Assembly: GCA_013176395.1 (NCBI GenBank)
Contig: JABMLP010000032.1
Span: 124,001-188,000 of the forward strand
Source of the DNA: Venturia oleaginea
Taxonomy: Eukaryota > Ascomycota > Dothideomycetes > Venturiales > Venturiaceae
Direction of reading: 5' to 3'
Length of the DNA: 64,000 nucleotides
Shown here piece after piece: positions 1-64,000 of the stretch; position 1 is the first letter of the stretch; each line of letters opens with the position of its first letter. The notes under the pieces are model-generated. The model saw only the letters and a program-made list of their open reading frames with translations, was not told the origin of the DNA and did no database searches. Made by a program: the position numbers and the translations under genes.

Positions 1-1055
1 CCCGTATTTTTTGCAGCCATCAATTCAGATACATTACAACTCTGGCATGAAAGGCTTGCACACATCAGTCCTCCACGCATTCGCGCTCTCGAAAAGATGG
101 TGACAGGAATGGATCTCTCAAGACCTATCGATCGCCAACCTCCATGCGAAGCCTGCATGCTTGGGAAGATGAAGAGGACACCTCACACTGGTCACATCAT
201 GAGAGGGCGCTTCAAACTCGATCTAATTCATTCAGACGTCACTGGGCCCTACCCAACGCGTGGTTTTCGCGGAGAACTATGGGTTGTCAGCTTCATTGAT
301 GACTATACTGGCTATTCTGAGGTCCATTTCATGAAGCATAAAGATGAGGTGTTTGCTCTCTTCCAGCAATTCAAGCTCACCCACGATGCAAATTCATTTC
401 TACCAGACTGACAATGGAGGAGAATACGTCAAAGCAGCAGATGAAGCTGTCCTCCTTTCTCAAGGCATTACTCACCACTGCACGACTCCATACAATCCTG
501 AGCAGAACCCTCGATCCGAGCGCTTCAACGGCGTCATCTTGTCAATGGAAAACCCCATGATGATTGCCTCACAACTTCCTACCAAGTATTGGCCTCTCGC
601 ATATGCCTTCGCCAACTTTGTACGCGTCTTGGGACCTCATTCCAGCCTTGCAATGACTATCTTTGAGGCTTGGACCTCTATTGCTCCCTCAGTCTCCAAC
701 ATGCTCATCTTTGGTAGCAACGGCTGGGCCATCACAAAGAAGACCAAAGGCTTCAAAGATCGCTCGCTAGCAGGCAAAATCGTTGGCTTCGATGGCCACA
801 GCATCTACAAAGTCTTGCTTGAAAAACGGTCGCATCATTCGTACCTCAACCTTTCACGCCGACGAATCCATCAAGCGCCGCCAACCTATCACTCATCATC
901 ATCAAGTCCCCATCTCAACCACATCTATTAATCAATCCAGGCCCAGCTTTCTCTCTCATTACCTACGGTCTAAGACGCGCTCTCTATGTACCAAGCCTAG
1001 CTTTGATCCAGCTCACGTTTGCCGCTTCGAGACCACTTCTTTGACCTATCTGGTT
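1..1055 (+). pseudogene. Ty1/Copia retrotransposon integrase fragment
   Basis: The frame is open from base 1 and reads LWHERLAHIS followed by CEAC, the HHCC zinc finger of a Copia GAG-pre-integrase domain. The integrase core follows: the first catalytic Asp lies in LIHSDVTGP, the second in TDNGGEY and the Glu in NPRSERFNG. A one-base frameshift near 384 moves the reading frame, and a second near 822 shifts it again before the C-terminal stretch NGRIIRTSTFHADE. No reverse transcriptase or RNase H follows, so this is a 3'-truncated, dead fragment whose gag half lies outside the window. Confidence 0.85.
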
Positions 1056-1084
1056 TGATGTAAAGTTCAGAAGCCTACGCCTTA

Positions 1085-1475
1085 TCAAGACCATTCTTCT
1101 ACGGGTTTCAATTCCCACATACGAATCTACGGGTTTCAATTCCTACATACAAATCTGCGGGTTTCAAGTACCTTACATTACGTACTAAACGACCATTCCT
1201 CTACGGGTTTCAATACCCACGGGTTTCAATTCCTACATACAAATCTACGGGTTTCAAGTCCCTTACATTGCGTACTAAACGACCGTTCCTCTACGGGTTT
1301 CAATACCTACAAACAAATCTACGGGTTTCAAGTCCCTTACCTTGCGTACAAAACGACCATTCTTCTTCGGGTTTCAAGTCCCTTACATTGCGTACAAAAC
1401 GACCATTCTTCTTCGGGTTTCAAGTCCCTTACATTGCGTACAAAACGACCATTCTTCTACGGGTTTTAATTCCTC
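1085..1475. repeat. Tandem repeat built on TACGGGTTTCAA
   Basis: The core TACGGGTTTCAA (also TTCGGGTTTCAA) recurs about a dozen times, joined by two alternating spacers, one like TTCCTACATACAAATC and one like GTCCCTTACATTGCGTAC. The last copies are nearly identical and the first are more diverged. The array lies where the 5' part of the adjacent pogo-like element would be expected. I see no coding function; open frames across it are repeat artefacts. Confidence 0.8.
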
Positions 1476-1694
1476 TGCCTTGCAAGCATAAAACAACCTC
1501 TCCTCGCTCGAATCTAGGGCGGAAGAAGAATACATATTCTCTCTCTATCGAGACCTCTCAAAGTCGCATCGCTTGTGCAATCCTCAAAGTCGTACCGCTT
1601 ATACAGACTCTCAAAGTCGCATCGCTTGCGCAACTACAACTACAACTCAAGCCGAGAAAAAGGAGCGAATCAATCTGTACGTATTCAGCCCTCA

Positions 1695-3006
1695 ATCTTT
1701 GCTGCACCGTCATTAGTCGGGAAGAACTGGGTATCCCGCTTCATCAACGCTCAGCCGGAGCTTTGTACGAAGTGAAATCGTAAATTCCATTCACAGCGTG
1801 CAAAATGCGAAGATCCAGCGACAATCAACGCGTGGTTTCAGCGTGTTGAAGAGACGCGTCTGTCGTACGGCATCCTTACGGAGGATATATATAATTTTGA
1901 CGATTGGCTTTATGATGGGGGTTATCGCGACCCCAAAGGTGGTTACAAGCGCAGATACAGTCGGACGAGCAACTGTTGTACAGCCAGGGAATCGTGAATG
2001 GATAACAGCGATTGAGGAAATCAACGCGTCAGGCTGGGCAATTCCGCCGTTTATTATCCTTCCTGGAAAAGTACATCAATCAAACTGGTACCGTCAGTTA
2101 CCGGCCGATTGGGTTATTGCTATCAGCAATAATGGCTGGACAACTGATGAGCTTGGATTTGAGTGGATCAAGCACTTCAATACTCATACCGAAGCTCGTA
2201 CGAAGGGTACCCACCTCCTCCTTATCCTCGATGGCCACAGCAGTCACGCAACACCAGACTTTGACGAATATTGACGTACGAATAACATTATCACACTCTG
2301 TATGCCGCCACACACATCTCATCTTCTTCAGCCGCTTGATGTAAGCTGTTTTTCGCCTTTGAAACGCTCCTACGGTCAAGCAGTTCAAGAGCTTGTTCGT
2401 CAGGGAACCCACCATATTGATAAAGAGGACTTTCTATCAATCTATGCAAGCATCCGACCTACTATCTTCTCTGAGCAGAATATTAAGAGCGGTTTTCAAG
2501 CGACAAGAATTATTCCGTACGACCCGCAGCGCGTTCTTTCGTCGCTTACAGTTACCAAAACGCCCTCACCACCAGGTACACCCCATGGAGTAGCGCCACA
2601 GTGGACGTCAGAAACTCCTCGTAAGATAGCTCAGCTTGAGCAGCAGGCTCAGCTCGTCCGAAATCTTCTTCATCGCCAATCTCAGAGCCCAAGTAGTCAA
2701 GCAATTGGTCAACTCATCAAAGGATATCAAGTCGCAATGAATTCAGCAGTAATACTTGCAGAAGAGAATAGGAAGCTTCGTACAGAGAACCAACGACGAA
2801 AACAGAAGCAACAGTATCGCAGACGATATGTTGAATATGGAGGCGTTTTACAAGCTCAACAGGGTCAGTTCTTGATCGAGGGATGCGAAAATAGCTCTAG
2901 AGATAGTGTTCAAGATCAGGAAGTCGTCGTACGACAGCGAACATTACCAACATGTAGTGGCTGCGGTATTCAAGGTCATAAGATTAATCGATGCCCAAAT
3001 ACGTAA
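1695..3006 (+). pseudogene. pogo/Fot1-like (Tc1/mariner) DDE transposase, copy 1, dead
   Basis: Coding similarity begins at VGKNWVSRFINAQPELCTK (CENP-B/Tc5-type DNA-binding end) and continues through KCEDP, the DDE core (GNREW, LLILDGHSSH, CMPPHTSHLLQPLD), a coiled coil and a C-terminal zinc knuckle CSGCGIQGHKINRC. Defects: a TGA at 1773-1775 where a Trp is expected, a small deletion near 1900-1908 that breaks the frame at the first catalytic Asp (DET), and an in-frame TGA at 2272-2274 where the two sister copies have Cys. The N-terminal helix-turn-helix is missing. It aligns residue by residue with the minus-strand copies near 28 and 61 kb. The stop at 3006 is followed by about 125 bp of terminal sequence. 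Confidence 0.85.
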
Positions 3007-3085
3007 AGAATGTATTGTTAGAATTATTTAACAAAAGCTGTATTGGTGGGAGGTTTATCGCACGATGACTTGAGATTTAGTGGTT

Positions 3086-3133
3086 GGGGTGGCCAAGTGA
3101 GTGGGGTGGCCAAGTGAGTGGTGAAACACGTTA
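3086..3133. repeat. Probable right end of pogo copy 1 with subterminal direct repeats
   Basis: GGGTGGCCAAGTGAGTG occurs twice in direct tandem, followed by ACACGT and TA. The other two pogo copies end in ACGT next to a TA target duplication, about 105-116 bp beyond the transposase stop; here the distance is 125 bp. The repeats resemble the GTGGCCACT subterminal repeats of copy 2. No matching left end was found, so the boundary is inferred from one side only. Confidence 0.45.
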
Positions 3134-4333
3134 ACTTAGTCACAAAACATCTTACTAAACTTGTGGCTGTTACAGTAGCGTCCACCTCTAGCTTCCGCTT
3201 TTTTGCGCACGAACGAACATTGTAGCCAGAAGACCCTCGTAGAAGAGTCTGGAATGTTTTTGCCCTTTGGTTGATTACTAAGAAATGTCGAGGTGGCTTA
3301 CGGAATCTTCTAGAGAATGGAATTCTAATGAACATAAATACATGCGCGCCTCTTGACCTTATGTATCATAGATACAAAAAACAATAGAACAAGAAGAAAG
3401 GAGAACTTAGACTTCTTCTTCATCTTCTTCTTTATTTTAAGTAGAATTCTACTACAACAAGTAGCTTGTTACAGATCACCTCAAGACCGAAGAGCAGGGA
3501 CAACGGGACCTGCAGAGGATGGTTGGATAACAAGAAGTTGTTGTTAGGACTGATGTGGAGTGGAATCCGTTGGGCTTACAAGAGGGGACTGGTGCAACCA
3601 GGTCAGTCCTAAGAGAGAATAGTACATGCAGGAGTCACGTGATATTCCCACAGTTCCCACAGCACTTGGCATTGCCCACTGTGTGGGAAGTGTGGGAATA
3701 CACCTTGGCACCCAGAACCAGAAGGGTATATAGGGAGGACGTTGGACGGACTTTCCTTTCTCTCTTCGTGGTTATCTCATGTTATGTTTCTCACATAGGA
3801 GCTTCTTCAACCTACTACAGTAACGACCTTTTACTTAGATACAATCAAGCACAAGTCATATGCACACGAAGCAAGCCCACCCCCAACCTTCATACTAACC
3901 GACAAGCGTTCAGGATTGATCTGAGGATCAAATCGGTTAGACGACAATTGAATTGGGAGATACATCGGACGGCTAGGATCTAGTGAGCCTCCAAAGAACC
4001 TGAGCAAGGAAAGGTACTTAAGGTAAGTACTTCCAGACTGATATTGCCCTTACCCCAAACCCGCGGACCAGAACAAGAGAACACAGGCGTCAAGAAGGTC
4101 TTGACATAATCAACTGTGTTGAGAAACGAGTTCCCCGTAACATAGCTACACAGATTGCCCTATCCTTGAAGTTCATTATGCAAGCTTCGATGATCAAACT
4201 CTAAGCTTAAGACCCTACCGTTTTTGAGCCCGATGGCTACCTAATCACCTCTTTCATCGTAAGAGCTAAGCTCAAAATTTGAGATCAGTAGAAATATAGG
4301 CACCGATCCATAGCAAATCCACCGATTGAAAAC
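3134..4333. other. Non-coding stretch with LTR-like or promoter-like segment
   Basis: No supportable gene. The part from about 3546 starts TGTTAGGAC, contains TCACGTGA and a TATA-like GGGTATATAGGGAGG near 3726, then pyrimidine-rich sequence, a composition typical of an LTR. I could not find a matching terminal CA with a target duplication or a second copy in the window, so its identity is open. Confidence 0.3.
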
Positions 4334-6776
4334 TCAGTGATCTTCATAATCATAGCTAGGCTTTCGACTACCTACATCAAAGTTTTTAATCTTGACCGGG
4401 CCAAGGTTCGTTACGAAGCGTTGAACATCTTTACAGAATTCTACGGCGTGGACACGACTGGAGTGACCTGCGAGCGTCTTCTGAAGGTCGCCTGTCATGG
4501 TATCCCACAGCTTGATGGTCTTGTTCCAAGATCCCGACGCAATCTGCTTGCTGTCGGGCGAGAACGCTACGACCTCGACCGCACTGGAGTGACCTGCGAG
4601 CGTCTTCTGAAAGTCGCCTATCGTGGTATCCCACAGCTTGATGGTCTTGTCCATAGATTCCGACGCGATCTGCTTGCCGTCGGGCGAGAACGCTACGGCC
4701 TCGACCCAACTGGAGTGACCTGCGAGCGTCTTCTGAAGGTCGCCTGTCGTGGTATCCCACAGCTTGATGGTCTCGTCCCCAGATCCCGACGCGATCTGCT
4801 TGCCGTCGGGCGAGAACGCTACCGCCTGGACCGAATAGGAGTGACCTGCGAGCGTCTGAATTAGAGACGCCCAGGTCTCATCTACTCTAGGGAGTTTTCT
4901 CAGCCATCTGGGACCCTTATTCAGATTTTCCCTCCTCACAGCACTTGCTTGGGGGCTGAAAACGATCGCAGAGCTGTAAACCTGCAATGGCCAAGTTGCC
5001 ATAGTCTGATAGTGACGCAATACAAAACGGGTAGCATCCTCTATATATTTTGATATATATGTTTTTCCCTACCAAACATTAGTAATATTAAATCTCTAGA
5101 TATTAAAAGCGTATAGACTGACCTCCACCATTTCTCTTAAGAATTTAAGTCCCTCAAGAGCGCGTGGAAGCTCGTCTGGTAGACTCAAGTATTCCAGCCA
5201 TTCTAACAGCTTCTTGTAAAGAAATAACTCCACTTTCCCTTGCTCGGCAATTGCATTTTGTATAAGTTTGGTGTGCTTGGCGACGTTGAGATGCTGCACC
5301 CAGAAGGTAGCGGCATAGTCCATGCCAACTCGGCGTTCTTCTTTTCAGTGCTTAGCTCTTTCATCGATTCCCTCGTTGAATCAGGCCGCGTAAGTTCCAT
5401 AAGGTTGACCTTGAGCTGGCTAAAGAGGTAAGACAAACAACTCAATGCAACATCGCCATGCTCGTATAGTCCGAGAGAGTCAAGGATCAATCTTCCATGG
5501 TCTCCAACCAAGTAGTCTCTCGCTGATTGATGAACAAAGTCGATATCGGTATCTCTTCTCTTAACGAAGGAGGCACATCGATCTACGAACTCTTCTAACT
5601 GATCGTTAGGAAGGCCCGTCACTGCAGCTACTTCCTCTAGCTTCAGAGGCCTGTAGACGAGTAGCATGACCTTTAAAAATCGTAGACACTCTTTGGCAAA
5701 GCCGCCTTGACTGAGTTCTTGGAGGATTAGATTGTAGAAAGGATGCAGACCGGGTGGCAACTCTTGAATCGTTTCTAAGACCTTGTCACTAGCCACACTC
5801 TCGAGCCTCGCACAAACCAAGCTCACCCATAAGAATGTGTCCTCGGCCTTCCCCACAAGTGCTGCCATGACATTCCGAAGTAGTGCCGGTCCATATCTCT
5901 GGCGACAGCCGAGCTCAGCCGCTTTCGAAGCCACATACGTCTTCACACCTTCAGCAATATGACCCGAGTTTATCTCTAGGCTTACCAGCTCCTGACCAGA
6001 CCCAGTACGCAACTCTTTCTCCGCGCTGTCGAGCGGTCGGCTTGTCAAAAGCCACCTGGTCTTCGAGCGGTGGCTGAGTCCATTTCGGACGACGCTTCTC
6101 AGGAAAACAGCCATGCCCTCTTCTTTGCACTCATCAAGAGCATCCACCACCACCTATATCCTTTGGCTCATGCTTTGGTTCAGCATTTCCAACAATATAT
6201 CCCAAAGTACTCGCTATGATGTGATATCTTTATTGAATCGTCCGTTCCCTGCATCCCAATGGCGTCGTAGACATTCTTTGAGCTCTTTTTGCTGACTGAT
6301 TAGCCGGAAAATCAATCCCTTAATAATCGGTTTGATAGTATTGAGCTCGTAGTCAGCGTTTTGACAAAAGAAGTATGTGACCATTGTGCCCTTGTCTTGT
6401 GCTAACTGCTCGATGAGACCGATTGACATCATCGTCTTGCCCTTGCCTGCACCGCCCTTGATCCAAAGCAGACCAACGTTATTCTCATTATGCCAGCCGT
6501 GTATCTCGGATCACGAAAGATTCAACTGATGGATTCGTAAAGTAGCTTGTCCTTCTCTCGCAGCCTACTTTTGACGGCGAACGGATCGGGGCATTGTAGA
6601 GTACGGAGGCAGGCGCGGTCTATGTCTTCGTTGGTGTACGCTATATCTATTTGTTAGCCTTGTTCATTTACACTGATTAGGTCTGAGGAAAACGTGCCCG
6701 TAGTATGATTGACGTTGTTGATCATAGTTGATCCTGGGCCGGCATAATTTCCGCTAATGTCAACATTAGTGGTCAT
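4334..6776 (-). pseudogene. NLR (STAND) immune-type receptor: N-terminal amyloid-like motif, NACHT, WD40; pseudogene
   Basis: Exon 1 (ATG at 6774-6776) encodes about 30 residues including VDISGNYAGPGSTMI. After an intron ending near 6645 comes the usual NLR linker (CLRTLQCPDPF), a P-loop GGAGKGKT near 6440, Walker B VVDALDEC near 6140, the NACHT and winged-helix region, an intron at 5039-5122, and WD repeats of 126 bp that are nearly identical (LAGHSS.V.AVAFSPD..QIASGS..KTIKLWD). Defects: TGA and a frame change just before the P-loop, TAG at 6214-6216 (Trp expected), TAG near 6156 (Tyr expected) and a frameshift near 5323. In this family ligand sensing by WD40 repeats drives NACHT oligomerisation and templating of an effector. 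Divergently paired with the 7080 gene. Confidence 0.85.
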
Positions 6777-7079
6777 GATCGTGTATTCGCGTAATATCGG
6801 CGCAGATAGATGACTATCCACTGTTAAACGTGTACACAGTCGTGCGGAGGATGAGATCTTTTATCTCGCAAATTCCTTCATGATACTTCGAGCTGAATAA
6901 TATCTTGCTCGTGACTTTTTAGGAAATACAGGAGCGGCCAATCATCGTCCACCATTAACCGCCCTCTGTCTTTGATTATCTTTCAGCTGCGGGGTATAAA
7001 TATCCTCTTCTGATTTTCTGTCTCTCCCGCCATCACTTTCTAACTGGAATCTACTTTTTGTTACTATTGCAACGTTCTC
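6777..7079. promoter_or_regulatory. Shared divergent promoter region of the NLR/effector pair
   Basis: Only 303 bp separate the two start codons, which point away from each other, so both promoters must lie here or overlap the 5' ends. A TATA-like GGGGTATAAATA at about 6992-7003 lies about 80 bp upstream of the plus-strand ATG and is followed by a pyrimidine-rich tract. No inserted repeat is seen between the genes. Confidence 0.5.
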
Positions 7080-8201
7080 ATGGCCGAAGTAATTGGACTG
7101 ACGTCTGGTATTCTTACCGTAGTCATTTTCGCCGATGACACGAGTAAATCACTATACGAAGCAATTTCCAGCTTCAAAAGCCAGCGAAAAACGATTAGAG
7201 ATATTCTGACCGACCTCAATTTTCTCGCTACCGTGCTCGCATCTATTCGCGAGCAGGCTCAACGGTTGTCGGAAGTTGCAAGACTCGAGCCTCTCAGGGA
7301 GCCATTGAACTGTTGCACGACAGTATGTCAAGAGATGCGCGAAATGCTCGATGCTTGCACAACGCATTCGAAAGAAGGTCGGGATAGTGTACGGGATTGG
7401 CTCCAAATGCGATATAAGGAGAAGACTTTCGAAGATGTGAGAAAACGACTCGCTAGCCACAAGTCGACACTTACTATTGCATTCGAGTCAATCAACATGT
7501 AAGTAGACATCAGATACTTAATGCGCAAAGAAATTTAATTTAATAGCGAATATCATTCTACTACTCAAGAATCACTGAGAAATCTCAAAGATTTAATCGG
7601 CGGCACCAAAGAAGACTTGGAAGATCAGCTAGAACAAGTGCAACAAACCATCAGTTCTGGAAATTTCTCCTCACGAGATATTCTTCAAGACGATCTTGCT
7701 CAGCTGCAAAACAGTCTCAGCAGTATCGCACGAGCTCAGCAAATCGCGGACACAGCTCGTCCTGAGGTTATAATCGAGGGGAATGAAGCTAGACAGGGTG
7801 CTCGCGCACTTTTTGGCACTGATACGGTGCAACCCGAGTTCAACTTGAAAGTTTCAAAAAATAAGGCTGGACTGGGCGCCACTATGAGTGCTGGCGTTCA
7901 CAGTTTGCAAACTCTCCAAGCGCTACTTGGAAACTCTCAGACACCAAATCTCGCGCTCGCTCTTCAGGCATTGCAGACCCAATCATCAAACACTAATTCC
8001 GAATCTCTACAGTCCATCCTAAAAAATCTTTCAGCTGAACACCTAGGAGAGCTTACGGGCAAATCGTCGGAAATGACCCCCCTTACGATTCCAGAGCCTT
8101 TGGAATATATAGATACAAGAAGAACTGTTGGAGCGGGGAGATCAACAACATCTGAAAGTATTAGCAACGATAGCAAAGTGCTTGGACAGTATAGTAAATG
8201 A
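7080..8201 (+). CDS. PigL_N/Helo-like domain protein with two C-terminal amyloid-like pseudorepeats (putative NLR-paired effector)
   Basis: Exons 7080-7498 and 7547-8201, with a 48-bp intron (GTAAGT..TAATAG), sum to exactly 358 codons (357 aa). Residues 1-140 (MAEVIGLTSGILTVVIFADD...) match the fungal STAND N-terminal domain known as PigL_N or Helo-like. A coiled-coil-prone segment covers roughly 145-205. Then come two related segments, VIIEGNEARQGARAL (214-228) and LKVSKNKAGLGATMS (240-254). They share hydrophobic residues at positions 1 and 3, N6, A8 and G11 with the first exon of the divergent NLR. HET-S carries two HET-s-type pseudorepeats after a membrane-active helical domain in the same way. 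The gene is intact while its NLR partner is dead. The domain call is confident; prion-like templating and a cell-death role are inference. Confidence 0.8.
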
Positions 8202-8279
8202 GTAACTATGACGGAAGTACTATAGTTGAAGGTCTAGGATTTTGACGTCGTATTTCACCGGAACAGGGTACTGGAAGGG

Positions 8280-8716
8280 TGTTACGGATACTGTCACGTG
8301 GACATGTATTCGGTTGTATTCGGACGTATTTGATTGCATTCATGTGCATTCAAATGTATGCCACTCTATCACCTTATGATTGGTTGATCGTTACATAGAT
8401 GATGTAAGATCACGTGTGGTTCATTTGCTTCATTCTTGGCGAAATGAACAAAATGAACATATTGAAGAGCTAGGATTTCTCAGGGGATGAATCTCTATAT
8501 GACGGACGAGACTCTGCTCCCTCAGGGTCTCGTATCTTCACTCTCTCGTTACTTCGCTATTGCTATTAGTTATTTAGCACAATTCACGACTCTTATATCT
8601 TGCAAGCTTCGCTTCACTTGTTTGATACGATATTGTCGTCCCGGACCACTTGAACCCTACTGTACGGATTAGCCAAATCCAGCTAGATTACTTTGAGTCA
8701 TAGCCTCTGCGTAACA
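8280..8716 (+). repeat. 5' LTR of a Ty3/gypsy-type retrotransposon
   Basis: Starts TGTTACGGATACTGTCACGTG and ends CTCTGCGTAACA, with TG..CA termini. It is homologous along its length to the solo LTR at 58154-58623, sharing the CTCTATAT TATA-like region, the GACGAGAC.CTGCTCCCTCAG block and TTTGATACGATATTGTCG. Gag begins 52 bp downstream. It lies 78 bp after the effector gene stop. Confidence 0.85.
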
Positions 8717-8767
8717 TAGTGAAGATACCGCTTTATACAGTAGAGTTGACGAAGTGTCCAACAACCT

Positions 8768-9290
8768 ATGTCCACGGTTTCATCCAAAGATCAAGGGAAA
8801 CGAAAAGAATCCGTTCCACCGCCGCCTCCGCCGCCTCCGCCGCAAAGACAACGTACGGCAGAACCCGAGTCGGACGAAGACGAGTCTGAAGAAGAGGTGG
8901 CAACTCAAGCTACACCAAGCTCTTCAGGACGGAACGAATCCCTCGACGATCGAAACAAAGCTAAGGTCAAACCACCAGAAGTGTTCAAAGGGGAACGCGG
9001 CAAGCTCAAGACATTCCTTACACAATGCAACCTGTATATGTATTGGAACGCTTCCGAGTTTAGTATCCATGAAAAAAGATTCATGTTTGTCATCAGCTAC
9101 ATGAGAGGAACAGCTTATGCATGGATCGAAGACCGCCTCAACGGGTATCTCGATGATCCCAGCGAGTATGAGCATCGACGACTCTTTCTTTCGTATATGG
9201 AATTTAAGAAAGAAATCAACATAGTCTTTGGAAATGTTGATGAGAGGAGAATCGCCGAACGAGAGCTCAAGGTTTTGGGACAACATACAT
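8768..9290 (+). pseudogene. Ty3/gypsy Gag, 3'-truncated
   Basis: Starts MSTVSSKDQGKRKES, then a nine-residue proline run coded by a CCG-rich microsatellite, an acidic stretch, and a retrotransposon gag core (PEVFKGERGKLKTFLTQCNLYM, FVISYMRGTAYAWIEDRL, FKKEINIVFGN). After GQHTSAAD near 9296 the sequence stops resembling gag and becomes antisense to an unrelated coding-like segment. No protease, reverse transcriptase or 3' LTR is present, so the element was broken here by deletion or rearrangement. Confidence 0.8.
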
Positions 9291-9704
9291 CCGCAGCAGA
9301 TTCTTTGCTGCCTTGGCTTCTCTCTCTGCCTTCAAGGCTGCCGCTTTCTGTCTCTTCGCAAGTCTCTCTTCTTTAGTCAATGCCCCAGAGTCACCCTGTT
9401 TTGCTTTCTGTCTTTTTTGAGGGTCTCCCAGATGTCATCCGCTTGGGCTGCTGTATAGGCTCTGAGGAGGAGGAGTAGTCTGTAGTTGATCTATGTGTAT
9501 CGAGATAAGCCTTGGCTGCGGCATCTGATAGGGTGGGGGAAAAGGCGTGAGGAGGAGGGTTTTCGAAAAATTTGGTAGTTCAATGTTAACGGGGGCAGTT
9601 TGCAAAGCCAGATGACCCACGGCGGAGTGGTGGCTCTTAGAGACAGCTCTAGAAAGTGTATTCATTGTTACGGCCGTCTCAGACTGTCGAGGGCGTCTGT
9701 ACAA
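9291..9704 (-). pseudogene. Fragment of an unidentified gene abutting the gag breakpoint
   Basis: Read on the minus strand, 9435-9704 is open from an ATG and rich in Ser, Thr and Pro. Other frames below it give AAQADDIWETLKK and a lysine/alanine helix (ALTKEERLAKRQKAAALKAERE), which looks like genuine coding sequence broken by frameshifts. I do not recognise the family. It ends exactly at the gag junction, so the 3' part of the gene is missing. Confidence 0.35.
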
Positions 9705-10059
9705 TGCTGGGCGTAGTCGAGGTTTTTGGTGTTTTTAGTGTTAATATTTTAGCTAAATTTTCGTGAAAAACCGAACGGGGTGAACGAGGGCGCGATTCAA
9801 CTCCACTACTGATGCCAGTATCGTCAGTAGTGTTCTACGAGTGACTAGTTACGCTAGATGGAGTAGAAGGAGTAGCTGGAAGTAGTCGATGCCGTGGTTC
9901 TTTTGCACGGCATTTGAGTCAAATATAGCGCTTTTTGAAGCATCTAATTTGCTAGTAACGTAAATCAGGTTGTTGTTCGAAGTAGGCTTGGATTGACTAC
10001 ATTTGCACTGTTAGCTAGAGATACTACGGCGGCTTTTACATTCACACGTCATACGATTT
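9705..10059. other. Intergenic, with one short inverted repeat
   Basis: No gene seen. At 9803-9831 CACTACTGA and TCAGTAGTG form a perfect 9-bp inverted repeat around an 11-base loop, followed by a run of TAGT/AGTAG-rich sequence. Confidence 0.5.
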
Positions 10060-11239
10060 GAGGCTGTCCAGGATATCTGTCAATTCCCTATATATTTTCG
10101 GGCTCTTGTTAAGATCGACATGTTGACATAGACAGGAATCCACTTGTCAGCAACACCAATGGCTGAAGATTCTTCAACAGTCTTGGATAATGTGAGACAA
10201 TCATCAAGACTAAGGTACAGGGCGCTCGCACTCACCCAATCGAAAATAAACCGAAAACACGTGTCGGCAGTTTCTCATAAAATGACACAATTTTAAGCTT
10301 CTCTCTTCGACCTTCCTGATTATTTACAAGGCTGCGAAAGTCACAATCTAAGTCGAAGAGTTGCGCTGAATTATCTCTTAGTGCATAAAGGAGTGTGGTA
10401 TCGGATCCGAGTACGCCAGAAACAAAGGCTAGAGCAGCAGCGGGCATAGACAATGCCGAGCCATTGTGAGAGGTGCCAAGAAAGGCGACGCCACAGGTAC
10501 TGTCAACGATATTTTGTTCGGCCGCGAGCAAGGCCTTGAGTGTGCATTAGCAGGGAAGTGAGCTGAGCCGAGTTGACTTACCTGCTTGATTACGATGCCG
10601 CCGAAGCTGTGGCCGATGAAGATGATAGGAGTTGACTGGTAGTCGTATTAGCAAGGTCAATTCCGGGACTCGGAGAGAGTCTTAACTCCCTACGAGGGTA
10701 GTTGACACATCTCTTGCTAACTCCCCCAACAACCTGTCAGCGATCTGCTTTGCCGTCACAACTGGAGCATTGATGAACCAGTCAGAATTGTAGCCAAAAC
10801 TGAGAATTCTAGCATCTGAAAATTCTGGTCTTAAGACATGGTCCAGTAATGATATGTGCCGCTTCTTCTTATCCGTTCCAAATTTATGTGTTTCCGTTTC
10901 GAGTGCAGCCTTGATCGAATCAGAGAGGTCTTAAGACTGTACTAAATCTTTCAGCTCCTTCTTCGAAAATCTCCAGGCCCATGTAAACTCTGGATGAGCG
11001 CCAAGACCATGGACTGCAACGATGCAGGGGTTGGCTAACTTGAATTTAGGATTAGTGGACCTAGAAATCTCGACTATGCCATCCTGGTGGCCCTGTCGAC
11101 GGTGTCTGAAATGGGCATCGAGGCTATATAGAATGCAAAGGACCGCTGTTAAAACGAAGGCAAGTGTCGCGGAGGCGAGGGTCGAGGGCCAGCCGGGTAT
11201 AATGGGTAGAGCTATCGCTGAGTGGGGCTGGTTGACCAT
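10060..11239 (-). pseudogene. Alpha/beta-hydrolase-fold (DUF676-like) serine esterase, disrupted
   Basis: Residues about 20-40 form one membrane segment (LASATLAFVLTAVLCILYSL). Then come IVAVHGLGAHPEFTW and, after an intron at 10636-10693, the nucleophile elbow IFIGHSFGGIVIKQ. A second intron (10535-10581) precedes ALLAAEQNIVDSTCGVAFLG and FLGTSHNGS. This matches the lipase-like domain often found at the N-terminus of fungal NACHT proteins, but no NACHT follows. Defects: an in-frame TAA at 10931-10933 in the first exon, and a frame change near 10110 before HVDLNKSPKIYRELTDIL, where the catalytic His is expected. Both lie inside conserved sequence, so I call it a pseudogene; an assembly error would change that. 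Confidence 0.6.
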
Positions 11240-11283
11240 AGTGTCTCTGCTACTTCTTCGCCTCCCTATAGCTGGTCGTGTCG

Positions 11284-11545
11284 ATTGAAATCCCCTATAA
11301 CTAGGAGTTCTGGCTCGTGTCCAAGCTCTTCTGCTATATCTCTGATTGCATCTTCTAGCAACCGGAGCCGTTCTATCACTGCAGTCCTGTCCCGCTCTCG
11401 GTGTGCTTCTGCCGGTGATACGTACACCGAGGCTGTGAGGATTACTTTTTCTTGAGTTTTGATGAGGATTACTGTAATGTCAGGGGACGCAATTGGGATC
11501 TGTTTGTATTTGAGCGTTTTCCGGGTTCATATCATTGATCGAATG
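11284..11545 (-). pseudogene. LINE (non-LTR retrotransposon) endonuclease fragment
   Basis: The minus strand reads RQIPIASPDITVILIKTQEKVILTASVYVSP.. LLVIGDFNRHD. This is the endonuclease/exonuclease/phosphatase fold with the SVYV strand and the catalytic GDFNRHD motif typical of Tad1-like LINE ORF2 proteins. It stops abruptly at the hydrolase 5' side, and no reverse transcriptase is present. Confidence 0.7.
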
Positions 11546-11696
11546 GGCCATGTATCGTCTCTGGAGCATGTTTGGAAAATTTGAATGAAAATTTGTTTGT
11601 TGCTAGCGCCGCCATCACCCGCCCTACCTGCGTTTTGAAGCAGTGTGGTTCTTGTATTAGTAGCGCGTCAAAATGACTATGACTTGCCTTCTGCCA

Positions 11697-12480
11697 TCAT
11701 CCATCCCCGTCTAGTCCTTCGCCACCAGCCGCCTTCTTCTTCAACTTTCTATTCTTGTTCTTATCCGCGTTATTCTTCTTCTTTTTCTCAACCTGAGGTG
11801 GCGATGCCGCAACTCGAGGAGGAGGAGGAGGAGGAGGTCCAGCTGTCCTGTTAATGATTCTCAACAATTGCATTGGATCTGTCCGGAGCAGTTCCTCCAC
11901 GTTCTCAGTCCGTCCCATGAACCGCACCATTTCCTCAACCTCACGAACACCATTGGCCTTAGACTCAGCCATCGTTGGCAACTTATCTCGATTTTGTTCC
12001 GGCTAGCGAGTTACCTGGGAGAGCAGCAGCTGATCTTCTTGTTCTCTGCGACCGGAAGCTGAGAAAGATGTGTTGGCACTAGTCCCAGCGTTGAGCATCT
12101 CGACTGTGGAAGCTATGTCCACATTCCGGAGTTCGAAATTGCTCTCTCCGCCTTCCGATGTCCAAGATTTCAGGTCACGATGAAAGACTCGTGACGCGGT
12201 CTAATTCTTTGCTGCCCTTTTCCTCGATGAGAGCTTCATGGGCCGACTTGCATTAGGAAGCAGACGGGAACTTGGATTGCTCGTTTTGGACATTGGTCAT
12301 GATGTCAAGCTCAATTCTCTGTTCTTCAGCGCGGGGAATTGTTTTGTAACGATAGGCCAGCCGCTTGGGCAAAATGACGGTTTAACGGAGGTAACGAGCG
12401 CCTTGCTACATGCCTCTTTAAGACATCTCCATACCTGCGGGCCTGACGAGATTTCAATGTATTGAGAGAACTGCACGAGG
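11697..12480 (-). other. Coding-like minus-strand segments, unidentified
   Basis: Minus-strand frames give plausible protein in pieces: KTIPRAEEQRIELDIMTN, then NVDIASTVEMLNAGTSANTS up to LLLSQ, and after a possible 33-bp intron (GTAACT..AAG near 12010) a segment with VEEMVRFMGRTENVEELL, seven prolines and a lysine-rich tail ending near 11697. In-frame stops and frame changes separate the pieces. It could be a hypothetical host gene or ORF1 of the LINE whose endonuclease lies just beyond; I cannot decide. Confidence 0.25.
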
Positions 12481-12951
12481 CTTCAATTGAGAGGCGATGA
12501 AGCCACCTAATATACAGAAGATTGACGCTTTAACATGGCCCCTTAATCTCTCTCTCTGAAACGCCAATGTACGGCAATTGACACGGTTATCTTGTCAGGG
12601 CTCTCTCATGTTCCCTCTTGATTGTCAAAATGTGACGGAGGCAATAGTAGACTAGACCTAATTGAGAACCCCTTTGTTATATATATATACGTGCTCCTTA
12701 AGAGAACCCCATCTGGTAGATAATTCATCATATTACTCCATTCTCTTTTAATATTCCTCTCGTTGCTCCTCCCGAAGCATGATTGCAAATGGACTGGCCC
12801 ATGGCAAGTAGCAGCTACATGGATTGATCGGATCGCGTAGGGCGCCCACCGACGAAGAGGTAGTTTTCATTATGTTGAGAGATTACGTATTCCATGTCTT
12901 TCCATTTTGGTGTGTTCGGCGAAGTCTGTTGTACGGCATTGTACAGGTGCA

Positions 12952-13242
12952 TCATTGGAATGACGCAGTGCAGCAATCAGAAAGATATATGCCAAACTCC
13001 CAGAGACTTATTAGACGCAGATAGAAAATCATGATACCACACCAAAGTGGGTGTGCCGACATGAGGTAGTGTTTTGCTCTCTTTTCCTCATCGATTGCCT
13101 CGCGTAAATCTCCCAATTGATCTGTCAAAATCCATGCTCCGGAGTGCCTTGTCTCTAGTAATGACCATCTCCATTGTGGTCCATACCTTCGTTGCCGGAG
13201 GCTGCCCAAAGCACCATTTCTAAGCCCAACAACCTCATACAC
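12952..13242 (-). pseudogene. DUF6604-like fragment
   Basis: One open stretch reads RHSGAWILTDQLGDLREAIDEEKRA.. HPLWCGIMIFYLRL.. FGIYLSDC. It aligns by eye with the CGTLIFNIN.. GIYLANAW part of the DUF6604 gene at 45.5-48.3 kb and with my recollection of that family. No N-terminal DUF6604 block (LPSFL..SYKRYK) is near. Treat the family call as tentative. Confidence 0.4.
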
Positions 13243-14301
13243 ATATGCCTTATGTCGAGAAATTATGCCAATGAACGAAGTGCTAACACGAACAAGTCAG
13301 GAAATGCATCTCCATCCTCCTACTACCTCACCCTACCGCCTCGAACTCCAGATCTCAACGACTTCAATCACTCCCTCCTTCAAATCGCGTCAAGCAACAC
13401 AAGACCCTGGCGTCAAAAGATGTGGAATAGAGATGGCTCTGTGCAATGGAAGTATTTACGGCAACCTACCTCGCACGAGCAGGAATGCCGATGATCGGGC
13501 TCTCCATGGATCTGATAGCCATTAGCTAAAAGGCCTGGCCTCGGCATTTCTTCTCATTCTTGATAGATTCCTTCGCAAATCCCCTTTACAACCCAGAATT
13601 TCCCCAGGGCAGTCTGGAGGCGGAGAGAACGGCCATGTGCACATCTCAGCCATGATGTGGACAATTGGTCGCGTTCTGAGATATAACCCCTCCAAATATT
13701 AGGGGATACCCGCCAAGTCAATGACCACCACCATTGGAGAACATTATGCTAAGATATCGTGAGCATACAAAGCAGGTTCATGCCATCGTTCTTACTGCAT
13801 TGCATTCCGGAACTTTTCCGACGATTCGTTACCACAACACGGCACTTTAAACTGCTTTGTTGAGTGAGTTCCCAGCGCGTCCTCGTGAAGCTAACACAGC
13901 AGCAGATCTCCTCACTCTGGAATACAACAGCCTACATTTTCCTGCACGGAAACATCTCTACCAAGTCTGATATTCATCTAACAGTGGACCATCTCTTTAG
14001 CCGATTCTGGAATGCTTGTGGATATTCTTACCCGAGAATCTGCGCACTCCAACATCCAGTGACCCAAACATAATCACAATCTTCCCCACTACTCCGCATT
14101 TACTCCGGATTCCATCATGGCGATATTCGGTCATGCGGGACAACTTTCTGTTTCAGTCCACAAGAACGAGCGAGTCGTTCTACGCCATGTCGGTGAAACG
14201 CGTTGCGGTTCCTAATACATAAGAGTCTGGCCCAGGCTGCATATTTCATTGCCAGTTGAAGACTCAAATGTCTACGCTGTTCCTTATCTTCCTGTCTTAA
14301 C
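13243..14301. other. Intergenic, promoter side of the sugar transporter
   Basis: About 1 kb with only short unsupported frames. Several TATA-poor, pyrimidine-rich stretches precede the transporter ATG. No repeat or RNA gene recognised. Confidence 0.5.
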
Positions 14302-16255
14302 ATGGCTTCTACAACAAAACGACAGATGAATTGGGCATGTTTTCTGATCTGCTGGGCTGTGAGTCTTGGACAGATCGCTTTTGGCTATCCAGGTTTGATG
14401 ATTCCTTGTCGTGGTGAACGACACCAGCTCACGTTGTATACAGCCTCTGTAATTTCAGTGACTCTCGGAGAACCATCGTTTCTTGTGTATATGGGCCTCT
14501 TTGACCCCAAGATAGAAGCGCTCACAAGCAACGCTAATCAACTTATTGGTGCCACCTCCGGTGTCTTCCAGGTACACATCAATCGTTCTGCCATTGCCCT
14601 CAAACTGACTTCCTAAGGCTGGTGCATTCTTTGGTATTCTCATTTCCAGCTATGTTATGGGTATGTATCGACATTTCTACCACGATCCTCATACTAACTC
14701 TGCCAGACAAATGGGGCCGCAAAGCAGGTCTGATCTACTGCGCATGCTTGTCCATCTTCGGTGGCGCTTTGCTTGCCGGGAGCGTCAATATCACCATGTT
14801 CATCATAGCTCGCTTCTTCGCCGGTATGGGAAGCTGGGGATTCAATGCTGTCACACCCGTGTACTCAGCCGAACTCGCTCCACCCAGCCTTCGTGGTCTC
14901 TTTGTCGGAATGAATGGGGTCAATATTTCTCTTGGTTACGCTCTGGCTAGCTACATGGGAATAGGCATGTCACACTATTCTATCCTCGACCAACGCTGAC
15001 TCTTTCTAGCATGGTACTACTTTCCCAACGCTACACAGTGGCGAGGCCCGCTTGGACTGGCTCTTATCTGGCCTATCATGATGCTCATCATCGTTTGCTT
15101 CGTCCCCGAGAGCCCTCGTTGGCTTCTTATGCAAGGTCGGGTAGACGAGGCTCGCGAAATCGTGATGAAGCTTCATTCTATTAAAGATGAAGCGGACCAA
15201 GGATTCGCGCGGTCAGAATTCTACCAGATGCACAAGCAGGTGGAGCTGGACATCATTCTCAATCCATCATGGGTAGGACTTCTCTTTATCTCAGCAAAAC
15301 CTCGCTAACAGCTTTGGCAGCTCGAAATGTTCCATCGTCCCAGCTACCGCAAGCGCGTGATCTTGGGAATGGGATATGCCTTTGTTGGACAGTCGACTGC
15401 TGTTCTCGTCATCAATAACTATGGACCCACATTGTACGCTGCCCTTGGATATGGAACTCGCGATCAGCTTGCCCTCCAATGCGGTTGGATCACAGTCGGC
15501 ATCATCTTCAACGTCATTGGTGCTGCCATCATGGACCGCACAGGCCGGAAGCCTCTCTTGTTGCTAGGAGTTGCAGGCTGCTGTGCTTGCTTGATCATCG
15601 AAGCTGCCATGGTTGCACAATATGCCGAGGCAGGAACCAACAAGGCCGGACTCGGCGTTGCCGTCGCAGCCTTCTATGTCTTCCTTGCTCTCTACAGCGT
15701 TGGTATGTCGGAGCTTTCATTGTCCTACATTGAGTCTAGGCACTAAACTTATGCAGGCGTTGATGTCTGTGGTGTCGTCTTCTATTCAGAGCTCTTTCCG
15801 AACCACATTCGTGCGAAAGGAATCTGCCTCTGCGTAGCCACCATCGCCATCACAGATCTTGTATATCTCCAGGCTACTGCCACAGCATTTGAAAACATTG
15901 GATGGAAATTCTACATGGTAATACGGTCATGCTTTCCTCCTAAATAATCATCTGACACGTCGCACAGGTCTTCATCGTCATTAGCGGCCTGGGAACCCTC
16001 ATCTTCGCATTCGTCCTCCCGGAAACCAAAGGCATACCACTGGAAGAGATGGCCAAGCTTTTTGGAGACACGGAAGATGTCATGGTATACGCGGCAGATA
16101 TCCACCTTGATCAAAATACGCATGAATTGGTGGTTGAAGCCCATGGCGAGAAGAACAGAATTTTCCATGCTGCTACTGAGGGCGAGCATATCAACCGTCC
16201 GGTTTCTGGGAATAAGAGAGCTACGGTGGTGGAGAAGATTGAACATCGTGTTTGA
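14302..16255 (+). CDS. MFS sugar porter (hexose/lactose permease-like)
   Basis: Eight exons: 14302-14392, 14444-14571, 14618-14660, 14707-14964, 15010-15272, 15321-15702, 15757-15917 and 15968-16255, summing to 538 codons (537 aa, normal for the family). Sugar-porter signatures are in place: DKWGRKAG between helices 2 and 3, YSAELAPPSLRG after helix 4, PESPRWL in the central loop, MDRTGRKPLL after helix 8, YSELFPNHIRAKG and PETKGIPLEEM at the end of helix 12. About twelve hydrophobic segments give a plasma-membrane proton-coupled sugar importer. Intron 4 (14965-15009) begins GCATGT instead of GT, and the frame works only with that GC donor. Substrate cannot be read from sequence. Confidence 0.9.
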
Positions 16256-17257
16256 AGAGAATTGATGGGCCGTGGCGGTATCTATTGGGCACATTATTAT
16301 GCAGCGAGGCTGAGGCGAATATACTTACATGGCGAGGCAAGGAATAATAGAATACATTGCCAACAATCTTGAAATTCCATTGAGATTCTGTATAAAATAC
16401 TTGGATCCAATCAGTTAAGAGCGTTTTCGAGAATAATTCTTCAAGCGTGGAATTGTCGAGTTATGAGTTGGTTTATCGTTGCATTTCAATCACTCATTTA
16501 CACGTGTTATTATGCGTTGTCACTCGTTCGTTTAATGCATTGTCAAGGCCTCGCTTAATGCCTCGTATTCGGTGTTTTTAGGAGGCTTCAATCGCATCGA
16601 TTGTAGCCTCATGCAGTCACTAATTCACTTGTTTTTCGTACATGCAACAGGAATTGCCGATTTTAGCGAATCTGGCGGATTTGGAAGGACGTATTTGAGT
16701 TTGATTTGTTTAAGTAAACAGAATATATTTTAAAATCTTACATTTTGAACGGCTAAGAAATCGAAAGAATGTAGCGCCTCTGTTTTTGGTTGACGCTGGA
16801 TTATGTGTCAGCTATAATGCCTAAGATGGACGGGGTTTTTTGGTATATTGAAACGAAAGAATCATTCTCAAAAACGAGGGTATTAACTATTTTTTCTACA
16901 TGTAGCCACTAGAATCCAACAAATCTACGCGGAAAAAATCGAAGTCGAACACGTCGTTATTTTCAAGAGGAGAGCAATCTCAGATTTTATCACGTGAATA
17001 GTACTATTTTTTCTCTCGAACTTCAACTCTGTGCAGTAGTATCGAAGGGTAACTTATTACAATTTTTGTTTTTCAAGCTCATTCTACATCTGATGGTCCA
17101 ACTTGTTTGAAGCTCTGTTACACGTGATGTTGACCTAGATGATCTCTATTGCCGCCAACACTGTACTCTCCATTCCATCATCAACATCATCAAACCATCT
17201 ATTCCATTTCTTTTTCGTTTAGAGGACATCTCTTTCTAATCGACTGTCTGCAAGAGA
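16256..17257. other. AT-rich intergenic region
   Basis: Nothing coding. This is the 3' flank of the convergently arranged transporter (+) and kinase (-). Confidence 0.5.
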
Positions 17258-18700
17258 CTACGACCTGCAGTCAAACCCTATCTTCCTCATTGACAAGCCC
17301 AAAGTTGTCGGAAGGGGTGAGCCAGCTTTAATCTCGTCGAAGGCGCCTGCCTGGATACTATTATAGGTCTGCTCAATTTCCCTGCACAACTCGAGGGCTG
17401 TTGGTCTCTGGTCCGGATCGTTGGTCATGCAACACTGTACCACGCACAAGAGATCGTCCGAATAAATGCCTGTCAAGCTACGCGCCGATTCGTTGCAGAA
17501 AGCACTTCGCTGTGTGCATGGACTGCAGGCGGTTTTGGCCTTACAACGACGAGAATACGTCTCATCGCAGTGTTCGTTGCACTGTGACGCAAGCGGCTCT
17601 GAACCGAGAAGTCGGCATACTGCACCTCCAAGCTCGAAAATTTCACCTTTTGGATGCGTTAGGTAGGGGAAATGAGCCAACTCTGGTGCTTGGCAATTTC
17701 GAGTTCCCGTATAGAATTTTAGCCTCTTACGGCAATCTCGCTCGATAACTTGGGCCAGTCCGAAGTCGCATAATTTGAAGTCGGCCTCTCGGAAAGACCT
17801 ATTGTCGTAGCTGGTTTGTTTCGGCCCTGCGACAAGAATGTTCTCGAGCTTGATGTCGCGATGGATGATAGAGTAAGGTCTACCATAGGGTTCTTCTGGG
17901 TTGAACTCCGGAGTTCCTTTTCCATAATGCACGTAGCAAAGTGCGTCTGCTACTTGATAAAGTAGTTTCCAGACCGCGACCTCTGGAACCCATTCATGGC
18001 TTCTCCAACTGTAGACATCGCCAGAGGAGTGGTAATCCAGAAAAAGAGTATTGCTCGGTGCGCCGATGATATCGTGATCCAGTAGGTTAACGATACCTGG
18101 ATGGGGACAAATGGCTTTCAGGATTTTAAGTTCATGCTCGTAAGAATTAAGCTTCAAATTGTGGAATGTCTTCCCAATAACGGCCTTTAGTGATCCGGAG
18201 GACGATGAGATCAGGTAAACCGTTGGTTTCCCTTGGCCGCCGCTTATCACCTCTCCATGTTTTACGATTTCTCCTGTAATCTCTATCGAGAATTTCTCTC
18301 TCTGGCTTGCTTTCGTCCCGTTCGCCGATACAGTATTAACCTTGCTCTTGACCTTATTTATTCCTTCTGGAGTTAATGTCCGGTTCTTCGTTGTACCCAC
18401 CGAATGAGATCTCCATATTTCGCCTTTCCGTTTAGTTGGTTGTAGGTCGGCTTGATAGCTCTGCGTGCGCGATGGCTTTGGTCCCGGCCTGGTGAGGATT
18501 GAGTCCAAGATAATTGCTCTTTGAACGTTTGGAAGAGGCTGGACTGTTTCGATCTTGATTTTCTTCTCGTATTTGGTATGTTGTAGTTCAGAGTTGCAAC
18601 TCTGCGTGCATTTGAGGTTTGATGAACCCATGTTGAGTATTTGAGAGTTAGAACAATTATGTCTTGTTAAATTGAGAGGTCTTGGTGTGTTGTGGAACAT
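17258..18700 (-). CDS. Serine/threonine protein kinase-like protein
   Basis: Single open frame of 480 aa. The N-terminal 150 residues are basic and Ser/Thr-rich without a recognised domain. The kinase domain follows: glycine loop GGQGKPTVY, a possible VAIK-equivalent lysine in LKAVIGKTF, then HELKILKAICPHPGIVNLLDH, the catalytic loop IIHRDIKLENILV, DFGLAQ and APE in CQAPELAHF. The segment after APE is unusual: the conserved Asp of subdomain IX is Glu in KGEIFELGG, and a Cys-rich stretch of about 50 residues follows before the final RPTALEL helix. Catalytic residues needed for phosphotransfer are present. Not assignable to a named pathway. A local frameshift in the C-lobe is possible. Confidence 0.75.
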   Translation of the reverse strand: MFHNTPRPLNLTRHNCSNSQILNMGSSNLKCTQSCNSELQHTKYEKKIKIETVQPLPNVQRAIILDSILTRPGPKPSRTQSYQADLQPTKRKGEIWRSHSVGTTKNRTLTPEGINKVKSKVNTVSANGTKASQREKFSIEITGEIVKHGEVISGGQGKPTVYLISSSSGSLKAVIGKTFHNLKLNSYEHELKILKAICPHPGIVNLLDHDIIGAPSNTLFLDYHSSGDVYSWRSHEWVPEVAVWKLLYQVADALCYVHYGKGTPEFNPEEPYGRPYSIIHRDIKLENILVAGPKQTSYDNRSFREADFKLCDFGLAQVIERDCRKRLKFYTGTRNCQAPELAHFPYLTHPKGEIFELGGAVCRLLGSEPLASQCNEHCDETYSRRCKAKTACSPCTQRSAFCNESARSLTGIYSDDLLCVVQCCMTNDPDQRPTALELCREIEQTYNSIQAGAFDEIKAGSPLPTTLGLSMRKIGFDCRS

Positions 18701-19198
18701 TTACAGAGAGTTTGCGCGATGGGATTTTATATATGGTGGGCATGTCAGAGCGAGCTCAATTCGCTTTGACGCTAAGGTTTTCATCGTACCATGGGTCGCG
18801 ATTAAATCGAATTCAGGTGCTGCAAAATTCTAATCGCTTTGACATTTTAGGGAGCTGAGCAACTACCAGAAACACGGTATCAGACGAGTGTCACGATCAT
18901 TTCGAAGCGGCGCAGGTTGAAAGCAATGTTTGTCGGAAGGTAACTTTGGAGAGCTAACAAGCTTGAATTCTTGAACATCCTCAAATTAAATTAGTCAGGC
19001 ACGCAGAATACGTGATTTAAAGAAAATCGGGCAGAGGGTACGGGAAGTAAAAGTGAAGTTGCTCGCTACCAAATTTCAATCATCATGAGCGGAATCGTCC
19101 CGGGTCTGGATATGGCTAACACCTCGACACCACAGATCTCCTTGTATTTGCTATAGCTCTTTGATTCTCAAACAAAATCGACCCTCGAGTTTGAGTCG
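18701..19198. other. Intergenic
   Basis: Promoter side of the kinase gene; a TATATATGG-type motif lies about 30 bp upstream of its start. Nothing else recognised. Confidence 0.4.
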
Positions 19199-19477
19199 TT
19201 GTGTGTTGGGGTGGAAGCTGAGATTGAACGATTCGATCTTGAGCGGGGAGGATATGGAGATACTGCGGGCTCGAATGAAGAATTGGAGAGGACCTCGGGA
19301 GAAGCAATGGAAGCAACGGAGACGTTCGAGAGGAGCTTAGCAGACGTGGAAGTTGCCATCGAAGACATGGGAAGACACCCAGCAGAGCACACCGTCGCCT
19401 TTGGGAACCTCGAGTCGCAACAACTAGCAAAGAAGGAAGCAGCGAAAGCGTGGGGACATGAGAAAATGAGGAGATAG
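19199..19477 (+). other. Acidic coiled-coil-like open frame, possible upstream exon
   Basis: The frame is rich in Glu and Ala (NEELERTSGEAMEATETFE.. LAKKEAAKAWGHEK) and lies directly before the chromodomain-like gene on the same strand but in another frame. It could be a 5' exon or a coincidental frame; the opposite strand is also open and Ser-rich. No decisive splice signals seen. Confidence 0.25.
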
Positions 19478-19505
19478 AAGGGATTACTCGGTGTTCCTGC
19501 TGCCA

Positions 19506-20273
19506 ATGTCAAGATTGGAGCGAGAACCTTACCAGATTATGAAGATGAAGTGGGAAGGAAAGGGAAAGAGGGAGATGAAGGAATCCCAGAAGAAGAAAGG
19601 AAGAATGAGTAAAGCCGCCGAGGATAAGGTTGAAAATGACGACTCTGATCGCCAATGGCTCGATACCAATGGAAAAGACAAATCTATCCTCGTCAACAGA
19701 GAAGAAGAATGGGAAGTCAACGCCATCATCGACGCGAAACTAATGAAACACAGAACCCGCAGGAACGAACCAAAAGATGTCTGTTACAAAGTCACGTACA
19801 AAGGCAGCTGGCCGAAATGGAACGCTAATTCCCCATGGCAATGCAAAGAAGATTTGGTGCATTGTGCAGAGTTTGTTAGACAGTTCCATCGCGATAATCC
19901 AGAGAAACCTGGTGCACATCGGGCGTATTCGTTTAAACCCGAGACCTTGGAGATGAGGAAGGGGATGCGAGATAGGAGGGAGGCGATAAAAGCGAATGTT
20001 GAAGTAGCGGATAAGATTGGAAGCGATGGAGATGGTGGGGACTCTACGCAACACGTCGTCGTCGACGACGACGAGCAAGAAGGAACAGAAATCATCGTCA
20101 TCTCCTCCGATTCTTCCTCTGCGTCTTCGGGCATCAACACACCTACCATGACCCGCTCACGACGCCAACTAAAAACACCCTTGGCTTCCCCACGAGTACA
20201 ATCTGATGAGCCTCACCGCTCGCCACTAAACATCACCCCAGCACCGGGCGAACCAACGTGCGAAGAATCTTAG
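19506..20273 (+). CDS. Chromodomain-like protein
   Basis: 255 aa from the first ATG in frame. After a lysine-rich N-terminus, residues about 68-130 read EWEVNAIIDAKLMKHRT, YKVTYKGSWPKWNANSPWQC and EDLVHCAEFVRQFHRDNP. This follows the chromodomain pattern of Y/W-x-V-E-x-I-x-D, Y-x-V-x-W/Y-K-G, W.P.ENL and an F-H-x-x-x-P helix. The aromatic cage is partly degenerate. The C-terminus is acidic (VVVDDDEQEGTEIIVISSDSS resembles a SUMO-interacting motif) and then Ser/Thr/Pro-rich. Likely nuclear. Such domains also occur in retrotransposon integrases, but no other retroelement part is present, so I favour a host gene. Confidence 0.6.
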   Translation: MSRLEREPYQIMKMKWEGKGKREMKESQKKKGRMSKAAEDKVENDDSDRQWLDTNGKDKSILVNREEEWEVNAIIDAKLMKHRTRRNEPKDVCYKVTYKGSWPKWNANSPWQCKEDLVHCAEFVRQFHRDNPEKPGAHRAYSFKPETLEMRKGMRDRREAIKANVEVADKIGSDGDGGDSTQHVVVDDDEQEGTEIIVISSDSSSASSGINTPTMTRSRRQLKTPLASPRVQSDEPHRSPLNITPAPGEPTCEES

Positions 20274-20774
20274 GTTCGATCCGCTCCGCGGAGAATATCC
20301 CGCGGAAACCCTTAAACCTCGCTCTTTGCAGACTTGATCTTAATCTTGAGCATATATCTCACTTCTCTACAGAGCGTTTTGCTATGAGCCGAGGACGAAG
20401 AGAGAAAATAAACGAAAACACCAGTTGTCGACTAGGAGCAGACTCAAATAAGTATCGGAACGAGCTACCGATGATCGAGGGTACATTGGAAGAGAAAAGA
20501 GCTAATTTGTAAGTACATTCGAGATTCGCCATTTCCTCCATTCACAACGTTCCAATACAAATCAGAAATTCATGCCGAGTACCCTTGACTCTCTCTCAAG
20601 ACTAGTACACATAGAAGTTAAATCAATACGCACAGAGCATAATTTTGGCCCCAAAGACAACAATCTTCTACCAATTGATTGTCTTGGCGAGGCTCCTCAC
20701 GGCCTATGGAATAGTAGACGTGAATAATACGGACTGACGATGACCAGCATCGCCCATTATCAATTCACGTCATC
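20274..20774. other. Intergenic between convergent genes
   Basis: Short frames only. A GGTTCGATCC box at about 20272 resembles a tRNA B-box but has no A-box or foldable cloverleaf. Confidence 0.4.
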
Positions 20775-23700
20775 TTACGCCACGGCAACATCGAATCCTT
20801 CCCTCCTATCCCTTCCTAAATCCTCTAACATACTCTTAAGTCTCTTCATTGCAATCGGCTTAGTCAAGTACAGATCTACTCCACTGGCAAATGCTTCCTG
20901 CCGTGTTATTGGGTTGGCAGCTCCCGTGAGTGCGATGAGAGCAACGGGCTTAAGGGAGTTTTCGCGCTCGTAGTGACGGATGTGGCGCGTTGATTGAATG
21001 CCATCCATGATTGGCATTGAAATGTCTGAGGCACGAGTTAGCAGGAAGATCGGGCGCAGTCAATCGGGGAGGTGTTGGTCGCAGCAAAGTTTTGTGGCAA
21101 GTACCAAGGTCAGACGAGAAGGTCGTGCATATGTAAGAATGGGCTTGATGGAAAAGGCGGGAAAGCGTATGTGCGGCCAAGCGCAATGGAAGACGAAAAA
21201 GAAGGAAGTGGAAACCCAGACGATCACGTAAGATCTGCAAAATTGGAGTCAAGACCAGACTTACCCATGAAAATCACATCAAAAGCACCTGCGGCTTCTT
21301 TGTAGGTATTGAGTGCCTCAAGCCCATTGATGGCAGTCGTATGGTTGAGCTTCAGCTTGCGCATGTAAGCCACGAGAAGTTTCATGTTGATCTATGAATG
21401 TTAGCCAACGGACCTATGATTCTACCATCGATTCCTGATTTGAGATCGAGCGGGAAGAATTCATGGCTTAACTGCAAAATTTGCACTCGATCTCATTTGG
21501 ATGGGTGAAAACCCGATTGGAAAACGTAGATGTGGGAAGCTAATACCTCATTATCTTCAACCAAGAGAACACGCATCCCACCCTCAGTCGGACGTATAAC
21601 AGCGGTGTCAATGGACGTTCTCCGGTCGAGCAAGTCTTGCTTTTGGGCGGGTGCTTCCGATTGAGGCGTAACGCCAGGCATGAGCTCTGATCGGGGGCGA
21701 GGTTGAATTACCGGAGGTGGTACAGGAGTGTGTGGCTGTGCATCTGTCGGTGCTACCAGGTTCGTAGGAGGAGTAGGTGTCACGAAAGAGTGATTAAATG
21801 CTCGTGCCAGCTTGTGGGGGCCATACCTAGAACCAAGTCAGCAGTGTCGATCACAAGTGAAGCCTTAAAACCTACGGCTGATGCACATGCAATATCCTGA
21901 AATCCCCACAAGCAGTACTCGCCCACGTGTTATGATTAGGAAAGTTATTGCTTAGGACGACAGCGATCGATACGCCAGCAGCCTGGTGAGCCTGCAGTCG
22001 TTTTTGCAGAGAGTCTGAATCTGATTCAACCAGGAAGACAATATCACTATGTATTTCCGCGCCAGCCGTGGCTCTCATTCCGAACCATTTAGTCGCAATG
22101 AAGTGGACTGAAGATTTTGACATCATTGCAGCTTCGTCAGCGCGGGAGAGTATGCCTGTGGCGGGTTGGGAGAGATCGGGATATCGGTCGAAACCTTCGA
22201 GATGGAATGTCTTGCCTCGTGTAACTGCTTTTACTTCTTCCACAATGTCCGGTATGGTGTTCTTCGCTGGTGGTGTTGGTGATAGAGGTAGCTTGACGGT
22301 AGCTTCTGTACCTACTCCTTGCTCGCTCGTGAAGTTGATCTCGCCACCAAGATCCTGGATAATGTGTCGCACAATTGAAAGACCAAGACCTGTACCTACA
22401 GCCAGCGAATCCTCTTGGGTAAATGGCTTAAACAGGGAGTTCTTTAAGAAGTCTTGAGATATCCCCTTTCCGGAGTCCTTGACTTTGAGAACGAGCGTGG
22501 ATCGCGCCTTTCTGCCTTTGATTACGTCCTCTTCATGGACCGCTAAGGAGACCTTGATGGAACCGCGCTGGGTGTATTTTGCCGAGTTGCCAAAGAGATT
22601 TAAAAGGATTCGTCTCCAAGCTGTGACATGTTGGCAAAGGAGACGTATGGCTTTGAGAACAACTCAACTCACCTCCAGCATCGATATCAAAGTTCCAATT
22701 TGCGCGTTTCTCAATATCGAGGATAACAGTAACTGGTATCTCCACTGGCAGTGAAGCACGTTTGGAGCCCGGGCGGTGATTGCGGCCAGCCCACACGCTT
22801 TCCACGACCTCTTCCGACAGTACACATAGATCCGCACTAGATTCTGTATCCTCCAACGCGCCATTTAGGTTCTCGCTATCTTGGAATGAAAGTCTTTTAT
22901 TGCCCAATTTCTTTCGCGATGTTTTGCTTTTGGTTTTCACCTTCTTGTTTACCTTCGAAAAGTCCAGAACGTGGTTAATGGTGTCGAGCAAAGTGCGACC
23001 GGAGGCGCCTAAAAAAGTGATCTGTTAGCTAAAAGGGCCGTCATGGGAAAACAAGATTTCATTTTTCTTGAAGATAATCTCCTCGCCGTATCGATGAGGG
23101 TAGGTACATACCTATGTTATTGACCATGTCTTCTTGTACCTCAGTGAGTATAGTGTCTTGGAGGAACTAATCTGGTCAGCCTTCACAATAATACATAGAG
23201 CGAGACAATGAACATACTTCAACGCTCGCTAGAACACCGTGTAATGGAGAGCGCAACTCGTGCGAGATGCTGGAAATAAAGTCGGTCTTCATCTGGGTTA
23301 TGACGAGGGCAGAAAGTCTCGCCACCTCAGCCATGATCGAGTTTCCGAAAGCTGCAAGATATGTAAGATCTTCGAGAGGGCAAAGAGTCCTCGTGGAACT
23401 CGTTGTCCAAACGAAGCTTCCGGAATGCCAGCGCTCGCGCGAGACATCCCAGAGCGGGTAGAAGAATATGCTTCTTGCGCCTGGGAGAGCTGTGAGCAAA
23501 GCAGCAGCCTCTGCCTCCCTAGTCACCTTCCTACGTCTCTCATTCGTCTCTGATCTTGGGTGCTTCTTCGGTTCGTTATCGCCGCCGATGTAGGCGTTAT
23601 CTGTGTCACTCGAGCTGAAGGAACCATCGTCCTCAAAGTTGAACACTTTGCCGTGTGGGTACCGTTTGAGGAGGGTTCTCAAAACGCGTTCGGGGAATGC

Positions 23701-25308
23701 GTGATGCTCCACAGGTGGCGTGTGTCCTTTCAGACTCGACCGTTTGCGTGTACTGAATCCTAGGATACTGCAACAATTCTCGGTTAGTTTCACTTCGTCC
23801 GAGAGCTTGACAGTAGAAGCATCTGTATCTGAGGCTTTGCGGAGCGCGTCATCATCGCTGGTCGTAGCATCGTCGAAATGGAAGTTTCCTGGCGCCTTGA
23901 CATCCTTTTCAATAGCACCACCGAAACTACTAATTGAGGCATCCAAAAAAAGTACACCATCAACAGAGCCAGCCTCTCTGATCAAGTTGCTGGCACGAGA
24001 AAAGACGGCTTTCAGATCTTTGGTGAGGAGAGCCTCTTGCAGCTCTTTGGACACATCTGTACCATCCTCCGGTGGCATATCGAATGCGACTGAGGTGTGC
24101 CTGACGTGATGCGTGGAGCCGATGGTCTCATCAGCTGTGGTCACAGATGCCGTACGAGGTCGTTCAGAGAATACAGTAGAGCGGAGTGTGCTCATTGTGG
24201 TGTCCGAGGCGGAAAAGGTGCTGTCTTCTCTAGGTGGTATGGCAGGCCGACCATCGCCTTTCTGGTCCAGGTGCGAGAGACTTGATGAAGATTCAGAGCG
24301 CGAAAGACTGGCGTTATATTCTTCGAAGATCTCTCGTCTGGAGTAGGGTTCGATGGCTTCCTGTACACCAAACTCGATGTCGGCTTGCTTTTCCAGAAGG
24401 GACTTGGCGCCGTTTCGAACGCGCTTCCTAGCCGATGTCTGGGATGACTGATAGCCATTTTCGAGCCACCATTGTCGTATACTCGATTTGCCCTCGATGA
24501 ACAACGACACGGCTTTCATCATACGTTCCGAACGGTACTGCTTCCTGTTGTTTCTTTGCGCTTCTAAATAATGGTGAGAAAAATGAGGCAGCATCTCATG
24601 GACGACTGACTAACCAAGATGATCCATGCAAGTGACTCCGAGGTCTTTTAAAAAGTCCAGCTCATCGTCATTGAGACCATCGCGTGGTTTGTCATCAACG
24701 ACAATGTAACATCCAATAATGTACTTATGCATAGGCGATCGAAGCGGTACACAAGCTATAAATCGAATCATGGGCCCGTCCTTGACACATTGAGTCTCTC
24801 TAAAGATTTCGTGCTTGGTCAGATCGTTGACTACATATGAGTCGTCGCCTGTTGTGCAGAACAGCTTGCAAAGTTGCATCCCCAGACCTATGTTTATCTG
24901 GAGAGGTCCAGCTCCATGCCAGAGTGGATCATTCTTGTCATTGTCTTGTTGCAGGCCAAGGCCAGTTCCCGCTTCAGCAAGAACAAATTCCTTGAACACG
25001 TTAGCATAATCGAGTGACCGATTCTCATCACCACTCACCGTATCTCTGGTCGAAAGCGTGATGAGCCCGCGTCTGGCTTTCAGCCTGTGGGCGCCAAGGG
25101 AAGCGAGGGCGGTTAATAGAGGATCGGATGAGGATTGTTGTAGTTGGACACCATCTTCACCGGGTGTCGTCGGAGTCTCAAACGGCTGGAAGTATCTGCA
25201 TGATTGTTAGTTTCCAGTTCAAAATGTCTAGACTGAGCAGTTCCCGACTTCCCTGTGAACTTCACGCGACCTTGCCGTCTCCGAACAAGGGTTCGATGCG
25301 GTTGGCAT
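20775..25308 (-). CDS. Hybrid histidine kinase: GAF, HisKA, HATPase_c, response-regulator receiver
   Basis: Ten exons: 25253-25308, 25039-25195, 24615-24990, 23218-24563, 23112-23166, 22673-23008, 21876-22620, 21547-21826, 21265-21391 and 20775-21025. They sum to exactly 1,243 codons (1,242 aa). Domains in order: YFQPFETP N-terminus, GAF (residues about 70-190), a long Ser-rich linker, HisKA with the phosphorylatable His in FISSISHELRSPLHG (23225-23289), HATPase_c with N-box RRILLNLFGNSAKYT and G-boxes DSGKGIS and GTGLGLSIV, then a receiver VLLVEDNE..VIFMDISMPIMDG ending LTKPIAMKRL. The phosphoacceptor Asp codon is split by intron 9 (21026-21264). No membrane segment: a cytosolic sensor for a phosphorelay to the HOG-type Ypd1/Ssk1 system. 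The first intron has GG instead of GT. Confidence 0.92.
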
Positions 25309-25691
25309 GTCGGAGAAGCCTCGGGGCTAACGGAAGTGACTTTCTCAAGCAGCGCCTTCAGCTTGAGCTTGCTGTAATGGTGCGACACAAATCCGAATAA
25401 GGGGTTGAATTGGAATAATGACCGTTGTGGAAGGCGGAGGAAGATTAAAACACCGAGATTGTCAATTATTTATTTAGATTATTCACCATGGCTTACTCAC
25501 ACGCTAGGCTCGTTTCAGATGCACATCTAGCCAGGGAGTTCGTGCCTTTGGATCGCCAGAGCAGAGTCGCGTTGGTGTATGCAAAGACAAAGTCACAGGT
25601 GTCTGTTAGAGGATATATATATACAGGGGGTTAGGATTAAGGTTAGGGTGGGTTGAAGAGATTCGTACTGTGCATAGAGTTGCCTGGACGC
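25309..25691. other. 5' flank of the histidine kinase
   Basis: AT-rich leader with an ATATATATATA stretch near 25612-25623 followed by TTAGGATTAAGGTTAGGG, which is telomere-repeat-like but only two to three degenerate units. Confidence 0.4.
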
Positions 25692-27310
25692 CACAGGGTT
25701 CCTCAAATCTGACTGCGCAGGGCGCTCGGACCCACCATCCCATCTTTTGAACTTGAATGTATTATGCTATTTACCACACATTTGACTTGCAATGGATCTC
25801 TGGTTTTTGCTGAATCATCTTACATCTCTCTGGCATCTCTCTGATCCTTTTCCGTATCATTGTGAGCGTTATCTTGTCCCATTCTGCCTGGATTTCAGCC
25901 TTGAAATGAGCCACCGACGACCACCTCCTACCAGCTAATCTGGACTTAATGATGTTCCAACAAGACTCAATGGGATTGAGATCACATGATTGAGGAGGGT
26001 GAATAAGTAGTAGAAGGTCTGCTTCTCTTTTTATGACTGCAGGGTCACTGTTAGGTGACTTGATTCCGTGAGAAGGATCACCATCCTCTTGAAGCCAGTA
26101 TTTGCGCTGGTGACGCTTCTCCAAGGCCTGAATAGCTTCAATGTGTTGCGGCAGTATCTTTTTGGCGTAGAAAACCTGTGTCATGCAGTTTCCTTTTGGT
26201 GTTTCGTCCTCCTTTGCCTTAAGGTCTTGCCAGACCTTCAGCCGGACTTGGTACACTGAATCCAGCTCGTATTTGAGTTGTTTAGGCTGCTTGACTTGCC
26301 TACGGACCTTCTCTGATGGCTCAGCGGGATCCTTGTAGAATATGAGGCTTCCTTTCTTGTTGTATGAGATGCCGCCGGCGACGTGAATAGTAACATCCAA
26401 AACGCCTTCTAGCTCCTCATTGACTGTCACGGCAGCGATAGGATGTATAGAATGAACTAGGGTTCTAAGAACTGAGTGTGATAATAGAATTTACGGTAGA
26501 GAGCGAGTTACTACGAGGGCGCGAAGATATCGCGCCTTAGCCACAATGTGGCTAAGCCGATACGCCCGAGCCATGAAGTAACGTGACGGCAAAGGAGCCA
26601 TGCCGTGCCGTCACATCGACACCTCTCTCTTGCCCTGGAAAGCGTAGCTCATATTCAGGTGCATTGGCGAGTTCTTTTGACTGAAAATGGGCTTCATCTG
26701 TGAACCAAATCCAAATCCAACTCCAGAAGCCTAGTATGGTCTTTTTCTCGTGTTCTTTACCGTATTCAACCCTCTTTGGCCGATTTGCCTGGGATATCTG
26801 CTTCTGATAACGCTTCTTGAATCGCCTAGCCCCTGCATTGTATACGTGACGCTGTAATGTCTTTGCGGAAGGCTTGCCGGGGCAGGAATTGGCTTGTTCC
26901 TGCCAGCCTTTTTCGTGTATGGGGTCATCTTGGTTCGTAAGGCGGGTAAGATCTGAAGCAGATACTTTGGTAGGCCGCCCTATGATGCAAGTGCTCTTTC
27001 TCTGTGATCTGAATGCTGCATCACCAATAAGTTCTCGTAGTTTAAGCCGACTACGTGCGGTAGAAGTTGGTATATTGATTTCAGATAGGTATGCGATTGT
27101 ACCGACGCCGTCGGCCTCATTCTTGCAATCCCAGACCTGAAAAAATCGCATTCTCTTCATGGTATCATATTTTCGCCTTGCAGTCTTTCTTTTGGGTGTT
27201 CTAGGCGCCATGGTGGTGGTAAATTGAGCGATAAGTTGGTGTATACGTGGAAATTGAGATGGGATGGTGGGTCCGAGCGCCCTGCGCAGTCAGATTTGAG
27301 AAACCCTGTG
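25692..27310 (-). mobile_element. Tc1/mariner-type DNA transposon with about 54-bp inverted repeats
   Basis: The left end CACAGGGTTCCTCAAATCTG is matched by the right end, the inverse of CACAGGGTTTCTCAAATCTG. Similarity continues for about 54 bp (..GACTGCGCAGGGCGCTCGG..). Length is 1,619 bp. A clean TA duplication is not visible at the outer edges; flanks are GGACGC and CGCTCT. The internal transposase reads on the minus strand. Confidence 0.85.
25771..27211 (-). pseudogene. DDE_3 Tc1/mariner transposase, interrupted
   Basis: The N-terminal half (26552-27211) has a basic start (MAPRTPKRKTARRKYDTM), a helix-turn-helix region and the first catalytic Asp in WFTDEAHF. The C-terminal half (25771-26430) has the second Asp in WLQEDGDPSHG and the acidic third residue in CDLNPIESCWNIIKSRL. 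The roughly 120 bp between them contain in-frame stops and two strong palindromes: CTTAGCCACA-A-TGTGGCTAAG, and GGCGCG/CGCGCC around AAGATAT. Either an intron I cannot delimit or an inserted hairpin sequence splits the gene. No pure nonsense mutations lie elsewhere. Confidence 0.75.
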
Positions 27311-27353
27311 CGCTCTCTGTCAATGAGTCATGTTGCGTAAGCTGGTCGCATCT

Positions 27354-27382
27354 AATCTTATCTTATCGGATTAGATAAGATT
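27354..27382. repeat. Short inverted repeat between two transposons
   Basis: AATCTTATCT and AGATAAGATT are perfect 10-bp arms around a 9-base loop, in the 82 bp that separate the Tc1/mariner and pogo elements. It could be the remnant of another insertion. Confidence 0.5.
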
Positions 27383-27392
27383 CTCTCCAATA

Positions 27393-29230
27393 GCGTAGTC
27401 GATGGGTTAGTGGCCACTGTGGGTTAGTGACCACCCCATCAAGGTATCTCAGCGAAAAAATGTATGCATTTCAACAACCACCTAATCTATTACAATAATA
27501 TATATATATCAATTGATGCGCTGATACCCAGGGCATACAGGGGCTTTATGTTCAAGCGACCCACATAAGCTACGCCTTGGTAGTACCCGTTGCCGTCTCA
27601 CGTCTAGCCCGTCTTGTACAGCCTCTGTACGGCTACTTTCACCATTATTTACCAACACCTGAGCCTGAACCCCAGATAAACACCGCCTCTCGCTATGTAC
27701 GTACGCCTCTTTGCCTTCTTCCTCTTTTGGCGCTGGTTCTCAGTACGTAGCTTCTCATTTTCGCTTGCAAGAAGGACAGCGCTATGCATAGCTATCTGAC
27801 AACCTTTTACAAGCTGGTTTAAGGCCTGGTCTGTCGGAGACGGTGGGCTTTGCGTACGACGCTTGAGGTATTGCTTCAGGAGGTCTGTTTGGTGCTGTAG
27901 CTCAGTAATATTATGAGGTGTTTCGGCTACCCATACTGCCTCAGGTTGTGGATGTAGCTGGGGGGATGGCGTATGGACCTGAGCGTGTAGGAGCGAGAGC
28001 ACACGATCTGGCTCGTACGGAGCGAGGCCTGTAGCTGTAAAACCGCTGTGTAAGTTCCTTTCGTGTAGTGCTTCGACGCGTGCTTGCTGGTAGAGAGGTA
28101 GGAACTCTTGCTCGTCGATATGGTTAACGCCAAGGCCCATTTTCTGCTCAACAAGCCGTCCGTACGATCGCTTGAGTACGGCAAAGCAGCCGACATCAAG
28201 TGGCTGGAGGAGATGTGATGAATGCGCTGGCATACAGAGAACAACAATCGAGCGATCTAGGCAGTACTGATCAAACTCAGGGCTAACGTGACTGCCATGG
28301 CCATTAAGGATCAATAACCTGTACCGTCCAACCGTACGGCTTATTGTATGCTTATCAAAGACGTGTTCAAGCCAATGTAAGCCAATCTCGTTGGTTGTCC
28401 AGCCATTCTCGCTCACACCAATTGACCAGTCGTCCGGTAGGTTGTCGTACCAAGCTGCCTGATGCATTACAGCCTCAAAGATTACGAGCGGCGGGATTGT
28501 ATACCCTCGCGCGTTTACAGCCTCAATTACCCTAACCCATTCACGGTTCCCTGGCTGTGTCGTCTTAGGCCTGCCAGCCCTCTCTGTCCCTGTAACAACC
28601 TTTGCTGTTGAGATGACCCCCATCTGGAAGCCAGTCTCGTCAAAGTTGTAGATGTCGTCCTCGAGAATGCCGTACTCAGCGATTGTATGCCGTACACGTT
28701 GAAACCAGGATCGAATAAGCTCCGGATCTTCGCACTTTACTCGTTGGTAGTCGTACTTGCGATTGTATTTTGACTGTAGTGTATCGTGGCGCTTGATAGA
28801 GTCGCGGACCCAGACCTGACCGATATAGCCTGGTTTCCCGTGTTGCGCGACTAAAAGGCCTGCCATTTGCCGTACAGTCGCCTGTCGAGGTGGCATACCG
28901 CGTCGATCCATTGATAGGATCCATCGTACGAGACTCTCTTCTTCGGTAGGTGTAAGAAGGCGTTTTTTGAGATAGAGCCGAACTGTGGTTGGATTCCGGC
29001 GATACGGCGTCGAAGGGTAGTTCGGGGATATCAAAGGCATTTGCAGCGGCAGTAGGGGTTTGAAACTGGCCTTGCTGGTAGGCTTGAAGCGCTAGAGCAA
29101 TTCTACCTTCTTTGTATAAGGCTTCTTCTTGTTGTGGTGGTGGCATTGAGGATAGTAGTAGAATGACGCGACGCGATTTGGTGAGGTGGCCACTAACCCA
29201 TAGTGGCTACTAATAACCCATCGACTACGT
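27393..29230 (-). mobile_element. pogo/Fot1-like transposon copy 2, full length (1,838 bp)
   Basis: Ends are GCGTAGTCGATGGGTTA on the left and, inverted on the right, ACGTAGTCGATGGGTTA. Subterminal GTGGCCACT and GGGTTAGTG motifs occur on both sides (about 48 bp of imperfect inverted repeat). TA dinucleotides flank it at 27391-27392 and 29231-29232. Its length nearly equals copy 3 without that copy's nested insert (1,842 bp). Confidence 0.9.
27509..29146 (-). pseudogene. pogo/Fot1-like transposase, copy 2, two frameshifts near the N-terminus
   Basis: Starts MPPPQQEEALYKEGRIALAL, a psq-type helix-turn-helix. At the end of the HTH (near 29028) the frame shifts into RTTLRRRIAG, and in an A-run near 28955 it shifts again into LLTPTEEESLVRW. 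From there the DDE core is open: DIYNFDETG, LLILNGHGSH, HSSHLLQPLD, then a coiled coil (ENEKLRTENQRQKRKK). After TGA at 27649 another frame carries LCGSLEHKAPVC, the C-terminal zinc knuckle, to the stop at 27509-27511. It has no nonsense codons in the core, so it is the least decayed of the three copies. Confidence 0.85.
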
Positions 29231-29232
29231 TA

Positions 29233-29823
29233 GGTACCCCTTCAAGAATTGACCAACTACGCAATCCACCAATCAAAACGAGTCTATATGGCTTGACTAG
29301 CGTGTCCGAATCGGTCAATTAATATCCGAAATGGCTCAATCGATTAATTATCGGACGCACTGCGAGCCATATTGCTCGGAAAAATCGACATGAAAGCGGC
29401 AGCCCTCAACTCACGCCAAGGCTAATTTCAACGAGTTTAATTGGTATCAATTGGCTGGTAAGCTGATCGGCATGTGAATCTCAGCATTTAACATCACTGA
29501 TTGGTGAATTAACCCTGCTTGAGACTTATTATCATTCGTTTATTGTGCTTTTCAAGTGAACGAGGACAAAGAGTATGGAGATCAAACACCTCGCTCAACA
29601 TCGCTAAACGTCGGTACGCCCCGTAACAACCGACCTGGGGTACGAATAATTCCCCGCGAATGAGATAGATGAGCCCCAACTCCGTAGATCACTACTATAA
29701 GGAGACAGCGATTGTTTTCTGAGCTCACATTCTTCATCCCTTTGCCTGCTTGTGGCTTTCAACCTTTACTACGTACCTTCATAAACTCGAAGTCCAGTGG
29801 CATTATCATCCGGCAACCCTACT
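29233..29823. other. Intergenic, promoter of the first secreted protein gene
   Basis: AT-rich sequence with no frames of note. CTATAAGG near 29696 lies about 130 bp upstream of the ATG and is a plausible TATA element. Confidence 0.4.
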
Positions 29824-30100
29824 ATGCACATCACATATTTTAGCCTTCTTGCTATTTTTAGCCTCTCTCCTTTAGCAGGAGCCCAGCGGTGTATAAACCC
29901 GCCAATACAATGCGGTCCTGCCAGGACTACGGTATGTCAAACCTAGATATCTTCGCACCTGTTGGTCGGAAACTAACTGGGGCGTGATAAAGTGCCCGGC
30001 CAATGTGTGTGCAGGCCCAGACCCCATTTGTCGAGGAAGGGAAAACACTGTCTGCTGTAAAGTCAACGACAGAATGATTGACATCTATTGTGTCAAGTAG
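29824..30100 (+). CDS. Small secreted cysteine-rich protein (71 aa)
   Basis: Two exons, 29824-29931 and 29993-30100, of 108 nt each, joined across a 61-bp intron (GTATGT..CTAAC..AAAG). The product is 71 aa. Residues 1-20 form a clear signal peptide (MHITYFSLLAIFSLSPLAGA) with cleavage likely before or after the following Gln. The mature part has eight cysteines spaced C-x6-C-x6-C-x4-C-x6-C-x7-CC-x10-C, enough for four disulfides. It is not a hydrophobin pattern and I do not recognise the family. Size, signal peptide, cysteine content and a transposon-bounded location fit a host-interaction or apoplastic protein; that role is inference. Confidence 0.7.
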
Positions 30101-30646
30101 ACGTATCCGGGTAGGTTTCCTTGACCCTCAAGTTTTTCTCACGTAACAGTTGACTAATTCTGCAAGATAGGAACCGAATAATGTATATGCTCTGGTCTGG
30201 CTTCGTTTCATAGCCTCTTGTTAATGGTTGATATAAGAAGGGGCTGGTTGATGGTTGATGCAAGAAGGGAGATGGGGTTGTACTCATCACTGCTCCACGG
30301 TACAGGGTTCTACTGTAAAGATGGGAAATGTCTCACAAGTATGTTACTTCAATCAGGCTATTGCATTTCTCCCGTAGAAGCAATCCTTACTTAGTTCAAA
30401 ATTATCGTTCAGTGTGCAATCTCATAGAACCAAGAGGACAGCAGAGCAGGCAAAGCGAAACTGGACTCCATTCGACGGATAGTGCCGGGAGTCCCAGTGC
30501 AATCCAGGTTGTATGTAATAACGCATGGAAACAGGCCTCTGGTAGGAATGCTTCACCAATCAGTGACATCGGATCTCGAGATGTACAAGTCGATCGGTTT
30601 ACGAACCAATACCGTAGAATCTGGCGAGAGTGAACGCTACCAGTCC
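30101..30646. other. Intergenic between the two secreted protein genes
   Basis: The two genes converge here. A short frame around 30286-30340 (GFYCKDGKC) is also cysteine-bearing but has no convincing start or splice partners; it might be debris of a third member. Confidence 0.35.
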
Positions 30647-31121
30647 TCAGGTAAGCCTGCAAGCGTACCAACTAGTTTCAGATGGTTGTTTTCCAAAATT
30701 AAAGCCAAAATTCTGCCCCGCGTCTTTGCAACAAGCCCCGTAGGAATCCTTGTTGGATGAATCGAACCAACACTAAACAGGAACAACAATAGAAGTCAGT
30801 AAGCGGTTCATAGCAGGGAGGATTTTTAAACGAATACGATAACAAGAGGTATAGAATCTTGGGCTTACCGATTTTCTATTGACATCATGGTTCGCCTGCC
30901 GTCCGGCCTTAGGAAGAAGGCGACTACAACAATCATCAGTAGCTGTGTTTTGGAAGGCTCCAGGTTTGTAGCCACGATCGCAGCAGCCGCGCTCCATATC
31001 TTTGCAAGCTGTTGGAAGACTGCGAGAAAGTTAGACGGAAAGAAACGGTAATAAATTATTCCGAGAATACTTACATGAGAAGGAACCCCGCCAAGCTGCG
31101 GGTGATATCGGCGAAACGCAT
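30647..31121 (-). CDS. Small secreted cysteine-rich protein (107 aa)
   Basis: Three exons, 31075-31121, 30869-31019 and 30647-30772, with introns of 55 and 96 bp carrying GTAAGT and GTAAGC donors, add to exactly 108 codons. The N-terminus MRFADITRSLAGFLLILPTA is a plausible short signal peptide ending at Ala before the first Cys. The mature part has nine cysteines, including three CC pairs (GCCDRGYK, DDCCSRLL, GACCKDAG), and ends WYACRLT. The open frames seen without splicing are different, so this gene is easily missed. Family unknown. It converges on the 71-aa secreted protein gene 546 bp away. Confidence 0.6.
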
Positions 31122-31605
31122 TTTCTAGGTCGGTCAAGGCGAGAAGGTCTGAAGGGTTTTCTTTGGAAAGACACCTTGTAGCTTCAGGGTTCGGCTGTAT
31201 TATACTTTCGAGGTTGGCGAGGATTGACTGAGGGTCACAACTTATTCTAAATTATATCTGGGAGCTATTCTAAACAGCCCTTCTACCTAGTGTGGTAATT
31301 GGTACGATCGTATCAGGGGTAATAATTGAGCGAGCCAACTAGAAGCCCTCTACGTATGCGTGCTATGTCGGGAAAGCCTCTGAAACGGTCCCATCTGTGT
31401 CCTGAGCTATATTATACCGCCTGGGCGTAGATTAAAATTGCGGACGACACTCATCACTTGGTCAGCTAAAGAAAGTTGAAGAAGGTCCACGTTGACGAAC
31501 AAACGACAATCGTTCGTCTGAAGTGTCGTTATTCATCCCGTCTGGTCAAGCACGTCTGGCGCGCGGCCGATAGTCGCCATCGGAGGCTAGAAGTCATCTG
31601 AACAA
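31122..31605. other. Intergenic up to the CACTA element
   Basis: 5' flank of the secreted protein gene. No repeat or gene recognised. Confidence 0.4.
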
Positions 31606-31866
31606 CACTACGGTCATAGAATTCTGTAGATTACAACGATTTTAGGTGTATTTTACATCTAGATTCCCGTGGCCGATTTCACCCTTTTTTGGTGTAATTT
31701 ACAATGGAATCTCCGTTTTTTGGTGTACGTATCTTGTTACAATGCACTAGAAAATCCCGTAGATTACAATCCGTTCAAAAAGCAATATATTCTCGTGATC
31801 TCGGCGAGATTGCCGTGTCACTCATCACCACTAAATATAGTGTAATATAGCTAATAAACAGTGATT

Positions 31867-34800
31867 TTAAGGCTCCAAACCATGCATTCTAACATAGTTC
31901 AAAGCCCCTACAATAAGCCGTGACTTGCGCGTGCGATGGCCCTCATCTTTTTCCTCTAGAACCCCAATTAGGCAGTAGATACCTTCCACCTCAATGATCT
32001 CCTTTCTACCATTCTCGTTAGCCACAGTAAACTGGTGTACGTAGTCATCCAATTGAGGGTTCTTCCACCGTGTAATGAGCGCAAATTGACGAGATCTGAC
32101 CATGAAAAATGTTGATATTGAGCCGAAATTGCAGCGTGGATTGGCTGCAGTACGGTAGCAGACATAGTGGTCCCTGCGATTGAGGTCAGTGACGTATTGT
32201 GACGAGATTGAGCCAATTGAGACGTCTTTTGAGAGTTTGCAGCGCTTGTAGTAGATTATACGATACCTCGCGATCCTTGGCGTTATGGAGTTGACGATTT
32301 TGGCCAGATCTGAACGCATTCTACGGCTTAGATAGTGATATCTTTTGAATACGACATCTCCATCGACGTCATCGATCTCGTCGCTCAATGGCCGCCGCTG
32401 GCCACTGACTCGAGGGTATGGCGTAGGATCCTCGATATCGGGGTGTAGTCGATTACCATCGGTGGTCTCAAGTAACATTATATGGTTGAGCTGTTCTACT
32501 CGTAATAGACCGTTACCAATCGACTTATCGATTTGTGACTTGCTTGTAACGTGACTCTTTGCCGCAAAACAGTATCTTTCGAGTGGATATGACCAATAGT
32601 AACGGCAAGGGCCGTTTTTTCTGATGATATCGGGTAGATGTAGAAGCCAGTGATGGTTGATTGAGAAAGCCATTAACCTCTCCTGTACGTTACCGTAGTA
32701 GATTCGCTGATATTGGCTCACAAATCTGTATACAAACATCTCGAGATCGTTGAGTTGTTCAGGTGTAACAGATTCTGCAGTAGCAATATACCAGATCTCG
32801 TATAAATCGCAAAGATTTGAGTATGCAGGGCCATATAGATGACCGTGTAGAAGCGATATCCCATAGGTCTCAAGAAAGTCCTGCCATTCAGCCGATTTGA
32901 AGCCACGAATATGGTCGAATTTCCCTGGCATCCAGCACATTTTGGTGGGCATTGTAGTACGAGATTGACGTAGAGTCTTCGAGACGATATTCGCTACCGA
33001 TGAGTTGAAAAGATAGTCACTACCTGGTGTATAGGTATCGTGATCTTTCTTATCTGTATTGATCCGAGTACCGTTCCAGGTTTTCCAGAGAGTCTTCATG
33101 ATATTGAGTGGAATACAATGCATAAGATCCACAGGGAAGCTATCAGGGAAGTGGAGGGTATCTAGTTCTAAGAGGATGCTTTTTCGTACAACTCCTAGGT
33201 TTGTTAGTCAATGCTGATTAATTGAATTGGTATGAGTAGATCTCCACGCCAAGGCGTCAAAATAGTCATGAAATAAGGCTTTTTGTTAGTAAAACGGCTT
33301 AATAATCATACTATCTCGTAGAAGTATGCTGAGGGTGATTCTAACTGGTCCGGTACTTACCAACAAGATCTGCCCAGCCCTTACCAAGCAACAATGTATC
33401 CTCAATCTCTTGACGTAAGGCTTCTCTACAATGTAGATTACCCTTTAATTGATGCTCTGTATGAGGAACATAATAAGTCTTTTGCCCTGGCGACCATTTG
33501 GCTCGAATATAGCAGAATCTACAAGGACTCATTGCATTACCGGGGTGCTTCATTCCGCAGAGCTCAGATACTGCAGGGCCATCACCTATATGGTAGGTTA
33601 GTTAGCTAAAAAAAGTATCTAGACTATTGAATGAAGTTGAAATAAATATTATTATAGATGTCTCCGGTAACCGAATGACCATATATTGAAATAGAGAGGG
33701 ACTTACCACAAACCAACACCACATTCGCTCGCATCGTGAACTCTCTACCACGGTATTTATTGTGTGCCTTGACCCCAGTTTTGAGAAGTTTGAGCTCGTC
33801 AACGAGAGGCCTTAGATAGCTGTCAATATCCTCATGTTTGTTGGGCCCTGGAATGACGAGAGAGAGTAATATATTACCCTTCTTATAGCGAATCGATGGT
33901 GGTAGATTATAGTTGACGAGGATGACTGGGCTGACCGAGTGATTGCCCGATTTGATAGCTTGAACGCCATCATAATGTAGTGCAAAAGCGATGTCAGTTG
34001 GTCGCTTGAAATAGCCTTCTTTTCTGAGATCTCGGTACCTTTCGCCGGACCACCAGTCATCATAGACTAATGGTAACTGGTCAATAGGGTTGATCCAGTA
34101 CTTTTGGTGGTGTTTTTGGAGGGTCTCTGCTCGTATAGCCGATTGGAATTGATACCTGAGGCGAGGTATAAGAGGGATATATAGGAAGGTTTTTCGTGCA
34201 CGGCGAGTGCTATAGTAATAACGAGGTTCGTTACAACTACTGCAACCCTCTAGATTAGCGTAATCGCCAGTGTATGCAATACAACTCTTGATACAGCAAT
34301 TAAAGGTTCTACCCTCGAGCCTCGTCAGTGCCGTAAGAACATCGCCGCGGCGGCGTAGATCTGGCAACTGTGTAGACCACCCATCCTCGACGATATAGCG
34401 TAGCATATTGTATTGTTCTCGGCTGACATGGTAATCAACCCATTCAGAGAGTTGTAGATACCGTAATTGGGCGTCGGAGAGTTGACGTACTTAAAGAAAG
34501 TTAGCTTTATGTTAACTTGGGGACCTCCAGCGTAAATGAAAGGCCAATTCTGCTAAGAGGACGTTACAGGGATTAAAATTAGTGTAGAATGAGGTTATAT
34601 CGTCCTCGAAAAGAATTGAAGTTGCTCAATCGCTGAAGGTTCCTATTTATCTCAAAGTTAACTTTAACTTACTTCGCTCAAAGTCCATTCCATCACCAAT
34701 ATCGATATCAGAATCGTAATCTAGTGGCTCATTCTGCTCATTCTGAGGGCTTGGCGGGGTGTGAGACTCATCATCGACTATCTCGTCATCGGTCTCGATG

Positions 34801-34946
34801 CCGGCGGGCTCATCTGCAGCGTTATAGGTAGGAAGATTGAGGTTTTGACGTCGTATCCAAGCCTCACGATGTCTTGTACGAGTCCGGATAGAACATCGAT
34901 GTATAGATTCGCCGAGATCTCGTTCAAAAAAGCAGAATACAGCCAT
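31867..34946 (-). CDS. CACTA transposase (TNP2-like), intact
   Basis: Four exons, 34673-34946, 33707-34489, 33361-33585 and 31867-33194, sum to 870 codons (869 aa). All donors are GTAAGT. The N-terminal part is acidic. The TNP2 region has the Cys-rich motif CCIKSCIAYTGDYANLEGCSSC, then RLRYQF and FALHYDGVQAIKSGNHSVSP with an acidic residue in the expected place. Next come VIPGPNKHEDIDSYLRPLV, the zinc-like HPGNAMSPCRFCYIRAKW, DLMHCIPLNIMKTLW, and the DUF4218-like HHWLLHLPDIIRKNGPCRYY with YPLERY. This is the cut-and-paste enzyme of EnSpm elements. No stop or frameshift is present. Confidence 0.88.
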
Positions 34947-35195
34947 TTTTGGTATGCCAGCGAGAGTGATGTGTTCGAGTCACAATAGAGGTGTGAGATT
35001 CTGAGGCTACCGGCCGCAGAATCCACCTCCGGATTGACTCGAGACGTTTGAAACGGCTACTGATTCGGACATATCGTTATTGTTGGTGTATGAAACGGTC
35101 TAGGTGTCATGCTAAGGTGGGGTTGAGGTGTATAATAGGAGAATCTAGCTGTAGATAATTCTACCTTCACGATTACAACCTTTCAAAGACTTATA

Positions 35196-36452
35196 ATGGC
35201 GCCAAAAACAGCTTTGAGTGAACGCCCGATTGAGCAACCTCTTGATACCGAGATCACCACCTTGGCAGACATCCTCGTCACCATTAATCTGGCCGTGCGG
35301 AACTACCCGGAGAATATTCGCAAGGAGCTGATTGCAGACCATAAATCTGCGGTAGCGAAGTCACTCAATATCGCGAGATCTTATAGTCAAAAGGAGTCGG
35401 TTCCGATTCGCAATGGTGATGGGACTGAATCTTGAAGCGTTAGTAACTACTCAATATCTCATCAAAGAAAGCTACTTATCTCTCTCTTTTAGTACACGTT
35501 TTAATCCGTTAAGCAAACCAAGCCTTTTAAATCTCAGAGTCATACAGATCGTCAGAATCTGTTCACCGCCCTCTATACCGAAAGTCCTACTCTATCCAGA
35601 TACGTAGGCTATTGGCCCTCCGCAGCGTTACTAAAGATCAAGTTGGACTATATTCGTACCGAAGAGTACCGACGAAGAAAGGTTATAATGACACCAAAGG
35701 TTCCTCGAAAAAATGGCAGGGCAAAGTTGAAATCTACACCGATATCTACACCAACTTCATTAGCAAGTCAAGACACCGAGGGTGCCAGAATGATCGATTT
35801 TACACCTTCAAAGCCATCAAAACAGTCCTCTCATGTCGCCGAGGTGCTTGCTACACCTGGTATCTATTCGAGGTCGGTTTCTGCCGAGCCATCTTTGCCA
35901 TATACATACGACGATGAGGCCGCCGATTTCGAGGATTCTCAGGATCAGATCAATATCGATGATGATATTAGCGTCTATAGCGATGACCAACGCGATGACT
36001 ACGGCGCTCGAATTGACGAGATTGATGGCGACCTTGAAGCGCTAGATTCTACTCTACAATCTACTCAGATAGCCTCGAAAAAGCGCAAGGAACGAGACCC
36101 TCAAGACCCTACTCTTATATTGGCCCCGAGTGCTAAAAGAAGCTTTCAAAAAACGTCAATTGTGGTGGATGTTAACGATAATAACGAGAGAAAGAGAGCT
36201 GAAAAGAAAGATTCTTTGGCCAAACAAGCTCTTGCATTGAAAAAGGAGACACAGCAAGATGCAGCCCTGGTACGTCAGAAAGGAAGCAGTTGGTTCAAGT
36301 CACTGAGTGGCCAATTACCCGAAATCGACGAAGAATCAGAGTCATGGTATATCATCGCTTCCACGGTATCTAACAAGAAGATGGCATTTGGAAGAGTCTG
36401 CACGTACGAGTGCTTCATTGGGGCAAAGACCCTGGACGCGGAGGATGCATAG
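35196..36452 (+). CDS. Second CACTA-element protein (374 aa), function unknown
   Basis: Two exons, 35196-35415 and 35548-36452, sum to 375 codons. The N-terminal 75 residues are helical (EITTLADILVTINLAVRNYP). The second exon begins DRQNLFTALYTESPTLSRYV and continues with a basic stretch (TPKVPRKNGRAKLKS), an acidic low-complexity middle (DDEAADFEDSQDQINIDDD), a Lys/Glu coiled coil, and a conserved-looking end (SWFKSLSGQLPEIDEESESW). It could be the counterpart of the plant TNPA subterminal-binding protein by position only. It is transcribed away from the transposase, unlike En/Spm. Confidence 0.65.
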
Positions 36453-36772
36453 CCCCCAGTTTAGGGCCTGGATTGGAGGCTATCTGCCTATGTCGCTGTA
36501 ATTATATAGTTAATCTGGTGATAGAGCTAGATTTGTTGTTGTTTTTGCGGCGATGCGGCGATGCAGTGCACGTGACTTTGGGGGGGGGGGGGATCTCCCC
36601 GCCAAAAACCAAAAAAAAACGCTGAAATTTACAATAGACTGAATGCTAGATTGTTTATGAACTTTTTTTTGAGTACAATGAGAATTCCTGAGAGAAATCC
36701 CGTAAAAAACGGTGATTTGGTTGTATTTTCCGTGATTTTGGCGTTTACAATGTGTTTGTGACCGTAGTGCAA

Positions 36773-37048
36773 GGGCGTGTAGGAGAGATTGGATGGATTG
36801 GCTGGAATTTAAAATCTGGCTCTCAAATGTAGCCAATGCGGGCAATCTTGACGTGTACGAGATGAATTAAGTGGATTGATACACCAGATGCTCTTTGTTG
36901 CTGTGTGTGGCGGTGGCTCTCGAGTATCCAAGTCTCCTATAAGTTTAAGATGCCTCTATGAAGCACGTGACCCCAAATGGACTGTGGTCAGTAGTGCCAA
37001 CGATCCTCTCAACCCCTTAACATCAACGACATCCCAATTCACCCGAAA
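36773..37048. other. Short intergenic region
   Basis: Promoter of the peptidase gene, immediately next to the CACTA element. Confidence 0.4.
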
Positions 37049-38158
<1,110 letters not shown>

Positions 38159-38867
38159 AATAACACTTATTTATTGAGTCCATAACACTGCGGCTGTGTA
38201 ATCTGCTTAACGGATCGAATATACATTCGCCTCCTGTGTCTCTCAGCTATTCTCTTGCACGAAGACATGGGTTTATGATGAGAGGGTCGTCTCGCCGGTC
38301 CGTTGGTCACCAATATCCGAGGACTGTTGGTAGAATGGACCAGCTTCGGGCTCCCGTGGTCCAATATTTGATGACGGATTTTTGGTACTAGGGTAATTTT
38401 CTTGGGAAGCAACCAAGAGAGCCCTTGTCGGGACCAAAGGATAGCCGAAAACCTGTTTGTACCTCTTCAAGGCTTGGATTTGATGACAATTGCTCTGATG
38501 CTGACAAGCAGTCTGAGAATTTCGCCGACAGGACATGTGAACCAGACAATCCTGTTGCTGAGATATATGACAGTATATAGACCACGACCTGCGCAGCGTG
38601 CTATACCCCTGCCTTCGGATCTCCACCGATAATAGTATCCTCGGCTCCTTTAATTCCTCTTTTTCTCCGCCACACCAAATCGTGCCTGAACTTCGGACCT
38701 ACCAATGATCTCGGTCACAAAATCATATCCCTGCAGCTCCGAACAGATGCAAAGCTCTAACAGCCTCATCGTCGCCCGTTACCCGACCACTCAATCAAAA
38801 ACCATGTCCTTCCCCTGCAGCTCAAAACAAGCGAAAACCCACCCCACCCTCTGCAGCATCTCTCGCA
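38159..38867. other. Intergenic
   Basis: Both strands are partly open but without recognisable protein. The 3' part (38780-38860) is CCAC/CTGCAGC-rich. Confidence 0.35.
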
Positions 38868-40412
38868 ATGCTTCCGGCTGATCTTGACCGGACATTGGTA
38901 GACGTGTCCGCCGAGGCCGAAAATGGTGAGGTTGAGTTTGCTGAGAAGGAAATCGATTTAGAGTTGGCAATCAATCAGCAGAGCCTGATCGCCCAGACGC
39001 TAGAGTGGGAAAGAGATCTCCGAACACGAACTTTTCTAGATTTTGAGTAAACTACCTGTTGAAGCCGCTCGTGCACCGAGGCCGTCGCAGAAGGGTCAAC
39101 CATCGCACGAAGAACAGCCACCGCTTCGCGAAAGAGAACGCTTCATCATGTACCCACACACCTGCAAGACCGACGAACTCACAGCACAGTGGATCACATG
39201 TTCCATAGATGTGCGCGAGAAAAATCTAACACAATTTCGAATGCACCACGTACAGAAGGAATATGTTGACCCCTGTCTTCTTGCCGACCTGAACAAGGTC
39301 GCTCATCAATGTCTCAAAGATGGCAAAAGGTCGCGGCCATTGAAAAGGACCTCATAATATGCGGACATTTCTGAATCACAAATGATCAACGACAATGCTA
39401 TTTTTGCCATCTTGACATGTCTCCAAGCTGGTTTCAACATCAACCCTGAGTAGAAAAGTGACAACCATCTCATTAGATGGGTCCTCAAATTCTATTTCTA
39501 CGACAGCTGGGAGATTAAGCTTCTCACAGATCGTCTGGACGGTGTGATTGATCTTCACAAGCAAAAGTTTGAAGAGCATCGGAATCCTGTCATAGCCCGA
39601 CTTGAAGCGGCAGGTATGAAGCACCAAAAGTACGGCCAACTTGCGACTCAGAGTGGACAGCTGTTTGTTCTCACCGAAAGAATGCGCAGCGCGGCTGCAA
39701 AGGGCATCATCAATTTCTGCAATGTGAATAAACTAAACGCTAAACATAGCAACGTCAAGAATCTCTGTCGATGCTGCGCTGAAGCCGACGCGCCTCGGAA
39801 AGAGAGGATCGAAGAAATACTTTCCGAAGTAACAGAAGAATGTGCAGGTCTGTTGGAAAAGAAAAGCGAGTCGCAGATGCGGAGGGAGAGATTGACTATC
39901 ATGTTATGGGGCTTAAGGAGTATCATTTCAATCTGGAATTACAATTGGACAGTCTGCGTTATAGTATGGAGCTTTTGGAAGGAGAAAGGGATGCTTTCGT
40001 GTCCGTCCGAGAGGAATGGGAAATAGCAAGGACCCGACTTGGTTCGTTACTATCTGATTCCGTGGAATGAAGAATGGATCAGAATGTCGGTCGCTTCCGC
40101 TTCGAACGGTCTCTACATCAAGCCCACAGCGACGAGATCGATGACCTTAGTGGGCTGTGCTTTTGCGACCACACCACTGAACCCGATAAGGATCCAGAGG
40201 ACTGCGAAGGACCGCCTGTAATTCTGCCATGCTGTGGGACTCGGCGAGTTTTCGGCAAGAATTGCTTCATGGTCTCGCTCGACGCGGGAATCGCGCTGGA
40301 AAAACCGCCACGATGCTTCTGGTGTCACAAAGTACTACTCCACATATCCTTCATCGACTGCCTCGACGTGGTCATTCGCAACTCTGGAGATCCTGGCTTT
40401 CAGGCCATTTGA
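38868..40412 (+). pseudogene. RING-like gene copy A with coiled-coil N-terminus, probably degenerate
   Basis: Pieces in different frames read like one protein. They include an acidic helix (DRTLVDVSAEAENGEVEFAEK, 38868-39050), a segment with CTCKTDELTAQ-type sequence, and an alpha-helical core (DRLDGVIDLHKQKFEEHRNPV, 39510-39850). After a frame change near 39840 come LDSLRYSMELLEGERD and, from 40074, LCFCDH..PVILPCCGTRRVFGKNC..RCFWCHK. The last stretch has the C-x-C..PCC..GK.C..C-x2-C layout seen in the intact RING protein at 44030-44740, though the first pair is altered. Frame changes make a functional product unlikely. Confidence 0.4.
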
Positions 40413-40728
40413 ACTCTCCACGTGGTTCTCTGCGGATTCTCTGCCCTTTTCGGCCTGTTTCCATCGTGTAAGGAGTATATTACCATATCATGAACCCCTT
40501 AATGTTGTTGTGGACTGTGATGTGGACATATCTTTGGCACGTACATCTACTATGGTTTATATTTCTGGCAATGGTCTGGCTGCAGCTGCCCTTGACCAAC
40601 TTTTGTGAGTGGATTAGACAGCTATGGTAGATTTCCGCATTATACTAAACTTTAACGGAGCATCCAGGTTACACGACTCATACTGAGTATAAGAAGGGGT
40701 TGGCACCCAGCACCCGACTACGACGCAT

Positions 40729-41351
40729 TTGTGTTTGCTTTGCGATCAGCCGATGCTGAACGAATCAACGACGTTTGGTGTATACCAGAGTATCCTTTCA
40801 TTCCTTCATGACCAACCCATGTATAGCCCTCTATATTTTTCCGAGCAAGGCTTCGATACCAACGATGACGATCCCTGTGCCGGCCCTTCTATTCAAATGC
40901 CATGTTGTCCTTGCAACAAAACGGTCGGGAAAGTATGGCTATATAGACTCTGAATCCTACCATCGCCGCACTGGACATACTTTTTAGCATGGATAAGCTC
41001 AAAAGCAGTACCTGGCTTCTGCTCTATGCCATTGTAATCCGTGTCATCGCACGATCGTTCGCAACCTGGGCTTCAGTCGTTTTTATATTTTGGTTCCGAG
41101 TTCCTCATCAAAATGGTGTGATGGGTGTGATGTTCCCGGAAGACAGCATAGACCGGGAGGGAGTCTTCATGCACTTTACAATGCGGCTACGTCGACGCCA
41201 GAACGATGGTTACAGGGTGATGCTGTGTTGCGTCCGCGCTATACCTTGGACCATATTATTGGTAGACATTATATTGGGGGCGGCGTGCCTTGGTGAAACA
41301 ATGTTGCAAGAGGTGTTGGCATCAATCGGCGATGAAATAATGGATGTGTAG
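40729..41351 (+). pseudogene. RING-like gene copy B, fragment
   Basis: CLLCDQPM, then an acidic stretch (DTNDDDPCAGPS) and QMPCCPCNKTVGKVW repeat the pattern C-x2-C..PCC..GK of the neighbouring copies, but the Cys expected after GK is Trp and the frame stops there. After 40989 a second frame gives two hydrophobic segments (TWASVVFIFWF, WTILLVDIILGAACLG), parallel to the membrane-spanning tail of the intact copy at 44 kb. Confidence 0.4.
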
Positions 41352-43034
41352 AAGTAGTACGCACGTATTTTTGGGAATGACATGATGAGAATAATGCCGG
41401 ATCAGCAGGCAATAATCGAGCGAGTGCTTGCAGGCGTCCCTCATAGCAGGCGGTCGGATATACTCTTCACTGCCAAACATATCACGGATGTAAGGATCGC
41501 CCGGGCAAAATGAAATTATCGAATCTTTAAAAATCGTTGACTTACGTGACTATCCCCATTTCGATTATATTTCCCTTCTTCATCAGATAACGATTATACT
41601 GGTCCTTAGTACCGAGGTGCGGTTGAGATTGCTCACGGCTACAAACACTTTCAATAGTACAGGCTTGCCCTGATCATGAGGTCTGCAAACAAAATTGCGC
41701 CAATGTCTTTGCGTTGCCGGAGAACAAGCCGTGTCTCAGTATTGTGGTTTGCTCACGGAAAGGGAGATTCTGCTCGAGGTCTGGCTCGGAAATCAGGATG
41801 ATTGGAAAACTCTCCATGGTGAATATGTCGGCCTCCTTGACTTGGTTGGAGAACTCCAGAGTACTATCTACATTTGTCGAGATACTCTCGAAAAACCGAT
41901 GGCGACCCCAGAGGCATCGAGAAGAGGGAAACTTCGGGACCAATGATTCAGGTTCTTGGCTGCATTCAAATATATGAGCAGCGCTTGGGAGGCGGCATTA
42001 ACCCGCGACTCGTCGAGCAGCATCCGCTGGGTTCATCGTGATGACAACTTTGGAGATGTAGGCTATTTCAACTAGAGGTCTGGGAATTCTATGAACATTC
42101 CGTTAGCGAAAATAGTACTTAGTATGCAGATGGAGGAAGATTTGATTTCGAGGACTGTGAAATTCAATCACTGGTTTTTACTCAAATTCCAAGAGATTTT
42201 TGTAGTGCGTCTTGACGGTTTCACTTCCCATCCTATCACAGCGTTTCCATCAATTGAATGCTTCTGTGACATGTCCAACCAGTGGTCAAATTCGACTCAT
42301 CGAAGATTGCCCTGATTTTATCTCAAGCGAACTAGATTTGGGAAGTTTTGAAGCCAACGACATCCTTTGTCTAGGTTTATGACCCGAAGTGTGTTTGCGA
42401 TGCGCTCCCCTGAGTGCTGGCTGGAGGAAGGGAAATTCTTGAATCGTGTTGATGCCACGACGTAGAAAGAGTCATTACTGCTGGAGTGAGAGCTGAAATA
42501 TCTTCTCGTACTCGAAGGGGAGGAGAGCAAAGACTGGCGTCGACGCTGTATGAAAAGAAGCCCAAGCATTTCTGTGGTGAGAGGTATGATGGGAAGATGA
42601 GGCAAAGAGAATCTCGACGCGAGGTGTCTTTACTAGTGCGCCCCACCTCGTGCCGCGCCACACGATTTCCCGAGATCCCAAAATAAACTTCCACGCGCAT
42701 CGCACGCGTCAACCAGGTACGGAAGTGGGAACCGCGCAAACCACCAACTTTCCCATTTGAGACCTCCAAAAAACAATCCTTTAGATCACTAATTACCCTT
42801 TGTCCGACATATCAAAACTCTATGCTCCGGCGCACGCTCATGCCATCATGTTGATGTGGCTGAATCCGTCCATGGGGTGTTGATCGACAATGGACGTCAT
42901 CCATCTTTGCCTTGATTCCAAAACCCCCTTTCATAAAATCAATATAAATATACGTCCCCCTCTCAGCTAAACATAGCAGTCCATCGAATCCCCTCAAAAA
43001 CCAACCTCCAAGCAATCCAAAAGCCCACCACCAA
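41352..43034. other. Gene-poor region, one coiled-coil-like frame
   Basis: 41695-41946 (+) encodes LLTEREILLEVWLGNQDDWKTL, which resembles the helical part of RING copy A, and may be a third remnant. The remainder (42000-43034) has only short frames and is the upstream region of the next gene, with a TATAAATATA at 42943-42952. Confidence 0.35.
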
Positions 43035-43775
43035 ATGCCAAAAGCACCACCACCCAAAAGCACCTCCACCCGCCAAAAACGCGTAACAACAACCAAAGAA
43101 GCTGCCTCCACAAAACCATCCACTACAAAACCTCCCACCAAAAGCAAAGTAAAAGGAAAAGGAAAAGATTCCCACCTCTACACAGACGATAACCCCTCTA
43201 CAACCCTCCACAGCACAGGTTTCAAAGACGCCGATACAGCAACCGCGACTCTCACCCTCGTCTCCAAACGCTCCTTGACATACCAATTCCAAACCATAAA
43301 TACAATGTACAACCGCGCCCTACACCATCCACACAAAACAGACGCGATGGAAGAGGCAATGACGATATTCAGGGAGTGGATCGAAATTACGTATCCCGCT
43401 CTCAAGGCCGAATTAAGAGGGCAAGGCGGCTTCAAACCCTTATTACCAAAAGAGGTAGTTAAGAAATTCCAATCAAGGATTGAGGAAGAGGTCGATGAGG
43501 GGGATAGACGGTTCGTAGATATCTATCTGGGCCTGGGCAAGAAAAAGAGATTAGGCAACGTACTTCTCGATGACAAGGAACCGGGTGGGAGGGATTGGGA
43601 GGTAGAGCGGTATGAGGTCCTGGATGGGTTGGTGGGGGAGGGGAAGGAGACGAAGGATGGGTGGGGGGGGGATGAGGAGTTGTGGACAGAAGAGAAGGAA
43701 CCGACGGTGGGGCATTTGAAATTGATTGCTTGGGCTTGGTCGCCGGTTCCTGGGAGGACGTTGGCGGGGAAGTGA
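43035..43775 (+). CDS. Conserved fungal hypothetical protein
   Basis: 246 aa, single exon, with a TATA-like TATAAATATA about 85 bp upstream of the ATG. Residues 1-50 are Lys/Thr/Pro-rich and low-complexity. From about 55 the sequence is ordered: STGFKDADTATATLTLVSKRS, LTYQFQTINTMYNRALHHPH, then AMTIFREWIEITYPALKAEL and a charged C-terminus with GGWGGDEELW. I recall the FQTINTMYNRA..HPH..A..IFREW pattern from uncharacterised Pezizomycotina proteins but know no function. It is intact and compositionally like the host genes. Confidence 0.65.
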   Translation: MPKAPPPKSTSTRQKRVTTTKEAASTKPSTTKPPTKSKVKGKGKDSHLYTDDNPSTTLHSTGFKDADTATATLTLVSKRSLTYQFQTINTMYNRALHHPHKTDAMEEAMTIFREWIEITYPALKAELRGQGGFKPLLPKEVVKKFQSRIEEEVDEGDRRFVDIYLGLGKKKRLGNVLLDDKEPGGRDWEVERYEVLDGLVGEGKETKDGWGGDEELWTEEKEPTVGHLKLIAWAWSPVPGRTLAGK

Positions 43776-44029
43776 GGATGTGGTTTTGGTGGTTTTGGTG
43801 GCGTTTGGATGGTGCGATACCCATACGTATGTACAGCACGATGTTCTGATGTACCAGGTTGAATCTTTGAATCAATAGTTGTATGACATCTTTGACATTT
43901 CCATGTCAGCGCTTCTGAGCCATGAGAGACGACCGGCCGTAACCACTTGTACTCATCTGACTTCAGATTCCATAAACACATTCTTCCCACAATCCCATAA
44001 CCTGACCCGTTCTTGCAATCTATCAGTAA
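43776..44029. other. Short intergenic region between convergent genes
   Basis: Nothing supported. Confidence 0.4.
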
Positions 44030-44740
44030 TCAGCACCCCTGTGAGGCTGCAACATAATGGAATCTTGCAACACGTCCAAGCTTGAGGATACAGAGCTGTC
44101 CAAGAACCATAATAGGAATGGAGATCGGTTTCGGAAGGTCGGAAAAAGCCTGTAGGATCCTTTGAAACCACGTTCCTCTCCCCTCGTCGATTGTTTGCAG
44201 TATGAAACCTTCATCGAGCGGGAGAAGTAAAAGGACCATGGGATAGAACTCGGCCAGCGTCCCTAGCAGGAGCCCAAAGCAAAAGAAAATATTCATGCCG
44301 CAGGGCAGAGAGTTACTCTGCTCATAAATGGTCCGCACAGTCCAAAAGAGCTCTGCCAATAACGCTCCCATTATGATAAAAGTCCAGAAGTCGCCATACT
44401 CACGTACGAACCTATCAAGAAATGGGACCCTATAGATGTTCTGCCGGCAAGCTGGGCAGCGGCCGGTTTGCTCCTGGAGTACTCGCATAATACAAGGCTT
44501 TCCGAGTATCACAGAGCAGCAGGGCATTTTCGTAGGCGGGCCGATACATCGCCACTCCTTTTCTGCCGCCAAATCTTGGTCTAACCAGCAAATCAAGCAA
44601 CGGTCTTCTATGACAGCATCCTCGGGGCATCGATTTTGATCGAGTACTTTTAGGAAGGCGGCGTAACTCGAGGGCTGGAAGGCTTGCATTGTTTTGATGC
44701 CGCGTGATAAAGGCGCTCTCGGTATGTTCTGATTGGACAA
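44030..44740 (-). CDS. RING-type zinc-finger membrane protein
   Basis: 236 aa, single exon. The zinc-binding cluster is RCLICWLDQD (C-x2-C), then KMPCCSVILGKPC and RCPACRQN, a RING-variant layout in which the central His/Cys pair is replaced by PCC..GK.C. Two to three membrane segments follow (FWTFIIMGALLAELFW, MNIFFCFGLLLGTLAEF and ISIPIMVLGQLCIL). This suggests a membrane-anchored E3-type ligase, which is inference. It is the only undamaged member of a local family that includes the plus-strand fragments at 38.9-41.4 kb. An alternative start at SRGIKTM would shorten it by about 17 residues. Confidence 0.65.
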   Translation of the reverse strand: MSNQNIPRAPLSRGIKTMQAFQPSSYAAFLKVLDQNRCPEDAVIEDRCLICWLDQDLAAEKEWRCIGPPTKMPCCSVILGKPCIMRVLQEQTGRCPACRQNIYRVPFLDRFVREYGDFWTFIIMGALLAELFWTVRTIYEQSNSLPCGMNIFFCFGLLLGTLAEFYPMVLLLLPLDEGFILQTIDEGRGTWFQRILQAFSDLPKPISIPIMVLGQLCILKLGRVARFHYVAASQGC

Positions 44741-45462
44741 AAGTTATGTAGAAAGAAAGGTAGCACAGGTAATTCCGAGACTTGGGGCTGGCGGCGGGCC
44801 TGGTGCAGGCTCGTGCGGGTGGAACGCGGTGGCTGAAGTATGAGTAGTCTGTTGAGAGAAAGATTAGGTATATATAGGCAGATACAAGGAAGACTGATGT
44901 TGTCGCAGACCAACTGACAACTTTGATTGTTATCAGGCTTTCACACCGGAAGTTCAACACTTCTGAACGCGTCCGGAACAATGAAGTTCAGGCCCAGTTA
45001 TGTAATAATGAGCGTCAAACATATGGTCAAGACCGACTCTTTGTCTCTGCGCTGAACCCTAGTAGGGCGATGGTTCCACTCAATGCGCAAGAGTGTTCAT
45101 TGGGGGTCCTGCTGCCATAACGAGCTCCTCAATTCAGTACTGCGTTCAATTTCCAATGAGAAACTAGAACTGGCATCAATGCCAAATGACAGCCAGAATT
45201 ATATCGAGATTTGTTTCGGTTCGAGAGATGATTTTTTTGGCCGCTTTCTTCATTATGTTCCTTAACGGAAGCGGAACAAAATTGGAGACGTGCGGGTGAT
45301 GTCGCGAATACGTCGACAGAATGTCCCTGATGTCCAAGGAATCGCCCACGGCTTCTAAACAGGGGTGCTCGAGCATTAACTCAGGAGAGACGATGTTCCT
45401 TGCATCTAGGAACTCAAAATCACAGCCTCACCCCAACGCAACACCAGTGTGCATTCTCGCAA
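44741..45462. other. Intergenic
   Basis: A TATATATAGGC stretch near 44870 is a TATA candidate for the RING gene. No other feature. Confidence 0.35.
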
Positions 45463-48315
45463 TCACCGCCGGGCCCAGGACACCCACTCAGTGGACACCT
45501 GCTCCTGCTTCTCTGTACCACCGACAAGCAAATCTTTCCTCTTACACATCTGCGTCAGTTCCTTGATCGCCACATTGCCATTCTTCTTTAGATAGTTCCT
45601 CAGGATGTCGCCACAGCTCATCAAAATGCGGCTCTTGCTTGCTGTTCCCTCAACTTGAGGGACTGGAGCCTTGCCAGACATTTTGGCAACATGGTGTATG
45701 AAGATGACAAGGCCAGCAATCTGGGTTTCGTTCTGGATGTATTGTGTACCAAAGTATTGAATGAACTTTGGACCCTCCTTGGCCTTGATCAAGCTCAATA
45801 TTTCGATTCCACGTTGGTGCATGCCGAAGTAGTTGAACAGCAGTTTGGGCTCTTCGTTGGAAAGTTGGATTTGAAGCGCACTCAGCAGCTGAACCGGGCC
45901 AAGTGTGTGAGTCTTGTCCCACTTCTTGCGGATAAATGTCGCTGCGGAGACACTCTCCTTTGATCCTTTGCTTTCGATGGATGCAAGCACTTGTTGTATG
46001 GTATTGGCATCGAATTTGAGGTCTGATCGTCGACAGTATCGGCCACGGAACAGATTGGCCATGAATGCAGTCGACTCGATTTGTCTACGCCCTCCTCGCG
46101 AGATCGACGGTCGATTTGATCTTCGATAAGAAGTAAAAGCAGTCGCGCTAATCCCTTGGGCCAACATGAGTTTCTTCAGAGAGTCCTCTAGCGTAATTGG
46201 TCGTCCGCCGATGAACAAAAAATCCTCGCCGTGAATTGCGATGAACTGTTCCATGTCAGGCCAAATTTCAGTGACATCCCATTGTGTTCCAGGAAACTCA
46301 TGATGCAGAAGATTGTACAGGTCTGCCAGCACTTGGCTATCGGCCCAAGCATTTGCAAGATATATGCCGAGTTCCTGGATTCTGAGTTGATATTGAATAT
46401 CAATGTCCCGCAAAGAATGTAGTGTCGTGAAAGTAGGACATGTTTCGGATTTGTCCTGGACTGTCCACCTGCTTCTCGTGCAGCTCCCACAAGCTTACTG
46501 AGGTAGTCGTCGAAAAGAAGCTCTTTCAAGTTGGCACCAACAGTGTCAAGAAGGCCTTCGTTGGCCTTCGGCCAGCCAGGCGGGGTAGGCATATCCATGG
46601 AAAAAGCTTTGTGACTAGCGATGATGTTCGATACCCTAGTACCAGTTACCTCCAACTCTTTGAAAGGGTCTGGTACTCTGATTTTGAGTGCGTGATAGAC
46701 ATCCAAATAGATTTGTATGCCAAATGTGAGCCATATCGAAATTTCCTTAGTGTTCATCATCTCGACCAAGCCTGATGTTACCTCATCAATTACTGGCAAA
46801 CGTGTGTACAATCCGCCCTTCGCAAGGTAGGCAAAATTTGTCAGCTCCTCCAGAACTATACGGCGGTCATCGCTCCAGCGCTCCCTCACAGTCATTTTCG
46901 AATGATCTGCTTTCGTATCTGCCTTTCCAAAGCGCGCTGGATTGTATGCAGGAGGGGCTTCGCCTGGTTCTAGGATTCCATAGAAAGCAGCTAGCAACAT
47001 GGAAATCGATGTTGGAAGGAGTATCCTCATGCTATTGCCTCCACCTGCGCCAGCGTGGCTACTCTCTGGCGCTGGAGTTTGTTTACTGCCCTATTGGGCT
47101 TAGTGTATTACTATATAGCTGAGATCCTCCGGATCTCACCCTAAATACACTTGTTACTCAACTTTCATACTTCAACAATCGACACGTAGCTCCATTCGCC
47201 TACCTCAGCAAGGTTCAAGTTGTATGGATCGTCAGGGTGCAGCTTTTCTGCCATCGGCTGTCCTCTTAAAAAGCCTACGGTCTGGCAAATGGTCTGTTGC
47301 AGCAGTTGATTCTCCTTGAATTGTGGGTACTTCTCGACAAAGTCGTTTGTAGATTGCCTGACCAGATCAATAGCAGTATTCGTCGTAACAGACGCAGCCA
47401 TGAGATCTGTCCGTCCAGCTTTGTATTCCGCCCACGTTTGTTTGAGAAAGTCTCGCATCAGGCGGATGTCTTCGAACAGAAGGTAGGCTGCGAAGAGATC
47501 TTCCGAAAATCTGTTTTTTTTTTCGGGTCTGATTCGGTGACAATTTCATAGAGAGCAGGAGGTTCGGAGGAAGGTATGGCAGGAGTCTCTGCGAATACAG
47601 TGGGATTCTCCACCTCAAGATGTTCAAACATGTTGTTGTTGCAATATGGTGGTAACACCAACGGTTTCAAAGTCGTTTCAAATCTGTTTGTTCTCACTCT
47701 TGTTTGCTCGGTATCTCTGCGGTTTCAGAACCTACGTCAGTACACTCTCTTTGTATAGATAGCCCTCATTTTCCACTCAGTTCGAGGGTTATGCAGTCAC
47801 TCATTGAATTCATACTTTGTGTTGTTCCACTTCAGATAGTTGTTGAGTTGGTCAATGCTGGCCCTGTCTGGCATTCCTTTGGGATCCGCATTGAAAGCTT
47901 TGTTAAGACCATGCTCAAGTATATCTGCCACATTCTCGATAAAGGAGATGAAGTAGTCGCGTGTCTGGTTGCTGAACTCGTGCTCAGCGTGTCCGGCGAA
48001 CCATTTTGCACATCTCTTGCGAGCAGCAGCAGCTCGTCGGGCAAATTGCAGGACAGTGGTGGGGACAGCAATGGCAGGCTTGGAGATTGTCTTAGCAATG
48101 ACCAGAAATTCGCTCGAGGGGATTTTGTATTTGCGAGGCGGGACTGGAGTAGTGGCAGGCTTCTTCTTTTTGTTCTTCTTCTTTGACGGTGGCTGTTCAG
48201 CTTCGAGGACTGGTTCGTAGCCCAGTGTGATGGCGGAGTCGACCAGCCATTGGATCAATCGGCCTGTGTAGCTTTTGTAACGCTTGTAGCTGCCGAACAG
48301 GAAGCTCGGGAGCAT
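45463..48315 (-). pseudogene. DUF6604-domain protein, disrupted by frameshifts
   Basis: Starts MLPSFLFGSYKRYKSYTGRL, the usual opening of DUF6604, followed by KKKNKKKKP, TTPVPPRKYKIPSSEFL and RRAAAARKRCAKWF. A later exon continues (FETTLKPLVLPPYCNNN..) into a run of ten A (47514-47523). After it the productive frame, EDLFAAYLLFEDIRLMRDFLK, is one base off. Further exons give EPGEAPPAYNPARFGKAD and RHYILCGTLIFNIN. Near 46395 another frame change leads to RIQELGIYLANAW and the C-terminal 300 residues ending WVSWARR. DUF6604 proteins are large, uncharacterised fungal proteins. With the A-run and second shift corrected it would be near full length. Confidence 0.65.
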
Positions 48316-49140
48316 GCTGGGCAAGGCTAGGTGATGTCGGAGGAGATGAAGTCGAGGAGAGAGGTTAGGGACAAAGTGAGGTATCCAATTCATGTGGTCA
48401 CCAGTACCCTCAGATACATGGCAGATACCGGATGTATGGAGTATTAATATTGTTATCCTTAAAAGTAAATTTGAGTCTTCCTCAGATCGTCGTGTCTGGC
48501 ATATCACGTGACTGGAAGAATGCTCAGTCCATCGTCTTTCTGCTTGAGGACAAGGACAATATAGGTGCGTTTTAATTCGGAATATTTGTATGGGCATAGC
48601 AACAAATATTCATCAAGTCACGATGCTGTCGGATTTCTCTCGGATCAGCCGAAGCCCCCTTTCGTCTCGTGTCTCGCAACACCAACATCATTGACCAGCA
48701 ATCATCAGCAATAAGTTTGGTCTTCATACAGTCGCCTCAGGCCAGAGCCTCTCGAGGTATCTATTTGGTAGCTCGACGGTGCTTCTGTCCGGTGTCGAGA
48801 GTGATACGTGGTAAGCTCTGCTTTAGAGAATGTACTGGCCACGCTAATCACTTTGCTAGGTTTCCAAGTACAGTCACAAATTCATTCGATAATCGTCTGG
48901 CTTCTAGTTAGTTGCGCCAGGCAGCATGGAATGGAATGTGAGCTCAAAGTCAAAGTCATCGAATCAATGACAGGGCTCCAAAATGCCCGTGACCATACCA
49001 GGAGTCCATATACACGAAATCTCCAGAAGCCTAAAAGCATGATGCATATGCTTCAGAAACTTCTCGAATATATTTTAAATGCCAGCTATCACACAACTTC
49101 AGATTCAGAAGACACAGCTCCCCTCTCGTCCTGCCTTCAT
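48316..49140. other. Intergenic
   Basis: Short frames on the plus strand (48669-49143) lack recognisable domains. It is the upstream region of the DUF6604 gene. Confidence 0.35.
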
Positions 49141-49332
49141 TAATACCGGTAACCAAATAAGTGTGCGAACGATGAGGTCCACAATTTGCTCTTGTGCATA
49201 TCGATCAATGGCCCGCCACTAGTCGTACTGGATGTTCTCTCACTCAGCGTCCTTCAATACTGGTAACCAAATAGGTGGGAGAATGACGAGGCCCACGATT
49301 TGCTCTTGTGCATGTCCAAGAGCGATTCGCCA
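49141..49332. repeat. Tandem partial duplication of a gene 3' end
   Basis: About 75 bp at 49141-49215 (TACCGGTAACCAAATAAGTG.. TTTGCTCTTGTGCAT.. GCCCGCCA) repeats as 49256-49332 (TACTGGTAACCAAATAGGTG.. TTTGCTCTTGTGCAT.. TTCGCCA), with scattered mismatches. The second unit is the C-terminal coding end (SHLFGYQY-stop) of the minus-strand gene; the first is an extra copy downstream of it. Confidence 0.75.
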
Positions 49333-50125
49333 TTGTTGCAGGTGGGATAGTTTTTAGAAGAGCCTCGTTTGTGCAGAGAGGTGGGGTCGTCTTCATTCTC
49401 TCCTCCATCATCCTGCTGATTTTGGGCGACTCGGGATTGAGCCAAGTGAGCAGGGGCAGGGCGAGCGCTCATAACTGAGTCATTTTCTCCGTTGAAGTTC
49501 TCCTCGTCGTCTTCTTTGGTTGCCTCGTCTTCGTCTCCGTCGCCTTCTTCATTCTCTTCGATCGCAGGAAGGCCCCAGAATTGACGGTGCCACGCTCGGT
49601 GCAGCTTCTTAGCAGCTTCAGAATCTGCTCGACATCTAGAGAGACGATGGTCAGCATCCTACCCAAAGGGTGTGAAATGGGTAACACTCACTGGAAGAAA
49701 CCGACACAGGTCATGCAAGAACAGTCTGGGTCTTGAACAGGAGCGTTGCAATCCTCCAGGTACTCGACGACATTATGATTATTATCATCTTCGATAACTT
49801 CCCAATCTCCAAACGAATTGCGGCGCTGTGATTCAATCGATAGACGACGCTTGGAATCCGTCGAACCGCGACGACGATGCTGAGAATCCATGGAGCCGCG
49901 ATGGCGCTGAGAATTGATTGAGCCGCGCTCGCGATGCGATTCGATGGAGCTGCGACGCATCGCAGACGCGACTGATCGATCTTTATTCACAATAAGCCAT
50001 TCGTGTTTTGAATCTCGTCGATTGGCAGGTTCCTCAGATTGAACGGATTGCAAGCGTGGGAATTCCGGGGCTTGGCTACGCTCTTGGTGGGTTCGGAAAG
50101 GATTGAGTTTGCTCATGAGTACCAT
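49254..50125 (-). CDS. Hypothetical Ser/Arg-rich protein
   Basis: Exons 49692-50125 and 49254-49635, intron 49636-49691 (GTGAGT..CTCTAG), sum to 272 codons (271 aa). A start three codons in (MSKLNPFR) is equally possible. Residues 50-105 contain five imperfect repeats around RRGS.DSQ/RRSSIESH. Then come NSFGDWEVIEDDN, DCNAPVQDPDCSCMTCVGFFQCRADSEAAKKLHRAWHRQFWGLPAIEENEE, and an acidic tail. The Cys cluster DCSCMTC next to the AAKKLHRAWHRQFWG helix is the likely conserved core. Function unknown. Confidence 0.65.
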
Positions 50126-52344
50126 GGTTGCGGTTGTTGTGAGTGAGTAATATATTGGGTGAAGAGTATTCGGCAGCGAGAGTCAATACGCTTATACGGC
50201 TTTTTCGTGTGTTCTTGTTCGCGCATGTGATGTGTTGATGAGTATTAGGCGGATTAAGAGAAACGCGTTGACACGAGATTGTGCGTCAACATCATTGTCG
50301 CGTGAGTTCGGTAAGGTTGTAAACACGCGGTGCGGATAGGTCAAAGCAATATTTCTTCGATGAAAGAAGCGTCCAAAATGAAGCTACCGTCTTGAATCTA
50401 CATAAACCTCGAACGCTGCCAAACCCTTTCAGATCAACAAAATCTGACAACGACCAGAGACAAGTCCACACATCTGGAGAATCACCATTGCGAATCCTAC
50501 CATCAATCGACCATCTCTGTTCGTTCTGCAACAGGAATGCAGCACCGTTTCTAGCAAACCTCGTATCATCAATGCCCTTGCTGCGTCTCTGCTACGCCTT
50601 TCGACAGAGCCTGTTTCAACTTACAAAAGGGTGGCTGCTTTTTCGATGCTTTGTAGGCAGGTGATCTTATATGGAATGCAATGACATGGCTTGGGCTCTT
50701 ACGAGATTTGCATTTCGGGCCTTCCGTGATAGGTTTTTGGAATGGTTTGTCGTCGTGAAGATCTCGTCGTTGAAGGGACAAGTATAGGAAGCAAAGACTT
50801 TGAAAAGAGAATTAATGGAGAAAGGTAGGGAGGAATAGTATCTTTTCGACCTTTTCGAAGCTGAATTCTGAATTTCAATTCTTTCAAGTTTGGATCGATA
50901 TTAATTGGTATTCTAGTAACTTCTCGTTTGAGGCGCCCCTGCTGTTGGTGGTTAAGCTCAGGTGGTACTTGTTCTACCAGATTTCCAGAGATCTATCGAT
51001 TCACGAGATAAATGTGGGATTGCTTTCCGGGAACCTCGTTTTTCCAACATTGATCCTTCACTCTCCATCATGTGCAAGTTTGGGCGAAAATAGGGAGAAT
51101 ATGCTTTCTTGCTTAGAGCGCCTTTACTACGTCTATCCATCGCTAATATTATACCTGGTTATATACAACTCTACAAGCTATCCCTCAAAATCGGGCTGCA
51201 TGACTCGCTTTTCCGTGTTTAACTCGTCCCTTCCAAACGTCCACTACTGTGATTCGCCCTTTAGCTTCGCCAACTTCGCGTTTGTTTCTTGGAGAGTATT
51301 CTATCACTTAAAGACAGTCATCCAGCTATACTTCCATCGTTCACGATTATGGAAGATTCATCCAGCTAAAAATCAAAGGTAGTATTTGAGCTCCTTACTA
51401 GCGTCCTTCTTTCGCGATCGCGGTTCCATAATCCAAGCTTTTCCCGACCATCTAAACATCGAATGCGCTTCCACCATCAGACCGAGTAACAGACCTCTTT
51501 CCAACGACAAACACACCAATTAGTAAACACCATCCAAAAAAAACATCCTCTCGCTTTCGAACCCGCTTGCCAAAAGGTCCCCCACCATAAAACATCCCCT
51601 TACTTCATCTTACCATCCAAAAACCCATCCCGCCTCCCCTCCCCCCAGTCCGTCCCAAAAAGACTAGCATAATCAAACATCCCAGATACGATTACCTAAC
51701 CTTACCCTCTCCGTCTAACACGTCGCCAAAAAGCAAATCGTGCACTTTCGAACTTAGATCGGAGTATAAACTACAAACGCCACATGACAAGGCCAAGCGT
51801 GTAGGACATTTGATGACGTCTGGCGTATCGGTGATCGATTTCGGCTGAAGGTTGGGAGGCGGGGAGGGAGATCTTGTTCTGTGTTTTGTTGGATTTGGGA
51901 GGGTGTTTGGTAAAGCGTAGGGGAGGGAGGTGAGAGGCAGTTTGGAGTTGGGGGAGGTAGTCCAAAGCCAACATCCCTATAATTAATCGAGGGCTTGTAG
52001 TCTCTCTCGAAAATTATCAAGACTTGGATTACCGGCGTTCACAAACCTCGTAAGCGTATATCAAAAGGGAGTTATGATAAGTGTACTTTTTTCGTCCCGT
52101 AACAGGAATAATGGAAACGACCGTTCTAATTACAAATTATCCCAGGCAAGACAAGACTTATGCAAAACATCAACCCACCATTCCCATATGTTCATACAAG
52201 GCATCCAAATAATTCCCTCGCAAACGAGCGATACGCAAAGGAAAATCTGGGTATATAAACAAAAACAAAAAGCACGACCTTCTTCACTCCCTACATCTCC
52301 ACCTCATCACTAACTAAAGCCACCCATTGAAGTTATCAGAGGAT
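50126..52344. other. Gene-poor 2.2-kb region
   Basis: Several 60-145 codon frames on both strands (for example 50945-51382 plus) have no recognisable motif, start context or splice pattern. 51520-51680 is strongly C/A-biased. It holds the 3' flank of the phosphate permease and the 5' flank of the Ser/Arg-rich gene. Confidence 0.35.
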
Positions 52345-54378
52345 TTACTTGAAATGAGGAGCGTTGAGGAATAATCCCATCAATACACCCCCAATCGTTC
52401 CAGCAACGGGAATAGTCATAACCCACGAGAACATGAGGAGAGCCACTCGCTGCCAGTTCACGGCCTTGAGTGTGCCGTTGCAAAGACCGACTCCGACGGT
52501 AGCACCGGTGATACACATGGATGTTGAAACGGGGAGCGAGTACTGCGAGAAGACGAGGACAGTAATAGCGGCACCCATTTCCATGGAACAACCACGCGAG
52601 GGGGAGTGATACGTAATCTTGTTACCCATGACTTTCATGATGTTGTAGCCATAGGTGCAGAGACCGATAGAGATGGAGAGGGAGAGGACGGCGAGTTGCC
52701 AGACGGGGACGGGGGCTTTGGACTGCGCGGCGTTACCGGTAGACCAGGCACCGTAAATGACTATTGTAATTGTTAGTTTTGTTCAATGTCAGTATAGTGC
52801 GTGGAACATACCAGCCCATGGACCGACAGAGTTACCGATGTCGTTGGCACCGTGTGCAAAGGAAGCAGTGCAGGCAGTGAGAATTTGGACAAAGGAGTAA
52901 GTGTGCTCGGTCTCATTGGGGTACTTGGTCGCGTGGGCGTAAACACGGGCCATACGCTGACCGTCAGGGGTGCCGGAGATACCCGTTTGGGCAGCGTGGA
53001 TGTCGTAGTGAATACCGTAGAGAAGGCCAGCAGTGATCATTGCAGGAAGACGCTTAGTAGCGATCTTGACGTTGGACCATTCATAAATTTGACCAGGACC
53101 CATTGGGTTGTCGCGGAGTGTGCGCATAGCCCAGCCCATGGGTCCTCTTCGCTCGCAAAGTTTGGCATTGAGTATGGCATCGGCTTCGGCGACAAGTTCC
53201 TTGTGGGTCTTGGTGACGTGGTGGTTGACGTGGGCGACGACGCGGTGCTCACCAAAGTTCTTTTCGTTAACGGGAGTGCCAGTGGGAGTGCCAACGGGGG
53301 TGATGTCGTCGCCCTTCTCGGAATCTCCGCTCAAGATCTGTAAGGAGTGCTCCTCCTCTTCCTGAACGACGTGGTAGTTAGGAACCTTGGCTTCATCACC
53401 TTGCTCGACGACAGGGCGATTGAAGAGGAGAGGTCCCTTGAAGACGTCGTACCACTTGACTGAGCGATCCTTCTTGAGGATGATGGCGTAGACGTATGGG
53501 ACGAAGAAGAGGGCGGCCAAGACGGCGCAGCCGGCTCCGGTACCGACAGTGACACCGGCGATGAACGACTTTGGCTTCTTGTTGAGGCCAAGCTTGGGCG
53601 ATCCCTTGTAGACAATGGAAAGTGTGCAGATGGTACCGGCAATCATGAACCATAGAGGAGAAGTCCAGACAGCCCACTTGGCTGGATTCTTGCGCATGTG
53701 GACGACGACTTTGATGGACGAGAAAATAAGTGCACCAAAGCCAGCTGCGATGACAGGCGCCATTCCGAGGCCAGCAAAGATTGCGCCGAGACCCTTTCCG
53801 TGGTTCCATCCCCATTGGACTTTGGAGGCACTGTATCGTGTTAGTATTGAAGGGTATTTTGAAGTGGTGACAAGTACCCAACAGTAGCGATACCGACACC
53901 GGCGACGGCAGAAATGAGAGTGTAAGTAGAAGAGACGTGAGCAGAGTGACGAGTGCACCACATGACCCAGATGGAAGCAGAAGCAAGAGCACAGGTGAAG
54001 GCCAACATTTGCACACCAGAATCACCCTTGAAAGCCGAATTGGGAATGATGCCGTTTTTGATGGTATCCGCAGTTCTGGCACCGACAAGAATTGCCTATT
54101 GTAGATCAGTTGTCTGCACGAAGCTTGATGATGTCCTAGTGCACTTACACCGAGCATTTCAAAAATGGTGCCGAGGATCATAGCTTGTCTGTATGAAATG
54201 GATCTCGAGGACACGGAGGTAGCCCAAGCGTTGGCAACATCGTTGGCACCATTGTTGAACGCATCCATCAGGGCAAAGAAGGTGCCGATGGCAAAAACAT
54301 CTGTGCATTAATCAGTATCAGCCTCGCCCGGGTGACAGTCTGTGATTCAAACATACACGTATGCTGATGAGGGGCCAT
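52345..54378 (-). CDS. Inorganic phosphate permease (PiT family, PHO-4/PHO89-type Na+:phosphate symporter)
   Basis: Five exons, 54357-54378, 54149-54300, 53878-54095, 52812-53830 and 52345-52760, sum to 609 codons (608 aa, as expected). Both PiT signature repeats are present: DAFNNGANDVANAW at residues about 22-35 and FAHGANDIGNSVGPWA in the C-terminal half, each in an inverted bundle of membrane helices. A cytosolic loop of about 200 residues (KWYDVFKGPLLFNRPVV..) separates them, and PVAGTIGGVLMGLF is the last helix. It imports phosphate with sodium at the plasma membrane; in Neurospora PHO-4 is induced by phosphate starvation. The 5' flank shows no clear CACGTG site within 100 bp, so regulation is unproven. 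Confidence 0.95.
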
Positions 54379-55047
54379 TTCGAAGATGGGGTTGCGAGTG
54401 TGAGCCGGTCAAGTAAGTGAATGACTAGGATATTTCCTGGATGAAGATATCACCAGAAAACGAGCGATGCAAGTCTTATATGGCAGGGCACCGTAGGATC
54501 AGAGTGGCGCAGATAGCAAGACGGTTTCTTTGGGGCAATGCATTAGGTGTTGACTTGTGGAAGTGGGGGTTAGGAGACGGTCAAGACTCGACTCGGATTA
54601 TGTATGAGAAATGGAAGCGACTGGGTGGATTTGTTATGGATATTATCATTTGGACTTCCAGCCGAAGAACGTCCTGCGGTCACCGACGACCACGTTGTTG
54701 GGGATTGCCTGTCTATTCGCGACAGTCTCCTCCGCAAAAGCTTGGGGATCGCCTTGGATGGTGGAGCGCGGGCCATTCTCGAAGTCCTGAATTTTTCGGG
54801 GGCGCCGCCTTCAATCGAGAAGCTGTAGCCAAGAAGGAAGAACCTACTGTTCTGGGTAGCATGGACGGTTAAAAGGAATTGGCATTCTTAGGCGCGTCCG
54901 ACTTTCTATGGGGGAGCGCAAGACTTCGGGAAGGCTGATTTGGCACGGCTTGGCCACCTCCGCACCAATCGAAATGCGATGTACGACCACGTTTTCCGGG
55001 ACATCTCCATCGCTAGACTTCTCCATCGATAAGGATTGCGCTCATGT
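54379..55047. other. 5' flank of the phosphate permease
   Basis: A 143-codon frame (54441-54872) on the opposite strand has no family resemblance and overlaps the expected promoter, so I do not call it. Confidence 0.4.
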
Positions 55048-55232
55048 CTGACGAGGGATGTGATTGGTCAGTGGTAGCAAGTATGTCAGCAACCTGACGA
55101 GGCATGTGATTGGTCAGTGGTCGCAAGTATGTCAACAACAGAAAGGCAACAATGCGGGACACAGTCAAAGGAGTGCAACAATGCGGGATACAGTCAAAGG
55201 AGTGCAACAATTCCGGATACACTCGAAAGACA
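55048..55232. repeat. Two adjacent minisatellites
   Basis: Two 46-bp units (CTGACGAGG.ATGTGATTGG..) at 55048-55139 are followed by three 29-bp units (GCAACAATGCGGGA.ACAGTC..) at 55146-55232; the last is diverged. No function apparent. Confidence 0.8.
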
Positions 55233-58153
55233 GACGTCATCCAAGCTCGGCCCTCGCCTGAAATCCATCTGAAAATTCAGTCTCTGCTCGCCGAGAACAT
55301 CTAGAGCATGGGATGATGATTGTATCTGCGGCTATTATCAGACTGAGCCCTCTCGACAATCGTTCGCTTCAAGTCAAGCACTGCTAGCAAGGATCGTGAC
55401 CTTCGCCTTGCGTTACGTGCATCAAGCGTTTCTTCGTCTTCTCGAAGCGTGTCTACATTCTAGCCTCCCGACTGGCTGGCTACGGGCCGAATTGGTAGCC
55501 GGAATTTTCTATTTGATATCACGTGCTGTATATAACCAATCAACGTGTCTGCATTTCGATGGTGGTGGTGCGGAATGAGATCGCATCGAGCGACGTTGAA
55601 TGTTAGTGATCTTGGATGGTATACCGAATACCAGGCTTGCTTTTACTCCTACTAACAGATCTGTATCTTCGAATCCATGCCTCTTCCTCAAGCGGACCGA
55701 GTCCATGGCCAAATACAACCGAAAGACAAGGCTTCGGAGATCAATCGAACAGCTATTGTTGTGACAAAACGCGAAACATCACATGTTCGCGGGGCGAATA
55801 AGTAATCGCATCCATGGAAGACGCGATCCATGTTGCTCCCTGAGGATCATATCGAAAACCTGGGGTTGATCCAATCCTGAACAATGTCGCAGCCGATCCA
55901 TCCCAAATTTGTCAACGTGGGATTTTGGGCAACCCGGATCACATCTTTGAAGAACCACATCCGGTCCTCTTGCGGAGCTCATTCTGACTGTGGAATGGTT
56001 TTCGAGCATTGGCATTACAGACGGCAACTTGGTTCGTGTCTCAAAGATACTTCCAGCATGCCTCCTTGTTCTCTAGCTGTGCGACTAATCATTTCTTGTG
56101 CTCCTGACCTCGGTCGTTGTTTGGGCAGCCGCCAAACTGAAACTCACGTCTCGTTTCCAAAAGTCCGCTCCGCTGTGCGATTGTGTAGAAGGTTTTTTGA
56201 TCGCGTGCTGAGATCCCCAATTATACAGCGGAGACGATAATCCAGGAAGTGAGATACTCAAGGATTGGTTCGAGATACATTCAAGCCGTACCGACTCTCG
56301 TTGGGGGTGACGCATTCCTAACCTTGCCATATCCCCACATTTTAACCAGAAGCCTGGTATTTATTACCCGCTCCTTCCTTTGCTCGCGTGCCCTATTCAA
56401 AAGATATTTATGAATACCTGGGCGGTGTTCCGAATACCTGGCTTGCTTCCAAAAAGATCATCCGCAAATTAAGACGTCGCGGGGGATATGGCATCTCGAA
56501 ATCTACAGTTCCAATGGCTGACGGCTAAATCTCATCTGTTCTGGTTGAAGATTGCAAGGCATATCCCGCGTCGTGGGGAGGAGCATGGAGCCTTATGAAC
56601 CCAAACTGCGAAGTCCATCAAGACAAGCCTCCGCAATCTTACAAGTTATCCCGTCGCCCACTGACCCACGGTAACATCATGGTTCTCTACGATCCCGCGA
56701 TTTATCCCGTCCCCACCCATTGTTTGTGATCCGAATTCTGTACGATTGTGAAATGGCCGGCGGCAACGGCGAGATATGGAAAGTGGGAAGGAGATACGGA
56801 GAGAGAGGGATATATCTAGGACGAGGATGTACTACTAAGACTGCTCAGCACAATTAGCTAATGATTCCAAAGTCCTCGATAGATGCGAATGTACTTGCCC
56901 TCGAAAGCTCCACTCAGGCATGCAGATATCGCGAGTAGGCTCATGGCGGTTGCATAGACATGCCCATCACGGCGAGGCGAGATATGAGATACTCATTCTC
57001 AGCTTCTAGTGGTCGTAGAAAGCTGGAAGCCGGGGATGATCATCTCGTACTTCGTCTCGCCGTGAGAAATTCCAGAGACTTCCTTTGAATGGTTTGGAGC
57101 TCTACATGATCGCAAGACGAGCGAAGAACTCTCCGGTGCTGCTCAGAGTTCGTGAAGGGTGGACGCGATGAATAACTGATCGCGAGAGTAATGAAAGGGA
57201 TGAGATGAGATGGAATAGGCGTTCGTTATGTGTGTTGTTGGGTTGAAAAGATGGCGTCGCACAAAGAGGGAGAGCGGCCTTGTTTAAGAATGACAACCAC
57301 GTCACCTACAACAACTTGACGGCAATAGCATCACCGCGCAGACTATCATTTTGTTACACAAATAACAGAAACAATCATGTCCAGAATTTTCGACTTGGAT
57401 CTCTAACGGAAACGATGTGGATTATCTGGGGAAAGAGAAATGGCTGAACATTTTCTAACGAAATTATGTCGACTTACTTTCTACGATATTTCGATTTTTC
57501 TGCACATCCTGTCTTCTAGATCTAGTGCCCGTCGCTTGAAGCGGGACATGCTTATTACCTGTGTCTTGCTTATCTAGAAGAATTCGGAGCTCAGATTTTG
57601 TTCGCCGCGTAAAAAGATTTCAAGTTTTTCAAGTGATTGAAGCTAGAAGACAAGGCTCAGGAATATTAGTCTTGACCATGTATTTGTGGGTAAGGCCTCT
57701 GCAAGAGATCTAGCATTAGAACTTCAACCTGCAATCGCTCTTTTCAACGGGGCAATGAGATTATAAATTCCACGCGAAAGGTTGGTAGAAAAAATTAAGA
57801 AAGTTGTGATTTCACAAAGAAGAGAGGCTCGGATCGCAATGTAAGGCTGGATGCAAAGGATAAAATACTTCTTAGGATACTCTCTACCTCTTAAAAGCAT
57901 ACTTCAAGATCAAATGTTCGATATCAATGGTTACCAAAAAGGTTTCTCGAAATTGTCAGGATCGTTTTGATACCCGTCACTTTTTGACCGGGGAGGGTAG
58001 CAACGGGTATCGGCCTGGAACTTGAGGACTGTAGTAATTACGAGATGATTGTTTTCCATGCTAATTTTGGATGGAGATGAAACTCTATTATATTAGCTAT
58101 ATAGTATGTAAGTAGAAGAGAAGATATACCCTTGTACCTTTATTCTTGAGTTT
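55233..58153. other. Gene-poor 2.9-kb region
   Basis: Only short frames on both strands, none with a motif. Base composition swings from GC-balanced (55.3-57.3 kb) to AT-rich (57.3-58.1 kb). No repeat family of this window recurs here. Confidence 0.4.
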
Positions 58154-58623
58154 TGTTACGGATACTGTCACGTGAGCGTGTACAGGATTATATTTGATGC
58201 ACTCGTATGCATTTGGATTCCTAAGTGCATACCATCATGTCTTCTTATGATTGGATGATTGTTACACGGGGTTGAAGGATCACGTGGTTGATCATTCTTG
58301 GCAAGGTAAGCAGAATGAACGTTTGTGTTCATTCCGCTCAGGCTGTTCATCATGATCGGGATGATCATAATGAACGGAGGATTTTCATAGAGATGGGATC
58401 TCTATATAAAGGACGAGACACTGCTCCCTCAGTATCTCGTATCTTCACTCTCATAGTTACTTCGCTATTGCTTTAGTTACTTAGCACAATTCACGACTCT
58501 TATATCTCACAAACTTCGCTACACTTGTTTGATACGATATTGTCGCCCCAGGATTACTTGAACCTCACTGTACGGAATAGCCAATTCCAGCTATATTACT
58601 TGAGCCATAGCCTCTGCGTAACA
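58154..58623 (+). repeat. Solo LTR of the Ty3/gypsy family, 470 bp
   Basis: TGTTACGGATACTGTCACGTG to CTCTGCGTAACA, homologous to the LTR at 8280-8716. It is flanked by perfect 5-bp target duplications AGTTT at 58149-58153 and 58624-58628, so it arose by LTR-LTR recombination of a complete insertion. A palindromic TGATCATAATGAACG/CATCATGATCGGGATGATCA region expands it relative to the other LTR. Confidence 0.92.
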
Positions 58624-58628
58624 AGTTT

Positions 58629-60618
58629 CGAAGTCGTGGAAATATTGACTACAAAACTCGTACCTAGTAGGATAATGATCAGAATCTTTTAAACCGGACT
58701 AGAGTCTCACACCATTTGCGGAAAAATCAGAATGAGAGTCATTGTTTAAAAAGAAAAAGATGGGAGAGTTTTAATACCTCTCTCCAGGCAGGTCAAAGTA
58801 TCTCAATAATAGTAGGTAATAGTATATCATCTAACCGTATAGCGAGAGAAAGAAGTCTAAAACATTATAGGAGAACTTTACCGTCGTTCGCCAATATTCT
58901 AGACCAAAGTCTTATATCAGTTACAACTTACAGGTTTTAGGAAAAGTGAAAGAAATGAGCGGCGTGTGCGGGAATAAATAATATAATAATAATCGGATTT
59001 TACGTGGTATGTAATAGCGTATGGGCCTCCAAAGTCGAAATCTGAGTCTGTACGAGGCGGAGGCTACGAACCTGTATTCATCTCGCCACATCTCAGATGT
59101 AGGGCAGTGACCAGAGCCGATCAGATCAACGCACGCTCGTGGTGGTTGCCCGTCGTCGCACTCGCGCACCAAGAGGCCACGTCGCACCACGACCGTACCG
59201 CGAGCACACCATCGCCGAAAAGGCCCAGACACACCGGCAACAACAGGATCAATCAAACAAACGGAAAGAACGACCTCCCACGTACCAGGCGAGCATCGAG
59301 CCGTCCTCGACCTCTATCCTCCTCCGCACGATATCGCGATAAAACCCTTCAACCCTACACGGACAGAAAACTAGGTACGGAACTGGATTGGTCCTCCAGG
59401 GTGCCATCAACAAACAGTAGGGAAGAACTTCTAAGGCGGAAAGAAGATGATAGGAGGATTCTTGGGTGCCCTTTCGGATAAGGGCGAGAGGCATGCGGAT
59501 ACAGGCGGGCGAAGGCACGGTACAGACACGGTATAAGCACGGAGGAACAGTAAAGAAGCAGATAACGAATTCAGGCTTGAATTTAGATCAAGAATAATGG
59601 GCACATACAGAAAGTCATCGCCAGGGAAAGGCGAACAACAGTTACAGAATAACCGCTCCCATCCAGGCCCGCCTGGGTACGGTTAAAATGCAGTCACTCT
59701 ACATAGAGGTGTTACGACACGGTTTTGGAGCAATCGACCTCGCTATAGTGTTGACCCGAATAGCACTCAAAGACAAGCAGAAAGGGAAGGGAGAGGCCGA
59801 CTAGTCCGGTTATCAAACTTCCCAGGAAAGAAACAGAAGGGAATTTTCCATGTCTTTGGTCTCACATGGTTTTATACCCCTTGTAAATACAGTGGATGTT
59901 GGCACAGGCACATCAGAGCCCTACATACAACAATAAATCCTGATTATTTAATAGCGTATGTGCCGTGTGCCCACAATCTCTATCTACAATTGCAAAAACC
60001 CAACTCTCTGGGATAAAAAAGCCTTTCGTCACTTTCCAGACCGCGCCCCGTCCATGGACCGGCGCCGTCGAACTATGCCCCCCCGTTCACTCCCCGAGTC
60101 ATCTATACTGTGGTCAGTATAAGACACCCTCCGGTCCTAATGCTCCCAATCCTCTGTTCCGGGCCGGTGTTGTCCAGTTTCCGAGTTGGCCATTGTTGTT
60201 GTAAATCCAGGGTCCAGGATTTTTACAACACCAGGATTCAATATGCCAAGCATCGTGAGGACCCAAAACATTGCGAGTCCAGGTGAGGGCGTAGTAACGG
60301 ACACGGCGCGCTCTGGTAACGCGCCGTTGAAAAATAAACAACTTCCACCCAATCTCTCCTCCCTCCTTCACCTCACAGCAATCTTCAGTCCACACCTCCC
60401 CTTCTCTCCTCGGTCCCTCCTCAAGACCCTCATCGCACCTTCAGCTCTCTAACGCTTTCTCCTAGTTAGTTAGAGTTCGTACTAATAGACAGTGTTTGTA
60501 CCGTCCATGGCTCGGGAATTCCGCTCATTTCTCACTTCAGCTTCTCCTCCTTCCCGTCCGTAGTCTCTGCTCGTCCCCCCTTCTACTCTGTGTCTTCTTC
60601 GGGAATAAATAAACGTTA
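58629..60618. other. Gene-poor region with possible LTR-like sequence
   Basis: 59107-59481 (+) encodes an Arg/Ser/Pro-rich frame without a domain; the overlapping frames look equally random. TGTTACGACACGG at 59710 could begin another LTR, and AATAAATCC near 59933 could be a polyadenylation signal, but no end or duplication was found. 60340-60600 is strongly pyrimidine-rich. Confidence 0.35.
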
Positions 60619-60723
60619 ACGTAATCCACCATCGAGCGGTACACACCACCGAGCGGTACACATTTTCGTATCCTCATCAATTACTCTATTATGCACCAAT
60701 AAATCTCTCATTTTTAAATATTC

Positions 60724-62388
60724 CTATCTATGTTTCTGACAGTTGATTGCAAAATGGTCACCACTGCGACAAATAAAACAAGTAATTACAATGTTCTCCT
60801 CTTCATTTGGTGGTTCTTCCTCAATATAAGGCTCTTGATCAACCTGGTTACTGCTGATAACCGAAGCTTCTTTAGAAAGTTGAAGTAAGCTTGAGCCCTC
60901 TGCAACAGTTAAAGCGCTTGATTGACTAACATATCTCCTTTTTAGTTGCCTCTTTCGCTTCTGCCTCTCATTTGCAGCCCTTAATTTCTCATTTTCCGCA
61001 GCTAGTAAAGCGGCGCCTTGCATCACGATCTGGCAGCCCTTGACAAGCTAATTAAGGGCTTGATCTGTTGGTCTTTGTGGACTTTTTGAACGTCTCTTAA
61101 GATAGCCTTTGATTGTAGCTACCTGCAGCTCTAACTGGGTTAGATTCTGAAGTGTTTCTGGTTGCCATTGCTCTTGGTTTGCGGCCAAGGGCGCTGTAGG
61201 GGTAGATGGCCTAATCTGGATGGTTGAAAGTACCTGATCTGGATCAAAAGGTACGAGACCGGCAGCAGTGAAGCTGCGTTGAATATTGCTTAGTGTGAGG
61301 GCACTAATTCGAGCAATTTTAAAGGCGTGAAGAAACTCAATTTTGTCGATATGATTTATGCCAAGCCTCATATATTCCGAGACTTGGTGGCCGTAGGTAC
61401 GCTTGAGGACCGAAAAACAACCAATATCGAGAGGTTGAAGAAGATGTGATGAATGCGGTGGCATACAAAGAGTAATAATCATCCGGTCTGCACAAAATCG
61501 ATCAAATTCTGGCGTTGCGTGGCTGCCGTGGCCATCCAGAATTAGCAGTCGATAACTACCAACCTTTCTTGCAGCTGTATTTGGCTCGAAAACCTCTTTT
61601 AACCAATGTAATCCAAGCTTGTCATTAGTCTATCCATTTATACTCAAAGCGATTGTCCAATCAGGCGGTAGATTGTTGCTTTTGTACCAAGATGATATAT
61701 GTACCTTGCCTTTGAAGATCACTATCGGCGGGAGGCTCCAACCCAGCGCATTGATCGATTCGATTGCCGTAACCCATTCGCGATCGCCAGGCTGTAATTG
61801 AGGGGGTCTGCCACGCCTATCTGAGGCAGTAACTACGCGTGAGGTACTTGCAAGGCCCATTGCAAAGCCAGTTTCGTCGAAGTTGTAGATATCGTTATTG
61901 AGGATGCCGTATTTAGCGATTGTGTTTTGTACAAGCCGAAACCAGGCCCCAATAAGGGCTGGATCTTCGCATCTTGCCCTTTGATTATCGTAGCTGCGTG
62001 AATATCGCGATTTGAGGCTAGGGCGGCGGTTGATGTATCGCTGAGGCCAATTGACACCAATTTTGCAATCTGAGCCTACACGCTGCTCGAGTACGATTTT
62101 TGCCGCATCGCGTACCCCAGTAACGGTCAATGGATAACCTCTTTCATCCATAGATAGTATCTAATGCTCAACGACCTCCTCTTCCGTATCCGTAAGCTTT
62201 TGGCAATTTGGGCGCGAATCGACGCGTGAAGCGCGTCCGCGAAGGCGGGAGGGAAAGGAAGTAAATGGGACAGAATAGGCATCAGCGGCCTTTCGAATAC
62301 TTGGAAAATGGCGTTTCAAATAAGCGTCATGAGCAAGGAGTAGTTGACCCTCTTTCTGGGCCTTTGTATTGGCTAGTTGTGGTGGCAT
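60724..62388 (-). pseudogene. pogo/Fot1-like transposase, copy 3, three nonsense changes
   Basis: One frame runs from MPPQLANTKAQKEG (psq-type HTH) through DIYNFDETG, LLILDGHGSH, HSSHLLQPLD and a coiled coil (AENEKLRAANERQKRKR) to the zinc knuckle CFICRSGDHFAINC. It is interrupted only by TAG at 62161-62163 (VVEH-stop-ILSMDE, Trp expected), TAG near 61628 (SING-stop-TND, Trp expected) and TAG at 61048-61050 (DQALN-stop-LVKG, Gln expected). All three are explained by C-to-T changes on one or the other strand, with no frameshift, so inactivation was mutational rather than by decay. Confidence 0.9.
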
Positions 62389-62439
62389 TGTGGGTTAATC
62401 GATGAGGATACGAAAATGTGTACCGCTCGGTGGTGTGTA

Positions 62440-63654
62440 CTATGGTCTCTACGGAATTAAAGGTTAGCTGCACATCATCTGCAGGGGGGTCTCCGGGGTT
62501 ATAAATGAAGCTCAAATTACATGATACCATCGATTTTTTGGTGTTTTAAACCCGCATTCAGCCATTCTTACCATTAGTCATTATTTTCATTCACTCAAAC
62601 CTCCTCTTCAAGTTGATATCTCTCTACGTCAAATTCAGAAAGCTATCACTCTTGGCCACCCTACACCGCAGAAAAAGAGCCATGTGGGATCCAAACCCCT
62701 CCTCTCCGAAGAACAGGTTGATGAGCTTGAAGCCTTTGTCACCGCCTGTAAAAAGAACCGCCTCATGTCCTATCTAGAACTCTCAACCCAATTCAGTCAT
62801 TTCAAAGTCTCTGATAGAGTAATTGGAGCAGCCCTTGAAAAGAGAGGCTACTATTGAAGAATTGCACGAGTTAAACCACCACTCAGCAAAAAAAAACCTC
62901 CAAGAGAGACTTGCCTTCGCTCACGAACGCTTGAATTAGTCCCTATACGATTGGACACGTATTCTGTGGACTGATGAAACTTGGGTTACAGGAGGGAGAC
63001 ACCGGAGGCAATATGTGACACGAAAAAAGGGTGAATCTCTTCACCCTGACTGTATCCTTGAGAAGTTTGTACGGAAGAAAGGATGGATGTTCTGGGGCTC
63101 CTTTTCAGGCATTAAAAGAGGACCTTCTCTCTTTTGGGAGAAGAGTTGGGGTTCTATCAGTGGTCCTACCTATACAGAACACCTGGTCCCTCTGATTTCA
63201 GACTACGTACGAGAAAAGGGACTCCTCTTAATGCAGGATAGGGCTCCAGGTCACGGTGCAAAGACAACAAAAGAGGAGTTCTTACGGAGAGGGATCTACC
63301 TCATTTATTGGCCGGCTTTCTCTCCAGATCTGAATCCAATTGAGACCATCTGGAACTGGATGAAGGACTACATTGAAGAGAATTACCCAGATAAAGAATA
63401 TGGCTACCCTGAGCTACGTAGGATTGTGCAGGAGGCCTGGGACGTGGTGGTTACAGAGGAGGCTCTTTTTGGATTAATTGCAAGTATGCATCAGAGGTGC
63501 CTTGACGTGATTGCTGCAAATGGCTGGCATACGAAATGGTAGCTTATTCAGATGTATATTATACCAAATACAATTGGAACCTACGAGAAAAATGAAGCCC
63601 TGAGAGCCCCTGCGGATGATGTGCAGCTAACCTTTAATTCCGTAGAGACCATAG
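62440..63654 (+). mobile_element. Nested Tc1/mariner element, 1,215 bp
   Basis: Inverted repeats of 48 bp with one mismatch (CTATGGTCTCTACGGAATTA..), flanked by TA at 62438-62439 and 63655-63656. It sits inside the right inverted repeat of pogo copy 3. A transposase pseudogene fills its centre. Confidence 0.93.
62600..63541 (+). pseudogene. DDE_3 Tc1/mariner transposase, nested element
   Basis: Reads LRQIQKAITLGHPTPQKKSH (helix-turn-helix part), RLMSYLELSTQF, then ILWTDETWVTGG with the first catalytic Asp, LLMQDRAPGHGAK with the second, and FSPDLNPIETIWNWMKDY with the Glu, ending WHTKW. Defects: TGA after RGYY near 62855 (CGA expected), an A9 run near 62888 where the frame is lost, and TAG near 62937 (Gln expected). 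The C-terminal 175 residues are intact. It is a different subfamily from the 26-kb Tc1/mariner element. Confidence 0.85.
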
Positions 63655-63679
63655 TACCGCTCGATGGTGGATTACGTTA

Positions 63680-64000
63680 CTGCGACGACCCACGTGTAGC
63701 GCACGTGTATCGGGCTCGGACCGCTGATTCGAGAAAAGTGGAGCTGTCTCCATATTGACTTTTGATCCCTCTCAAGTACCACTCAACTCTCTTCCACACG
63801 AGATCATCAACACCAGCAGCCAATCTGGTGTTCCTCCCATCTCTGCTCAAACCGATTTGATTTGTTCCACCAGTAAAGGAACTTCAAAGCTCGTACAAAC
63901 AATGCACTCGACAATGACTGCAACACCATCATATCCTCCATCGCCCTCCGTTTCGAATTCGAACAAAGGGAGCTTCTACAGCTTAGACAGTTCTTAAGGC
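63680..64000 (+). other. Edge sequence, unassigned
   Basis: A frame without ATG (63755-63997) is Ser/Thr/Pro-rich (PSYPPSPSVSNSNKGSF) and may be the start of a gene or of a retroelement gag beyond the window. Not identifiable here. Confidence 0.2.

Follow-up and report, generated by a model that had tools for sequence, protein, structure and literature searches.

The window, a 64-kb stretch of the Venturia oleaginea genome, carries a divergent gene pair consisting of a NACHT-WD40 NLR receptor gene on the minus strand and a PigL_N (HeLo-like) effector gene on the plus strand (Table 1), whose start codons (ATG at 6776 and 7080, respectively) are separated by a stretch that is possibly a shared promoter region. 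The effector frame (7080-8201) is open and encodes 357 aa, and its spliced product showed 79% identity to P0001 at 100% coverage. A PF17111 match at E = 9.4e-45, spanning aa 2-194, bore out the PigL_N/Helo-like domain assigned in the first-pass annotation. The first exon of the NLR, earlier taken to encode 30 residues, proved to be 79 nt long (26 codons and one base), and its donor reads GC, not GT. Pfam domains NPHP3_N (E = 2.5e-17) and WD40 (E = 1.7e-42) were detected in the NLR pieces which, read against relatives, contain at least three in-frame stops and two frame changes; two TAG codons lie within the NACHT match. The NLR of this genome is a pseudogene and the locus is thus the remnant of a system, in which the open effector is left an orphan if it is driven by no other receptor.

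Table 1. Features of the NLR/effector locus (positions within the window)
Feature	Position	Strand	Basis or remark
NLR exon 1	6698..6776	-	end placed by eye against relatives' NLR N-termini
NLR motif copy r0 (19-mer)	6708..6764	-	relatives' matrix and sequence
NLR intron 1, 57 nt, GC donor (GC..AG)	6641..6697	-	sequence
Remaining NLR: NPHP3_N/NACHT NTPase, linker, WD40 repeats; pseudogene	4334..6640	-	frames, relatives, Pfam
Intergenic stretch between divergent start codons, 303 bp	6777..7079	.	gene positions
Effector exon 1, coding for aa 1-139 plus two bases of codon 140; PigL_N/HeLo-like domain begins	7080..7498	+	reading frame, PF17111
Effector intron, 48 nt, GT..AG	7499..7546	+	sequence; full-length alignment of the spliced product to P0001
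Effector exon 2 including stop: remainder of PigL_N, both motif repeats and the 99-residue tail	7547..8201	+	
Effector repeat r1, aa 214-232	7767..7823	+	top 19-mer with relatives' matrix
Effector repeat r2, aa 240-258, 26-residue period from r1	7845..7901	+	second-best 19-mer
Effector tail after r2, 99 residues	7902..8198	+	first part conserved, predicted helical; end of low confidence

One motif in the NLR exon (r0) and two in the effector (r1 and r2) had been proposed, with r0 and r2 agreeing at 7 of 15 positions; coordinates, letters and, by eye, the identity count were all confirmed. The best ungapped 15-mer shared by the exon-1 frame and the effector had eight identities, a value reached by 4 of 1000 exon shuffles. 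A scoring matrix was built from the effector repeats of relatives, leaving out the window and all NLRs, and was run over the 61,696 stop-free 19-mers in the six frames of the window. The three motif copies took the top three places, r1 and r2 ranking first and second and the NLR exon third with 14.5 bits, versus -1.4 for the fourth-ranked 19-mer, so that the similarity exceeds both shuffles and window background. The reverse scan with a matrix from the relatives' NLR motifs was weaker, placing r2 8th and r1 33rd of 61,696. A profile of r1 and r2 together, which included the window's own repeats and no NLR, was searched against 122 NLR N-termini; its top match was the window exon (E = 3.1e-4), and all ten matches at E < 1 were motif-bearing NLRs. 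With r2 alone eight N-termini matched at E < 1, and with r1 alone none of them did. The 40-aa NLR exon frame had no second match in its own genome at E <= 10. A SesB-type lipase, suspected as a third partner at 10232-11479, was rejected: its three pieces lacked Pfam matches at E <= 0.01, and no 19-mer there was among the six best motif scores.

Both halves of the motif system are kept in other fungi. In an alignment of 67 effectors (66 relatives and the window), r1 was gap-free in 66 and r2 in 64, and Asn6 was present in all 66 gap-free r1 and all 64 gap-free r2 copies. An N-terminal motif was found in 16 of 121 fetched NLR relatives, belonging to genera which we take to be Eurotiomycetes, Dothideomycetes and Lecanoromycetes; with the window included, the first residue of r0 is 4-6 in 14 of 17 NLRs, the remaining three having it at 8, 10 and 18. 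The repeats and the NLR motif, whose absence from related species would have spoken against the original proposal, thus both occur in relatives. Apart from the window, the two genes are adjacent by consecutive locus tags in two species, Didymella (effector N0V86_000627, NLR N0V86_000626) and Parastagonospora nodorum (HBI23_254250 and HBI23_254240, respectively), and in three further cases, Aspergillus wentii, Penicillium angulare and a 4349-bp metagenome contig, equal-sized contigs indicate that both are probably on one contig. In Gyalolechia, effector and NLR occur in the same organism on different contigs.

Comparison of r1 with r2 in register revealed charge complementarity at motif positions 5 and 7, which correspond to 7 and 9 in HRAM numbering (31 opposite, 0 same; 47 opposite, 0 same). 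As tree-independent pairs had too few sign flips and looser codings were indecisive, tree-based simulations were used, and the joint charge result was obtained in 0 of 3000 simulations for each position; the net charge count alone gave 0.0043 and 0.0037, respectively. By simple mutual information between the repeats, the in-register pairs ranked only third and fourth. Such complementarity is a mark of HET-s-type stacking. In HRAMs, charge anti-correlation has been named at positions 4, 6, 7, 11, 12 and 13 (PMC4518210), only one of which coincides with the charge-complementary positions of the effector repeats here. The charged fraction was 0.10 in r0, 0.10 in r2 and 0.25 in r1, and HRAM r0 motifs are likewise of low charge (PMC4518210). 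Covariation of the two genes, a check proposed in the first-pass annotation, was not found for r0 with the repeats of its own effector, where 828 of 5040 permutations of seven pairs were as good as the true pairing; r0 was closer to r2 than to r1 in only two of these pairs, with two ties and three of the opposite kind.

AlphaFold2 predicted a helical effector domain and one strand pattern common to r1 and r2 (pLDDT 84-89). Foldseek searches with both models yielded nothing at E <= 0.001, HELLF (6eka) appearing at E = 2.0 and the HET-s fibril being absent among the best 50 matches. A sequence search of solved structures with the effector alignment returned only three antibody chains (E 0.42-0.83), which we regard as nothing real. 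The VIA structure-match lists of the models were taken up by helical parts.

In our judgement, the two genes quite probably make up a module like NWD2/HET-S, consisting of receptor and executioner and having a motif class of its own. The 1 + 2 motif arrangement, its conservation, the recurrent gene pairing and the r1/r2 in-register complementarity directly support this reading, and the NWD2/HET-S architecture recognized in the first-pass annotation thereby gains support, albeit at a locus with a pseudogenised NLR. By analogy with the known systems, ligand-driven oligomerisation of the NLR would gather r0 copies into stacked beta-rungs, which would serve as the template for effector r1 and r2 to adopt a beta-solenoid of two rungs; as this grows into an amyloid-like polymer, the helical domain would be set free, damaging the membrane and causing cell death. 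The motif would accordingly be capable of forming amyloid as its known counterparts do, probably relaying a death signal from NLR to effector by amyloid-like stacking, and the effector is likely to be a cell-killing protein.

That a short exon and two segments of the effector resemble each other by chance or through low complexity, a reading for which the brevity of the motif and the modest 15-mer identity could speak, was rejected as exceedingly improbable in the face of conservation in relatives of both genes, gene pairing and a rank of 3 among 61,696. Another reading is that r1 and r2 make up a soluble two-rung beta-structure to which the NLR N-terminus is added as a third rung, amounting to a folded docking module that binds without prion-like growth. 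The strand patterns predicted within one chain would suit such a module, as would the conserved, predicted helical segment after the repeats, which is unlike the C-terminal repeat domain of HET-S and HELLF, and the shared-motif evidence fits it equally. However, one copy versus two, the N-terminal placement in the NLR, the charge-poor r0 and the r1/r2 complementarity are HET-s-related traits (PMC4518210), and we therefore consider docking alone unlikely.

A third alternative concerns classification and is compatible with an amyloid module, namely that the motif is a drifted member of HRAM1-5 rather than a distinct class. In the HET-s register, the effector repeats conform at four of the five core positions, with 77-100% of copies agreeing, positions 5, 10, 16 and 18 being hydrophobic in 66, 58, 53 and 65 of 66 r1 copies and in 64, 64, 49 and 56 of 64 r2 copies, respectively. 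Gly19 occurs in 65/66 r1 and 64/64 r2 copies (129 of 130 effector repeats) and Arg/Lys15 in 62/66 r1 copies, and 16 of 17 NLR copies have Gln at position 16, as described for HRAM5 (PMC4518210). Against this origin, position 8 is Asn in 66/66 r1 and 64/64 r2 copies and is hydrophobic in none of these and in only 1/17 r0 copies (Cys counted as hydrophobic), and all 17 NLR copies lack both Gly19 and a hydrophobic residue at 18. Only 1 of 67 effectors passed the full HET-s pattern, compared with a mean of 2.7 after shuffling; none of the 16 NLRs did so, while the pattern is passed by two HET-s-like NLR N-termini. Neither the effector nor the NLR exon frame matched the HET-s prion domain PF11558 at E <= 1, a weak exclusion since this profile recognizes only 38 of 155 HRAM proteins (PMC4518210); a PF11558 search of the own genome was empty, as was its control. 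Due to position 8 and the NLR copies, the motif was not assigned to HRAM proper although most of the register fits, and a drifted HRAM seems to us doubtful. By sequence, the motif is HET-s-like, as first noted, and lies outside the published HRAM1-5, a set compared by register description only.

With NWD2/HET-S (Podospora anserina, HRAM1) and HRAM1-5 in general, the pairs share an NLR adjoining a HeLo-type effector, one N-terminal NLR motif and two effector motifs, r1/r2 charge complementarity with a charge-poor NLR motif, and effector repeats that fit four core positions and Gly19. They differ in position 8, where every gap-free effector repeat has Asn in place of a hydrophobic residue, in NLR copies without Gly19, and in repeats that are internal, followed by 62-108 residues in the 16 proteins checked. 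FNT1/HELLF (P. anserina, HRAM5) likewise combines an NLR with an adjoining HeLo-like effector carrying a double repeat, and shares the Gln at 16; according to the accessible text (PMC7889193), however, HELLF has 277 aa and a C-terminal repeat domain, in contrast to the internal repeats here, and our models had no significant structural match to it. The PP, sigma, PUASM and GDQN systems follow the same receptor-to-effector logic via a common short motif, but the present motif, inspected by eye, does not match their published patterns (NxGxQxGxN; FxGxGxQxxGxGxF; NxxxGxQYxxxGxGDQNxVSxxxxQxN); those of PP, PUASM and GDQN are absent from r0, r1 and r2. PP-like patterns are present in NLRs retrieved by the same search.

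The HRAM survey of Daskalov (2015) kept proteins of fewer than 310 residues and read their last 80 (PMC4518210); of the 16 effectors checked, 15 are 320-375 aa long, and in 15 r2 is followed by more than 80 residues. In the accessible text of Wojciechowski et al. (2022; PMC9815663), NLR34 and NLR40 are orphan N-terminal NLR motifs of 28 and 26 residues from Ascomycota, with no effector given in Table 1; either could include r0, judging by their description in the text. That survey covered 100-residue C-termini of neighbouring proteins, a span that would hold the whole r2 in 3/16 effectors and the whole r1 in 0/16, and so the NLR-effector link could have been missed. Our literature search, which included the motif letters, found no description of the motif in running text.

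Taken jointly, we give about an even chance to a separate amyloid-motif family, sister to HRAM1-5, with Asn for a core hydrophobic residue in each of the 130 gap-free effector repeats inspected and with repeats placed between the PigL_N helical domain and a conserved tail. This family would extend over several ascomycete classes and would have been overlooked because surveys targeted C-terminal ends and short proteins; the N-terminal modules of its NLR subfamily would often be exchanged, thereby re-wiring receptors to different executioners.

To our knowledge, only a handful of fungal amyloid signalling motif families have been described. A further one, with pairs in several fungi and the same architecture built around Asn at a core position, would allow the determinants of cross-seeding barriers to be tested on a natural example, as well as whether an internal rather than C-terminal repeat domain can drive an executioner, and suggests that amyloid-signalling systems may be undercounted by surveys limited to protein ends. 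The V. oleaginea pair offers an example of a decayed receptor gene beside a still open executioner gene. The same genome holds a second divergent PigL_N/NLR pair (L012), whose effector repeats satisfy the full HET-s register.

The effector and NLR genes, which are transcribed divergently with 303 bp between their starts, lie in a 46 Mb genome assembled in 61 contigs, which is fungal judging from the genes it contains and its closest relatives. A Pfam search matched effector residues 2-194 to PF17111 (PigL_N; E=9.4e-45), named Helo_like_N and termed HeLo-like in the passages on this family in the 2022 survey (PMC9815663). Whereas the effector frame is open, the NLR at the same locus is disrupted: reading it in three frames against relatives shows a minimum of three in-frame stop codons and two shifts of frame, and a genome search placed two TAG codons within the NACHT match. 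As the receptor is broken and no second copy of its motif was found in the genome by an exon-frame search, whose reach is limited by the short query, the effector could be a remnant that has lost its regulation, or could be driven in another way.

Coordinates of the gene pair, its motif copies and neighbouring or comparable features (window positions unless a contig is named)
Feature	Position	Strand	Remarks
Effector gene	7080-8201	+	One 48-nt intron, open frame, 357-residue protein
NLR gene (NACHT-WD40)	6776 down to 4334	-	NPHP3_N E=2.5e-17, WD40 E=1.7e-42, on pieces
r0, NLR first exon	6764-6708	-	Single 19-residue copy
r1, effector repeat	7767-7823	+	
r2, effector repeat	7845-7901	+	
Effector tail segment	7902-8057		aa 259-310
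Candidate transposon remnants	335-928, 2275-3003, 8750-9373		Flanking the pair; Pfam search
Hydrolase-like pieces	10232-11479	-	
L012, second divergent PigL_N/NACHT-WD40 pair	G000:C15:576500-585500		Different motif; minus-strand effector at 2531-3500, plus-strand NLR from near 3790
L013, third pair	G000:C43:25500-35000		Like layout

The NLR copy (r0) and the two effector repeats (r1 and r2, spaced by 26 residues) share a core of hydrophobic residues at positions 1 and 3, Asn6, Ala8, Gly11 and Ser/Ala12. A matrix built from the relatives' r1 and r2, excluding the window and all NLRs, was scanned over all 61,696 19-mers without a stop that the 64-kb window yields in its six reading frames; it ranked r1 first (46.0 bits), r2 second (38.3) and the NLR exon third (14.5), the fourth 19-mer scoring -1.4 bits. 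The reverse matrix, from the relatives' r0, placed the window r0 first (46.0), r2 only 8th and r1 33rd, and r0 is thus a distinct version of the motif. The similarity claimed in the first-pass annotation from counted identities also holds by that weaker measure, the best count of 8/15 being matched by 4 of 1000 shuffles.

Both repeats are conserved among the 66 effector relatives found at E<=1e-3 (40-79% identity to the window), many of which are metagenome pieces of about exon-2 length. In an alignment of 67 sequences including the window, r1 was gap-free in 66 and r2 in 64, the one and three gapped sequences being excluded from the counts. Asn6 was invariant (66/66 in r1, 64/64 in r2), followed by Gly11 (61/66 and 56/64) and Ala8 (55/66 and 50/64). 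The tail after the repeats holds a conserved, predicted-helical segment that is not known from HET-s-type proteins.

Querying with the NLR's first 75 residues gave four relatives, the motif being absent from the start of their called or annotated proteins. The expectation that annotation can miss the motif exon fits the closest named NLR, P0068 of Cenococcum geophilum 1.58, whose annotated protein lacks the motif and starts just before the conserved exon-2 sequence. A broader search with a chimeric query matched 1422 NLRs (E<=1e-20), of which the best 120 were considered; an N-terminal r0 was present in 16 of 121 NLRs fetched. This share should not be read as a frequency, since it covers the best 120 matches and the window exon formed part of the query. 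Thirteen were recognized by pattern and three (P0104, P0124 and P0147) carry Ala at position 1 instead of the hydrophobic Val/Ile. With the window included, Asn6, Ala8 and Gln14 each occur in 16 of 17 copies and Gly11 in 13. The bearers belong to Aspergillus, Penicillium, Exophiala, Endocarpon, Didymella, Parastagonospora, Curvularia, Westerdykella, Gyalolechia and Teloschistes, as well as to metagenomes. When a profile of r1 and r2, including the window's repeats and no NLR, was run against 122 NLR N-termini, the window exon was the top match (E=3.1e-4) and all 10 matches at E<1 were r0 bearers; against the same N-termini r2 alone gave eight matches, the window third (E=0.011), and r1 alone gave none.

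The pairing itself recurs. Effector and NLR have consecutive locus tags in Didymella (N0V86_000627 and N0V86_000626) and Parastagonospora nodorum (HBI23_254250 and HBI23_254240). The contigs of the two genes are of equal size, and so probably one and the same, in A. wentii (P0008/P0090), in P. angulare (P0014/P0146) and in a metagenome (P0047/P0071; contig of 4349 bp); in Gyalolechia gomerana the two contigs differ in size.

In the HET-s register, obtained by shifting the motif numbering by two, positions 5/10/16/18 are hydrophobic in 66/58/53/65 of 66 r1 and in 64/64/49/56 of 64 r2 copies; Gly19 is present in 65/66 and 64/64, and Arg/Lys15 in 62/66 and 0/64. Position 8, hydrophobic in HET-s-related amyloid motifs (HRAMs), is however Asn in 130/130 gap-free effector repeats, and Gly19 occurs in 0/17 NLR copies. 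The motif is therefore nearest to HRAM while lacking a defining feature, and we do not assign it to HRAM1-5. In the same NLR list, the first 45 residues of P0184 and P0159 fit the full HET-s-register pattern. No prior description was found in the literature searched, whose supplements and figures lay outside the reach of the search; it may equal one of the orphan NLR motifs NLR34 and NLR40 of the 2022 survey (PMC9815663). The 2015 survey read the last 80 residues of proteins of <310 residues (PMC4518210) and the 2022 survey the 100-residue C-termini of neighbours (PMC9815663). As 62-108 residues follow r2 in 16 effectors checked (99 in the window), the last 100 holding a whole r2 in 3/16 and a whole r1 in 0/16, these limits of size and C-terminal end may be a reason for such a motif to escape notice.

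For HET-s-related motifs, r1 and r2 charges are described as anti-correlated at equivalent positions, consistent with in-register stacking (in passages of PMC4518210). In 61 distinct sequences, 24 position pairs had enough charged residues for a test. Anti-correlation was strongest at the in-register positions 5 (r=-0.76; opposite 30, same 0) and 7 (r=-0.71; opposite 47, same 0), the next being -0.25. Both charge orders occur, the window having the rarer one at position 7 (r1 Glu, r2 Lys). Independent evolution was simulated 3000 times on a 63-tip tree built without the motif columns (observed 31/0 and 47/0): for either pair, no run matched the opposite/same counts or the correlation. Net count alone gave shares of 0.0043 and 0.0037, and four off-register controls gave 0.15-0.29 by the joint measure. 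Full sign flips were few on the tree, giving one independent pair and three, respectively; every one was complementary, but their number is too small for a sign test. Under looser charge coding some off-register controls did at least as well as position 5, and by corrected mutual information two off-register pairs ranked above positions 5 and 7. The charged fraction was 0.10 in r0, 0.25 in r1 and 0.10 in r2; the NLR copies of HRAMs are reported to be poor in charge (PMC4518210).

By analogy with NWD2/HET-S, as outlined in parts of PMC4518210, PMC5485727, PMC12881547 and PMC7889193, the proposed mechanism is an amyloid one in which a ligand would oligomerize the receptor, r0 copies would then stack, r1-r2 would be templated into a solenoid of two rungs, and the membrane would be attacked by the helical domain; the tests covered its sequence signatures. 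On a NACHT-part tree of the 121 NLRs, r0, PP-like (another amyloid motif type) and long N-termini require at least 10 changes, each type being clustered; N-terminal signalling modules thus appear to have been repeatedly exchanged on one receptor chassis, and receptor wiring seems to be often exchanged. The nearest relatives of the window NLR, P0067-P0070, fall in a supported 14-row set containing four r0 bearers.

The remnants around the pair comprise integrase-type matches that are weak and below the cut-off, DDE_1 transposase (E=9e-11) and DUF4939 (E=1.5e-9), a gag-like family. The hydrolase-like pieces gave an impression of a SesB-kind alpha/beta hydrolase, with no Pfam match at E<=0.01. 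In L012 of the same genome, both effector repeats have all five HET-s core positions and Gly19, and the NLR N-terminus has 3/5 core positions and Gly19. In L013, inspection by eye showed no open repeat-bearing part past the PigL_N exon; a transposase-like frame was seen between this exon and the NLR.
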